Source: Lepidurus packardi
Taxonomy: Eukaryota > Arthropoda > Branchiopoda > Notostraca > Triopsidae
Length of the DNA stretch: 64,000 nucleotides
Direction: 5' to 3'
Assembly: GCA_023053545.1 (NCBI GenBank)
Contig: JAKZAN010000006.1
Span: 3,229,001 to 3,293,000 of the forward strand
Part shown: positions 1 to 64,000 of the stretch, one piece after another
Position numbering within the stretch: the stretch's first letter is position 1
How the letters are laid out: every line of letters starts with the position of its first letter
Position numbers and translations under genes: made by a program
Notes under the pieces: generated by a model
Databases searched by the model: none
Seen by the model: only the letters and a program-made list of their open reading frames with translations
Told to the model about the DNA's origin: nothing

Positions 1-2090
1 ATGAGTGTGAAAACAGCTTACAAAGCAAGGGTTAATGAAGCCCAGTTTCAACGAAGTAAACTTCTTGGAAAATCTCATGAGACCAAATCATAGCCTAGCG
101 TTGTTAAATACCAAAGTGATGGGAACTTGGTCGGTCTCATTCTGCGTAGAAGAAACTCCCAAGAAGTGAAACACGCCATTCATACAAGGCTGTACTATGA
201 GCATTCCCAACTTGAGCTATTAGAATTGGTGTTGGTCAGAATTTCGCCTTTTTGCGTGTGATCTTGTCCGCTTTTTTAGGGATGGCTGGTACGGGTACCT
301 TTAACACCACGGAACGCTATAAGGAAAACGAGCAAAAACTCGACGGTAATAATAAGGCGCCCGGCAAATGACACGTAAGCGAGCAAGGAAATAGTGTTCG
401 GGAACTCCACGGTTAATACGATTTTATATGAAAAGTGCCGTCTGGTTTGAGGGCTTTAGCGTGGTGGGTGGCATCCAATGCCATATGTAGGACGTTTTTA
501 CCCAAGCTTGCATGTAAAGCTGGATAGGATATGCAAAGTTCATTTCACAGTCCGTTAATGTATCAAACCTTTCGAGTAATTCATAGATAAAAGTGTTAAC
601 GTGACTTTATCGCGTTATATTCTTATTCAGCAATCCTGGTAGAGGCACTTTGGCCACGACATTTTTTAGGGAATTATTTCTAGTCAAATGCCTTTTCGCA
701 TTAAAATTCTTTTGCACGTCATTGTGAAGCTATAAGATGAAGACGAAGCATTTATCTCCGCCTAGCCATCGCACTTTTTCAAATGCGCCGCTGTCTAAAG
801 TTGTATACAAGCAGGTTCAGTTGGCATCTCTGTCATTAAGGAAAAAAATTATCCGTAGGGAAGTAACTCATTTGCATAAGATACGCGCCCGAAAGATCCC
901 TTTTGCGTCGTAGCTTATGGTTCTCCGCTCTTCGCTTCGCGACCCACAAAAGAGGCACGAAATTAAGTATGGTTCTTTGGATAGGGCGAGAAAAACAATT
1001 ACTCTAGAATGCTGGTAGATGTTGAGATATGCAAGCTTCCGCCACATTATCCTTCTTTGGAATATAAGGACGCAGGTGTCTTCATTTTCTTTTTGTAGTA
1101 ATTTTTAACATGAAAAAAAAGAGAGCCGAGAATCATAAGCTGACCTTGTAGCTAGTTGTGGTTGAATAGCTAGGCTTCATAAATGCCCTCCAACGCTAGC
1201 ATCCTATTTCTAGGGATATCTCGCGAGGCAAATTCTCATTATTTTTTGTTATATTCTAATCGGCGTCGTTGCATGCGTCCACGAAACGAACCAGCAATGA
1301 CTCCCGATGAGTAACGAACGAAGGGTGGGAATGGGAAGTTAAAGAATTTATTATGAAAAAACCTGGAGACCGATCTAGTTATGCACGACTGTCAGTCACA
1401 AGCAATGAAAATAAAAGGAATGCTTTGGCGCGGGAGGGTTCTGTAACCTCGGCTTTCCTTCAGATTTATTAATAGCGATTGAGCATTTAACCGTGGTTTT
1501 TCCTTCTTTTTAGATGTATATTTCTTAAGAACTTGCAGAATAGATGTGATGTGAAGAGATGCGAAAGGATGATTGACTTTAAAGAATTCGTTTTCGCGTC
1601 TGCTATTTGATTGGAGGGAGCAGAAATGCCAGTTGTTTCACGAGCCTGGAAAAAAATGAGTCTTTAAAATTGCGATGCTTCATATATGCACATCCTGTAA
1701 AGCGTTAAAGAGTCCCCCCTTTTTATGTGTAAATAGTGTTGGTAGGTCGATTGCGGAAGATAAATGTTGTTACTAAGCTCACGTTAAAACTGTTCGTTTG
1801 CTTGACCCATGTAGGAAAATAAGCATTCCCATCTTTGTGTCGAACGAGAACAATGATCCGACTTCGCTAAACCAGTTTGGGCGAAGTTTATTCTAATTGA
1901 CGAAGTTTCTATGGGAGGTAAAACGGCGAATCCTCCATGTACAAATGTTATACAGATCAGTCTGTATTTCCACAAATATTCCACAAGCAAATTGGTTAGG
2001 GGTACTGAGTTTTTTAAGTCATTTTTAACTTTTATCGATGAAAGTTATTATAGAACACTAAAAATCTTGCTTTATTTATCGTGATAACAG
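1..2090. other. non-coding, probable intron of the Sidestep-like gene
   Basis: No open frame with recognisable protein similarity is seen on the + strand. The stretch is AT-rich and ends in an acceptor (gtgataacag, ending at 2090) that feeds the first visible exon of the Sidestep-like gene in mid-codon. It is therefore most simply part of a long intron whose upstream exons lie outside the window. Small unrecognised exons cannot be excluded. Confidence 0.6.
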
Positions 2091-4680
2091 ATAAGCCTGT
2101 GTGTCGGCAAGGACAAGTTGCAGTCTACGGCGGAGCCAAAGGCCACACGACCGAGATTTTGTGTCAAGTGGATGCTCAACCGCCCGCCCGGAGTTTCCGA
2201 TGGTCATTTAACGGCACAGGAGATTTGGTAGACGTGAGCGGGACCCAAAGAACTTCGGCCGATGGACGGAGCAGCACTTTACGTTATGTACCTCGCATGG
2301 AATTGGACTTTGGCACTTTGCTGTGCTGGGGTAGCAATCCTTTGGGGGAGCAATTAGAACCTTGTGTCTTTCACGTTGATCCGGCAGGTAATCTATATTT
2401 TTTTTAGAAGCAAAGATCTATTTATATTATTAAGCGATCTTTTTGGTTTGAAATCATCTTTTATCTTTGGTTTCAGGTATCCCGGACCCGCCCAGCAATT
2501 GTACCATATCGAACCATACGTTGGTCTCCTTGGAAGTGGAATGCACAGAGGGGTTTGATGGCGGCTTGCCGCAGCATTTTGCATTAGAAGTGTTCGATGC
2601 CAAAAACAAACATCTCTTGGCCAATTTAACGTCCTCTTCGCCACTTTTTACGCTTTTTTTTAGCGGCGCCGCCCTCGTCGGTAACCATGGCAAGCAACAG
2701 ACGACGAAAAAATACGAGCTCCAGGACCTGGCCCGTGAATTGGAGCACGCCGACAGCAAACTTAAAGACAAAGACTTGGCCAACCCTAAATCGAAAACAT
2801 CTTATGGAGCCAAAAATAACTACGGAGGAAGCAAAACCCCACAGCAACGTGATCGAGATGAGTCCCTGCGCTCGGATATGCAAGTAGACTCGCTTTCTTC
2901 ATCGTCGTCGTCGGCATCCGTTCATTTGGGTAGCGTCGCCGTTATCCCAGCCGTGGGAACTATGCTCAAGCTTCGGGCTGTCAATGCTCGTGGTAGCAGC
3001 GAACCTGTCATGCTGGAAACTACGGGTACTGTTGGCCTCCCTGCCGAAAAACAGACGGGATCTCCTCACGCCTTCCAATTTACTCCCACCTTGGGCATTT
3101 TATTGGGTATTGTGGGAACGGGAGTATTATTAGTCGCCGGAGTTCTGGTGGGGCTAAAAATGCGTTCTCGAAGACAGAAAGCTGAAGCTGCAGCAAGTGC
3201 CGACTTGAAACAAAGAGCTAAGGCTGATGGCAGCAGCGATCTAGAAGATGGATTTACACCTTTAGCTGATAAAGATCCGGATCTCATTATGCAAGACAGA
3301 GGTACATTTCTTTCCTACTTTTGTTTTTTGCTTTCCGTATTTCCTCTATCCAGAATTGGTTGTCTTGCATTTTCTTAAAGCATTCGTCCACCCCCCCACT
3401 ATAAAAAAAGAAGTAGCTTTAGGCGACATTTTCCAAGCTTTGCTTCTTGCATGATGAGAAGCTATTGACGCCGGCTTTCTTTGGCTGGTCTTTCGGTGCA
3501 TTTTTCGCTGCAAGCTTTTGAAACGCAAAAAATGTTTGACTTTCGAGTTTCACCAGCATGTAACTATAGACTGGCTTTTGCAGTGGCACGAGAAATTGGG
3601 CTCTCTCCATTAAAGCCAGCTACTTTTGCCTGGCTCGACTTGGTTTAAGTTCACTTCTAAGCTACACGAAGACAAAGACGAGACTAATTCTGTTTGCTAA
3701 TTGTCGAAAGCTTTAGCAGACTCCCGAGTTTTGTCATTCGAGAAAAACTATCGACAACTTTGGGAGTATAGTGGCCTAAAGACATTGCCATCGTTTGTAG
3801 TTCGTGCTTCTGAGCATTCCTCTCAACTTTTAAACTTACAGCATATTAGACAAAGGCTTCGTAGGCACAAAACTTTCACTTCGATTTAAGTTACGGTTTG
3901 CTATGTTCTTTGTGCATGACCGCCATTAGCGCTTGATGTTGAGCTACTGGAACCTTTCGCTTTACATAGTCATGCATGACGGCGCGAAGTTCGTATATGT
4001 AGACTGCTTTTCAATGCGACTTTCTGATCCCGTCCAAAATCTGTTGGAACTACCTTGCAAACTTGGTGCCCTTTCATTGTTAATCCTTAACGTGACTTGT
4101 TTCATGCATATTTAAAGAAATTATAACCTGCATGAGAGTTGATTGGTGTGGGTAGGTGATAGTATTCTGCCTGTAAATGTCACGGACAATCCTCTCCATT
4201 TCCTTCATGGCAACATAGTGGGTATTCGACCGGGCATTGGAGATCCCTTGGGTTCACGTTCTTCAGCATCAGGATCCCGACCGAGGCAAATGGAATCTAT
4301 AGAGCGGATTAACAATCGCAGAAATAACCTCTCGGTAATTATCCTCATGAAAATGTCCACTGAATTATAATAATGAATTATATTTTAGTCATTACATGAA
4401 TTCTCTAATGAATTAAAATATCCTTCGAAATGTATTAATGCTCAGTATATTTAATTTGCAGCCGAAATCGGAGATTATGTACGCGGAATTATCTGTAGTT
4501 CGCCCTGGGCAAAACCATCCTTCGGGCACGTTACGCAGAGCTCCTCCCGACCCAACAATATACGCGCAAATTGACCATGGTCGCAAACTAAGGTTTGCTG
4601 AAGATTTGGAGCTGCAGCCAGCACCCCTTCCTATGTTGCATATGCCTTTACTAGAAGGCTATCAAGAAACCAAGACATGA
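2091..4680 (+). CDS. Sidestep-family Ig/FN3 transmembrane protein, 3' four exons (5' end outside window)
   Basis: Partial gene; joined exons 2091-2387, 2477-3301, 4156-4334 and 4462-4680 keep one frame and give 505 residues to the stop. Exon 1 holds the last Ig domain: DKPVCRQGQ start, Cys in EILCQV, Trp in FRWSFN, then the DFGTLLCWG Cys. Exon 2 opens with a fibronectin III domain (GIPDPPSNCT, EVECTEGFDGGLPQHF, LRAVNARG), then a hydrophobic membrane span (GILLGIVGTGVLLVAGVLVG) and a basic stop-transfer segment. Exons 3 and 4 are cytoplasmic. This domain order and the CWG / EGFDGGLPQ signatures are typical of Drosophila Sidestep and its paralogues, cell-surface partners of Beaten-path proteins in axon guidance. 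Which paralogue it is cannot be told. Odd points: a 270-base low-complexity stretch inside the FN3 domain (2681-2950) that could be an in-frame intron, and two ITIM/ITSM-like tyrosine motifs at the tail. The start lies upstream. Confidence 0.88.
3302..4155 (+). other. intron of the Sidestep-like gene
   Basis: Begins with donor gtacat after exon base 3301 and ends with acceptor ggtag at 4155. Both flanks are phase 1, so GlyAspSer joins in frame. Internal open frames are short and unlike any family I know. An ATGATGA near 3450 has no partner CTGA at snoRNA distance, so no snoRNA is called here. Confidence 0.75.
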
Positions 4681-4843
4681 TTCGACTCCTACTATGTATA
4701 GGACTTCGATTTCTTAGCGTATTGTTAAAGCCAAGGTTTTCGCAAAAAAAGGCCAAATTCAACGCTCTTATAGGTGGAAAAGGGGGAAAGGCACCTAGCC
4801 GTTTCGTTTCATTGCGTATACGGGTTTTTGTTTAAAGAGAAAA

Positions 4844-4849
4844 AATAAA
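4844..4849 (+). terminator. poly(A) signal of the Sidestep-like gene
   Basis: Canonical AATAAA about 165 bases after the stop codon. It is the first such hexamer downstream on this strand and is followed by a T/G-rich stretch. It sits opposite the convergent end of twinfilin. Confidence 0.65.
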
Positions 4850-5510
4850 ACAAGAGAAAATCCAGTGTTTTGCGTAATTGGGGACTGCTTTGTATATAAT
4901 TCAGCAACACGTTCTCATTTTTTCTTTGCCATATATACCATACCTCTATGTAATACGAATTGTGTGTAATTCTCCCGCAAGTGACACGTGGAACAGGTCA
5001 GTAAAGTTACAAGACAGCAGGACCAAAGATTATGGCATAAGCGATGACGTAATTTACCCTGGGTTTGCAAGCCGATATTGAAAAATCCAACCATTGAAGC
5101 TATAGGATCTTGTACAGTACAGTGCAACAACCGTACATGCTACTTGGTGGTAATACATTCTTTTAATGGAGAAAATTTTTGAATTGTAAAATTAATGTAA
5201 TGTAATTTTATATTATTCTTTTTATTTGGATTTGTCTATTTTTAACCCACAGTAAGTTAGTCCTCATAGGAACCCTTAATAATCAAATCGACTCATCTTT
5301 ATGAAAAGCGCACGGGCAATACAGAGAAAAGGCATTTTATGCATTCGTACTATAACATTTACAAATTATAAGACGTTTCAATTACAGAAAATTCATTGCA
5401 AAGCTTCCAGATACTATGTTTCGCATGAAAACCGCTGACTGCACCATGACAAGACGGACACAATGTAAGGCGTGGTAACAAGGTAGTTGCGTTTCTGTCC
5501 CAAGTCTTTC
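4850..5510. other. convergent intergenic region / 3' UTRs
   Basis: Lies between two converging 3' ends. It should contain the end of the Sidestep-like transcript from the left and the twinfilin 3' UTR from the right. No protein-coding or structured RNA gene is seen. Confidence 0.6.
5221..5226 (-). terminator. poly(A) signal of twinfilin
   Basis: TTTATT on the + strand reads AATAAA on the - strand, about 285 bases after the twinfilin stop. This gives a compact 3' UTR ending before the convergent neighbour. Confidence 0.5.
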
Positions 5511-6551
5511 TTATTCCGTATCATCTTCTGCTTTCTTAATTAATCTGCGAGCTCCACGGCCTGGTGGGCCTCTTGGTTTGGCAAACTTGGGCTGGTGCAA
5601 ATTTTTCGGAGGGTGAAGCTCCTCCATAAGGAAAGCTTCGGTTATTTCATCGGAACTTTCAATTTCCACTTTCTTGTCAATGTGGATATCGAGTTCTTTT
5701 TCTAAGACTTCCGTCGTAGGACCTTTGCATGACGAGTACAGCATTCGTTCCTTGATTGGGCTGGAAGACCCTGGCATAGAATACATGAAGACACAGCTTT
5801 GTAAGTAATCTCCCTCGTGGGTATGAGGAAAGCAATACAAGTGATATCCGCCCGATTTTGTACGCGCTAATGAGGGTAAAGTATGGACGGACGTGTTGCT
5901 GGATACCTTTTCCAAGTTCAAGGTTTCTTTTTTGACGTCCAGGCTGAGTTGAACATAATCGTACTTGCCGATTTTGAAATCGATAAGAGCTTTCAATGCA
6001 GGTTCGCTAGGAGGAAAGAATATACCACTGCAAGTCGCTTGACGGGTGCCCACGCCCACATCAGCTCGGTTCTCGTGCTTTTTTACTTCTGCCAACTCCT
6101 CCTCAGCATTTGTCAACGGAGCAGGCGACGCCATGGAATGGAGATGATTCTTATAATATGTAATGGTTAGTTCATCCTTGGAGGAACAGAAAAGCTCATT
6201 CTTGATAAAGGAATGACCAAACTCATTCTTCAAAGTGGCTTTGGTGGAAGCATACAACATCTTCTCTCTGACAGGGGCAGAATCTGGAGACCAGCTGACT
6301 AGTAGCCATTCGTAACCACCAGAGTTTGACGAATCTAATCTAAACAACAAATACGCAGGTTGAGCGTCTTTAATTAACGATTGTAGAGTTCGAAAATCTT
6401 CTTCCCAGTTTCCTTTTGGTTTGCCGCTGCAGTCCAGTGCTAGTTCTTCGTTAGTTATGGAAATTTTGAAATATCTAACAGAGCCATCGCGAAATTTGAT
6501 AAAGAAGTCTTGTAGTTCTTTATTCGCTTTAATGCCTGTTTGATGCGACAT
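5511..6551 (-). CDS. twf: twinfilin, actin monomer- and capping protein-binding
   Basis: 346 residues in one uninterrupted frame. An in-frame ATG ten codons upstream exists, but MSHQTGIKA is the conserved twinfilin start, so the inner ATG is chosen. Residues about 1-140 and 175-315 are two ADF-homology domains, recognised by YLLFRLDSS, YEWLLVSWSPDSAPVREKML, then EGDYLQSCVFMYSMPG and IKERMLYSSCK. The tail FAKPRGPPGRGARRLIKK is the family's capping-protein-binding end. Twinfilin sequesters ADP-actin monomers, caps and depolymerises barbed ends and binds capping protein in the cytoplasm. Length matches the usual 340-350. It is intronless here, which is unusual beside multi-exon neighbours and could mean an old retrocopy or complete intron loss; the frame is intact, so it looks functional. 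It shares a short head-to-head promoter region with the snoRNA host gene. Confidence 0.96.
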   Translation of the reverse strand: MSHQTGIKANKELQDFFIKFRDGSVRYFKISITNEELALDCSGKPKGNWEEDFRTLQSLIKDAQPAYLLFRLDSSNSGGYEWLLVSWSPDSAPVREKMLYASTKATLKNEFGHSFIKNELFCSSKDELTITYYKNHLHSMASPAPLTNAEEELAEVKKHENRADVGVGTRQATCSGIFFPPSEPALKALIDFKIGKYDYVQLSLDVKKETLNLEKVSSNTSVHTLPSLARTKSGGYHLYCFPHTHEGDYLQSCVFMYSMPGSSSPIKERMLYSSCKGPTTEVLEKELDIHIDKKVEIESSDEITEAFLMEELHPPKNLHQPKFAKPRGPPGRGARRLIKKAEDDTE

Positions 6552-6791
6552 AATTACAGTTCTTCGTATGTCAAAAATCACTCACGAGATCTCTTCGCAC
6601 TATTTTTGTCCTTTTCAAAGCGTCATCAGCTCATCGTCATCCTAAATGGAGCTCCTAACCGCTCTCACCGGATCGAAGGACAAGTCGCCCGTCGCTTGTT
6701 ACCAGCTCCCCACCCTACATATATCAGCCTGAACATCAACGGCAACTTTCTTTCTCTACAGTGGAGTGGTGGTACGTTGACGCTTTGAAAG
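6552..6791. promoter_or_regulatory. bidirectional promoter and 5'TOP-like start (exon 1) of the snoRNA host gene
   Basis: Less than 200 bases separate the twinfilin start codon from the probable start of the snoRNA host transcript, so both promoters must lie in this interval. A pyrimidine run, CTTTCTTTCTCT near 6747-6758, resembles the terminal oligopyrimidine start of snoRNA host and ribosomal protein genes. Exon 1 would then run to 6791, where donor gtaagt follows. No TATA box is obvious. The exact start base is inference. Confidence 0.55.
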
Positions 6792-6979
6792 GTAAGTTTC
6801 GTTTTCCCTTCCAATCTTTAGTTGTGTATGGCATCGGTAAAATATAACTTTGTTATTTGATTAGCTTGATATTCTGCAATATTCTGGTTTAAAGTTTTGT
6901 GATTTATTTAAATAATATCCACTGTTTAACGAAGTATATTTTATCGTGCCACCACGCTAACGCTTTGTTGACTTCGGTC

Positions 6980-7052
6980 ACGACATGATGTGCATTCCTA
7001 GCTCACACTGAAAAGCTGTGATGTACCTTTTTACCTACATTCTCTGAGTATC
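6980..7052 (+). ncRNA. SNORD29: box C/D snoRNA, U29 (SNORD29) homologue, host intron 1
   Basis: C box ATGATGT 6985-6991, D' box CTGA 7008-7011, C' box TGTGATGT 7017-7024, D box CTGA 7044-7047. The D' guide CCTAGCTCAC pairs with GUGAGCUGGG of 28S rRNA over ten bases with one G-U pair; the fifth base from the D' box faces the A of GUGA. CTAGCTCAC is also the guide I recall from vertebrate U29. The intron runs 6792-7120. The second guide (before D) was not assigned. The terminal stem is weak. Confidence 0.82.
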
Positions 7053-7285
7053 AAATACATCGTTTTCTGTTCCGTGGAAATTTGAGATATTGGCCTCTAA
7101 TTGCTGTGATTTCCGTGCAGGTTGCCTTGCTCGATTTGGACTTCAGAACTTTGGGTGAAGACCATGGCATGCCAAGTTAACGTTCAAGAAAGAGACGCGT
7201 GGTTTTGCAGAAGTATTATGCGCCACAAAGTTTGATGGACTAAGATGTCATAAAAGTAAGAATTTTCGGAATTTGATTAATGTTT

Positions 7286-7357
7286 CTAACATGAAGAGTC
7301 TAGTCTCGTTCGTATGAAAGCTTGTCTTTTTGATTCCAGCATTACTTTCTGATTTAT
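7286..7357 (+). ncRNA. box C/D-like snoRNA, U30-like, host intron 2
   Basis: Guide AGTCTCGTTCGT (7302-7313) is a perfect 12-base complement of 18S ACGAACGAGACU. Counting five bases from a D'-like ATGA (7314-7317) points to the second A of CGAAC, which agrees with the site I recall as 18S A1383, assigned to U30. D box CTGA 7349-7352. The C box is poor: ATGAAGA at 7291-7297, one base off RUGAUGA, and the terminal stem is weak. The guide is convincing; the box structure is the least certain of the six. Intron 7256-7419. Confidence 0.6.
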
Positions 7358-7516
7358 TTCATAACAACTTATATTTGGAAACGCAAAACTTAGGATCCTC
7401 ATTCTTGTTTCCTTGTTAGATTCCTGCGTCTACAGTTATGGATTTTGGATGTAGTTGCTTCAGGAGAAGAAAATTCGAAGCATTGGTAAGGACCACGTTT
7501 TTTGTATGCTTAAAAT

Positions 7517-7590
7517 TTAGCCTATGATGTTCGAACAAGCATATGTCAGATAACCGAAAGGTATATGAAGTCAACCTTGACTGAGGCTTT
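7517..7590 (+). ncRNA. SNORD27: box C/D snoRNA, U27 (SNORD27) homologue, host intron 3
   Basis: C box ATGATGT 7524-7530, D'-like CAGA 7547-7550, C'-like ATGAAGT near 7565, D box CTGA 7581-7584. Terminal stem AGCCT (7519-7523) pairs with AGGCT (7584-7588). The guide ACAAGCATATG (7535-7545) is a perfect 11-base complement of the 18S 5' end CAUAUGCUUGU. The fifth base upstream of D' faces the second A of CAUAUG, which is A27 in human numbering, the known U27 site. Best supported of the cluster. Intron 7486-7667. Confidence 0.92.
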
Positions 7591-7773
7591 CTTATTGGTT
7601 AGAAAGAGCTAATAAGCTCATCAAACTTTCCTTAAACAAATATGTACTAAAATCAATTTATTTGAAGGAAATTGTCTGACGTTATTTCTGGATCCAGTTG
7701 AACGATGCGTTATCTTGCTGATTCTACGAAATAAGGTAGGTCAAAACTATCTTTAATATACTCATAATAAGTA

Positions 7774-7840
7774 GTTTCTATGATGATTTTTGTTATCCCT
7801 GTCTTATCAGAATTGCAGAAAATTTACACCTGATAAAATT
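7774..7840 (+). ncRNA. box C/D snoRNA, snR38-type, host intron 4
   Basis: C box ATGATGA 7780-7786. Guide GTTATCCCTGT (7792-7802) is a perfect 11-base complement of 28S ACAGGGAUAAC, the conserved peptidyl-transferase-region site that I recall as the snR38 target (yeast G2815 / human G4362). It is followed directly by a degenerate D' (CTTA 7803-7806); the fifth base back faces the second G of GGG. D box CTGA 7830-7833. The external stem is poor. Intron 7736-7907. Confidence 0.8.
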
Positions 7841-8033
7841 TAGTTTTGTGTAATAATGTTATATAAATTTGACTGTTTGATATTGATTTTACTTTCTTGC
7901 TGAATAGAACGACCCACGGCATGTGGCTCCTCGCCCGAGGGTGTTACCTAAGGTTTGGTATTCCGTTATGGACATCGTGTCGCCTTAAACCTCAAACTAC
8001 TAGTAAGTTCAAACATACTTTCTGCATACTTTC

Positions 8034-8110
8034 TTTTTCTATGATGAGTTAAATTTTTATGTACCGACCCAGTCTGAGTGCTTTGATTATACTATCCCAA
8101 CTGATCTTAC
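8034..8110 (+). ncRNA. SNORD31: box C/D snoRNA, U31 (SNORD31) homologue, host intron 5
   Basis: C box ATGATGA 8041-8047, D' box CTGA 8074-8077, C'-like TTGATTA 8083-8089, D box CTGA 8101-8104. The D' guide ATGTACCGACCCAGT (8059-8073) complements 28S ACUGGGGCGGUACAU at 14 of 15 positions. The fifth base faces the second G of ACUGGGG, matching the U31 site recalled as 28S G4166 (yeast G2619). Intron 8003-8173. Confidence 0.88.
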
Positions 8111-8261
8111 CTCATCCATTGTGTTTTAGTGGTACTGTTTCTGCAGCTTGCTAATTTTGTGTTCTTATTTTAGGTTTGACCTGTTCTTTTATCACTGAAG
8201 CATTCGTTTGTCGTTATCTTATACTGAGGTTTGTTCATTAATTTTTTTTATTCTTCTTTGC

Positions 8262-8356
8262 ACGAACCTGATGATAAAGTCTTCAATGAGCAATATCTGT
8301 AAAACAGAATTGCATCCTTTGATTTTTTTTATGACTTGCCCTAACTGACGGTTGTT
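8262..8356 (+). ncRNA. box C/D snoRNA, 18S G601-type (SNORD103-like), host intron 6
   Basis: C box CTGATGAT near 8268-8275, D box CTGA 8345-8348, and a terminal stem AACC (8265-8268) with GGTT (8350-8353). The guide GACTTGCCCT (8333-8342) is a perfect 10-base complement of 18S AGGGCAAGUC just upstream of the universal GCCAGCAGCC. The fifth base from D faces the second G of GGG, which I place at human 18S G601, a known 2'-O-methyl site that I recall for SNORD103. The two bases next to the D box do not pair. Intron 8229-8419. Confidence 0.65.
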
Positions 8357-8575
8357 CGGCTAAGACAATTTTTTTCCTTTTTGCATAGCAGGAACTAATT
8401 ATGTTTATTGTCCAACTAGGTTGTGACGGTTGACGGCATCGCGTGTTCACACGGAGGATAATATCTGCTACATTTCTTGAGCCATGTAAACTTCAGAAAA
8501 TATACCAATTTATTCTTTGAAAGAAGTGAGGCGGAATTTTTATTTCAGCGTTTTATCACGCTTTGAATTAACATA

Positions 8576-8637
8576 GCTTTGACGTAAATTTATTCGGGAA
8601 TCGTGGAGCTTTGACAAATATATTCGGGTATCTTGGA
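8576..8637 (+). repeat. imperfect tandem pair, unit about 31 bases
   Basis: Two adjacent copies both beginning AGCTTTGAC and ending TTGG or GTGG, with ATTCGGG in the middle (8576-8607 and 8608-8637). They differ at a few bases and by a 2-base length change. They lie just after the last visible snoRNA host exon and could be in its 3' end or in spacer. Confidence 0.6.
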
Positions 8638-8840
8638 CCTCCATTCACGTGAGCAAGACCCTAAACTTACTGATAGATTTTCACACATCACCAGTCACGA
8701 TGGACTACCTACAATTAGGCAAGTCTTTTCGCGAAGAAGGTACGACTTTAGGTCGAGGAATGCGTATAGAAATTACAATAACTGAGAAATAGATTTACAA
8801 AGAACGTTGGGATATTTTTTAGTTAGTGTCACGAACTTGT

Positions 8841-8855
8841 CCCCCCCCCCCCCCC
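8841..8855. repeat. C15 homopolymer
   Basis: Fifteen C in a row on the + strand. It is one of five C/G runs of 14 or more in the window. Confidence 0.95.
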
Positions 8856-9562
8856 ATCCTTTTTGGTTTGGCGTTTTTTCTGTCCCTAGTCCCCTACCCT
8901 TCATGAAAGTGACTTCCTCGTCACCAGGAATACGTTTATTACAAACGGTATAAAAAGGACCTTATGAAGTAGTCTGTAGCAACGAGTGCTTTGCGTAAGA
9001 GAAAATTGGTTAATTTAACCAGACCACCACAGTGTGAAGGTTTAACTACAGGATAATTAATCAGAAAATTAGTTCCATGAAGATGAATTGCTGGGCTATG
9101 ATCCCAGACGTCCCCCTTGTTGCAGTGTTCTTGGTCTTTCAAAAAACATAAGATCAATCGGCGTTGACCATAAATTGGCAGGGATCGATTTTTCGGGAAG
9201 TTTCAACACGTTGGTGACGCTGTTCGAAAAATGATCGAAGATATATGTGCTCCGGCAAAGATCCGGAGCACTGCTCACGTAAACACAGCTTAGATTACAT
9301 TACGTCCCATGAGATGGCGTTTGGCGCACCAAAACGAACTTAAAAACGAATAACTTCTTACTTCTACTTGTAAACCAATATAGAAGCCACGCAAATAAGA
9401 AAAACTTGTACACAACTTTTTCAATAGATTAAGTGAATGCTTTCAGATAAAAAAAAGGCTGTATTACGTTAAGTTTATCACATGACTACATAGTTTCTTG
9501 ACGCATTTTCGGATGACATCCACAAGTTGTCTGCTTCGGCCATTTAGGTGCTCCTTTTGTTT

Positions 9563-9605
9563 CCTAATCCCTAGATAAAAACCTAACCTAATCCCTAGAT
9601 AAAAA
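9563..9605. repeat. 19-base direct duplication with 5-base spacer
   Basis: CCTAATCCCTAGATAAAAA occurs at 9563-9581 and again, identical, at 9587-9605, separated by CCTAA. This is a recent small tandem duplication. Confidence 0.85.
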
Positions 9606-9858
9606 AATAACATGCCGTAACTGGGAATTAAACTAAATAGAAGAAACGTCAAAATGACTTTAACTTGTTGGACATTAATGTCAATTAAATTCAATCTTCA
9701 TTAGTTCACATTCCCAGACAGAAACTGCTCTCTTCATAACCACAGCACGCCACAGAACGGATAAGCTTCAGACGAATAAGGTCAGACGGGTAAGCTTTTG
9801 GCAGGTTGGATCGTCCGAAAAAGCTTCATATAGTGGCTACTAGTTTCAACTAACTAAA

Positions 9859-10594
9859 TTTTTATTGGATTTCAGGTTCGCCAGCATTAAATTTTAAAAG
9901 TACTGTAGAATCCTATTCCAACAGGTACGAGACGGTTCATCACAGGCCTACTTTCGCCACGCTCGGACACTTCATCACAAAGACACTTTATGACTGCCAT
10001 CTATAAATATAGCTAGACATGCAGGGCATCATATCCTGCGATGTTCTTTGTATATTGTAGTTTGTCTGTTTAAACGTTTTTGCGCTTGAAATTTGACAGG
10101 AACAACGTTTTGCTTAACATTTGATCTGGGCTCTTGCGTCTTTTTTAAGTTATCTCTCAGCAGAATCCCCAGCCAGCATGGCTTATTCGCGGCAGGAAGT
10201 GTTGTTCAAAATGATCATTTTGGGTGATTTTGGAGTTGGCTAAACTTCCCTACCAAATCAGTACGTAGACCTTCCCGGTATCTAATTATTTTTCGTTTAG
10301 TAATTTGAGCGCTTCCTAGATTTAGTATGCGGCGGGCCAATATGAGTCTGCGATGTCACCTGATACAAGACATTACGAATCTAGAGCATCATATAACACT
10401 TGGGGTTTTCTGTAGGTAGTTTGTTTATAAATGTGGTTTGATTTATAAGTTTATTTATTCTGTTTCATTTTTTCTATGTTTTATTAAGTGGGTTTCGTAG
10501 GGAGCCCTCAAAAACGAGAGGCCTCTTCTCGAAGAGCTGGAATAGGATTCTCCACTACTTTTTACGACTGGTGAGCCTAAAATCCAATAAAACT
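9859..10594. repeat. inverted repeat, arms about 60 bases, enclosing a Rab7 exon fossil
   Basis: Left arm 9859-9920 and the reverse complement of right arm 10538-10594 share TTTTATTGGATTT, then AGG.TC.CCAG, and end in a perfect AGAATCCTATTCCA. They differ by several substitutions and a short indel, so they are old. The 617 bases between them include the Rab7 pseudogene exon. This may be a non-autonomous DNA element with terminal inverted repeats, or two copies of a short dispersed repeat in opposite orientation. No target-site duplication was recognised. Confidence 0.6.
10178..10267 (+). pseudogene. Rab7 first-exon pseudogene fragment
   Basis: Reading from ATG 10178 gives MAYSRQEVLFKMIILGDFGV, then Gly, a stop, and TSLPNQYV. 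It aligns with the Rab7 N terminus [29 protein letters not shown]. The P-loop lysine codon is TAA at 10241 and the P-loop Ser is Phe, so no active GTPase can be made. Similarity stops after NQYV, where GTACGTAG could be a relic donor site, and no later Rab7 exons were found downstream. That suggests a copied genomic fragment rather than a processed mRNA copy. It lies inside an inverted repeat. Confidence 0.78.
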
Positions 10595-12400
10595 GCAATT
10601 AGATCCAACTCAATTTTCTAACATTAATGTTCACATAAAAAGAACGTACTTACTGTAACTTTCTCTGCTTCCACTAGTCTCCCTGCGGCATACTTTACTT
10701 GCTTGCGCTTACTTACTCGATCCCCTGGTCATGGTAATGGTGCTGTAAACTGCTGGCGAATTTTCGCTACTAAATTTAAATCTATTAATTTCCTCATAAA
10801 ATAAATAATTCTGAAAAAGGCGTCAAGGTTACGTGTTATCTTTTTGAATTTTCTTCACAGGCGATATAAAGGATAATTCCGAATTAACTGAGGTTAATTT
10901 CTCTTCCTGAACCTGATTAAAAAGGTGGCTCAAATTTGGAAGGAATAAAGACGCTTAACGAACTAAAATGGTTTGTTCCAATCGTATTGTAAGAAGTGCT
11001 AAGGAGATAAGCTATAAATGCTTTAAGACGTTAAGACATGCTATAGTGATAATTACCAAGCTCAGGCCTGCCAAAGTTGCTACAAAGATGGCTGTTGCAA
11101 TCCAGACGTTCGATAACTTTGGGTGACAAGCCTCTTTTAAAAGACTTGACTCTTCCGAGGCAAAAAAAATGCAGCAACATCAAAGTAGCAATTCGTAAAT
11201 ATTTTAAACCTGTATACTATGCTATGCACCAGAAATGCGCTCACCAACAATTCTTGTTCCCAAGACATGCCGAATTTAATACGTTTTAATGAATATGTGG
11301 TAGGAAACATTATTTATATAATAAAATAAGCTAATTACAGAACTAAACAATAAATTATTAAAAGCTAACTAAGTCAAACTTACCCTGCACAAAAAATAGC
11401 GGATTTCCGTCTGTCCATGTCCGTCGATGGAAAGTCTCATTGAGATGACATTGATTCTACTCCTCTTACCTTCCATCCACAAATCGCACACGTCTTAATC
11501 TTTGGTTTTCTTCTCTATATCAACAATTTGTTCTTGACTCAGCTGTAGCTGCTTCTCAATTAGGAAACTGTCCGTAGCATCTTCATTGGTATCAAGATCA
11601 GGTCCCCCGTAATTCAGGTCAGTCCATTCGCTTCAGTTTCTGCTGGTCGATGACTCTGAACAGAAGCATCCTCGCTGTTCTGCATTTTGCGTGAACGTAG
11701 ATCCCCTTGCTCGGCCTCGTAACGTATCTAATAACGTGTTACTTGGTGCAAACTCGTTCAGTATAACGCCGAGCCATGATTTTACTTTTGAGCATAGATA
11801 CGTGTTCATGCAATGTTAATACTATGATTATTATTAGATTTACTTTTCAGCTATTTTGTTATTTTCTCCATTTTGGGAAACTAACAGGTTTTTTTGACAA
11901 ACATTGGTGAGATCATAGAAGTAAAAGGCAGCAGCTAATTAAAAAAAAATTAATACTGAATCTTAAACTCTATATGGTGATAATACTAATCCATAGCAGC
12001 AGGATATGCTGCGGAAACTGGATAGGGCTAAAAAAAGTTGTTATAGAATTGATTGAACTGCAGCTTAATTAGCTTTTCCCGTAATATTCTAATGGTTAAT
12101 CCTCCGCTTCTTCGGTTTGATTGCAAATCGCCATGGAAACCACTTCCAAACTCGCTAAATCGAACTTTTGGATCAAGCGTATAACGTAGACATCAGCAAG
12201 TTACTTTCCTAAAAGCCATACAATTTGGTTTCTTTTATATAGTTTTAAGTGAAAATGATTTGGAATGTACAGGAAAATACCAAAAAAAAGTAAGAAAAGT
12301 AAGCTTTTGATTTTTTCTAACCGTTTCATTATTATTACTTTTATTTCCTCTCACAAATACATTAGTGTGGCCACGTGGTGAAACCAGATCTCAACAAGAG
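10595..12400. other. intergenic, no gene seen
   Basis: AT-rich DNA. A 70-codon open frame near 11077-11289 on + has no recognised family. The stretch 11400-11720 read on - has a protein-like feel, but the resemblance is too weak to name. Confidence 0.5.
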
Positions 12401-12540
12401 ATAAAAAAATTTTACCCAAACACCTTTCGAATAATGCGTCAAGTTCCCATAAGTGCTATTTTCTGCATTTCTCCGGTTGACGGGTGACCGGGAAGTATAT
12501 TTAGGGTTTGATAAAAAAAAAAAAAAAATATTTTACCCAA
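12401..12540. repeat. repeated A-tract junction beside the LINE end
   Basis: An ATA + A-run + TTTTACCCAA string occurs at 12401-12419 (short A run) and again at 12511-12540 (A16, 12513-12528). The second copy abuts the end of the LINE coding remnant. The spacing is about 110 bases. Confidence 0.55.
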
Positions 12541-13047
12541 GGCTCTAGTTACCACGGGTAGAGTCTTCTTCCGCAATTCCATATCGTGCTTATCTCGATT
12601 TCCAGGTCTTCATGTTTGGAGATCTTTTCTGTATGTTTCAACATGATGTTCGAGTCATGAGGGACAGCGATGTCAATTAACAGGCAGGTTCTCCCTGTCT
12701 TATCATGTAGCACTATGTCTGGGCGGTTTGCTGTGACTGTTCTATCAGTTATTATTGGGACATCCCATAGAACAATGACTTCGTTGATGTTCTCAACTTT
12801 CTGTGTCTGGTGTTCATAATATTTTTCCGCCACGTGCTTCCCCAGCTTCTTACATATACCCCAGTGAACATAGCCGGCAACGCTACTGTGTCGTATGTAT
12901 TCATTCGATGCAAGTGCAGTGCAGCCCGCGACAATGTGACTTATGAGCTCTTCCGCATGGTTACACACTCTGTATTTGTTATCAACATTTTGCTTCAGTA
13001 TGTTCTTTTGGTGGTACCTTCTCTTGAGTGCTTAGTTTTGAGCTGCT
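12524..13047 (-). mobile_element. 3' fragment of an R2-type LINE (restriction-like endonuclease domain)
   Basis: The main frame (about 12549-13042, including codons upstream of the first start) begins ALKRRYHQKNIL and shows the CCHC finger (VCNHAEELISHIVAGC). It then shows the restriction-like endonuclease core WDVPIITDRTVTANRPDIVL followed by LLIDIAVPHD; the PD...D pair plus a later Lys is the PD-(D/E)XK signature of R2/R4/NeSL-group LINEs. The frame ends at 12549, but a one-base shift continues the family's next motif as KTLPVVTRALGKI into the A-tract at 12528, so there is a frameshift. The reverse transcriptase half is absent upstream, where a stop and a trinucleotide-rich stretch take over. 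No poly(A) tail is visible. Dead, truncated copy. Confidence 0.8.
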
Positions 13048-15285
13048 ATGATTAGGCTCTTTATTATTATTATTTTGCGTTTACCTCACTAAAGTATGTA
13101 CTTTTAGGTCTATCTTCCAACAGATTTGGGCTCCGTAGGGAGAAGTACCCGACGCCTCACCCTAAGGCTCTTTTTTAAGATGGCGCATAGTAATGCGTTT
13201 ACTTTACAATTTGAATAGGCATTAAAATAGATAGGGTAGGTTTCTGAATAGGTCAAATTCAGTGTATATTGAAAAAGATCTTATGTTAAAAATCAATTCT
13301 TTTGGAAAAAAAACGGCTTGTCAAATACCTTATGTCACGGTTTCCTAGTTCCGTGACAAAGCTGCAAATTTACTATCCATTGTACTGTTCACTGGTCTAC
13401 TATAAAAATCAAAGGTCAACAGTAACTGTCCTTGATCTTAACTAAGCTATACTTATTGGTTCCCAAATCTCTGTGACTTTCAATCGTGATCGTGACAGAT
13501 TGCATGGAATCGGAAATGGCTATGCCTGACCTAGCATTCGAAGAGCACGACTGATGCCTGGAAAAAAGGCGTTCCGCTTTGTAGTTATTGTCTCCAGCTT
13601 TTTCGTCGGCAAATTGAAAATTCATGGTCAGGGACGAGTAATTCACATATAATCCGAAATCTCGCATTGACTTACGAAGTTGTACATCTACAAACTACTA
13701 GTATAACTGCGTACGCATATGCGCGAAAACATGAACGCATGGGATTTTCCTGTCCCACGCTTCCTGCTTCCATGCCGTATGAAACATCCGGCACTCCTCT
13801 TCCTCCGAGACAAGTATATAACTTGTTCGAAAGTGGCTCTTAAACTCTAAATAAAAAAAATAAATAAAAATCGACTACCGAGACAGGCGTTAACATTCCA
13901 CGGATGACTTAAGCAACACAGATAGGCGTTACAGAACAGGAACAAAAGATCATCCAGATTTCATTAGTCTTTGATTCGAAAGCGAAACACACGAGAAGTT
14001 GACATGCTTCCTGCGCCGAGCCCCTTGACATCGCCGAGTGTAAGCATTCCAACCATATCCTGGTTTTTCCCCACTTCCGGAATATTGTATCCATCCGTAT
14101 AGTTTAGCGGATTGAAATTTTGTGTCGTTGCAATATGAAGACAAAAAATTGGACTTGTCTTTTATATTCATAACTAAACTAAGCTCCCTTGACCGAAGTC
14201 TGCGATAGTAAGGAAGTATTCCCTGATGAGGAGGATTAAAATGACCAACACTTCTATCCTGTTTTGGTGGTAGCGGTGACTGTACCTTCTCGTTAACGCT
14301 GATGAAACGGGTTCTCTGACTGGATTGGAAGTTTGAGTAGAGATGGAAAAAAAAACTTGCTGACATTGGACTTCCCCATTGTGAGCATCGACGCAAAAAC
14401 CGCGGGTTTACGGTGCCTTGTCGTTTGCTTTGAGTAGGTTGTGTTTTAGTCCGGGGTTGGCTTCTCCTGTATATATAGCAAGGTGTTGGCATTAGTCGGA
14501 GCTTAGTATGATCAAGGTTCTTGTTTGATAAATTACATAATCTTACGGTGTCTAAGTTTGAGTGATTGTTTCGTGATTCGTAAGAAGCACCTCAACTTTA
14601 CGTGAACAGGTTTTGTTTGCTGCGAAATTTGGAGACAGGTACACCATGTATTCTGGTAAGAAACTCCGCATCTTCACACCGAAAAATTTAGCTCCATTGT
14701 TTGCATACCCACCCAATGTACTATTAGAATACAGCTAGAAAGACTATAAGGCGTCCTGGTTGAGATTTTTTTTTTTCACCTCGGTTTCGTTTGGTTTGTC
14801 AAACCGGTTGATTCGGTGAAGGGAGAGAGAGAAGCCTGACTTGCATCCTAATTTACATGCAGCACATCACAGTTGGATTGCGGCATGATGCTTTAAAAAT
14901 TGAACTATCCTTAGTGGCGACACTGGGGAAAATGCATGTTGAAAAGCTATTGTCTAAATGGGATTTTCCCAAAGATTTTCGCTGCGAATTGCTTGACGAA
15001 TTCGGCTTTTAAAATTCAAATTATGCAAAACCAGGAAACGCTGCATGCAAAGTGACTAAAACCGTATAAGTAATTATTACAAGGACAACCATTTTTTTCT
15101 TGTTTAAGATTGAAATCGAGTCCTTTTATGCGATATTATGCAGCATTATGAATATTATGCAGCACGATTGACGGTGTCATTCAACCGCTGTTAGACCTTT
15201 GCTTTCCCCCCACTTTCCAGTTTTCCCGCCTCGGGATACTAGGATTATTGGGTCAAAACTTCCGGCCATTAGTTTAACGAAAACA
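13048..15285. other. intergenic, no gene seen; serpin upstream region at right end
   Basis: Contains a short ATT-rich microsatellite near 13060. Open frames on - at 13416-13667 and 13950-14492 have no recognisable motifs. The last few hundred bases must hold the serpin promoter; no clear TATA box was found. Confidence 0.5.
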
Positions 15286-15324
15286 ATGGTAGAGACGATT
15301 GGGCTTGGCAATGCATACGCATAA
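15286..15324 (+). promoter_or_regulatory. upstream ORF overlapping the serpin start
   Basis: ATG at 15286 in a strong context (AACAATGGT) opens a 12-codon frame ending in TAA at 15322-15324. It overlaps the serpin ATG at 15311 in another frame. If the transcript starts upstream of it, it would reduce translation of the serpin. No transcript start is known here. Confidence 0.45.
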
Positions 15325-17885
15325 TCATTACATATTTGTTTTCCCAAATCTTACATGGGCATTTTTTATAGGCTGGTTCGTTCTGGCTTGCCTAACCTTA
15401 TGTGGTCTTCAAATTCATGCAAAGTCCTTGGAGAGTAATCCCTTAGTTCAAGTAGCAACTGCAACCAATCAATTCACTTCCGATGTCTATCAAGTAAAAA
15501 CGAACCCAAAATTAGTTAATAAAAGCACAATAAACTTACCTGTGCGGTTTTCCATCGACAGGCGGTAATTAGCAAAGATAGTCAAAGCAATGTGGTCGTC
15601 TCACCAGCTAGTGCTGCCATTGCATTATCCATGTTAGCGAATGGAGCTCGCGGCCGGTCTCTGAACCAAATCATATCGGCATTACATCTGCCAAGTGATC
15701 CCGATGTTTGGAATGCTGGATTTCGGCAGTTAATTGATGCATTACAGGTAAAGGAAAGACCTTTAAAGGTACTTGATATGCATTATATTCGAGGTTGCTT
15801 TCTAGTCTCAGAACTTAGAAGAAGACTTGGGCTCTGTATTCGAATTAGCCAACTTTATGTGGGTGCCTAAAGGCGTCACGGTCCGTGGAGATTTCGCACG
15901 CCTTTTACGCGATTCGTACTCTACTGTGGTAAGAGATGCAGACTTCACAAGACCTGAAGCTGTACGTGCATTGGTCAACCGCAGAATTAGCGATATGACC
16001 CATAGTCGTATTCCTGAATTACTCCCCGCAGGTAAACAAACCAGTCTTCCTTTGATACTTAAAATCGCTCCAGAAACACAAGTATTATTTAATAAACAAA
16101 GAAAGGAGAAGAAATGAAGAAGCTGGTTACTTACGGCACTTAATTTCCCGTTAAGGCTCCATCACGCCTTATACACAACTCCTGCTGGCCAACGCCTTAT
16201 ACTTTAAAGGACGATGGCTGACCAAATTCGACGCTCGGGATACCATCACTGAAAATTTCTATCTCGAGAATGGTAGCGTCCTCCCTACGCCCATGATGAA
16301 ACTATCAAGTACCATGAAAAGTGGATACTTGACTGACCTGCAGGCGAAAGCTGCTCTGCTTCCCTATGAGGTAAGACAATTTCCTATCTGGGACTATAAT
16401 TAAACTCAAGAAGAGCATACTTACGCTAAACAATATTTCCTTCTAGAACGAACGGTTTGCTTTATTAGTAATCGTGCCTGAAAATAAAAGAGGACTCCAA
16501 CAATTGGAATCCGGTTTGGAGTCTTATACAATGCGTAGCATTTTGGGAAAACTAAGCCATCGTGATTTGACTCTTTCCCTTCCTCGCTTCAAAGTCGACT
16601 ACGCCGTAGATCTTGCCGACGTTTTAAAGCAACTTGGTGTTGCAGACGTGTTTGACAGCTCGGCAGATTTATCCGGCATCACGGGCTCTAGGAGCTTAAA
16701 AGTAAGCAGCGTCGTTCATCGCGGCACCATCGAAGTCAATGAAGAGGGAAGTGAGGCAGCTGCAGCCACAGGTACGGCTTACAAGAAACATAAATCTTCC
16801 AAAACAATTTCTGACGTAAAAGTTCTTGTATAGGTTTTCAAATCGTACCTTTGATTGGAGTGACAGGACCACGTGGGCCCATAGAAATCAAAGCCGATCG
16901 TCCGTTTATGTTTTATTTACTGGATCGAGATACCAACATTCCTCTATTCGTGGGACGTGTCAAGGATCCGTCACTCTCTGCCACACAATCTAGCGCAACC
17001 TTCAACACCAATCCTCAACTTCCCGAGTTAGCTCCCTTCGTTGCCAAAAGACCAAGTTACGAATTAGGCCAAGCTTATTATCCAGCGCCTGCCGTCCGCG
17101 AACAGGTTTTCAACTTGGAAACTCAGGACTCGGTAAATCCAGCCTCTGGATTGCAAAAGGCAGCAGCAGCACCAAGCATTCCACTGTTTCAGCCTTCTTA
17201 CCAACCCCATTCAAGATTTCCAGTTGAAGGTTCATTTCAATCAGTCCCGGGTTACTTCCAGTTGGCGCAGGTGGCTTACCCTGATTCGCCCGCTCCTAGT
17301 CGCCGTTTCCGAGCAATAAACGAGAAGACAGAATCCACTCCTACGACCACAGTTGAAAGTACCTCTCTTAGCGAGGCAGATCTGGAGTTACGGGTCCAAG
17401 ACAAGCATTGGTTCAAGAAGCCAGTGTTGGAAGAAGTTTTGATTCCTGTGGATAACCCCAAAAAGTCCCAGGAAAACAGCAACGTACATTCAACTGGCTC
17501 AGCTTGGAGACCCGCCCCAGCCGCAATGCAACCAGCTTCCACCTTTGGCAACAGCTTTGGTTCAGGTATTGCCAAACGTCCTTTTCCCAGCTTCGCAAAT
17601 CCTTCATATTCTTTCGGTTTTCCACCTTTCGCAGCTTCCCAGGGTCCAACCGGTGCCAGGCCATCTTTCGCAGCTTCTAATCAGCCGTCCAACTTCCCAA
17701 GCTTCGCTCCACCTTCTGCATCAGGGTTTTCGGGCTTCGGGGGCAACAGTAACCAAGCAAATCGTCCGTCAAGACCACAGGCTCCTCAAGGAGCAGCAGG
17801 AGAAATTGTTTTCCCAGACGGAGTGGACTCGCGTTTGGGCAGCATGAAAAACACCAGCACCTCCGGACTCCATCCTACGAAATAA
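15311..17885 (+). CDS. secreted serpin with long C-terminal extension
   Basis: Six exons: 15311-15490, 15562-15747, 15806-16031, 16156-16370, 16447-16771 and 16834-17885; all phases agree and give 727 residues. An N-terminal hydrophobic stretch (WAFFIGWFVLACLTLCGLQI) is a signal peptide or anchor. The serpin fold follows: NVVVSPASAAIALSMLANGA, LLLANALYFKGRW, LTLSLPRFKVDY, the hinge EEGSEAAAATG, and the C-terminal ADRPFMFYLLDR ... LFVGRVKDP. The alanine-rich hinge fits an inhibitor. Counting from P17 Glu puts P1 at Leu in VPLIG, suggesting a chymotrypsin-like target, though the loop is long and P1 is inference. A tail of about 300 residues follows the normal serpin end, rich in Pro, Ser, Phe, Ala and Gln, with no known domain. 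Exon 3 may instead start at 15812 (TCTCAG acceptor). Likely a haemolymph or extracellular protease regulator. Confidence 0.9.
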
Positions 17886-20800
17886 GAAGAACGTTATTTA
17901 TTTTCCATTAAGTTGCTCTCAAATGTTATCATATGTTTACCCGGCTTATATACTGAAGATGTTGGTCGCTAGAAGTACGATCTGCCTCGGCACGTCGCAC
18001 TGCAAAGCATTTCATCTTGGAAGTGAAGTACGGAAAAAAGCACTTTTTGCTAGTCCTGCCTGCGCTTTTTGTTGTCCAAATCTGTCCCTCACATTTACAC
18101 ACACGTCCTTTGGTGAACGGCGCAAAAGGAACTGAAATACACAAAGTTTCATGTTATTTACCTTTAAAATGAAAATCACTTTACTTGCCTGTGCCATTAG
18201 CTGAGTATTAGTTGCGTATATAAACCACCGGAATGATTCAAAACTGCCACAAATCAAGTAGTGCTCGATCGCACTAGAAAAGCCAAGTACACGCAAGTAA
18301 ATGAGGATGTTGTCTGTATATACTGATGTGGCTGTTTTTCCAAACGTCTCTCCAGACCAGATTGTGCATAAGTTCACGATGACGTTCTTTCGGTGTGTAT
18401 TTTGGGCGTCTGCGGACGACGGTTCGTTAGGTATGGCGAGCGACGTCTCAGGACGGACATTCGACGCTTTGAGTCCCGCTGCACGTCCTAGAGACTGGGG
18501 GAAGTCCAAGACACATTCTGGTGTATGCAGCAGAAGTAATCACACACACACGGTGCTGAAGATTAGGCAAGTTAACTGTCAACACTGTGTCATTTCATTG
18601 TTGTGTTACCTCCAGACCTTCCTCAATGTGCTCTCCTAGCAACGCTCCATGTTGAGGAGCCGGCGAGCCAGGAACAGTGCCTCAGAGTGGAAAAGCAAGT
18701 GTCTATATTTGCAGTCGACTCGGCCATAGTGACTACCCTTTCTTTAGTAACGCGATCTGGAATCTTGCGGTTGACGTCAAGGTGAGTTGTACGACTTGTA
18801 GTCCATGCCCATGCTCCGCGTTATTGGATCGAAATCGCCAGCGCTGCAGCCGGTGCAAACGCCCATCGTCTCTTTTCCACATACGCAAAAAAAACTCCGT
18901 GCTCAAATGGAGCTCTCTCCAAACTTGCAAAAAAAAAAAAAAGAATTCAGTACGTTGGTTAACACGTGCCAAGCGGATTTTAGAACTTCGCAAGTTCCGC
19001 CGTTTAGGACTTTTTTGTTACTCAAGCGTGTGCCAAGCTCCACGATCCGACTTGGGGCTTGGCTTGTTCATATTGTTTTACATCCTCACAAAATGGATTA
19101 AAAAAAGACAAATTAATTTGGCGGAAATCTAGGTCTGGTTTTCGATTACTTTGTGTAACTCATGCCAAAAGACGTGTAAAATTTTACGGTACACAATTAC
19201 TAATTAACTTTGAAATATTCACATTTTTCTTATGGATCCTGGCACATTGATTGTAACCCTATATCTATATGCGTTGTTGCAAGGGTTTCTTTTCGGTCCA
19301 TTTTGCATCGCTGTTTGAGGGAAGGGTTGCTCCGTCGAACATTCTCTTGGTCTTTTGTTTATTTATGCATGTGGCGCTCAAATACCATTCCAAAGCCTAA
19401 GCTGTGGTCCACCACGCCGAGCTGCGCAGTGCATAAACTCGATAGAAGCCGATAAAGCTCTCTTTCGTCTCGATGTGGGTAGCAGCTCATATTGCTATTA
19501 GAAATAGGATTCACACTGAACCCTAGCTATGGTTTACGAAAATTATAAAAGGGCAACAAGACAGCCAGACTGAAAGAAAATGCTTCTTTTTTGTTTGCGT
19601 TCGTGACGGAATCGTGCACATATCTGACGTCTTACGTCACGCAACTGAAACTGCAACAATTAGTCCTCAACCAATACCCATTTATGCTCGTACTAACGAC
19701 AGAGTGCAAAGAATTAACAGAGACAATGTTATTGTTATTTTAGCTCCGAGCCTTTAGCCAGTGATGAGTCACCCATGGAAGTGCAAATTAACAAGAGATT
19801 ATTTTTTGGCGTTTGGCCGATGCCATTTACAACAATATGACAGACGTCGCGCGTTCAGCAGACATACACTGACCAAAGCCGAGACTAGTCTGACATCAAT
19901 TTAAGGACAAAGCTTCCCTATTTCTCCCCTACTTCCACGATACTTTTTTTATTCTTACTCTTAGATTTGTTAAACAGTTTTTTAATCAAGAAATACTCCA
20001 TTGAGGTCCGTGCAGAAAAACCCGAAGTACTGTCATCGTAACTTTCGTCTTTGTAATAAAATGCCATTGCTTGATGCACATTTATCACGAAATCCATCAC
20101 ATTCCTTTCTTGCAAAGCCATCGTGTCACAATTTTCACGCTTGTTTTCTACTTCATTCCAACACATTTCCTCTGAAACCCATATCTGACAACTTGGTAAT
20201 ACTCTACATTCGTCGACTCGAACTATTTCGATTTCACAGCCTAAAAAATAGTAAACGAAATTCCACGGCCAAAAGTTACGTAAGGGGGAGGTAAGGTTCG
20301 AGGGAACGTCTACTTGGTAGCGAGGCAGCTATGTGAAGAAATTTCTGGAAGGCGTAGCTTGTCACTGCAGTGATTAGGGCCTATGCCAACACGTTTGAGT
20401 GTGTTTCGTGTAAGCCGTCCCAATTCTTTTCGATTAAATGTGTCTTCTTTGGGACGTGAAATAACGCCAGGCCCAGCGGTCCAGACATAATAGAAATTTC
20501 TTCTGTTTAAGTAACTTAAGAAGTGAAGAGGCTGTCTGCTTTCTTTCTGTCTTTAACAGCCAAGGCGGATAAGTTTGGCTCGAGGCCACCGTCAATACTT
20601 GCATTCGACAGGTTGGGAAGCAAAGGCGCTCAACAAAAAATTCTACCATCGTTAAAAAAGAGACAGAATTTTGGTTTTGAAACAGACGCTAAGAATACTC
20701 ACGCATTTCCAGTATCTCGAGTCCTTATCCTGCTGGTAAGTCCCTATCAAGCTCCCATGGCAACAGCAGCAGCTTCTCGGAACTTTAACTGTTAAGTGTA

Positions 20801-23800
20801 GAAAATATTAACCGAGACAAACTAGGCAGATGATTAGCAGGCTGGAACTGCTTGAAGGATAAAGTCGGCAGCGCGGCAGCCAAAATGAAGTAGTCACAAA
20901 AAAGGTACCATATACTGAAGACGGCAAAGCTATACCTCTTCTGTTTACTCACGGAAGACATATGTCAGCTAAAATAGATTCGCACACAGCAGAGCCGAGC
21001 ATCCGCACCAGACCAAGACTCGGCCCGAGCGCTTTTTCTACAGCAGACTTTTTGGAATTGTCGGTCTCGTCCGACCGAAAGGCAGCAGTAAGTTGGGAAG
21101 TTTTTTCTAGGACGAAACATCCTTCGGCGAAGGACTGGAAAGTGAAAAAGGAGCGTCATAAAAAATTACAGAAAGGAAATCATTCTTGTAAGCTTGGCAG
21201 GGAATTAGAAAGCAAAGCCAAAAATCTGTTACCAAACAAAAGTACTCCAGGAAACCGGCACAATAAGAGTCAATGTATTGGGTAACGAAAACACTAATGT
21301 GAATTTTTAGTCTCACGTGTCAAGGACGCTTCTCAGAATAGACGATCAACAGCATTTTCTAATTACTCTTCTCTTTCCGTCTGGCAGCAACCGTATTACC
21401 AAATTCAAATGCGGAAGTTTACGTTACGTTATTAGCAAGACCAAGAAAACCATAGCTCTCTTGTCAAAGCTATTGATTTTTCTATATATAAAAAAAAATA
21501 GGAGAATAACACGGACTCCTTATAAGCCAAACCGGTAACTCCCTACCTTCTACCAGCAAGCGGCGATTACGAAAGACATAATCCTCGTATTTATTTAAAT
21601 CCATCTATGAAACATATTCCCTCTAGCTCTTACTAGTCATTTAGAAAACAAGTTAATCCTGTCTTCGACGAACGATCTTGACCTATACTCCATACACAAG
21701 ATACGACGTACTGATTAGCAAAACAGGAAAATGTTTAATTAGCACTTGGGAGTTACTGAGACCGAAATAGAAGCCTGAAAGTAGACGCCTCTGCCCTATG
21801 CCGTCCTAAAGGTGATTAAAGTCTGTCTCGAATTTATGCTCAAAGGAGCTCTATGGGCGTGATTACATGACAGGAGGCGTTTCTGGCTGTCAAAAACTGC
21901 TAGATTCTAATATTTTCTATCCTATACGCTTCAGATCAGGGTTAAAGGGGTTAGCTACTGAAACCCCATAACCTTACAACTTCTGGTACGAACCATTAAC
22001 CAAGCCGATCCATTTGTCACATCATATCGTTTATGAGTGTTTGCTTGGAACGAGTGCGCGCGCTTCAGACACCGCTCATGTTTAATTTTTCAAAGTATAG
22101 TCGCTTTCTCCCAAGATATCCAGAAAAAATCCTCTAGTAACTTAACAACAATAACTATGTTTAGCCAAATGTTCCGTCCAATCCAAGCTTCTGGAATCCA
22201 TGTCATTTTTCTTTAGCGAGTTTGAAATTGCGAGAATATTCGAATTTCCCGCCAAAGACCAATGCTTGGCCCAAATCATTGTTCTGACCATCCAGAGCTG
22301 GCGTTTGCTCCCCTGTCCCCGAAATAATATGCCGTTTAAATTCACAACGCACCGACATTTCAGGGTAGGGACAGATGAGGGCTTCTTTCAATGGGAACAC
22401 GGTTTCTTCAGGAAACGATTGCCCGGAGGTAGGCTTGTGTGTCAAAGGCGTCGTCGGCGTCGTCGTTCCTTCGAGATAGGGTCCATTACGCTCTAGCGCC
22501 TTTGCCTACGGATACGGATGGCGGATGTGGTAAAAGAGTAATGTGAGCTAATGGAAGCAGAAAAGAAAAGGGGCCGCAATTAGATGAGGAATATAGTAAG
22601 GTACTCACCAGAAGTTAAGAACTAACGCCTTCATATTGCTTTCCCGTCATAAAAAAATATTTTGTATGAGCCTAGCGGTGTGTGTAGGAGGCACTAGAGA
22701 TCCACGTTATTCCGTTGCCTTTGGCTCGCTACCCATAAAAAAGAACATATGAAAAGGCGATGACGAGGATTTTGAAAAGTATTTGCTTTCTGTACCTCCC
22801 CAGGATTGTCATTTTTGAGCTTCTCCTTCGTCCCGGGCACCCCCCATGTAGTTGGCGTTTTAAGTCAAACCAGCAGCATGCTTTTGAAATATCAAGTCTC
22901 ACAAGTCTCTCTCTCACAACAACTGGCGAAGTTTGCCCAAGTTCAAAAAATTAAAATGATGGAATTTTGGAACGTCGAAGTCTCGTCATCCTGGCGTCGC
23001 CTTCATTTACCAATTTACTTAGGGAGTGTGGTTTTATGCCTTCCAGTTCCACGTGTGGCATGTCAACTACAAAAATTGGCTTTCTGTTTGGTCTGGCTTC
23101 CCCTTTGCACCAACAGCGACCATCGCTGAGGTGGACTAGGTCACATTTTTGCTTAAAAATTATATTTTCGAAAACAAACGTTCCTAGGGTGGGCTAAGGC
23201 TTAAGACTCTAGTAGACTATCCTATACTAAGACCCCCCTTAAAGCTAAATAATATTACTAATGGCCCTTTTCGGTAGGCGAGCTTGAACTTTTATTTTTC
23301 TATTAGTTTTAGTATGCTATTATTTTAGTTAGTTCTCAAAGTTGAATGAAACCGAGGGGTCTTGAAATTTAAATTTCTTAACCAATCCTTAATCTCTCAG
23401 ATATAACAGCACGAGCAGGAATGAAGTGCTGATACCGTGAAACATTTTGAATTCAAATAAACTAGCCAATTACATTAGAGATAGGAACAAAATGAAAAGA
23501 AACTTATTTTCCCGGAAAAATTATAACAGTTCTGAAAAAGATGAAAATCGGAATTTGTCCTGAAATAAAAGGAATATTCTACACCAGAAATATAGTAGAA
23601 AATATAGACACAATATAAAATATAACTGTATACTATATTCAAATTTAATTATATTGCCAAAAGTGATCTGGTATTTATGAACAGAAAGCCTAGCCAGAAA
23701 ATTTGCTAGCCAGAAAATTTCTACCACTTCAACGCTACTTTTCCGGGGCAAACCAGAAGGCCTTTAATTAGCCACAAAATAAGACAGGGAAGCTAGATAA

Positions 23801-26445
23801 GGCAGTTGGGGCAGCAGTGGCGATATTCATGACGACGGTAATTAAGCTTGAACTTTTCCTTTTCTGGAAGGCCATTCTTGTGGTTGCGTGCTTTTCCTAC
23901 AATTTACCGAGTAAATAGACCTAGAGCAACCAACCTGTTTGCTCATACGTTCACCTTTAAATAAAACCGCCACCAAAACCGCTATAAGCTACTGAAATGG
24001 TTCACTTAGAAATAGACATTTGTTTGCTAATTTCCGATTCACCCACATCAAAGGCTCTTATACTTCCTTTCTCTCTGTTCTCGGAGCGGGTTTATCTTAA
24101 AACTGTACCAAGTATATAAACGTCTAAGAAGCATTTTGGGTCGCAGTAGGTGGTTATCCCCACGTTTGCTTTTACCCAATTAATTTAATAAGAAAGTTCA
24201 CAGCTCCTATATCTCTCTTGCATATAGAAATAACTTCCTTTGTCACCTCAAAGTTTGACTTTCCGCTAATTATCTCGGCTTTCCTGCACGATATCCATCA
24301 GCTAACTGGCATTTGCTATTGTCGCGCCACTATCCTTTTGCCTGCCAGGAAATGTGCCACCGAGCTTCAAAGTCGAATTTACGTCATGCATAAAACTAAA
24401 CCTACGACCTAATCTGGATACAAAATTTCATAATAGGCTAATTTGTGGTACCCCACACAGCCCACGCACTACCACCCGGAGCGGATTACATTAGTAGACG
24501 GAGACAGCAACTTGCTGGCTTTTGGCTACTTTGGACCAAGTTTCCTTTCGCCACAAGTGGGTCGGACATCTTGCATAGGAACAGGGCCACCGTTTCCCCG
24601 CCCATGTAGTTATTATTTTTAAGACGGATAGCACACAAGTGTGCAATATGACGGTTAACTGGGTGAAAGTCCTTAATTAATGGGAGTCGAAAAATTGATC
24701 GCAAAGATCCTAGCTACACATCGTTACCACATCCTGATGCAATAAAACAGACGCTTGACTGCTAGCGTGTTTTCGTTCCACCTGCTCCTTTTTGTCCCCA
24801 CCACCAAGAAGCTAGCCTTGCCTTACCCATCAGTTCTGCTCGGAAGACCGTAAAAAGTGACCATTCATTCATAATCTTAGGCCTAAAAAGAATTCACATA
24901 GAATGACTATATATTGCACCCGTCACAAGTGAACGCTCTAGCAAGCCACCAATGCTGACTCAGTTGGAATGAAGTTGGATTGTAAAGTAATGGAGTTTTC
25001 ACGAAAGAGAATGCTACTGGCTTCGCTTCCGATATTTCTTATAGTTTATGGCACTTCGATCAACATAAAATTACTTCGTGACCACCAACAAAGACCACAA
25101 CTAGCCGAGAGATGCCAGTCATGATAAAAAGTGACTGTTATGTGCTCCGTATTACTCACCCTGACGTAGCATGATCGAGAATTTCCCAGCAGTCAACATC
25201 AAGCCCAATCTCTACTACTGCCTTCACAAAAAACAGGGGAAAAAACATCATTACCAGCAACTTCAAAGTTTTCCCAGCAATCGGAATGATTAGGAGTAAT
25301 AATCGCGACCGGTAAAAGCGTCAGAGGCCGGTTTGGAACGTTTCTAACACTTCTTCTCTGTTTTGGCAAGGAGTTTATGCAAGCGTGAAGCATTTGACGC
25401 CTCGTTGCTGACAAACAACATAGGCTTCCCTTTTAAGTCCACCGCGCAACTTTATTTAGGCTATCGGTACCGGCACCGCCTCTTGTTTGTTCACCAAAAA
25501 CAGTGGAGATGCTGAGTTCCTTTTAGACAGCCTCTCCACAAACCATTCTTAGCTCGGTGTGAAGAAGAATTCGACGCCCCACTTGGGATCTTCGCTGAGC
25601 TCAATTTCACAGCGAGCTTTGGACGCCAAAGCGCATCTTTTGCATAACTCAAAACCACGGAAAACTTAAGATGCCTGTTTGCATTACTGTCGCTGTATGG
25701 TCTTTACCAGCGGATGGCCAAAAGTCCAGAAAGGCTAAGGCTATTGACACGTACGGCTGTTCCATCACAGTTGTCGTTGCTTCCGGTCAGTCACCCAAAG
25801 TTAAGAAAATACTCCTTTCTTTCCACAGCGAAAGACTAAACGGAGGGTCCATCTCTACCGTTTTTTACCGTATGATACTCTATAAGCAACCTTCTTCTAA
25901 AAATAATTCTTCTTTTTATATAACTGTAATGCGATTAAGCAACACGTTTCCTTTTGCTAACTCCCAGTACTGTTACGTGAGATTTTAAGTGACGTAGCTC
26001 GATGGGGACCCCGATAATGAGCTCTTCCTGTAAGTTTTCTTCTGAGAAGTTGTGGTTAATTACATTTCTAGTAGCCCGCTCCAAATGAAAACGTAATTCT
26101 TTGATTAGTTTTTTGGTGGCTTGTACCGTAAACTGATCTTTGAGTTTGATTACGGCAAGGTAATACCCGATGACTCGACTTTAGGAAACAGTCTTGGAAA
26201 GTGAACTCACGGAAAGGAAGGATTCTCGTCTGTGCTGTCAACCGTAGCAATCTAGAAGGGAAGAAGATATACCCGAGATGTTAAAAGTCAGAACGCAGCG
26301 GCGAACAGGAAATCCTTATAGTCAACCATAGAGTAAACTGACTTTTGCTGAGCTATAGGTATAGGAGTATAAAAGGTAAAGGTGCTCGTTAATTTCCTGA
26401 GGAAAGGTACTACTTTTCTTCTCAAGCCATCATTCCTCATTTCTG

Positions 26446-26458
26446 TATATATATATAT
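26446..26458. repeat. short TA dinucleotide repeat
   Basis: Six TA units in the gene-free region. Confidence 0.9.
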
Positions 26459-29152
26459 TCGCCATGTGCTGCTGAACTCGGAGTTGTGCTTCGCAATGCT
26501 ACATTAACCAAGCGAGCCGACTCCTTCCTTTAACCCTTTCTATGTCTGCATCACTGTGTACGTAACTCCATTTCAGAAGCATATTTAAAGTATTATTTCC
26601 GTAATCGAACTTTGAAAGCAAGGAATTATTTCGATTGAAAATTTCAGAGAAATGCAACAACCTTAATCCCATATGAGCTGCTCATCCTACAAAAAGATCA
26701 ATAAAAAGAAAATACGTTGAGGCTCATCAGATAAAGCACCCGCACCAGTTCACGGTGGGCCAGCGGAGCAAACATTATGGTTAAGGGGTAATTTTGAGGG
26801 CTTGTAGCGAAGGCTACTTGCGTCCATGCGTATCCCATAACGGGCCAAAAGCGAAAAGCCCTTATTCAATTGGCAGGAGATACAGCCTTAGCGAGAAGGC
26901 GTTTCCTTCATTTTTCAGAAGGCCTTTTTAAGTTAAGAGTCGGACTGATATGAATTTACCTTTCTCATGACTAGCCAAGGAGAAATCCGTGCAAGGTGCT
27001 GTGCGCTCCTTGGCCATGCTATGGCGACCATGACTCAAGCAAAGTCACCCTCCATACCATAGTAAATACACAAGCCATGGCAAATCGCTCCCGACCGAAG
27101 CTCCACAATGTACGCCAACTTTTTCTTCTAAGAAAAATTCCGGCCAAGCACCTGCCTATGCAGTCTAACGCACGAAACATGGTACAGAAAAAATCGTAGG
27201 AGAAAATCCCTCTCGTTCGTTCGACGTCCTGTTTTCTTCCAAGAGACGCTTAATGAGCCGTGTCTGCTTTACCTTCTAGTTTCAATCTAGAAACAACCCA
27301 ATCTTAATTACCCCAGACGGACCGCCACGAGCTAAGATAACAGAAGAAAAAGAAAATCCTCCAGTTGGGGGAGTTGTTGCCCTGATACCACGGTCTTGCT
27401 CTTTCAATTCCGCTCACACCCTCCATTAGCAATCACAGAAAGCTTGATGCACACACGCAGAGGGGATCGACGGAGTCCGTGATACGTTTTCTACGCGCTT
27501 GGCGGTATTAACCCCTCCTTGGAGACGTTCGACAATTAGTGTCCACCCTTGTTGCCACTTCCTTCAACCCCCGGTTCGCAATCACATATGGTTGCTGCTG
27601 GACAGAAAACGCTTGGACATCGTTTAACTTCCTTACTTCCTGATTTCCTCGCCAGCCTTTTACCAGCTTGAAGCTACAACACATGGTTCTTCTAGCCTTT
27701 GAAGCTTGTTCCTAGTACGCGTCTCGTGACAGTTGCTCCCCCGAAAATATGAACATGACATCTTAGATACGTATGCAGAATTACTTCCGTCGTTAACCTT
27801 GAACTTTGCTACAAACTCTGAAAGCCTTCGCTAAAAATGAGTTGGCAGTGACCATGTGATGTCATTTTGCAGCTTGAAATAAACATCACACGGAGAAAAC
27901 AGGCAAAAAAAAGAAAAGCCCAAGAGGCCTACATGCGGAAGTAGTAGCGCGTGTCCAAAGTAGATCAAATATCCAGTTCCACGTGGACTGAGCTGGCCCT
28001 AATATACATCTGACAGACCAAGATGAGTGGGAGCGATGGTTCACACTCACGTCTTGGGCGTATTGCAGTATTTCTTGGTTCTTCCTTTACAGGAGAAGGA
28101 AGCCCCTTCCATTCAAGAGTGACCCTTGGTCAGACGCTCTGAACTTTTGACCGCAGATTCCGTCGAAAATCGAGAATCTCAGCAATACGGTAGTGGAACA
28201 CTAATAATTCATACATAAATAGAAATGCTTTGTGGATCGCGACTCCTCAAGCTTCTTTTCTTCATGAGAGATTTCCCGGAATCCTTTAGTGTCAGGAGTG
28301 GTTCACACTCGAGCCAAAAGCCTAAGGAAAAACATCTGGAAAGGTTGGAGACTCGAGCTTTTCTGCTTGAAATGAGCGGCCCCAGTTTAAAATTTTCCGC
28401 AACAATTATTTCATCCTAAACTTCATCCGCATGGTCACTTATTTGCTGAGAAGCCTTTTTTGTGGGTTTTAAGGTTTTCTTACGCATGTGTTGAGCCCAT
28501 TGGACCATCAGAACTTGCACTACAATTAGGCACATATGAAAAGACTCTATTTTTTCGTCGCATGTGTGACAGAGAACAGGCAAGGGAGGGCTTTCAGAGC
28601 ACACGAACCAGACAGAAGCTGACCTTAGGTAACCTCTCATATTTCGTGACCCGTGCCCATGCCTGCGTATGTCGTACCGAAACAACCAAAGGCGCCCGGA
28701 AGTGGACCAGAACACCTATGCAGTTTCCCTTTGGTTTTCAGCCTCATTTCCTCCTTCTCTATAAAAGAGAGAAACAATCTGCAGCTTCCTTCCTCCCGCA
28801 TCAGGAACAGCACCTCTTGTCATATTACTTCAAAAGCGACGCCTGCAAAAGCCAGACCAGAAGTTTTTTGTCTTCTGGCGTCCAAAATAGGCGGATACGG
28901 GGGACCATGCTTCCATAAGCCCACGTGCAAGACAGCTTACACAACTTTTTAGGAGGACAGATGACAAACCGGTGTCATAAACTAGCATAACGCTCAACGT
29001 CTTCTACTTCTTCCAAAAGAAATGCAACAGACGGAGGTTTACCCCAAATGACATAAATGTAGCTCATTTCCTTACGCAAGAATCTGGGGAAGATACGCCC
29101 CTAATTCTAACCAAGATTTCTTTTTTTAAAAGCATTCCTGAAAAATAGACTA

Positions 29153-29208
29153 GTCTCGTTCTCTTTTCTTTTGCATGTGTCCACATGCAAAAGAAAAGAG
29201 AACGAGAC
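29153..29208. repeat. perfect 27-bp inverted repeat, 2-base loop
   Basis: The left arm begins GTCTCGTTCTCTTTTC and ends GCATGTG (29153-29179). TC is the loop and the right arm 29182-29208 is its exact reverse complement. The match stops abruptly on both sides (A opposite A). Near-perfect palindromes this size are unstable, so it should be young or under selection. Confidence 0.95.
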
Positions 29209-30177
29209 ATAACAACCAAAAGGCACATTTATCATAGCGAAAGGACAAAAATCCCAACTATTTCACTCCACATAGAAAAACGTCGCGAAGATATGTCCCT
29301 CCATTGAGTGCATTTGGGATATTCAAAAGACCTCTTACGCATAACTTGACGATGGCCTAACAGTATCTCACCTTACTTCACAAACTCTCCTCCTCCTCCT
29401 TTTATAGGGGTTAAAGAATAACATTTCTAAGACGGCAACTTTGAATGAGAATAAGATCCAGTGGCAGGGAAAACACCTTTTGGACCCTCGAGTTTCAAAA
29501 AGAAGCTTTTTTTAATACAGTGGAAAAGGCTCCGTGGATCACCTGGGTCACTTAGAGCAACCACGGGGTGGTCTAGCCTACAAAAACGTTTATTCAGGTT
29601 TTTCTACATGCCATATACTTAACGAGGCATCTTTCTTTGCACGTGTGCATACGGACAGCGTGTTTACAGATGAGCAGCCAAGGAAGACCAAGGAATTCAA
29701 TTACGGTTGTATTGTCATTAAAAAGAAACAGCAATGGCGACACAAAGTCTTGAATAACTTAAGCCGCACGTGCGGCACAAGTGCGCCACAACAACCAAAC
29801 GCGCTTGTCCTGCAACAAAGTCTATCAGGCCTCACCTGGGCCATTAGCGTTCATCTGGTCTTGTGACTAAACTTGGGTAAAAGACGACTCGGGACCATTT
29901 TTTTCGATGAATGCTGCACACTTGGTCCCTCTGAACTCTCTGCATTTGTTTCTAGTGCTCCACAGCTGCAGAACTAAATGCAACACGTGCCTACAAAGGT
30001 TGCTTTCTCAGTCAAACTCGCGTCTTTTTCTTGTCTATCCGAGGCAACAAATAAATGGACTTGAACTGTTGAACGTACATCAAACTCATAGTTCTAGTTG
30101 ACAAGGCTGTGCAGGGCAGAGAGTCGTTGTGAGTCAAGCCTCACTACTATTACAGCAACCATATGACTTCTTTTTAA

Positions 30178-30191
30178 GGGGGGGGGGGGGG
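30178..30191. repeat. G14 homopolymer
   Basis: Fourteen G in a row on +, equivalent to a C run on the other strand. Confidence 0.95.
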
Positions 30192-33100
30192 AGGTTTTAC
30201 TTTGGCTGTATATATTTTTGCCATATTCCATTTTCAAAATGAGTGTGGTACAGTTTTTGGTGCCGTCTGCTTGCGGCTGCAGTTCCTGTCACCGCCAACT
30301 TTTCAGAACCATAAGCCCCATAAGGTTGCCAGTTGACGAGTGGAATAAGTGTGTCGACAGACATTGGATCTCTGTAAGCGTATGGCCTGATGGCACGGGG
30401 ACTTTTAAACCATAAGGAGACCCTGGTAAAAGTCACCCAAGATGCTCTAGTCGCGCTCCGGATGTCGTCTGAACTTCCGTTGTAACCCCGTCTTTTCTAC
30501 CCAAAGCTTTTACATTTCCAGTGAAATAGGGGAACATCACGGATCCCAATATTTTCTATTTTTTATATGAGAAATATTTGTATGTTTCATATAGCAAGAA
30601 CGGCATGGAGTTCTGGGGATTCAATTTCAGGAAACTTGCGGTCGCACACCTGAGAAGCCGTTTGGTTGCTATTTTATACCCCAAAAAACATGGCGAAAAT
30701 TTGGGGTTTAAAAGTGTGAAGCGTGCTGCTCATTGAAGCATGACCAGAAAAAGGCGAGCATTGAACTTTGGCTGTAGTTCCATCTCAATGGACGTTATAA
30801 ATTCATTCCACAATAATACACCGGGGAGATATAGGGTCATAATCTAGCATATATGGCGCTTATAGACCAGGGAAGAATAAAGACGCAGGATTGTATTGTG
30901 AATAGCCGAGACGATTTAAATGTCCTAACGTATTTAGCCGTTGGGCTGACGCTATCAGAAAAGGGATGGAGGGGGACGGAAAGAGCAGATGCAACTAACA
31001 ACTCCAAAGCGAGGGGTCCTGTTGCTCCATGGTGATAATCAATGAAGAGGACGCCGTTATTGTTAGCGAAAGCTAGCGTCCGGACGCCACTGACGTCAGC
31101 AACCAAGAGTTGTAACCGTCGCTCGCTTTTCAACAAATATGCTGGTTTTATTTGTTCAAACCAGCCTTTTATAGGTCAATGGGTTAGTGAGGCCCCCATC
31201 GCTTTATCCTTCAAAAAAATAATATAAAATCAACTGCGAATGCCAACTACTGGGAAATAAAAACAAGCTTTTCTAAATGAATCTATCGTGGTGTTCTGGC
31301 AAGGACACGTAATTTAATCCCAGAGAAGCTATCAAAGAGCAGGTGTGACTTTTTGGAGGACGCTAAAGGAAAGGGACATGTACACATACACACATGTGCT
31401 GTTCGCATACGTATTTAAAGGGTCACATTGGGTCAGCCTTTTAAAAGAAACTGCCTAGGGCTATATACGCAGTCGAAAAGCTGTGGGGTTTTTAATTTTC
31501 ATGTGACAAAAATAACCCATGAACGGCTAAACTGGGAACGCTTGAGCTCTATAATGACTTACTCACCCAGAAAAACGAATTGGAATGCAAAACCAGGACC
31601 AACCAACTTTCCAATTTTCGAAGCTTAACTTTTTCCACTTCACCTTGACAATGCCGTCTTCAACAATCGCTGTTGAGCCCATGAAATGCACTTAGATTTC
31701 TTGCTGTACTTGATCGCCGCTGTTCCAAATTCGGCGAAAAAAGACATCGATACTGAATCCAAAGTCGAAAGTAAAAGTTAAGTTTTGACGCTGTGGGCCT
31801 GTAACCCAAAAGCTCGCCCATCTGTCCTATATTATCCGATAACCGGTCAAGAGGATAAACACGATTTTTAATTAAGATTGGCGTTTAGAACTTAAGCAAG
31901 TTTGCCGCGGCCAGTAGATAATTAAGTCCCAAAAAGCAGAGGGCTCTGAGTTGTACTGATTGGCTGATGCAAAGAGCAGCTGCAGCGATAAGATGGGTGT
32001 AAAAAGCGAATCCATAACAATAAATGGGGGAGACGCCAACGACGCCCTACAACTACAGCACACAAGAGTACAGAAAGAGACTCTTCTATGTGATTGCCAC
32101 CACCTGTGGGGCTCTGTGACGCTAAAAACCAAATCAGCCATTGCTGGGGTGAAGTAGGAATCGTTAAAGGGGTATACACAGGGAAACTCGACTTATAGTT
32201 CATGGACACCATGCGTCACAACCCCTTCTGTTTTTCTCTCTGAAAGCGATCGCATGAGTATATATACTGATAAAAAATTGGTACCCTGTACCCATATTAT
32301 GCCAACACAATATTTTTAAAATTCTATTGAGAAAATTGAATTTAAAATATAGGAGGTTAATTCCTTAAACAATACTTAACTAATACTGAAAACGGTAGTA
32401 CAATAAGAAAAAGACAACAAAGTTTACGCGCATTTTTTTTTTAAATTGCAAGATTTTATTTTTAGTGTGTATAATACTTAGAGGTTGGCGTTCCAAAGGC
32501 TGGATTTATCTTGTAAGCTAAGATGGTGGACTCATTGCACTGACAATGGACAAAAAATAATAACCACTATCCTTCATGAAAACTGAACTTTTCAAATTTT
32601 TCGGAGCGATTTCCGGTGCGGTTTCCGACCGTGCGATATTCAAATTATCATCGTCTTGGTGAACAAGAATGGCTCTAATAATTGAGTTGGTCCGGTGAAT
32701 GTATTTCGCGATTGTGACTTGTAAGCAACCGGAAAAATGTGCTTGGCAAATCCACAACGGAAGTCGACCCCAAGATTTATCCGCGAAAAAGATAATCGTC
32801 TTGTTGACTACAACTTTGAGGCGGGTGTACAAATTTATTCTGATTCCAAATTCCTCGTTTTTCTTATTTTTAAACTAGCTTTAAAAATAAACTTCGCCAG
32901 TACCGCATAATAACCTTTACATACATAACAAAGCTAACAGAAAGTTCACACCAAGATTTCTCTAAGCAGCTGATCCGATAGTCAAGGCCGTACTTTTTTC
33001 TTCTGCAGTTGCAGATCTTGCACATATAATAGCTCATTCCTCCCAATTATATTAAAAAAATAAAGAACCGGTCCTTGCATGGTCACGACGAGCAGGTGCA

Positions 33101-36100
33101 AACTTTGCCCGCCTGTGATAAACCTGGACTCTCATTTGGTATGCCGAGTGTACCTCAAGCAAAGACGCGAATCGCCACACACACAAAAGTAAAAAGCAAT
33201 ACAGAAATCGCTATACAAATGATTAATTTATGAAAGCCTTATAACACAATACAGTACCAATAACGCCCTACTTAAAAATGTTCCAAGCCAACCAGTTATG
33301 AGATCTCAAATATTAGGGCGAAAGACGTAAATCCATCACTTTGTGCGGCACTGATGTGATGGCGAATAGCTATGTATAAGACAGGTGTGTATACACGTTT
33401 CTTATACTACCCGCATAAACTGAAAACCAGCTAACCTGAAAGTTCGTCTATCTCCACTTCATCCTTTTCATTTTACGCTCACCCAGATCGGAAGACCTTC
33501 ATCAACTTGTTTTTAGCTCGCATAGAGTACTACAACAGATCTCCATTAGTTGGGAAGTAGCCATTCGAGGAATACATGTTTTTAAACAGGAGAGAGGCGC
33601 AATTTGAACGTTTCAGGCAAGTCATGCTTATCGCTATAATTACTCATCTGTGTGACTGGTCCCTCACTACTCCCTCCAAGGGTCATTACAGACAAGCATT
33701 ATGTCATGTGTGCCATAATTTTGTGTTGCTAGTTACAATTGTGGGGGCGCTAGGTGACAGACAAATCGTCGCACTCGCAGTGCACGGCGAACGGCAACGA
33801 CTTGCAATCATGTGTGTGGATACGCCTTTACTGTTTCTTTACTTTGAAAACAAATTATTAGTAAAATAAAAAGCGATAAACATTGGCCTTCTGTTGTACC
33901 ACACACCCAAGAGAGTATAACAGCTTTTGAAAAGTTTGCACCTGCCTTTCGATTCGTTTCCTTCGGAGTCCGGGCCTCAAGACAACACGGTCAGTCGGTC
34001 GGGACCATTACGTTAGCTGTCGCATCAATAAGCAGCTGCTTGCTTGCTTGATACTTGCTGTCCCTGCATCTGCAGCCAAGAGCTTCAGGTCAGACCGTCC
34101 AAGTGTATAACTTTCGCCGTCCAAAAGGCACAACTTCGGTATCCAAGTCACCCTAGATTTCACTCGTAAGAAATAAAAAAAGGGTGAACCCGTATGAATA
34201 CTCCACAAATTTGAACTTATGCTAATTTCTTGCCCTCATATCAAATTGTAAAACGTGCAGTAGTTTTTAAAAACACCAAGCAAGAATCCCAGAGTAGAAG
34301 AATAAGAAGGAAAAGGAAAAAAAAAGGTGAAGGACACGTGTCTGGTGTCAAAACCGGTCTTTTAGGAGAATCCAATGAATTCGAAGGCGTGATATTGCTA
34401 TATTGGGAATACTGCTAGTATAGAATACTATAGGTCTACTCGATATTATTGTTGTTGGTCTAAAATGCCCTTTTTTCTGAATGGAAATGTGATACTCGCC
34501 GCTTTTGGTTAAAAGTCCTCGAGAAGCTGCTTATTCAGCGGAGGGACGGAACCGCACTCAGGGTCATGCGAGGTCACCCTCCATCTTTTGTAGGTTTTTC
34601 CCACCCTCCTTTTTCTTTTCTTGCTTCATGGCTCCTGCTCGGGAGAAATAATAGAGCGGCTCCTGTAGCGTATAGCTCCTGCTGCTGCTTAATCTTTTTG
34701 GTCAAGATGGAGTATGCAAAAGGAGCCAGAGTGAGCGGGGGTGCAGGATTTTACGGGGTGAAAACACGCGTCTAAAGTCGAGATGAAGAGAACAGCTTGC
34801 CACAAAATTACTATGCATCGGAAGATGCATTTCGATGGATAAAAACTTGGAGCATAGAAGCAATTTAAAGGGATGGGTGCCAGCTGGTCATCAACTCAAT
34901 GAGCAGCACCAGGTGGGGGGCTGTGCACTACGACCCTGTTTTTCTTTTTAAACATAGCGCTACCGTACCTTGAATCGAATACTCAATACTAATACGGACA
35001 CAATCGAGGCTCTGCCTTTTTTTACACCCCCGACAGGACTAAGCTCTATTATATCACAGCCTGTAAAGATTGCTATATACTGCGCTCGTTTTGTTTTTCT
35101 TCCGTCTTGTCGGGTAACGGAGCCTTGATGTCATATACACCCCAAGGAGGCTCATCAGTGTTAAGGAGAAATTTGCTGCCGCTCAAAGAAAAAAAAAAGT
35201 GTCCTACTGCCTGCTGGTGTCTGGTCTATGGTTGTCTTTTCCAGATGGACTATGGCGGAGAGCTGTACTAATAAAGCATAATTAGTATCCAAGGCATTGG
35301 TGCCGGTTGACACATTTAGGCCCTATACATGCATGCTCTTATCGCATGTATTCCGTGCAAGTATTGCGACTATATAGCATCCCAACCGAACGGACAGGGG
35401 CCAAAATTATAGAGGATGCGGCTCTGCGGTTTTAGTTTTCCTAGGAAACACTCACGTGTCCTCCAAGATTGACAGTGATACTAACTCACACGTTAGCATC
35501 ACACACGCCAACGCGAAAATGTTATCCCGGAAACATTCATGAAAGGAACAGGTGCTAAAGTATTACGGTTTGTGGTAATTACGTTTTTCATACGAAAGTG
35601 CACAGCGTAATCTGGGGGAGAAACTTTTAATGAGGATTTTTTCGCCCCGCGTCAAAGTCTGACTGAGATAGATGAGAAACGATAAAAACCGTTCCGACCA
35701 AAGCTAGGGAAAAAACGAGTCCCAAGCGTGAGTTAACCATAGGGAATACTTTTTTCCAAATCACTAAGGGGTGAGGGTGTCTGCTGTTCAGCTGCTTGTT
35801 TCTGTTCCTCTTATACAATGCCATAGATACATTTTATTTTTTGTTGATGTAGTCACGCTGAGGACTCATTAAGGGTTGGTTCCTGGTTTGATAGCTTGTG
35901 TATTTGACACGAAACAACAGTCAAAAGGCCCCAGTGGAGCAACAATACACCGAGAGTGAGGTCAAAGGCTACAGCTACTAGCGCGTTGACTGGAACCGTG
36001 ACAAGTCAAAAAAGTATACCGAGGAGAGTTATATAACCGTAACAGAGTTTTTTGGGCTTCAATCAAAGTAGCCATAGCAACTCCTGCGATCCTGAAATCA

Positions 36101-39100
36101 ACATATAGGTTACTAAGCCCCTTTTCCATTCCCCACTTTTATTCTTGAATACACTTACACATACACACAGACGCGTGTCAACACATACACAGATCCATTT
36201 TACAACTGCTCATAGAAGCAAATTGCGGCAATAAGCGTAATTCGCCTCCACTGAATGAATACGAAAAAGGTCAAGTATTGTCTCGAACTAGGATCTGCTT
36301 GGGTCATACAGATGGCTCAAGCTGACCTGCTGTTGGTAAGACGGCAGCAATAAGACACTGCCATATGGCCAATACATTACTACCGCGAACCCAACTGTTT
36401 CGGTTTCGTTACATGCACTTTGCAACCTTTTCGCCAATTAAGCAACTAACTAAACTCGTTCCAGAATGACCATTGTATCGGTTTCTGCCACCTTGAGTCC
36501 AACAGTTTGTTTTCGTGAAAGTTGGCAGAGACGGTAATTTAGCCATTTTCCTTTGCTCTTCTTAAGAAGCAAGGATTGATTACTCGCTTTTGCCTAGTCC
36601 CCTCCCCCCTTAAAAAAAAACTGTTTTAACCAAATCTAAGCGTGTGAACTAGGTCTTGTATAGAAGCTGCTAGCCATTGCAAGATGAATGTCTTTTCTCT
36701 CCAAACTACCTTATCTTTTTTCTTTCCCCTGTGAGCAACAGAAGGACGAACTAGGGCTTATACTACAAGGCGTCAGCAGGTTTACAGGTAAAACCTGCTC
36801 AAAAGCTTCTGGCTCCAAGGTGCAAGCCTAGGAGGGGGAAAATCCATGGGAAAGTCTTCTGGAAATATAGGAACAAGAGTCCAATGAGGCAAGCAACTGT
36901 CAGCGAAAGAAAAAGGAGCCCAATTGTTCTTTCTCGCAGTCGTTCGTCGACTTAATTCGGCAAGAAGTTACATACGAAAAGCGGTAACAAATCTATCAAA
37001 CCAGTCGTGTCGACTCCTGATTTTTTTCTTTCTTTTATAGAAGAAAAAAACAAGCCTTTCTTTTAGCTCCAATAGTTTCTGGACGTCACCAAAGCTTTGC
37101 CTAGAACCAACTGCTCCACTCGACTATTGTTATGGATTCTTTCTTTTTTTTCCCCTTTTCTGCTACAACTAGTTTAGTACAGGTAGCAGCAGCTTTACTA
37201 GCTAGGAACAAAGTATATGACACGGGGGAACAGTCCCAGCACTCGACTCTCATGCAGGAGGAAACAGGAACACAATGCCTTTTCTTACTTATCGCTTCTC
37301 GAATATATGATTCTTTGCCCTATAGACCAGATGAAGTGACCCATGACCAAGGATCAGCAAACATACACGGCTTTTTCTCAGTGTTAAGGGATTTGGGCGA
37401 TTATTTACCGGCTGCAGCATTTACAGCGTAGCCGAGTTTTTTTAAAATTGGATGACAATGCGACGTTTTGTCTTCTATGAAATCTTCCGCTCTCATGAAC
37501 CTTTCTTTTGATAGAAAAATAACACGTATAATACGATAACGAAAAAAAGTTAAACCTGAATACCCAAGCCAGGGAGCTTTTGCCTTTCATATTTTTTTAT
37601 GAAAGCTATGATCCAATTGAGGATCTTGTGTGTCGAAACGTTAGCTAGAAAAGAAGAACGTTTCCTGAATAAGACCCCCACCTGAGTGAGGTAATGGTCA
37701 GTACGCTTACCGGTCCCGTGACTCGCTTCTATATATGGCTTTTTGTTTAGTATATGCAATATGGTGTTCCGTTTCGAGATAATCTCCTTACAATAGCTCA
37801 ATCTTGAGCCGGCTTATAATGCATAGAATGAGAAGATGCACCAAATTAACCGAGAGTCTTCACCTCAGATACAGGACCCTTAAACCTTCTCAAAGTTCAC
37901 AACCAAAACCTTCATCTCAGTATCGCACGTCTTGGCCTAGAACCGAGCCATTTGAAAGTGGGGGAAAAAGTAAGCTCGAAAAAGTAAGGCCGCGAAAAGT
38001 TTCTACACTATGCAAAAAAACCTTCTTACTTGTAGAATTTTCGCTTGGTCGCCCACCCCAGCAAGATCCAAACAGCAAGCCATGGGAACCTATAAAGCTG
38101 AAGGTGGGGTGAAAAGATATAAAGGGTGTATACCGGGGTTCTATTCCCTGTTTCTTGAAGCTCGCTTTGCTGCGGCGTCACAATAACGCTACACTATCCC
38201 TTGTCACAATACATCTTCTTTACTGGTCTGCGTTTTGTCTTGGGCACATAAACTTCTCCACCCTCTCTTGGACTATACAAGTATTGCCTTTGTGCATCCC
38301 CCTGAAAGAGCACTTTTTAGCATTAAAAAATACCTTCTCAGAAAAGCCTCATAGCCTTAAGAAACCCACCTATATGTTTAATAATTATGGCAGCCTTCAG
38401 TCTATGCAGATGGTTTTCAGGAACAACAAGAAAGTAAAATTGGACCATGCCACCGTGCTTCCAAGAATCTCGCCAGGGGCGCTGCAAAACCTCAGTAGTG
38501 CACCACACCACACCATACGTACTGTACACCGGAATACGCTGCAAAAATACCCAAGTGCGTGTGCAGGAATCTATCTCGCTTCTTTGAAACAAAATCCATA
38601 CGTATGGTAGGCAAAAAGGGAAATATACTAGCATTAGCGCGCGTAGATACTACCAGACTTGGAGCAGATGTATACTTCCAACTTTCATAGTCGGTGTCCA
38701 CGGCGGCAGCTGCTCTTGCCTGTCGTTTATACAGCACCGTCCATACGCAAAACGTAAAAAGGCCCGGTGTGTCCGCTCTATGGCTATGGTTCTTTCGACC
38801 TTTTCGTAAGAGTCTTCCCCCCAAGTTTTCTTATTACACATGGGCCCCATAGCTTTCAAATCTACAAGCTAGCCAGGTGTGTGCCGGACGGACTTCGTCT
38901 TCTTACCTTGGGGCTTGGGCTTACTGTGACTATGCGTCCCTGGCGTCCCTCTGTCAGTCCCTTACTCTCAATCCTTCCCTAACGCAATGTCAACTTACTT
39001 TGCCTCAACCCCTTGGCCCGTCCCACTATTCAACCGATTCCAAAAACACATAATACAATCTTCCGCAACCTCGGTCCCAATTTTCCCTCTCCCCAACGTC

Positions 39101-41058
39101 AACCCATGCGTCAGCAAGTGGAGGTATGAATCTATTCAAACGATTTCCCGCCAAATGCTACCAAAAAGTCACAACTCATGCTCAGTCTGTTCAACAAGCA
39201 ATTTGGCGCCCAAAAAAAAGGAAAAAAAAAATCCAGCTGCCTGTACAGATAAAATGTCGCATTGACGAGACCAATCCAAAGTCGATCCCCGGCAATGGCC
39301 GCAGATCTGTTTTGAACAAAGTCCTACTGTTCGCTCGCCTTCTGTCATCATTACAGATGGTAAAAAGAGAATGGTGAAAAATAAAAATAAAAAGGGACGG
39401 AGCGGGGGTGGTAGTATGGTAAGACAAATGAATTTGAGCAGGCCTGAGACATCGGCTCTAAAACTTAATCTTTCAACCCCCCAGACAGTATAACACCCAT
39501 CAAGCTTGTCCATCTTTTACCAGCCGTTTCTTGTTCTTCCTCAGCATGTGGGCTCTTTTTTTCTTTGATGTCCGTTTTGCTCCGTCTGGAAGCGGTAACT
39601 TGCTGGGGGAGGTACAATATTCCTTACAGCTACTGTCTTTGACGAAGACGCACCTTGATCCTTGGCTTATTCGATTTACCAACAAGCTTAGAACGTATAG
39701 CCTTGCAAAAAAAGGAATGAAAGAGAGAAGAAAAAGCTCTAAGCGAAAATGGAATAAGAGCATAACCCCTGTTCAACAGCTGGCCAGGTGCCTGTTGGTG
39801 TTTCTTGGTACTGTGCCGCACACCATACAGGCGTGGTTTACTTCTCCTTAAGGGAAGAGTCTCAATAACAGAGGCACGTGCCAAGATCGGCATTACAAGC
39901 ATACATAAAGTCACGGGAACCACCTTACAGCCTAACCTTCTGAGCAACAGAAGCTCCGGAAATGTTTCTCCGTTCCGTCTCGTGCACTTAACTGCAACGG
40001 GTTTTCTGTCTTTCTTTCTAATTTTATCCCTCACCCTTAAGCTAGAACAACGTATAGACCGTGATCTTACGACATAAAGTGTAGCGTACAACAGGTTGCA
40101 CATGGTGGGTCTTACATCGTTTAATTCAACCGCCAACACCTGACTTGGCACGGGCGACTGGCCCACGTATCGAATAAAAACACTCAAGCCCTTCTATTTG
40201 GTCAAGCACAGCCATATGTTTTTTTGAATGACGTAAGAATTGGTGGAAGAGCGGCCAAATATCACCACCCGGTTGTGGGTTGGAGCTATATACTTCGGTT
40301 CGAACGAAGTTTTCAAGCTGTCAATCTTTAGCAAAAGGCAACGGTCACCTGTGTCCTGTCTGCTTTCTGGAAAATTGGGTATGTGTTCCTGTTCTTACTT
40401 ATACTGACTTCAAGTGCTGGACCATCTGTCCTTGGCCAATGCCCAATGCACAAGTACAACAGCCAGCTGTGCTTCTTGAACAGTACCGGTCAAGCATGAC
40501 TCCCTTTTATTCTTTCTCCCATGCTTGAGGACCTTTTACCTTTATTTTCGAGTCCATTAAGATAGACTTCTCCAACCCTCGTAATCCTTTTCTGTGCACC
40601 AAACTTCATTTTATTTCTACTTTCCAAACGGATTTGAAGAATTATTTCTAAAAAGTCTATCAATATTTCTAGTGATAATCGAGTTTGTTTGCCCTATTTT
40701 GAAGATAATGATGAAAGGCTTATTGGCTACACTTGTCTTAGATTGACGAGCGAACGACAGAAGAAAAAAGTAACCGAGGAAACTATCCTGCTGCCATAAA
40801 CGTGGCAAGAGAACTTCTGAAAAGGAGCATGTCATATAAGCATAGCGAGGTGTATGCAGCTGTTTCCTTCCGTGGTTAGAAAATGGTGCTCCTATTAGCG
40901 TGTGCAAGCACACTAGATGATGACGACGCCTGATTAGCATATAGCCTCTGCTGTACCCACGTTAACACGTACAGTACTGTAGGAAGGAAACATATCGGAC
41001 CCAACCGACGAATTATTTTGCCTTTTAAAATCGAAGGAAAAATCAGTCAGATCTTGTA

Positions 41059-41106
41059 ATAGGCTGACAGAATGTGGAGTCCTTACTCCACATTCTGTCA
41101 GCCTAT
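41059..41106. repeat. perfect 22-bp inverted repeat, 4-base loop
   Basis: Arm ATAGGCTGACAGAATGTGGA plus GT (41059-41080), loop CCTT, and exact reverse complement 41085-41106. It has the same architecture as the hairpin at 29153 but an unrelated sequence. Confidence 0.95.
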
Positions 41107-44100
41107 AAAAAAACAACAAATGGGGCTTCCTTTTTGGAATACCTATTGCCTACTCCATTCTTATTTTCTTTTATTCTATCTGTAGCACCGGGCCTAATCA
41201 GCATGAGCAATTAAATGCAAGCTATCGAGCTACTGCTGGCTCAAAAGACAGATGGAAATCGAACTTTGTACTTTTTAAAAAGAAAAAAGAAAGCAGACTG
41301 GGACTGTGCTCTAACCTAAAGCAAAACCCCTTAGAATAACACTCGGTTTTCAAAATGCCGCATTCGACAGCGCGGCGCATGGCAAAAGTCGTTCGTTTGC
41401 CTCCTAGCCAGCAAACAACTCGCGTGCTGATGGGGCTCTACTGCTTATCGCTATCACACTTGTGGAGCCCACACGGATACGGCTTTTGATTTTAGGCTCA
41501 CGTGGTCGTTTAAACCAGGTGTGGGACATTCTGGCGTCCTCGCAACCTCTTTCTGTTTTTTCCCGCTCAAATAAAACTGAAATCTCAATCCGTCAATCTG
41601 ATATGCTCTGCTTAGCAGTGTAACTCGGGAAGAGCCAAAAAGCCTAGCGTCATACTGTTGGTCCCTTTCTATTGTTAGCATCCTTAGTCTCCTCTCCGAA
41701 GAATCACCCTCAGCCCCATCGGGGTTTGTGTGTGCTGCAATTGTTATCGACGCGTCCCGAGATTTTCGTAGGTATAAAGGGTCCAAAGTGCAGCAGATGG
41801 CTCCATATATGTGTAAGCTTTTGCGCTTGTGTATCGGGATGCAAGAGGCTTTTCTATTCAAACTTACGAAATAGGATGCAATCCGCACCAGAGCGGCGCA
41901 GCAGGCATAGCGACACAATGCGCCCCCCTTATCAGAAAGAAAAGACTGCGTTCCATGGTATAAAGCTTGGCGCTCACCCCATATACCAAAACCAATAATC
42001 CAACAGGTACGAGCAAGGCTCTATAAGGCACGCGTCACATGTATGCCAAATTTGAAGCGGGAAGCTGTATGAAACTAAATATCCTTGTCTTTACGGATTG
42101 GGAAATGCGTAGTCCTCCCACCATTATCTCCGACAGTGTCCAATTACGGCGCCGAATAAACTACGACTCTTCAACTCTTAACTAAAAGACGCGTGCATTT
42201 GGCTGCCTGCTATGCTTATTCTTCGCTAACACTTTGTTGAAAACCCAACACCAGACCACAGATTTTCTACACCAAAGCATACTTTGATCCGCGAGGTTGC
42301 GGTGGAGCGGTATTGCAAGCAAAGGAAACGCTAGAGATCAAACTAAACCGACTTCTATACCGTCTGAAAAAAGAAACAAGACTCGATGATCAGCATTTTG
42401 AGGATTTTAATAAGCCTACCGTAACGCACGTGGATATTGGCTTTAAGAAATGTTGGATACTTGAGACTACGAGCTATCCAAAAAAAGTGTAAGAAACAGC
42501 TTACATTACTGGAAACGTTCAAGATCACAAGCTTTCCCAAAATATTTTACAAACGCAACATCGATTGATCGTCCACAACCCAATATTTGCTTAATACTAT
42601 AATTTTTTACTCGATAAGCTAGCCTTTAATGATTTGAATGACGTATAACATAAATTTTCTTGTAATTAATGGTTTGGGAGCAATGTGCAAAAGCGCGAGA
42701 CTGTTTTGCTAGTTCTGTCACCTACGGAGGATGTGGGGACTCAAAGAAGGGTGGCTCATTTATTAAGTGGCTCTTTGCTATCAGAAAACTTCCTGTGCTT
42801 TTTCTTCCTTCTCACACAGAAGCAACCTTGCGTCCGTTTCCGGGCAAGGGATGGCCCAGGACAATTGAGCTTCCAAGAGATAAGAGCCCCGTACTCACAC
42901 ATAGACAAAAAATAGACAGGATCCCATTAAGGGAGCCAGTTAACATCGTATTCTTACCTGCCCAGGTGTAACCAAGGCTGTTTCCATATAAGGCGCCTGT
43001 CACAGGCTTTAGCTGATGGGTCAAATGAAGAACCCTAAATGACAAGAGGGAGTCCTTTTTTCTCTCATGTCCACCTAGGAAAATCAACTAAAAAGAAAAA
43101 AATACAAGTCATGCGAAAATATAAAACACATAAGAAGTGTATTTTTTTTTCAACGCAACGACTTCCCCTCCCATTTCGTTTTTGCTAAGATTTTGCCTCA
43201 TTTTCACACCCCCTAAAGACAGACCTATCTCGTCACTCAACAGCATGATTAACGAGACGATCCAAGCTATTGACAGCTGGGGAGACAAGAAAAGCATTGG
43301 CCAGTTTAGTCATTAAGCCACCATCTCGTTACTCGGTCTTGTTTCCTACTCTCTATTTCAACGATCGCATATCGACAGACAAAACCCACACAGGACTGAA
43401 TCCCCAATAACGAACCGAATTCACTCGGCACATAATACTAAGACTGCAGCATGCAACGTCTTAGGTTTGTACTTGAAGGGAGCCGAATACGTATCATACT
43501 CAGTAAACATATATGGAATTCCGTATGGCGCCTTAATTATATGGCTAATTACTATACTTAAAAAAATTAAAATTGCAACCATGAAATACGTGTGCGGACT
43601 TCCTTTTATGTTCTCTGACCTTGCTCCTTCTTCCTTTTTTAAAATAAGAATATATACCCAACTTCGTAATTGTTTACTCCCTTCTAAAGTATCAGCTTAG
43701 CAGGAACATGAACCAACGTTTCTCGAGAGGGGTAAAAAAGCCTTTCATGTTTACGTTGTTCAGTGTTTAGATATTAGAACTGTGCTAGGAACAAAAATCA
43801 GCTAAACATGGCAACCATGCACGTACTGTACGTATTCCAAGGATTATGAATGAAACTACAATCTTCTTTTTCAACGTCGGAAAAAGCATTAGGCGAAGCG
43901 CGGAAATGGAGTAATGTATTTCTGCTTGAGACAGCTGTATGACTTAATCATTTACAGAGGATTCCAGAGAGAAAACAATTAGTGACTAGTATTTCTTATC
44001 TTTTTTTTAGTTTTGCGAATATAGTACAAAATTCACATAGGACAGAAAAACTGAAGAGTATAAAAAAAATTTGAGAGGAATTCCTACCAAAATTATTTAC

Positions 44101-46956
44101 AAAAGCCAAAGCCATGTGTCAGCATCCATAGAGTTTTGAAAGCCAGCACAGCTTGATCTCTCTTGGAGCCTAGATTGTGGTTGCAATACAGCGAACCACG
44201 TGTTCGCCAGAAGTCGAGGCTAAAATATTGGTATTCTCCAGATGCAAGCAGTGTGGATCCAAACGCATATAAGTATTACGAAAAAGGCACGTGGTAGCGG
44301 GACGTATGTTGCCCTTACTTTCAGGCTGGCGTACCCGCTACTGGCATGCCTTATTTTCTATGTATCATCTTAGTGGCATCGTTAAGAATTATACAATGCT
44401 AGCAAACCACCCAGTAGCGTTGTATTTTCTTTTTGGACAGATAACTTTCGTTTAGGACAGAAAATGACAGACGAAGACTATAACTACATAGGACTTTTAT
44501 ATAAACAGAGGCCTTGTGGGGTTTCACGGCAAGGAAAACACAACAACAACGCAAAAGCCTAGCCTATTTACCACTATAAATGTTTGGTAATTTTCTATGC
44601 CCTAACGAGCAAGGAAAACACCTTTACTTGAAAAGCTATTATATACCCCATATGGTAATTATTTTCTCGCGGCCTATAAGGTGTTTGGAAGTTCCTTTGG
44701 CACCCTAACTGGCTTTTAGCTTTTGACCGATGCTTTCTGTGTGTCATCGCCCAGGTCTGCGCAGCACAACAGCAAAAGCACCGATGCCAGAAACATCAAG
44801 CATGCCACACAGCAAGGTTATCAGATTCCTTTTCAAGACAGTATCTCGAGCACAGCTGTTTTTACAACAGAAACTGAATTCGCTGTACTCGGCGTTAAGA
44901 AATATTTTTATTTTCTTCTTTATGAACTTGAAACTTATAACCCGCCCCAATTCTTCTCACTTCGGCACCTTCTATTATAATCTAGGAGTTCAGAGTGACC
45001 ACGAACACGTGGAGGGGCAAAAGGGTTTAACAGGTCGCGACCATATGTTACTAACGCACAGCAGCGCACCGTGAAAAGAGCCTTGCGGTTTAACCAAAAC
45101 TTCCGGTCAAGCCAAAAACCTGCTTGGCTGACCTAACAATCGCGACCTTTGAACTTCCTGAGCTTCCGCCTACGGTTGGCACATGTTACGCAAATCGCCT
45201 AACACGGCTTTACTACACCACACACAATAGCGCTAGCACGTGCTAATGGAAGTTTTTGTCTCGTGTCTGTGGATAAATCAGTACATTATTTAGTTTCATT
45301 TTTAAAATGAAAAATCTTAACTGAACAAAAAATATGAAACGTCACTTGGTTTAATTAATGAAATTAGCTTATACTTTTGAATTCCTGCATTTCATCAAGC
45401 ATGAAAGTTTCTGACACGAGTGCATTCCTTGATGGCCGTTAGTGTAAAAAGTAACGTTTGATGTACGAATACCCAGAATTATATTGCTTACCTTTCAACG
45501 GACCTGGCCTTTCACTAAGAGAAATCCGGCTCAAATACATGTCGTGTGAACCTTTTCTGCTGATAAGTCTTTGAGCTGCGGCCCGACAATCGTCCACGTA
45601 CCTTCTTAATGACCACATACCCTGTACAATTCATTAGCATTGCCCCAGAGCCAAAAGAAGGTTTTAGTCTTAATCTTTTCGCCGCTGACTTTTAATCTGA
45701 CGTATCTTTACCAAGTTTACTCCCAATACGAGACCCCTCGTATTCCCCTGGCGTTGATTAATCACCATCGCCTTGTAACGCATAACCCGATCATGCATTC
45801 TCTCTAATAAGAGATACCAATTTAATACCAATTGTTTTACACAACTGTCTTTCCCTTTTACACGCGCAATGCCATTACAAAAAAGTTCATATGGTATGGT
45901 ATAGGATTCATGTGGTTACCAAATCTCGGATCCATCTCATTGGGATGCTACTTGAACTTCCTTAAATTTTCCTTGTCTCGGTCTGCGCTATATTAAAACA
46001 GAAAAGAAGGAACCTAATTAAGATTTCCTTTGATCATTTCGTAGGAATGGCACGCGTCCAGGTAGAATCTTGCAACTCGGGTGTCTTCCTTTAGTATTCA
46101 GTATTACGCGCGCAAGTCCCGTGCACCGCGTGCCTTCAAACGTGGTTAGTAACTTTAACGAGAAAGCAAAAAATCCCCGTATGTCCAAGCAAAACACACA
46201 CAGCAAGAAAACACATACGTCAATTTTTCCTACAAAATGATATCCTAGAAAGAGCCACCTCTTTCTGCATGGTTGGAAAGACAGCAACTTATTTTGTTGT
46301 AAAAATCTTTTAAAGGAAAAGAAGTTGGAACCCAGAAAGTGCTGCCGCCCTGGTGTCCCAAAAAATTTTACAGTGCCCAAAGCGCCTCGTAGGGCAGCGT
46401 AGAGAAAAGGGAAGACCAACGCAAAGCTTGGGGGAAGCCGAGGACGTGAGACCCGCGGCGCACGCGAGTCAGAGTCGCCCCTCGCCAAGTCCTCTCCATG
46501 AGCTCATGTAGAACCCATGGACCTTTTAGTCGACGTTGAAACCTCCGTGAGGCAAGTCGTGCACTACGTCGCGCACAATCTGACGCTCTTGTAAACATAC
46601 TGTCACGAAGTGAACTACACAACTTACATTACTGACGTGAACCGAATTTACCCCGCCCGGGATTATCAATTGGATTACTTTTGGATTTTTGGTTTACAAT
46701 TTGCAGTGGAAGTGTGACACTTGAATGTTTTAGCAACACAGTGCGCCATGCAAACGCAAGCCATTGTTGCCGTGCCGTGCAGCGGAGATTGTTTCTCATC
46801 AAACACAGTCGTCTGATTGTGAGCTTCCCGACCGATCTTATTGCATACAAAGATCGGCGCTTTTTTAAGGAGTTTCCAAGTCGACATTTTGAGCGGGGCT
46901 ACGCGCATTACGTGAGCCCTGTCGACTAACTCCTCGATCGACACTACAACTTCAAC

Positions 46957-49900
46957 ATGGGCTACCTTCATCAATTGTACTGCGTATCGGCAGTGTTCTC
47001 CGTCTTGCTCGTTCTCTTCACCACTCAAGTAAATACTACGTCCGATTTTGTTGATGTGTGTCCTTTTTAACTTGTCCAACAACCTCAAAAACGTGTCTTA
47101 TTGCTTTTTAGGTGGCCAGCTCGGGAGTTTTCGAATTACGGTTGCGATCATTCAGCAATGACCTGGGTCGCGACGTGGAAGGCAATTGCTGCCGTGGATT
47201 ACGTCTGTCGAATAACGGTGCTTGCAGTGATACTTGTGTCACCAAGTTCCAAGTGTGTTTAAAGCATTATCAAGCCAATATCGATCCCAATCCGCCTTGC
47301 ACTTATGGCGGTTTAGTCACGCCCGTTTTGGCCAACAATAGTGTAGTGTTGGGTGATGATACAACCGTCACCACCTCAGGATTTACCAACCCAATGCAGT
47401 TCCCGTTTGGTTTCACCTGGCCGGTAAGTCTTGTTATTAGCGCAGTTTCTGTGAACGTAACCCACTGAACTTTCTCAGCCTCTTCCACGTCTAAAGTAAC
47501 CGCATATTTATGTTAGACAAGAAAGCTAAGAGAGAGAAAAAGAAAATCCCACTCATTCATCCTTTTCCAGTGGTGTTTGTCTTGCCCTTCGAGAGCTAGA
47601 ACTCCCACCTTGTTTTCCTTCTCCGTGAATCTCACGCACTAGTCTTCACCTGTCAGTTGTGACGATTTAGTTTATGTCTACCTGTACGTGTTCATAGTTC
47701 ATCTGCAGGTTTACCCATTAAGAATGAAAAGTTGCAAACGGGTAAACCAAGCTATGCCGTTGCAATTATCTGCCGGGCGAAAATCATACATTGTAACGGA
47801 AAAACGCCGAACATGAACTCGTACGAGTTTTTGCACGCTTTGCTCTCCTTTCAAGGGCCTTAGGCTCAAAGAGTTAAAAACCCTATGTACTCCTTTATTC
47901 CCCCCGACTAATGATGTGTGTTTACTTTCCAGGGTGATTTCGTCCTTATCATTGACGCCTTGCACGAAACTCCTGCTAATGGATCCATCGCAGCAGGTAA
48001 ACCACAATAACTTTGTCTTGTCTATCTGGAAGTGGAAGTTTGGTTCTTTTTGTTTTTCTTTGTTGCAATGCTGGATTCGATTACCGTCTGAAGGGGGAAA
48101 AGGATCTGTTTAACACGCTTATGTGAAAATCTCTCGTGGCGAGTATTCTAACAAAGATTTTCTCAAAAAAGAAGAAAAACAGACCTGAAAAGATGGAAAA
48201 GAAAATATAGAAAAAAAGGTGGCAGAACAAGGGAGCAGGGAACCCTTGGGTGCCCTTCGTCCCTCTTAGTTTTTCCCAGGCTTGCCATCCCAGTCCGAAG
48301 GTTCCCAGCGTCTGAAGTATAGCGGAACCACGTTTTCTATAAAGGAGCGAGCTAGCAGTCCAGGGACAAGTCCTTTTTACCTCTCAGGTGTATATATCAA
48401 TCTCAGCAGCATATGCTCTTCGTGTCCTCCGTTCCCGGTTAGTTTTACCCCGTCCAGAAGACATTCAAAACCACCATCAGAACATAAAAGATGGAAGCCA
48501 GGGAAATAATGATTCCTTAACCTGCTTATCGCAGTTCAAACATCTCGACAACAGCTACCGCTCCTTTTGATTTTCATCAGCATGCAAAATCTCAAGACCT
48601 CTCCAAACTTATCTTCCTAATGAAGTCTTAAGACATGCGCACCAATCCACCTCAACGACCGCACACATTTTTAAGTCGTACGCAATCACTTACTCCGGAA
48701 TGCCCTCCCCCCCCCCCCCCCCTTCTTCTTCTTTCATAATCCCTAAAGCATGGCATTAAAGAAAAATAAAAAATTAGCGGGACAAAAGACCATCCATCAA
48801 AGTTTGTTATGCCCTGGAGTTGGAACCAACACGTAACATGGACTCTATCGCTCTGCATGATGTGAACCTGGCAAGCATTTGAAGTTTCCTTTTTGCTATC
48901 CTACCACAACAACCCAGGACTAACTTGTTTCGCTTTCTTTTCAAGCTTCCCACTAAGCTCCCTATGGCTGTAATTTGGACTTCCGGTCATTTACTTTTGG
49001 CTGCTTACGAGCCTAAACTTCTTCACTTTGGACCATACACACCGTAGAGTACATATGCTACCAACAAAACACGGTGTGTTCCGTCGTACCTTGACTGAGT
49101 GGTTATATGTCCATCCAGTTCAGGCCCTGTTTTGTTTCTCATGTCTTGGCCACTCCAAAAGTTGCACACACGAGAGCTTTACACCAGTCTTTGGTCTACC
49201 TACTTCCTCTTTCTTTCCCCCAGAACTTTCCCAGGAGGTTACCGACTTCGACTCAAGACATCTAAACTCGTCTTAGTTGCCACGCTACAAGCGCTCGTAA
49301 CAGGCCAATCAAGTTAAAATTAGAGACGGGATTAATTTTCTTTTCATTGTTGGTCTTTTTTTTCACGTGTGGCCACAGTAAAAGGAAGTATGGCACTAGT
49401 GTAGTTTTACCCACCCCCATAAAAACGTGCCAATATTTTTAAAAAATAGTTTTTGAAACCGTGTCACAATAGCTGAGCAAAACATCTGCCTAGCAAACAC
49501 TACAAGATTCGGAACCCCCCTTAGCCCAATTTTTTTTTTCTGCGGAACCAAAGCAAAGGAGACCTAGGAAATAAACCAAACTCCCCATCCCCTTCTGGAG
49601 TAGGAGGAACAGTTTGGGGTTTCCATCCGGTGGTTGATGCCTAGGCTGCCAAATGCTGTCGTGAAAAGAGCGAAAAGCGAGTGAGAGTATAGACCTATTC
49701 TCTCTCTCTCCGTCTCTCGACGACCATCTGTTTCATAGAAGCTTGCCATTGCACGGTGCCGGACCTTTCAGAGCGTGGGAGGATGGGGGAGACTGCAAGA
49801 CATACACATACACACGACCGTGCTCATTCATTAAGTTCGAGAGGCACACAAGTTTCGTAAAACGACCATTTTTCTGTCATTAAACCTTCAACAAGTTAGA

Positions 49901-52900
49901 TTCTTTTTTTTTTATTATAAGCGTCCTTGCCAGACAGTCGAAGGTGTACAAACAATTTTTCGTTTCGACTCGATAATGTAATCTTTAGGAGGGAAAAGTT
50001 TGTCAGATAGCGGCGACTAGGTTCCATCTGTTCATGTGAAAAGGAGCGTCCTAAGCGTAATATATAGACTCATGATTTATCGTATTTTCTAGGTAAAGCC
50101 TTGGTGATGCGAATGGCCATTCAAAGAACACTTTATGCGGGGGATAATTGGAAGAATGACACGTACAAAGTTAGCACGTCGCACGGTGGCCAGCAGGTTT
50201 TGGACTACGCTTATCGAGTGCGTTGCGATGCCCATTACTACAGTGATAACTGCAACAAGCACTGCAAACCACGCGACGACGTATTTGGCCATTACACGTG
50301 TTCTTCAGAAGGCGACCTAGTCTGCATGCCCGGCTGGACAGGAACTTATTGCGAAAAAGGTAAGAAAACTCATTAACCGAATTGGTACACTGTAGTTGTA
50401 GCTTTGCGATTATAACCACCCACTCCCGATTCCCTCGAAAAATCACCCTCGCCTTTTATACCACGACGAAGTGCTATATAAAAGAGTATATTTCCAAGGA
50501 AGAGACGTCGTCGACGGTCGACGACGCCTTTAGCGATTTTAAACGACGCAGACATATGCTTTTAGCTTGAGGAGCAGAAGAGGTCTCCACTTCCGGAGTG
50601 GGGAAATCACCCCTTCCCTTCCACCAGCTTTTTTGGTACCTCTTCGGTTACCACTTTAATCTAAGCTTCCTCTCTTTCACCTCCTTCCTACCCTACACTT
50701 CCTCCCCTTTCCCCTCGCCTGTGCCACTATACTTCCTCGCAATTACTACGCACTTGTGGATCTCGGCGACGCCTGACCAGGTCTGGAGTTGGTGAGAAAG
50801 AGACCTGAACAGTGTAAAAGAAACTTTTTTGGGATGGGGGGGAACGAGTTTAGATGAGAGCATTTACTGACACAATCACGACGACTCGTTCTAAACAAAG
50901 ATCAAAGATGTTTAGAAAAAGCAGTCCCAAACCTGGAAAGCTTCAAGATACCATTCCCTTGTCTGGGCATCATGATCTTGGAAGCTAAAGGTCATGGGAA
51001 GATGGCGTCGTCACTCCCTGCCTCCCAACGCTTCCTGAAACGCTGAAAGCGCTGTTTGTTACGTTACTACCTGCCACTGAAAGCACCCCGTTTTTATTTT
51101 TTAAAGCTTTGCTTTTAAAAACTGCTGCGGAGCTAATCTTCTCACCCTAGTTTGTGAGTTTGAGCTGATCCCGGTCCCTTGTACTGGTATCAATGCCTTT
51201 TGATTCAAATTACTATTTCAAGCCAGTGAAATTCCTCACGGAGTTTTACTCTCAACTTGTAAAATGAGACCTGTCTTCATATTCTTGTTGGGAGCAAGTT
51301 TGTTTAATGTTGATGTGTCCAACCGGAGACGTTTCAGTGCTAGGAAGCTTTAAACTTGGGGCGGCAAGTAAGGAAGCAAAATGCAAAGGCAACCAAGAGC
51401 CGGAGGAACTTTCCCAGGCTCCAGAGATGGCCAGAAGGGTCTTGGTATAAAGCTAGCAAGACGGGGACCGGTTTTTCTGTCCGCCCTTTTTTTCCTTTTT
51501 ACTAGTTGGGTTGGTTGCATGGGGTGGTTACTGCCACAGGTGAGGGACGGGAAAAGGTACGAAAGGCCAAGTTACCCATAGGAGGAGGAAACGTATGTGT
51601 GTGTATGTGTAGACAGGGCTTTTACCATTTGACACTTTTTCAATACTTTGGTTCAATGGCTCGATTGGCGAACGAAAAGACGACGGTTTTTGGCGTTCCT
51701 TGAAAGAAAACAGCCCTCCCACACCACCCCATAGTCCCTCGCTAAAAACCAAGTAGCAGTCGGGTCACGTGGCAGCTGTCCACCGTCATAATGCTTTAGC
51801 CCGCCAGCAACAGCACCCCCGCTCAACTCACATTCATCGATTGAATACAAACCCAAACCGTCTTGCTGATAACCTTCTTCTTGTACTTTTTATATTCCCA
51901 GAAGTCTTGCTCTACCATCTGCCTTTAGGTGAGATAAGACTAAAGCTGAGCAGATGTGCTCCCTTACCTGCACGTTACTCATATCGTGCTTTAGCATATG
52001 CAGTAGGATTGAGTAAAGGAACTGGATTTCTAACAAAAATCGTGTCTCTATTTACTTAATGCTCAATTTTAAGTTTCTGTTAGCGATTAACTTGCTAGTA
52101 GGCCGACTTTTCTTATTACGTTTAGATTTGCCGTGGCATCTTACCTGTCGCGTGATATTTTTTTGTATTTTTTTTTTCTGGGGGGGGGAGGCACCCACGT
52201 GTACACTTAGTCTCAAGAATAGCTGTGAACCAGTAAAAAAAAATTTCCCGTAATCTTCAAGTCTCATAGGATCCAGTTTATACGGTTTGTCCCGCTCGAG
52301 ACGCCCAAGATTGATTGCCCAGGTTAACTTAGGCAAATTAAGGAGCCGACCAAATACAGCATCTGGAATGCACCCCTTTTCGCCTCCCAGATTCCCAGCT
52401 TTTTCTCAGACTCTGTCAAGGCGAGAAAAAGTTCAGGTTCACTTGTCACAAGGAACAAAGGTTACCAAAACCTTTCTCTCCCTCCTTTCCAAGGCGGTAA
52501 CGGCTGCCTTTTGACATTGGCGGTAACTTATGATCCACCTAACACCACCAGAACCCTCCCGTCACTGTTGCATTTCATCCGTGGTTTTAATTATCGCCCT
52601 TCTGCTGACTGTACACCTTGTCCCAACCACATTTAGCTAACCGTTTTTGTGTGTTTTTCTCTCTTCCAGCCATGTGCTTACCAGGGTGCCATAAGGAACA
52701 CGGTCATTGCAGCGAACCCAACGAGTGCAAGTAAGTTCAGCGTTTTCGTTTATCATTCTTTTTTGCTACTGATTTGCATGCAAAAGAAAACAAAATTAGC
52801 ATCACCGGCTTTGTACTCCCAAAAAAGCAAAAACGAAAGAAAACGGGACCGGAAACCCCCAAGATCCGAAGTGGTTTTCTTACGGAAGCCGTTTCATGTC

Positions 52901-55900
52901 GTTTAGCTGGTTCGATTCCAATGGTATATAAGGCCTGTGTTGTCCCCTTGGCTTTTATTGTTACTCGTGCTGAACCAAAAACCCACGCGAGGAAGGCAAA
53001 ACAAGCGTATAACCAAGACACCAAGGCTTTAGTCAGCAAAAAAGTGCAAAAGAGTTTTTTTTTCTCCTTTGCCCTCTTTTGCTGCCATCGAAGTAGAGCA
53101 AAGGACGGAAGTCCCGATTATCACTACTGATTGGTATATTTCTTTCATAAAGAAATGTAAGCCATCGAACCTTTCCTGGAGGCAACGAGGGGCCAGCTTC
53201 TTGGCTTCCCCTACTTGCGTGGTGGGTCTTACCTGGCATGAATGAACGAGCGAGGACGGTTAAAAGTCATTAACAAAACCCAGCGAAAAAAAAATGCAAT
53301 AAATTTGTATATGGAAAGTTAAGGAGAGCCATTCGAAACGAATTGTTCTAGAGCTTTGAATGTGCTTGTAAATAAAAATATGTATGGATAAAAATTGGAG
53401 TTATTAATTTTCCAATTCTTCCTTTCTAGATGTCGCACAGGTTGGCAAGGTCGATTATGCGATCAGTGTATTCGGTACCCGGGTTGCTTGCACGGTACTT
53501 GCCAGGAACCTTGGCAGTGCAAGTGCAACGAAGGCTGGGGTGGTCTGTTCTGCAACCAGGACTTGAATTACTGTACCAACCACAAGCCGTGTCGCAATGG
53601 CGCCACTTGCCTTAATACCGGCCAAGGTTCTTACACGTGCACCTGTCCGCCTGGCTTCACGGGCACCAACTGCGAAATCGTATTGGATGACTGCACCCAC
53701 CATCCGTGCCTCAACGGCGGGATGTGTACCGGTAGTACCGGGACCAATGTCACCTGCCAGTGCCCACCAGGTTTCCATGGGCGTCGATGCGAAACTTCGG
53801 CCCAAACCTGCCAAGATGCCCCATGTCTTCACGGGGCGACTTGCTTGGACACACCGGAAGGATACATGTGTCTTTGTCCAGCTGGCTTCGATGGTATCAA
53901 CTGTGGACATCAAGTGGACGATTGCGCCATCAACCGCTGCCAAAACGGCGGCTCATGTATCGACGAAGTTTACGGCTTCAAGTGTATTTGCCCTGCGGGC
54001 TACACGGGCGAACTTTGTCAAACGGACATCAATGACTGCTCCAACAATCCTTGCCTCAACCAAGGGAGTTGCGTCGACATGGTCAACTCATTCCGCTGCG
54101 TGTGCGTACCGGGCTTCGTGGGTTCTTTATGCCAAACCAATGTAGACGATTGCTTAACCAAACCGTGCGCCAACGGCGGGCTCTGCCACGATCTTACCAA
54201 TGACTACAACTGCACCTGCAAGCCGGGTTTCACGGGCAAAGACTGCAGCGTCGAGATCAACGAATGCGCGCCGAATCCTTGTCGCAACGGAGGTACGTGC
54301 TTAGATCGCGTCAACGAGTTTGAGTGTCGGTGCGCCCAAGGTTACGCTGGTCGTATCTGCGAACGATTCAGTCCGGATCTGTTCCAACAATCCCCCATGT
54401 CGGCAGTCGTGTCGTCCAACAGCCCAGACCATGGCGAAAATGCCCCTTTGACCACGGAGCAAGTCGTTCTTATTGCTACTTTCTCCACCGCTGTGCCTTT
54501 CCTGGCTCTGGTGTCTTGTGTGGCAATCATGATGATGAAACGTCGCCGGAGACGCGCCCAAAGCAAGGCGGATGAAGAAGCACGTCGACAAAACGAGCAA
54601 AACGCGGTGCATCAAATCAGCGACAAAATGGACTCGTACGGAAAGGAGCACCGCATAGTCAACGCGTTAGATTACCCCAAGTCCAAGTGTGTCAACGCTC
54701 ATCCCCATGGAGACAATGTTGATCCCGAGTACATGGCGAAAGAGCACGTGTATACCACGCTGCCTCAACGGACCAAAATGCTCTCTTCAACTACCACAAA
54801 TAAAAACTACCATCACCCCGCAACATCCTCTTTCAAGTCAGTGAACACTAGCAGTACAGTGCCGTGTCACCGAGTGTCTGTCGTCAGTACCGCAGATAAA
54901 TTAGATAAAGACTACGATAGTGTACATCGATCAGCCCCCTTGGATAACAGATTACTGGACAACAGCATTTATTGCAATCCTAGGTAAGCTAAAAGCAAAT
55001 TCCCTATAGAAATGGTCTTATTTCCTTTCCGTAACGTTTCTCCTTCACCTCTTTTTTTTATTTCTTAAATAAATTCACAACTATTACCCTGACCTTACTC
55101 AATAGCTTATTGTTCTAAAAAACTTTCGGCTAACAAGAAAAGTAAGCCAAAGGACTTTAGCACTTTCGAGTTCGGGTTCCCACGCCAACCAAACAAACGA
55201 GTTCGTCGGGAATAGTGGCGAGGGCCCCCGAACGTCGTCTGATAGTCTCCTCGTTTTTATGGCATTGTTGTACCTTTCATCCCGCTAGGTAATTGGCTTA
55301 ATAAGGACAACGCGAGGGGGGAAAATAAAACAAAACTTGCGAGCCTATAAAGACGTTGGGTAACTTAGGTCGAGGAAAAGGAATCTAGGATTAAACGTTA
55401 CGCGACCAGCAGTTTGCCATTAGCATGGCTATATGATTGAACGTAACGATTGCAGAAACTTCCTTTCGCGTTAACAAACCTAACTTTTTATTTTCCTTTG
55501 ACTTTTTTTTATTTACGCGTCATTTGTGCTAAATTGATTAGCATCGTGTATGAGATTATATCTTCGTAACTAGGAAAGCTAAGTATGCTGATGTAAAACC
55601 GTTGTCTTCGGGATAGCAAGCCAACTGATTTCTACCGGTTTTTACTTGGCACTTGGCGGATTTTTAGCGACGAGGATGCGACCCTCAAGTAACGCAAAAA
55701 CAATAGCTTGGTTCGCTGCTTGGCGCGGGAAGACGATGACTGGGCAAACTTAAAGTGTCCGAAGAGCGTGAGATTGCATGCTTGGCTAACTTCTCTTCAG
55801 ATTCTTGCTCAAAATCTCTTAAACTCTGTGCCGACTGACTTATTCCGTCGTCCGCCTCATCCGAAAACCAGCAAACCTGTAAAGCTAATGACTCTCAACT

Positions 55901-56720
55901 GTAACTTTTTTTTGCACTCTTCCTTTTTTTGTCATCCAATTAAACCTGTAATGACGCAGCTTGGTAGAGGGGAGGGAGATTATTTTTAGCAAAAATTCTA
56001 AAGCAGTGTTAACTCAGCGTAACCCAAAAGATACCATTTTCTGTTCGGTAATGGGAAGAAAGTCATCTAACATATGATGAAAGTCCCTCGAAGTCCCTCC
56101 GAGCGGGTCATTTAAATCGCAGGAAGCGTAGCTGCAGGTTATAATTGACTCGAATGCATGAGAGTGCGCCTGGAGCCAGGACCGACACTAACACAGGATG
56201 TGACGTGCGAGTTGGCGAGGCAAAAGGATATTAAGACAAGATATTGCTAGGTGTATACCAGTACGTATACCATATATTTATATAGATGTGTTCTGTTTTT
56301 CTTAACTGGAAGGAACAAGTTCGTTTCTCACTGGAAGCACGAGTTCGTTATTATTGCTATTCTACGGCAATGGAATCTATGAAAATCCATGAGAAAAGAT
56401 TGTCAACTTGACAACACTCCCTAGTGCTGTCCTCATCCGGTAGCTTTTTAAGTAGGAAAATTTATAGCCCAAGGTAAAAAGCCACAGGACCCCCTCAAGC
56501 TGCACACGAGCAACCAACAATGACCAGCAACAACAACTTCTCTCCATCACTTTTCCTCCTTGACCCTTGCTTTCTCTCACATTATGTGCCATACCCATAC
56601 TTAAAAACTCGAAAACTAATAATCATGTTTCTATCTTTTGTTAATTCCAGTGATCCTTCGCTGCTCAAGAGGCCGAGCGACTGCCGATTGGATGAAGATG
56701 TCCTAGCTACTGCTGTTTAA
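46957..56720 (+). CDS. Dl: Delta, Notch ligand, complete
   Basis: Seven coding exons: 46957-47028, 47112-47423, 47933-47996, 50093-50359, 52670-52730, 53430-54983 and 56651-56720. Phases agree throughout and total 799 residues. Order: signal peptide ([12 protein letters not shown]); MNNL domain ([14 protein letters not shown] ... [15 protein letters not shown]); DSL domain about residues 194-236 ([20 protein letters not shown] ... [17 protein letters not shown]), the Notch-binding module; nine EGF repeats, the Drosophila Delta number; a membrane span near residues 603-627 ([20 protein letters not shown]) followed by MMMKRRRRR; and a tail of about 170 residues. No Serrate/Jagged cysteine-rich domain is present, so it is Delta rather than Serrate. 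The C terminus ATAV is a class I PDZ ligand like ATEV of vertebrate DLL1. Introns 3 (47997-50092), 4 (50360-52669) and 6 (54984-56650) are long and show no other gene. The start ATG sits in a good context (TTCAACATGG). Confidence 0.96.
48707..48722. repeat. C16 homopolymer in Delta intron 3
   Basis: Sixteen C on the coding strand, followed by TTCTTCTTC. Confidence 0.95.
50506..50526. repeat. 21-base near-perfect palindrome in Delta intron 4
   Basis: CGTCGTCGAC, one G, then GTCGACGACG; CpG-rich, about 150 bases after the DSL exon. It could be a strong short hairpin in the pre-mRNA or a dyad protein site. Confidence 0.8.
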
Positions 56721-57699
56721 TGAGACGGAATGTTGTTGGAATCGGGAAGTCTCCCAAGAAGTCGTGGAACATGGAAAGTTCGGAAAAAATAGCACAAATT
56801 TTCATATGTCGGTCGGAGCCGGCCACGGAACGACACGATGTGATGTCCCACTGTGAAGAATTTAAATTATTTGGATTACGGAAAAAAGGCAGCAGCGAAA
56901 TATGAAATATGGCACCAGAGCCAATTTGTACAGCGTATTATTGTTCGGCAATGGCGTCAAAATTATCATCACGTGTGGCACAGCATACAACACAACCCCG
57001 TATCATCATCTTTGTTTTCAATTGCGGAAGGAAAATGTTGGGATTTAACGTGGCAGCGAGAATGGCAAGCTTCTTCAGACGTGCAGCTAAGAAAATTAAT
57101 TGGGCCTAACATTTTTACGGATCTCACTTCGATTTGGAGAGTTTATTATGTGTATTAGAAACCTATCAATTTATAATTACTTTTGTGTGTTTCCGATTCC
57201 CGTCACTTTACTGAAACGTGGCTGGGGAAAAAAATATGTTGAGAATTCGCCAAGTTGATCAGTCATCCGCCCAGATTTTCTACTACATATTTTTCAGAAA
57301 ACCCCAAAAAAACCTGTTCTAATACGCCCGCATTTTTTTTTTTTGCATTCGACTAGTTATACCTCTGACAAAGATTCCTCTGCTCCAGGACTTCTGGTTA
57401 ATCTGTTTCTATTGAAAACCAAAATGTTTTTGTGTCTTCAAGAAAGGCATCTTCCTTATTGTGTAATAAGGCGGAAAACTTTCCCCCTTGGCCCACAGTG
57501 TCTGAAAAATTTATGTTCCTTCCATTTTTAAGCCCACTTTTTTATAAACTTTTTTTGCAAATGATTTTTTCTTTGCTTTTCAAACTAAGTCAAACGTTGA
57601 CGGTATTGTTCTTCAGTTAAGCAAGCTCTTAATTTCCTTACCTACCGGCATAAGTGAACTCCTATGGCGGTACTATGAATAATCCGTTTGGTTCAATTC

Positions 57700-57713
57700 C
57701 CCCCCCCCCCCCC
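57700..57713. repeat. C14 homopolymer
   Basis: Fourteen C in the probable Delta 3' UTR. Confidence 0.95.
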
Positions 57714-57957
57714 ACCAAAAAAAAGACAGAAAGAAAATGACTCCGCCCCGTCAACACTTGCAAACATGCAACCTTTATTTACATATCGATAAGTTCTGTA
57801 ACACCCAACAGCATTATACACTACCACCTTATTCCTGATTTGAAAAGCAACTTGGCAAAACAGTCCACTGTATCACGTGTTTTTATATATACAAGGTCCC
57901 CTCCCCCTATGCAACTTTTATGGCTCACCCAACTGTAATTATGGTATATAAAAGCTG

Positions 57958-57965
57958 TGTACATA
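57958..57965 (+). promoter_or_regulatory. Pumilio response element candidate in Delta 3' UTR
   Basis: TGTACATA fits the UGUANAUA consensus bound by Pumilio proteins and lies about 120 bases before the poly(A) signal, a typical position. A match of this size can arise by chance. Confidence 0.35.
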
Positions 57966-58083
57966 GATTGTATGGCTTATTTTGTACAGAAAACCCAACG
58001 AAAAAATCCTGCAACAACCAGGTTTAGATGTTTTGCCATGTGCCTTGCCCGCCGCCCAATATTGTGCGACAAAAAAGACCGAA

Positions 58084-58089
58084 AATAAA
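58084..58089 (+). terminator. poly(A) signal of Delta
   Basis: AATAAA, the first on + after the Delta stop, followed within 25 bases by T/G-containing sequence. It implies a 3' UTR of about 1.4 kb. Confidence 0.55.
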
Positions 58090-59781
58090 GTTATTGGATT
58101 CACTTGTCAAAAAAATCTTAACTTGTAGTTTTTTCTTTTTCTTATCCACTTGATTCAACTTTAGATTTCAGGCTTTATAGGTGGTCTCCCAGGCTCTTAG
58201 TTGGACGTTGGGGCTGGTTCTTACATCACGCAGAGGAAACAATTGAGACAAGAGAGAAATTTGGGTCCCATCAGCACTTGAGAAACTTCTCCTGGCCACC
58301 AAAAAAGCCAAGTGCACACCATGCACCAATATTGCCAAATTGGTGCACGCCACTTAAGCCTGTTTTGGTGGTTATCTTTCTGACAAAAAACAGAAAACCG
58401 AATCACCAGTGCTACTTCACCATCAGCTCAAGCTCCCAAAACCGGCCTCAAGGGAAAGGCAAGAGAGAACGCAGCGGGGTAAAAAAAAAAATTGTGTGGA
58501 AACTCCAAAATTTTTTAAAACATCGCAAGGACAAATATCCTAGAAAAATATATGCGTGTATAGCGTAACGCATTTATGACACGCTATCGAAATATGGCCC
58601 TATAGCATATGAAACATAAGTAATAGTTACCTTCGCTTACTCGAATTGTTCCTTTCGTACGCATTCCTGCACTCCTACATTTTTTTGTAATTTTTTCTAT
58701 CCCTTTTCTTGGAGAGATATTTTTGTGCTGTAATCTTGTGCTTCAAGGTCTTTTACTGCTCTCCAGCAGAGGTTGACGGCTGGGTGACCAAAGCCGTTTC
58801 GGAGTTTTACAGCCACTTATATTTACAATTAAATGTAGTCATTCAAAATACGCGTGAATCAAATTAACCATTGACATTGACTTCCATGACCCCCAAACCC
58901 ATATCAAGTTCAAGGTGCGAAAAGGTTCCGACTCCCTTGTTTCAAGATTATTTATAATATCCCTGTCCACGACTCTCACGACGTTCCATTGCTTCTCTAG
59001 TCATTTTTATGGCGCTTAACAAGTTTGAAACGTCACAAGTCAACAAGTGCCTTTCTGCATACCAAATACCATCAGCACACATTTTACTATAGTGTACTCT
59101 GAATCAAGGGGCTCGTAACTCGGTTCCTTGGTGTACAAAGCTACATAGTTAAGGGGTTTGTTCAGTTATGAAGTTATACATAAGGTTAGATACATGCCAA
59201 TTTTAAAAACCCCGTATTCTGAACAGAAGTCCCTGTTTTGGAAAGCGCCTCGCAGTTTGAGTCTATCATAGTTTGAGTTTGAGTGTTACTGGCCGCGACA
59301 GCAGCTTTTGGTCTTCTCTGGCTAGGACAAATAAGAGGACAGAAGCATATCTGGGGATCATCCAGGTAGAAAAATTGAAAAGGAAAAGAAGGGCATATGA
59401 AAAGACAGCGAGAGAGAGACTCCTTAAGAGCTTGTCGCTTGTCCCATAGACTTAACTGCTAACAAGAAGAGACGGAAAAGCGTCTCATAGCGCCACGTTA
59501 AAAATTGTCACCCTCATTTCCAACCAGGTATGACGACGTTATATGGCATGCAAGGATGCATAGAGTTCTTAGGACGGGAAAGTGTCTTCCACTATATTAC
59601 TATATACTCTATTGGCATTGGGGAAAAAGGATGTTACAAATTTTGAAATGACCTTGGCGTGGTGGCGTGATTATTATTCGTACTTTGCGTGATAAAAGGG
59701 ATACAGGGAAATACTTCATGAAAGGAAAGTAGTTAATTTTCCAGACACCCTCAACGGCAATAGCATCAGCCTCACAAGGCA

Positions 59782-59797
59782 CCCCCCCCCCCCCCCC
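59782..59797. repeat. C16 homopolymer followed by A8
   Basis: Sixteen C directly followed by eight A, the longest compound homopolymer in the window. Confidence 0.95.
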
Positions 59798-62700
59798 AAA
59801 AAAAAGGCAAAAAGACAAAAATAGGAAAGAAAAAATACAAAGAAAAAAGAGAGTAAGGCGTCTCGCTTGACGTTGCACGGCGTCCCTGGGATGTAGGGCC
59901 CCTAAGTTCGGCATCAAGCTCTCTTACTCAACCCCAAAGTTAAACCACCGAGACACTCAAAATATAGTAATAATAATTCTTATCGAATTTCTACCACTTT
60001 TAAGCCCTTGAACTCGTTCTGGCTACTTGAACAGTTTACAGTGAACCCGTAAAACAATTTTTCATGTACTTCTTTTAGGCCACACTTACACTCAAATTTT
60101 GAAGACAATATATTTTTTGTTGAAAAACTTTTATTTTTTTTCTGTAGAAATGGAAAATACAAGAGTTCTAGCTTTCGGCGATCTGCTACCAAAAACAGTC
60201 CCTTTGATCAACAGTAAAAGGCAACGGTAAAATACAGCGTAATCCCAGCAGGAATCCGGGTAAAGGAGTCAAATGCACTATTTTCCTCTGTATTTTAGTA
60301 CCCAGGACCAAGCATGTAACGAATTCCAGCAGCAGTAACGCTTCAAAATTCGCGTGACGGTTCTGAAGGGAAGCGCGCCTCTTGAAAAGGTATTGACAAT
60401 CAAGAGCCCTCTTGAGTCTGTCAATTCAGCGTGACGTATGTGTTCCTACCTTGCTCGCAGAACTCACCTGGTAGCATTCCTGTTCCGATTTACCACGTGG
60501 AAGGTATTGAAAATACATCAATACACGACAGCAACGAGGTCTGGTCCACATTATGTTGGAACGCCATGAAGAGGAGAGAGAGATAGGGCCCAAAGGTAGT
60601 ACAACACTGAAGCCAACAGGATATCTTGGAACCCTCTCTTTTTCCCTGTTGTCGCTGCTATTACATTTCAAGAATCACCGGGTTACCTATAATCACCCCT
60701 AGTTTCTTCGTCTCCCAATAACTACCCGCACGGGATTGCTATGCCACGTTAACTTTAAATTTGGGGAGCTCCGTATCGGAGAAACTTTAATGGAAAAAGG
60801 AAGAAGCAAAAGGCCATTTAGGAGCCCAGTTATACAGCGGGTCTCTCCTGAACTACATACCTTGCTGGCTTCCGAATAACGTTGGGAAAAAAAAGCGTGA
60901 CGGACAACAAAGACAACCGTGTACTACACTTATCCCTCAGCTGCTGGCAGAAGGTATAAGGATCCATAGGCAAGCCACCGAGGGTCATATTTAGCGACTT
61001 TAAGTGACCCAAACGGGTCCCTGAAATTGGACTTTTCTGCTGTTGTAACTATTATACAGCAGCTACTACTGGGACAATACCGATTGCCGGAGCGTGAGAA
61101 CGCGACTACCTAAAAGGTGTTCATAGCTCTTTCTGAAACCGGTAGCTTGCTCTTGCTCTGTCACACAATTTTCTCCTTTATTAGTGCTAAAGTTATATTG
61201 CTCTAAGAACTGTTTTGACTTGGCAAAAAAGACTATTTTATCTTGTTTTCCCTCCACTCATTCACTATACAGTGCAAAAAGAAACTAGCCAAATTAGATC
61301 CAATCGCCTATGACAGTACTCGACGAAAAAGTGCTCCCCAAAACAGCTTGTGATCCCGCAGGTCGACTCATTCACATGTTACCATTCTAGTTAACAGGAC
61401 TAGGAATGAATTTCTTTTAGTGTTACTATTTTTTTTTCTTTTTTAGTGCTGGCCAAAATAAATTATAAAAAATAGACGTTAGAACTTGAAACTTAAGATA
61501 AGATAAAGAGATCGTTTAACGAATATAGGCTGGGGCGAAAGTTTATTAGGCCATATAACTAAGTAACTTAGAGCGCCTGGATACTGCCAAACAAATTTTT
61601 GCTTTGTCCATGGATGGGGGGACCTCAGCACGATTTTCTTTTCCCCCTTTTTTTGGCCCCTTTACTCTTTTCACCTTTCAAGTTAGAGAGACCGACACAA
61701 AATGAAGACGTTGTGACTTTCGGAAGTTGAAGCCGCGGAAGAGCGACACAAGAACTTTCAAGACAATCACACCCCTACTTGTAGGTCTCCTTTGTCAAAC
61801 CTTTTTCCCTAAAAGACAGAAAAAAGGAGAGACTAATCTGGGTGTGCCGTGCGGCTCAGGTAATAGGCAGCAGAGATTTCGTGCGAGCCCAGCGCAGCAG
61901 GTAACGACAGTATATCTACTACCTGCGTGAAGAAGCACCGAACTTCGGTCGGGGCGGGAAAGAGAGAGAGAGAACTTGCGAAAAGCTACTGTTAGTAGAG
62001 GTAACAAACCTGCTTAAGCAATACAAGCCCTCTATACCTTTTTATGCCATAACAGCTATTTTTTTATATCCTTTAGGATATAATGCCATAAACCCCAGGC
62101 CAGGGCACTATTAAGAAAAAGCAGACCTAGTTCAGTTAAATGGCACAATATGAAAAATTCCTCTTCCTTTCGGCTCGTCCAAAATTCAAATTGTCCCCAA
62201 ATCCCCCCTAGCATAACATAATGCATAATAACGAAGAGCTCGGGCCCTTTCTGTCTCTTTCCCTGTCTCTCGTGCTTGGTGTTTGGCATCAGTTAGAGCC
62301 GTGCGTTCACGGAACCATTTAGGTCCATTAAATAGGACTATTAAAGGCTAAGACAGCCAAACATGGTTCCAGTTTTATAAGCCGTGGGAGATTCCGATGT
62401 AACAATGAAGCTTGTAAGGAATTTGAATGCAATCACCTAAGTTTTTATTCCAAAGGAAAATAACTGAAATTAAAATTTGATAGCGGAAAGTGGGAGCCAA
62501 ATAAGCAGCTAGGTCTTACGACTAAACGAGTCATCCATCCGCACGGTGTTCTATCTCATCTTGACGCTGAGGTACTCCTGCTTGGGCCAACCAGATAGTA
62601 AGAAAAGGAACAAAAAAGTGTAGACAAAGGAATTACTGGAAGATACAAAGAAAGAACCAAACGTGACAATGACAAAGCTAGGTCACTTTCACACGTAATT

Positions 62701-63629
62701 GAACACCTTTGCGGGTTGCCAAGCGTCACCCACGAAAAGTAAAAAAATTAAATAAAAAAAATTGACCGAAATGTCAACACCATTTGACGATGAACTCGAT
62801 TTTTGAAAAAAAAGAAAGCGTATCAAAGTTGCCATTGCAAATTCACTTAAACTTTTATTCGCGTGCCGATTTATGGCCTCTTGCTTGGATATTTAGTTTG
62901 GGTAAGTTGGGAGGTTTACTGAACAATATTTATGCCGGAGAAATCTCTGCAATTGAGGGCAAAGAAGAAGGCAGGAAGTATTTTTCGAAAATTTTTCATA
63001 TAACGGCAAAAACGAAACATGGAGAAAAGGCAGGTTTGCAACATATACAGCTTTATAACAATAGCTGTGGTGCATGAATCTGTCGGGGAAAGTTTAAGAG
63101 GTCAAGCAATGTAACCTCTTTTACTTGTGCTGGTATAGCACGACAATGGCAAAAATGGTCTGACTAATCAACATGGCGCGGTTTTGCGGCTAAGAAAAAG
63201 AAACTTGAAGCCCGGACTATACTTGGATTTTTGTATTTATTTGTTTTTACCTGACTATAAATAACTCAACTTAGGCAGCACATATATTAGACTTCATTGG
63301 TTTACTTACGAGACTTGAACTCGTATAAACCCAAGCGAGCAAACAAACCACTCTTGGAAAAAAATAATATTTACATCCAGTAAGAGAGAAAAGGAAAGCG
63401 TGCGAATCGTCAACACTCTAAACCCAAAGTTCACAGATAACTCTATAGAAGTAGTATAACCATTTCCCATCGGCAAAGTGAACATGGTTTCCGACAACCC
63501 ATTCTATAATATTATGGCAAGTCTGGCTATTACAAAATAACTTATCGAAGCTTAAAGCTTGCAATAAAAAAAGGCTGAATAAAAACTACTGTTCTATTCA
63601 ATAAAAAAATCAGACTCTGAAATCTAAAA

Positions 63630-63698
63630 TCACCGTTCTGGGAAAATCTTCCAAGCTTCACTTCCAGCGCTAGTGCTTGAACTTTGCTGCTGAGCCAT
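63630..63698 (-). CDS. candidate first coding exon or 22-residue small ORF
   Basis: On -, ATG at 63698 in an excellent context (AACCATGGC) opens MAQQQSSSTSAGSEAWKIFP then ER and a stop. The Ser/Gln-rich start followed by WKIFPE looks protein-like, and GTGATT overlapping the stop could be a donor, so it may be a first exon of a - strand gene. No downstream exon was recognised and no family is known. Weak call. Confidence 0.25.
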   Translation of the reverse strand: MAQQQSSSTSAGSEAWKIFPER

Positions 63699-64000
63699 GG
63701 TTAAATACCAACGAAATAATATGACCTTTGCCAGTCATGCAAATCTGTCTGGTCTCTTCTTCCAGTCAAAAAGTCTAATCCTTTCAAGAACGCAGCCAAT
63801 GCTGCTTTGCTTCGCTTAACTCGTTGAAATTGAACGTGAAGCCAAAGTTATAAAAATAAGAAATGTCTATAACTCACAAACTTAACCAGACCATAGTGGT
63901 AACAAACAATAGTGGCTTAACGACAAATTCCCTAAAACGGACTTGACAAAAAATAAATGGTCTCGCGTGACATTCAATAGAAAAGAGGTTCTACTTTCTT

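Follow-up and report, generated by a model that had tools for sequence, protein, structure and literature searches.

A probable UHG-type non-coding snoRNA host gene in the notostracan Lepidurus packardi

Introduction

The vertebrate host gene UHG, or SNHG1, is described as carrying eight snoRNAs, U22 and U25–U31 (PMC7154078; PMC7277114), and a start within a pyrimidine run is among the features reported for snoRNA host genes (PMC6954239; PMC7277114). Drosophila Uhg1 is reported to encode 16 snoRNAs, and five rRNA positions are reported to depend on Uhg1 alone (PMC4430873).

In a window from Lepidurus packardi (the whole stretch of DNA that was analysed, 64,000 nucleotides of contig JAKZAN010000006.1, assembly GCA_023053545.1), the plus strand holds at 6746..8520 a candidate snoRNA host gene with seven short exons and six introns, all predicted. 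The probability that we assign to a UHG-type reading, with non-coding exons and snoRNAs in the introns, is about 0.93. Like vertebrate UHG/SNHG1, it has predicted non-coding exons and intronic box C/D snoRNAs and perhaps a pyrimidine-run start, and guides for the U27, U29, U30 and U31 sites are common to the two. It differs in having six recognised C/D elements where human UHG has eight snoRNAs, none of them assigned to U22, U25, U26 or U28, and in having snR38-type and 18S-G601 guides and a U34-type second guide. Drosophila Uhg1 is likewise a non-coding arthropod host, whose cargo we take to be U27, U29, U31 and snR38, with several copies of each; all four of these kinds are present at the shrimp locus, but there in single copies and together with U30- and U103-type guides. 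With SNORD34, which in humans is a separate snoRNA hosted in RPL13A, the locus shares the guide TACCTACATT, in the register that fits 28S-U2824, here as the D-side guide of a U29-type RNA. With SNORD103/U103 (HBII-251) it shares a guide for 18S-G601, which we take to be the site numbered 18S-G562 in chicken. The chicken U103, whose target is given as 18S-G562, is hosted in PUM1 (PMC2653536), and no SNORD103 match was among those listed by Rfam for the shrimp locus. A preliminary description had claimed the overlap with vertebrate UHG/SNHG1 in U27, U29, U30 and U31, and the content given for SNHG1 in PMC7154078 and PMC7277114 bears it out.

If the universe is taken to be 40, 60 or 100 snoRNA families, an overlap of four in six with human UHG would arise by chance with a probability of 0.0095, 0.0019 or 0.00025. 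If the fly set given above is right, four of the six are common there as well, with a chance probability of 1.6e-4 to 3.8e-6 (assumed universe 40 to 100 families). The shared cargo suggests descent from an ancient bilaterian UHG host gene, a conclusion drawn from the cargo. Against these overlaps it seems unlikely that the host is not ancestral and that U27, U29, U30, U31 and snR38 were gathered independently in arthropods and vertebrates, by a constrained drift in which widely expressed genes are favoured hosts. In favour of independent gathering, the vertebrate guides for the U34 and U103 sites lie in other hosts, a sign that cargo does move, and a eukaryote-wide study reports that intronic snoRNA positions in host genes do not last (PMC3511168).

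Results

The six box C/D RNAs all lie on the plus strand. The intron-1 RNA (6980..7052; C 6985-6991, D' 7008-7011, D 7044-7047) is a probable double guide, with a D' guide (6997-7006) for 28S-A4493, the U29 site, and a D guide (7028-7041) for 28S-U2824, the U34 site. The U30-type RNA of intron 2 (7286..7357; C 7291-7297 ATGAAGA, D' 7314-7317 ATGA, D 7349-7352) has a D' guide (7302-7313) that fits both 18S-A1383 and 28S-A3804. In intron 3, a U27-type RNA (7519..7589; C 7524-7530, D' 7547-7550 CAGA, D 7581-7584) has its D' guide (7535-7546) directed at 18S-A27, and in intron 4 a snR38-type RNA (7775..7838; C 7780-7786, D' 7803-7806 CTTA, D 7830-7833) has a D' guide (7792-7802) for 28S-G4362. The U31-type RNA of intron 5 (8036..8109; C 8041-8047, D' 8074-8077, D 8101-8104) pairs through its D' guide (8060-8073) with 28S-G4166, with one internal mismatch to the human 28S sequence used. 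The intron-6 RNA (8263..8353; C 8268-8274 CTGATGA, D 8345-8348) has a D guide (8333-8342) for 18S-G601, the vertebrate U103 site; no site is assigned to its D' side. The six sites of the preliminary description (U29, U30, U27, snR38, U31 and 18S-G601) are thereby recovered, each guide being in the register that places the target base opposite the fifth position from the box (+5).

The D box is CTGA in all six RNAs, and the C box matches RTGATGA exactly in two and with one mismatch in four; three D' boxes deviate from CTGA (ATGA, CAGA and CTTA). Measured from the first base of box C through the last base of box D, the RNAs are 54–81 nt long. Terminal stems are short or absent (2, 3, 4, 5, 0 and 4 pairs, allowing at most three unpaired bases per side). 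The distance from the end of box D to the end of the intron is 73, 67, 113, 74, 69 and 71 nt for introns 1–6, five of the six values falling within 67–74 nt. Duplex energies of the guides run from -14.6 to -20.9 kcal/mol with human rRNA as target.

Exact-pattern searches for eukaryotic rRNA in the viral and genome contig collections found none, so the target used throughout was a working transcription of human 18S and 28S rRNA; its base agreed with the published one at 38 of 39 methylated sites. These 39 sites, and 18S-G601, which we added, make up the set of 40 that was scored in the +5 register. On the plus strand of the locus, 7 of 107 tetramers that are CTGA or differ from it at one base reach a score of at least 24 at a methylated site, as against 3/2,774 on the plus strand and 2/2,833 on the minus strand in the rest of the window (5/5,607 in total). 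The flanks of these five show no clear C/D architecture, and they were taken as chance matches. In 200 dinucleotide shuffles of the locus, 189 gave no match and 11 gave one, a mean of 0.055 compared with the seven observed. At a score of 20 the locus again gives 7/107, its minus strand 1/82, and the rest of the window 11/2,775 (plus) and 11/2,833 (minus); restricting the tetramer to exact CTGA at that score gives 4/14 for the locus, 0/5 for its minus strand and 0/189 (plus) and 0/167 (minus) elsewhere. Duplexes at any rRNA position are common everywhere (33/107 at the locus; 648/2,775 and 713/2,833 elsewhere), and the significance therefore lies in the guides falling on methylated sites.

Some further pairings were seen. 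The intron-1 D' region matches 18S around position 854 with ten pairs from guide position 5, and the snR38-type guide has a second 28S match of 14 pairs with one mismatch; both were judged unproductive. The U31-type guide has an alternative duplex of 11 pairs, with no mismatch and one G-U, near position 2889 of the 28S sequence used, in what is presumably a variable region.

Two features of the guides go beyond those listed in the preliminary description: the second guide of the intron-1 RNA, for 28S-U2824, and the better fit of the U30-type guide to 18S-A1383. The latter rests on 12 Watson-Crick pairs with 18S-A1383, compared with 12 pairs including two G-U with 28S-A3804, so that, judged by predicted pairing, the 18S site is the better match; both sites are on the published target list for human U30. 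According to a fly preprint, human 18S 1383-1668 belongs to the regions whose methylation is human-specific (PMC13228274), which agrees with fly U30 having lost its role at 18S.

Of the 14 pairs in the U34-site duplex of the intron-1 RNA three are G-U, and the duplex does not include guide positions 1 and 2. A chance match, in an RNA that guides the U29 site alone, would be in keeping with these flaws and with the D-side guides of the other five RNAs. Four of these, in introns 2 to 5, gave no known site, and where they formed duplexes at all these had mismatches or several G-U pairs. We nevertheless consider it improbable. SNORD34 is the best Rfam match of intron 1, and only 5/5,607 box-like tetramers in the rest of the window reach a score of 24 at any of the 40 sites, a rate at which roughly 0.005 matches are expected for six D boxes.

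A search of the whole 64-kb window with Rfam at gathering thresholds returned no match. When matches were listed by E-value, three of the six models that the preliminary description had put forward were found at the expected introns, all below gathering: snoR38 in intron 4 (36.9 bits, E 7.7e-4; gathering 45 bits), SNORD27 in intron 3 (23.8 bits, E 0.51; gathering 52 bits) and SNORD31 in intron 5 (20.0 bits, E 0.28; gathering 40 bits). The D guide of intron 1 is matched by SNORD34 at 19.4 bits (gathering 38; E 2.2 for the whole window and 0.11 in a short scan). The other three models, SNORD29, SNORD30 and SNORD103, were absent among the matches listed at E up to 10, and the U29-, U30- and U103-type assignments accordingly rest on guide and target. 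We file the SNORD27-, SNORD31- and snoR38-like RNAs, with their sub-gathering scores, as having the same guide function and not as members of the Rfam families.

Other models score at comparable levels: U43 in intron 5 (25.7 bits, compared with 20.0 for SNORD31), SNORD83 in intron 3 (21.2 bits, compared with 23.8 for SNORD27), where snoR124 is also listed, and U13, with 20.0 bits, in intron 6, where a short scan gave it E 0.014. Judging from the alignments, the similarity of these four seems concentrated near the boxes; they were set aside. The U13 alignment omits eight model positions in the 3' half, but the intron-6 RNA may still be distantly related to U13. TtnuCD17, Afu_328, DdR6 and others are also listed for intron 4; alignments to the three named have the snR38-type guide in common, and these too were set aside.

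On the minus strand the locus is preceded by a divergent twinfilin gene, a single open frame at 5511..6551 (start codon 6549-6551) with 97% identity to Lepidurus arcticus EOG090X0A90, further supported by PDB twinfilin matches and a Cofilin_ADF domain. A putative core promoter (6720..6756, plus strand) comprises TATATC at 6720-6725 and the pyrimidine run CTTTCTTTCTC from 6746, a 5'TOP-like start whose first base lies 26 nt downstream of the first base of TATATC and marks the predicted start site. The run resembles the starts of snoRNA host genes and was counted in favour of the UHG-type reading.

Still on the plus strand, exon 1 (6746..6791, its 5' end placed by inference) is followed by intron 1 (6792..7120, GTAAGT...GCAG), predicted exon 2 (7121..7255), intron 2 (7256..7419, GTAAGA...TTAG), predicted exon 3 (7420..7485), intron 3 (7486..7697, GTAAGG...CCAG), predicted exon 4 (7698..7735), intron 4 (7736..7907, GTAGGT...ATAG), predicted exon 5 (7908..8002), intron 5 (8003..8173, GTAAGT...TTAG), predicted exon 6 (8174..8228) and intron 6 (8229..8419), for which a 3' end at 8419 is preferred, 8388 or 8391 being possible. 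Exon 7 (8420..8520) has a likely rather than fixed 3' end; AATAAA is absent from it, and AATATA stands at 8499. All six introns have GT..AG ends, with a GTAAG or GTAGG donor in five and a weak GTTTGT in intron 6, and each of the six predicted introns contains one C-box...CTGA element. The splice-like ends and the boxes thus reproduce the previously proposed layout of seven exons and six introns with one C/D RNA per intron.

Stops interrupt each of the three frames of the predicted spliced RNA. Its longest AUG-started ORF has 47 amino acids and matches nothing in Pfam up to E 0.01, and its exons are without evident coding potential. Many snoRNA hosts are coding, fly ribosomal protein genes among them as reported in PMC13228274, but in view of the broken frames it is very improbable that these exons encode a small protein with the snoRNAs as passengers. 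Least credible of all is a decayed cluster of degenerate, non-expressed snoRNA copies, which the imperfect D' boxes, weak terminal stems and sub-threshold Rfam scores might suggest, given seven guides intact in the +5 register, introns that keep their splice signals and, in five of six, an even spacing from box D to the acceptor, and, as the sole repeat in 6700-8600, a weak 23-nt direct pair in exons 2 and 7.

Discussion

The UHG-type reading draws its strength from seven guides falling on methylated sites when shuffles give 0.055 on average, from the fitting Rfam models listed below gathering for three of the six RNAs and for the intron-1 D guide, from the even placement of one C/D RNA per intron, from the shortness of the longest ORF, and from the four RNAs in common with human UHG/SNHG1. 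We counted against it the empty Rfam result at gathering thresholds and the nearly equal scores of U43, SNORD83 and U13; the imperfect D' and C boxes, weak stems, 113-nt spacing in intron 3 and donor of intron 6; and the use of human rRNA as target, the U31-type mismatch, and the assumed family universe and fly cargo.

From the observed boxes, guides, register and splice-like signals, and the lack of evident coding potential, we infer how transcription, splicing, processing, methylation and decay of the host RNA would proceed. RNA polymerase II would probably initiate at the pyrimidine run near 6746, in a promoter region adjoining that of twinfilin; the transcript would be spliced, and trimming of every debranched intron would leave a single box C/D RNA. 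Pairing with rRNA would be through the D' element, or in intron 6 through the D element, and fibrillarin would methylate the nucleotide paired at the fifth position from the box, on its ribose, at 28S-A4493, 18S-A1383, 28S-A3804, 18S-A27, 28S-G4362, 28S-G4166 and 18S-G601. The intron-1 RNA would in addition guide 28S-U2824 with its D element. The spliced exons, with no evident product, would probably be degraded. Protein-based annotation would skip the interval 6746-8520, and a whole UHG-type gene can also escape Rfam at standard thresholds.

The locus probably adds another UHG-type host gene to those known. A tentative further proposal, which we hold at somewhat less than even odds, is that the crustacean gene stands near the ancestral bilaterian UHG, with U29 and U30 adjacent, as they are in vertebrate UHG, U27 and U31 carried by that one transcript, and snR38 present as it is in the fly set. 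The U29/U34 double guide would then be ancestral and since split in vertebrates, or else have arisen by fusion in arthropods. The U30 guide, for its part, would have been re-tuned from 28S-A3804 towards 18S-A1383. If this is true, one non-coding host has kept an rRNA-guide package for more than 500 million years with exons that carry no recognisable message. Set beside the eukaryote-wide picture of intronic positions that do not last, the cargo overlap with human UHG, and with the set given for fly Uhg1, would be a case of seemingly lasting linkage within animals, one that can be tested in arthropod or lophotrochozoan genomes by way of the guides rather than sequence similarity.

Predicted structure of the host gene

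The preliminary description read positions 6746–8520 of the forward strand as a UHG-type snoRNA host gene, and both that reading and the name hold: there is one box C/D element in each intron, and 7 of 107 box-like tetramers (CTGA or one mismatch) carry a guide to a known rRNA methylation site. The six predicted introns, all on the forward strand, span 6792–7120, 7256–7419, 7486–7697, 7736–7907, 8003–8173 and 8229–8419 (the last with acceptor alternatives at 8388 or 8391), and separate seven exons. Donors are GTAAG or GTAGG in five of the six and GTTTGT in intron 6. If the assumed ends are right, the spliced RNA would be 536 nt long, with all three frames interrupted by stops; a Pfam search with the longest AUG-started frame (47 aa) gave no match.

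Each of the six introns contains a single C box and a single D box (CTGA). From box C to box D, both included, the elements of introns 1–6 span 63, 62, 61, 54, 64 and 81 nt. The D box lies 73, 67, 113, 74, 69 and 71 nt from the intron end; mammals favour a spacing near 70–80 nt. Terminal stems are weak (2, 3, 4, 5, 0 and 4 pairs). The transcript would start at the pyrimidine run at 6746, its predicted 5' end being CTTTCTTTCTC, 26 nt past the first base of TATATC; snoRNA host genes usually start at pyrimidines, according to excerpts of two papers (PMC6954239; PMC7277114). Its putative 3' end is placed from sequence, with AATATA at 8499 and no AATAAA within 6400–9000.

Guides and predicted rRNA targets

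Guides, the antisense elements 5' of box D' or D, were paired with working reconstructions of human, not Lepidurus, 18S rRNA and three 28S segments. Of the 39 methylated sites taken from Table 1 of PMC3511168, 38 have the expected base in these reconstructed sequences (the miss is 28S 3848), a check that is partly circular for 28S because the segment offsets were fixed using the sites in question. A single 28S offset fits G4166, G4362 and A4493 jointly. Much of 28S, notably domains I and II along with the majority of expansion regions, lay outside these segments, so additional targets there would escape detection.

The duplexes that follow are the best of those in which the target base pairs at the fifth position from the box. 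The D' guides of introns 3, 4 and 5 match 18S-A27 (12 pairs, 1 G-U), 28S-G4362 (11 pairs) and 28S-G4166 (13 pairs, one internal mismatch), and the D guide of intron 6 matches 18S-G601 (10 pairs). The intron 1 RNA probably serves two sites, that of U29 through its D' guide to 28S-A4493 (10 pairs, 1 G-U) and that of U34 through its D guide to 28S-U2824 (14 pairs, 3 G-U). The U30-type D' guide of intron 2 can form 12 Watson-Crick pairs at 18S-A1383 and 12 pairs, 2 of them G-U, at 28S-A3804; the 18S duplex is the stronger (−18.7 versus −14.6 kcal/mol). Both are given as sites of human U30, the 18S one written C1383, in the available part of PMC6466398; Table 1 of PMC3511168 gives 18S-Am1383 to a family other than U30.

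Chance controls used all tetramers equal to CTGA or one mismatch from it, and 40 sites: 39 table sites within the reconstructed segments plus G601, added because the preliminary description had named it. A score of at least 24 at a methylated site was reached by 7/107 tetramers in the locus; outside it, the plus and minus strands of the window had 3/2,774 and 2/2,833. Of 200 dinucleotide-shuffled versions of the locus, 189 had no match and 11 had one. At a score of 20 the locus again had 7/107, its minus strand 1/82, and the rest of the window 11/2,775 and 11/2,833; for exact CTGA the rates were 4/14 versus 0/189 and 0/167. Dropping G601 still leaves 6/107, and 3/14 for exact CTGA. Duplexes with arbitrary rRNA positions are common throughout (33/107 in the locus, 648/2,775 and 713/2,833 elsewhere) and are not evidence by themselves.

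Rfam models

At gathering thresholds, Rfam had no match in the whole window. In E-value mode, region 6600–8700 gave 19 rows. Of the families expected in the preliminary description, snoR38 (36.9 bits), SNORD27 (23.8 bits) and SNORD31 (20.0 bits) were found in the expected introns, below gathering, whereas SNORD29, SNORD30 and SNORD103 were absent among the matches listed when introns 1, 2 and 6 were scanned as short segments. Other rows do not fit, among them U43 on the intron 5 RNA (25.7 bits, above SNORD31 there), SNORD83 on that of intron 3 (21.2 bits), U13 on that of intron 6 (20.0 bits), and protist and fungal families on intron 4, some with the same snR38 guide. The best row in the short scan of intron 1 was SNORD34 (19.4 bits, gathering 38; E 0.11), which led us to examine the second guide of that RNA; the alignment falls at TTTTACCTACATT, adjoining box D, and is the U34 guide in register.

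Neighbourhood of the locus

A single uninterrupted open frame at 5511–6551 on the minus strand encodes twinfilin: along its full length it is 97% identical to a protein of Lepidurus arcticus, it is 83% identical to one from Triops cancriformis, and its best PDB matches are twinfilin structures. These identities place the window in a notostracan, most likely Lepidurus. Its start codon (6549–6551) lies 194 bases from the proposed host-gene start, in divergent orientation, and this head-to-head arrangement means that a bidirectional promoter may be common to both. The E-box CACGTG at 8646–8651, just 3' of the host gene, is the sole exact copy within 6400–9000; hence none lies close to the inferred start, in contrast to fly Uhg1, which has one there (PMC4430873, in excerpt). 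A run of 15 C occupies 8841–8855, also 3' of the host gene. Elsewhere, 53392–54987 on the plus strand is a Delta/Jagged-like Notch ligand open frame with EGF repeats and a Delta-like EGF domain; ARAGORN found no tRNA in the whole window. A 160-aa open frame at 12549–13031 on the minus strand may resemble the C-terminal part of proteins from non-LTR retrotransposons.

Comparison with other hosts

In vertebrates U29, U30 and U31 are consecutive, 5' to 3'; in the tadpole shrimp U29 and U30 are adjacent, but U27 and snR38 precede U31. Fly Uhg1 carries U27, U29, U31 and snR38, and to our knowledge lacks U30. That absence agrees with human-specific methylation in 18S 1383–1668, a region so listed in the available part of a fly preprint (PMC13228274). 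Excerpts give fly Uhg1 16 snoRNAs, with five rRNA positions dependent on this gene alone (PMC4430873), and human UHG/SNHG1 a cargo of U22 and U25–U31 (PMC7154078; PMC7277114). Four of the six tadpole-shrimp RNAs match the human cargo, and the chance of at least four matches is 0.0095, 0.0019 or 0.00025 for an assumed 40, 60 or 100 families; the instability of snoRNA host positions across eukaryotes, described in the excerpt of PMC3511168, counts against this comparison. Chicken U103, the counterpart of the 18S-G601 guide, is located in PUM1 (PMC2653536, in excerpt), whereas here that guide sits in a UHG-type gene. No paper on crustacean or notostracan snoRNA host genes appeared by title among the 20 matches listed from each of two sets of 1,550 and 667 papers, Daphnia and arthropods included; resting on titles only, this is weak evidence of absence.

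We infer from sequence that in Lepidurus packardi the gene would be expressed and spliced, and that its RNAs would direct methylation. The host gene is of a kind already known, with an unusual cargo. Beyond the preliminary description, it adds a probable U29/U34 double guide, a U30-type guide with a predicted preference for 18S-A1383, and an 18S-G601 guide in a UHG-type host.
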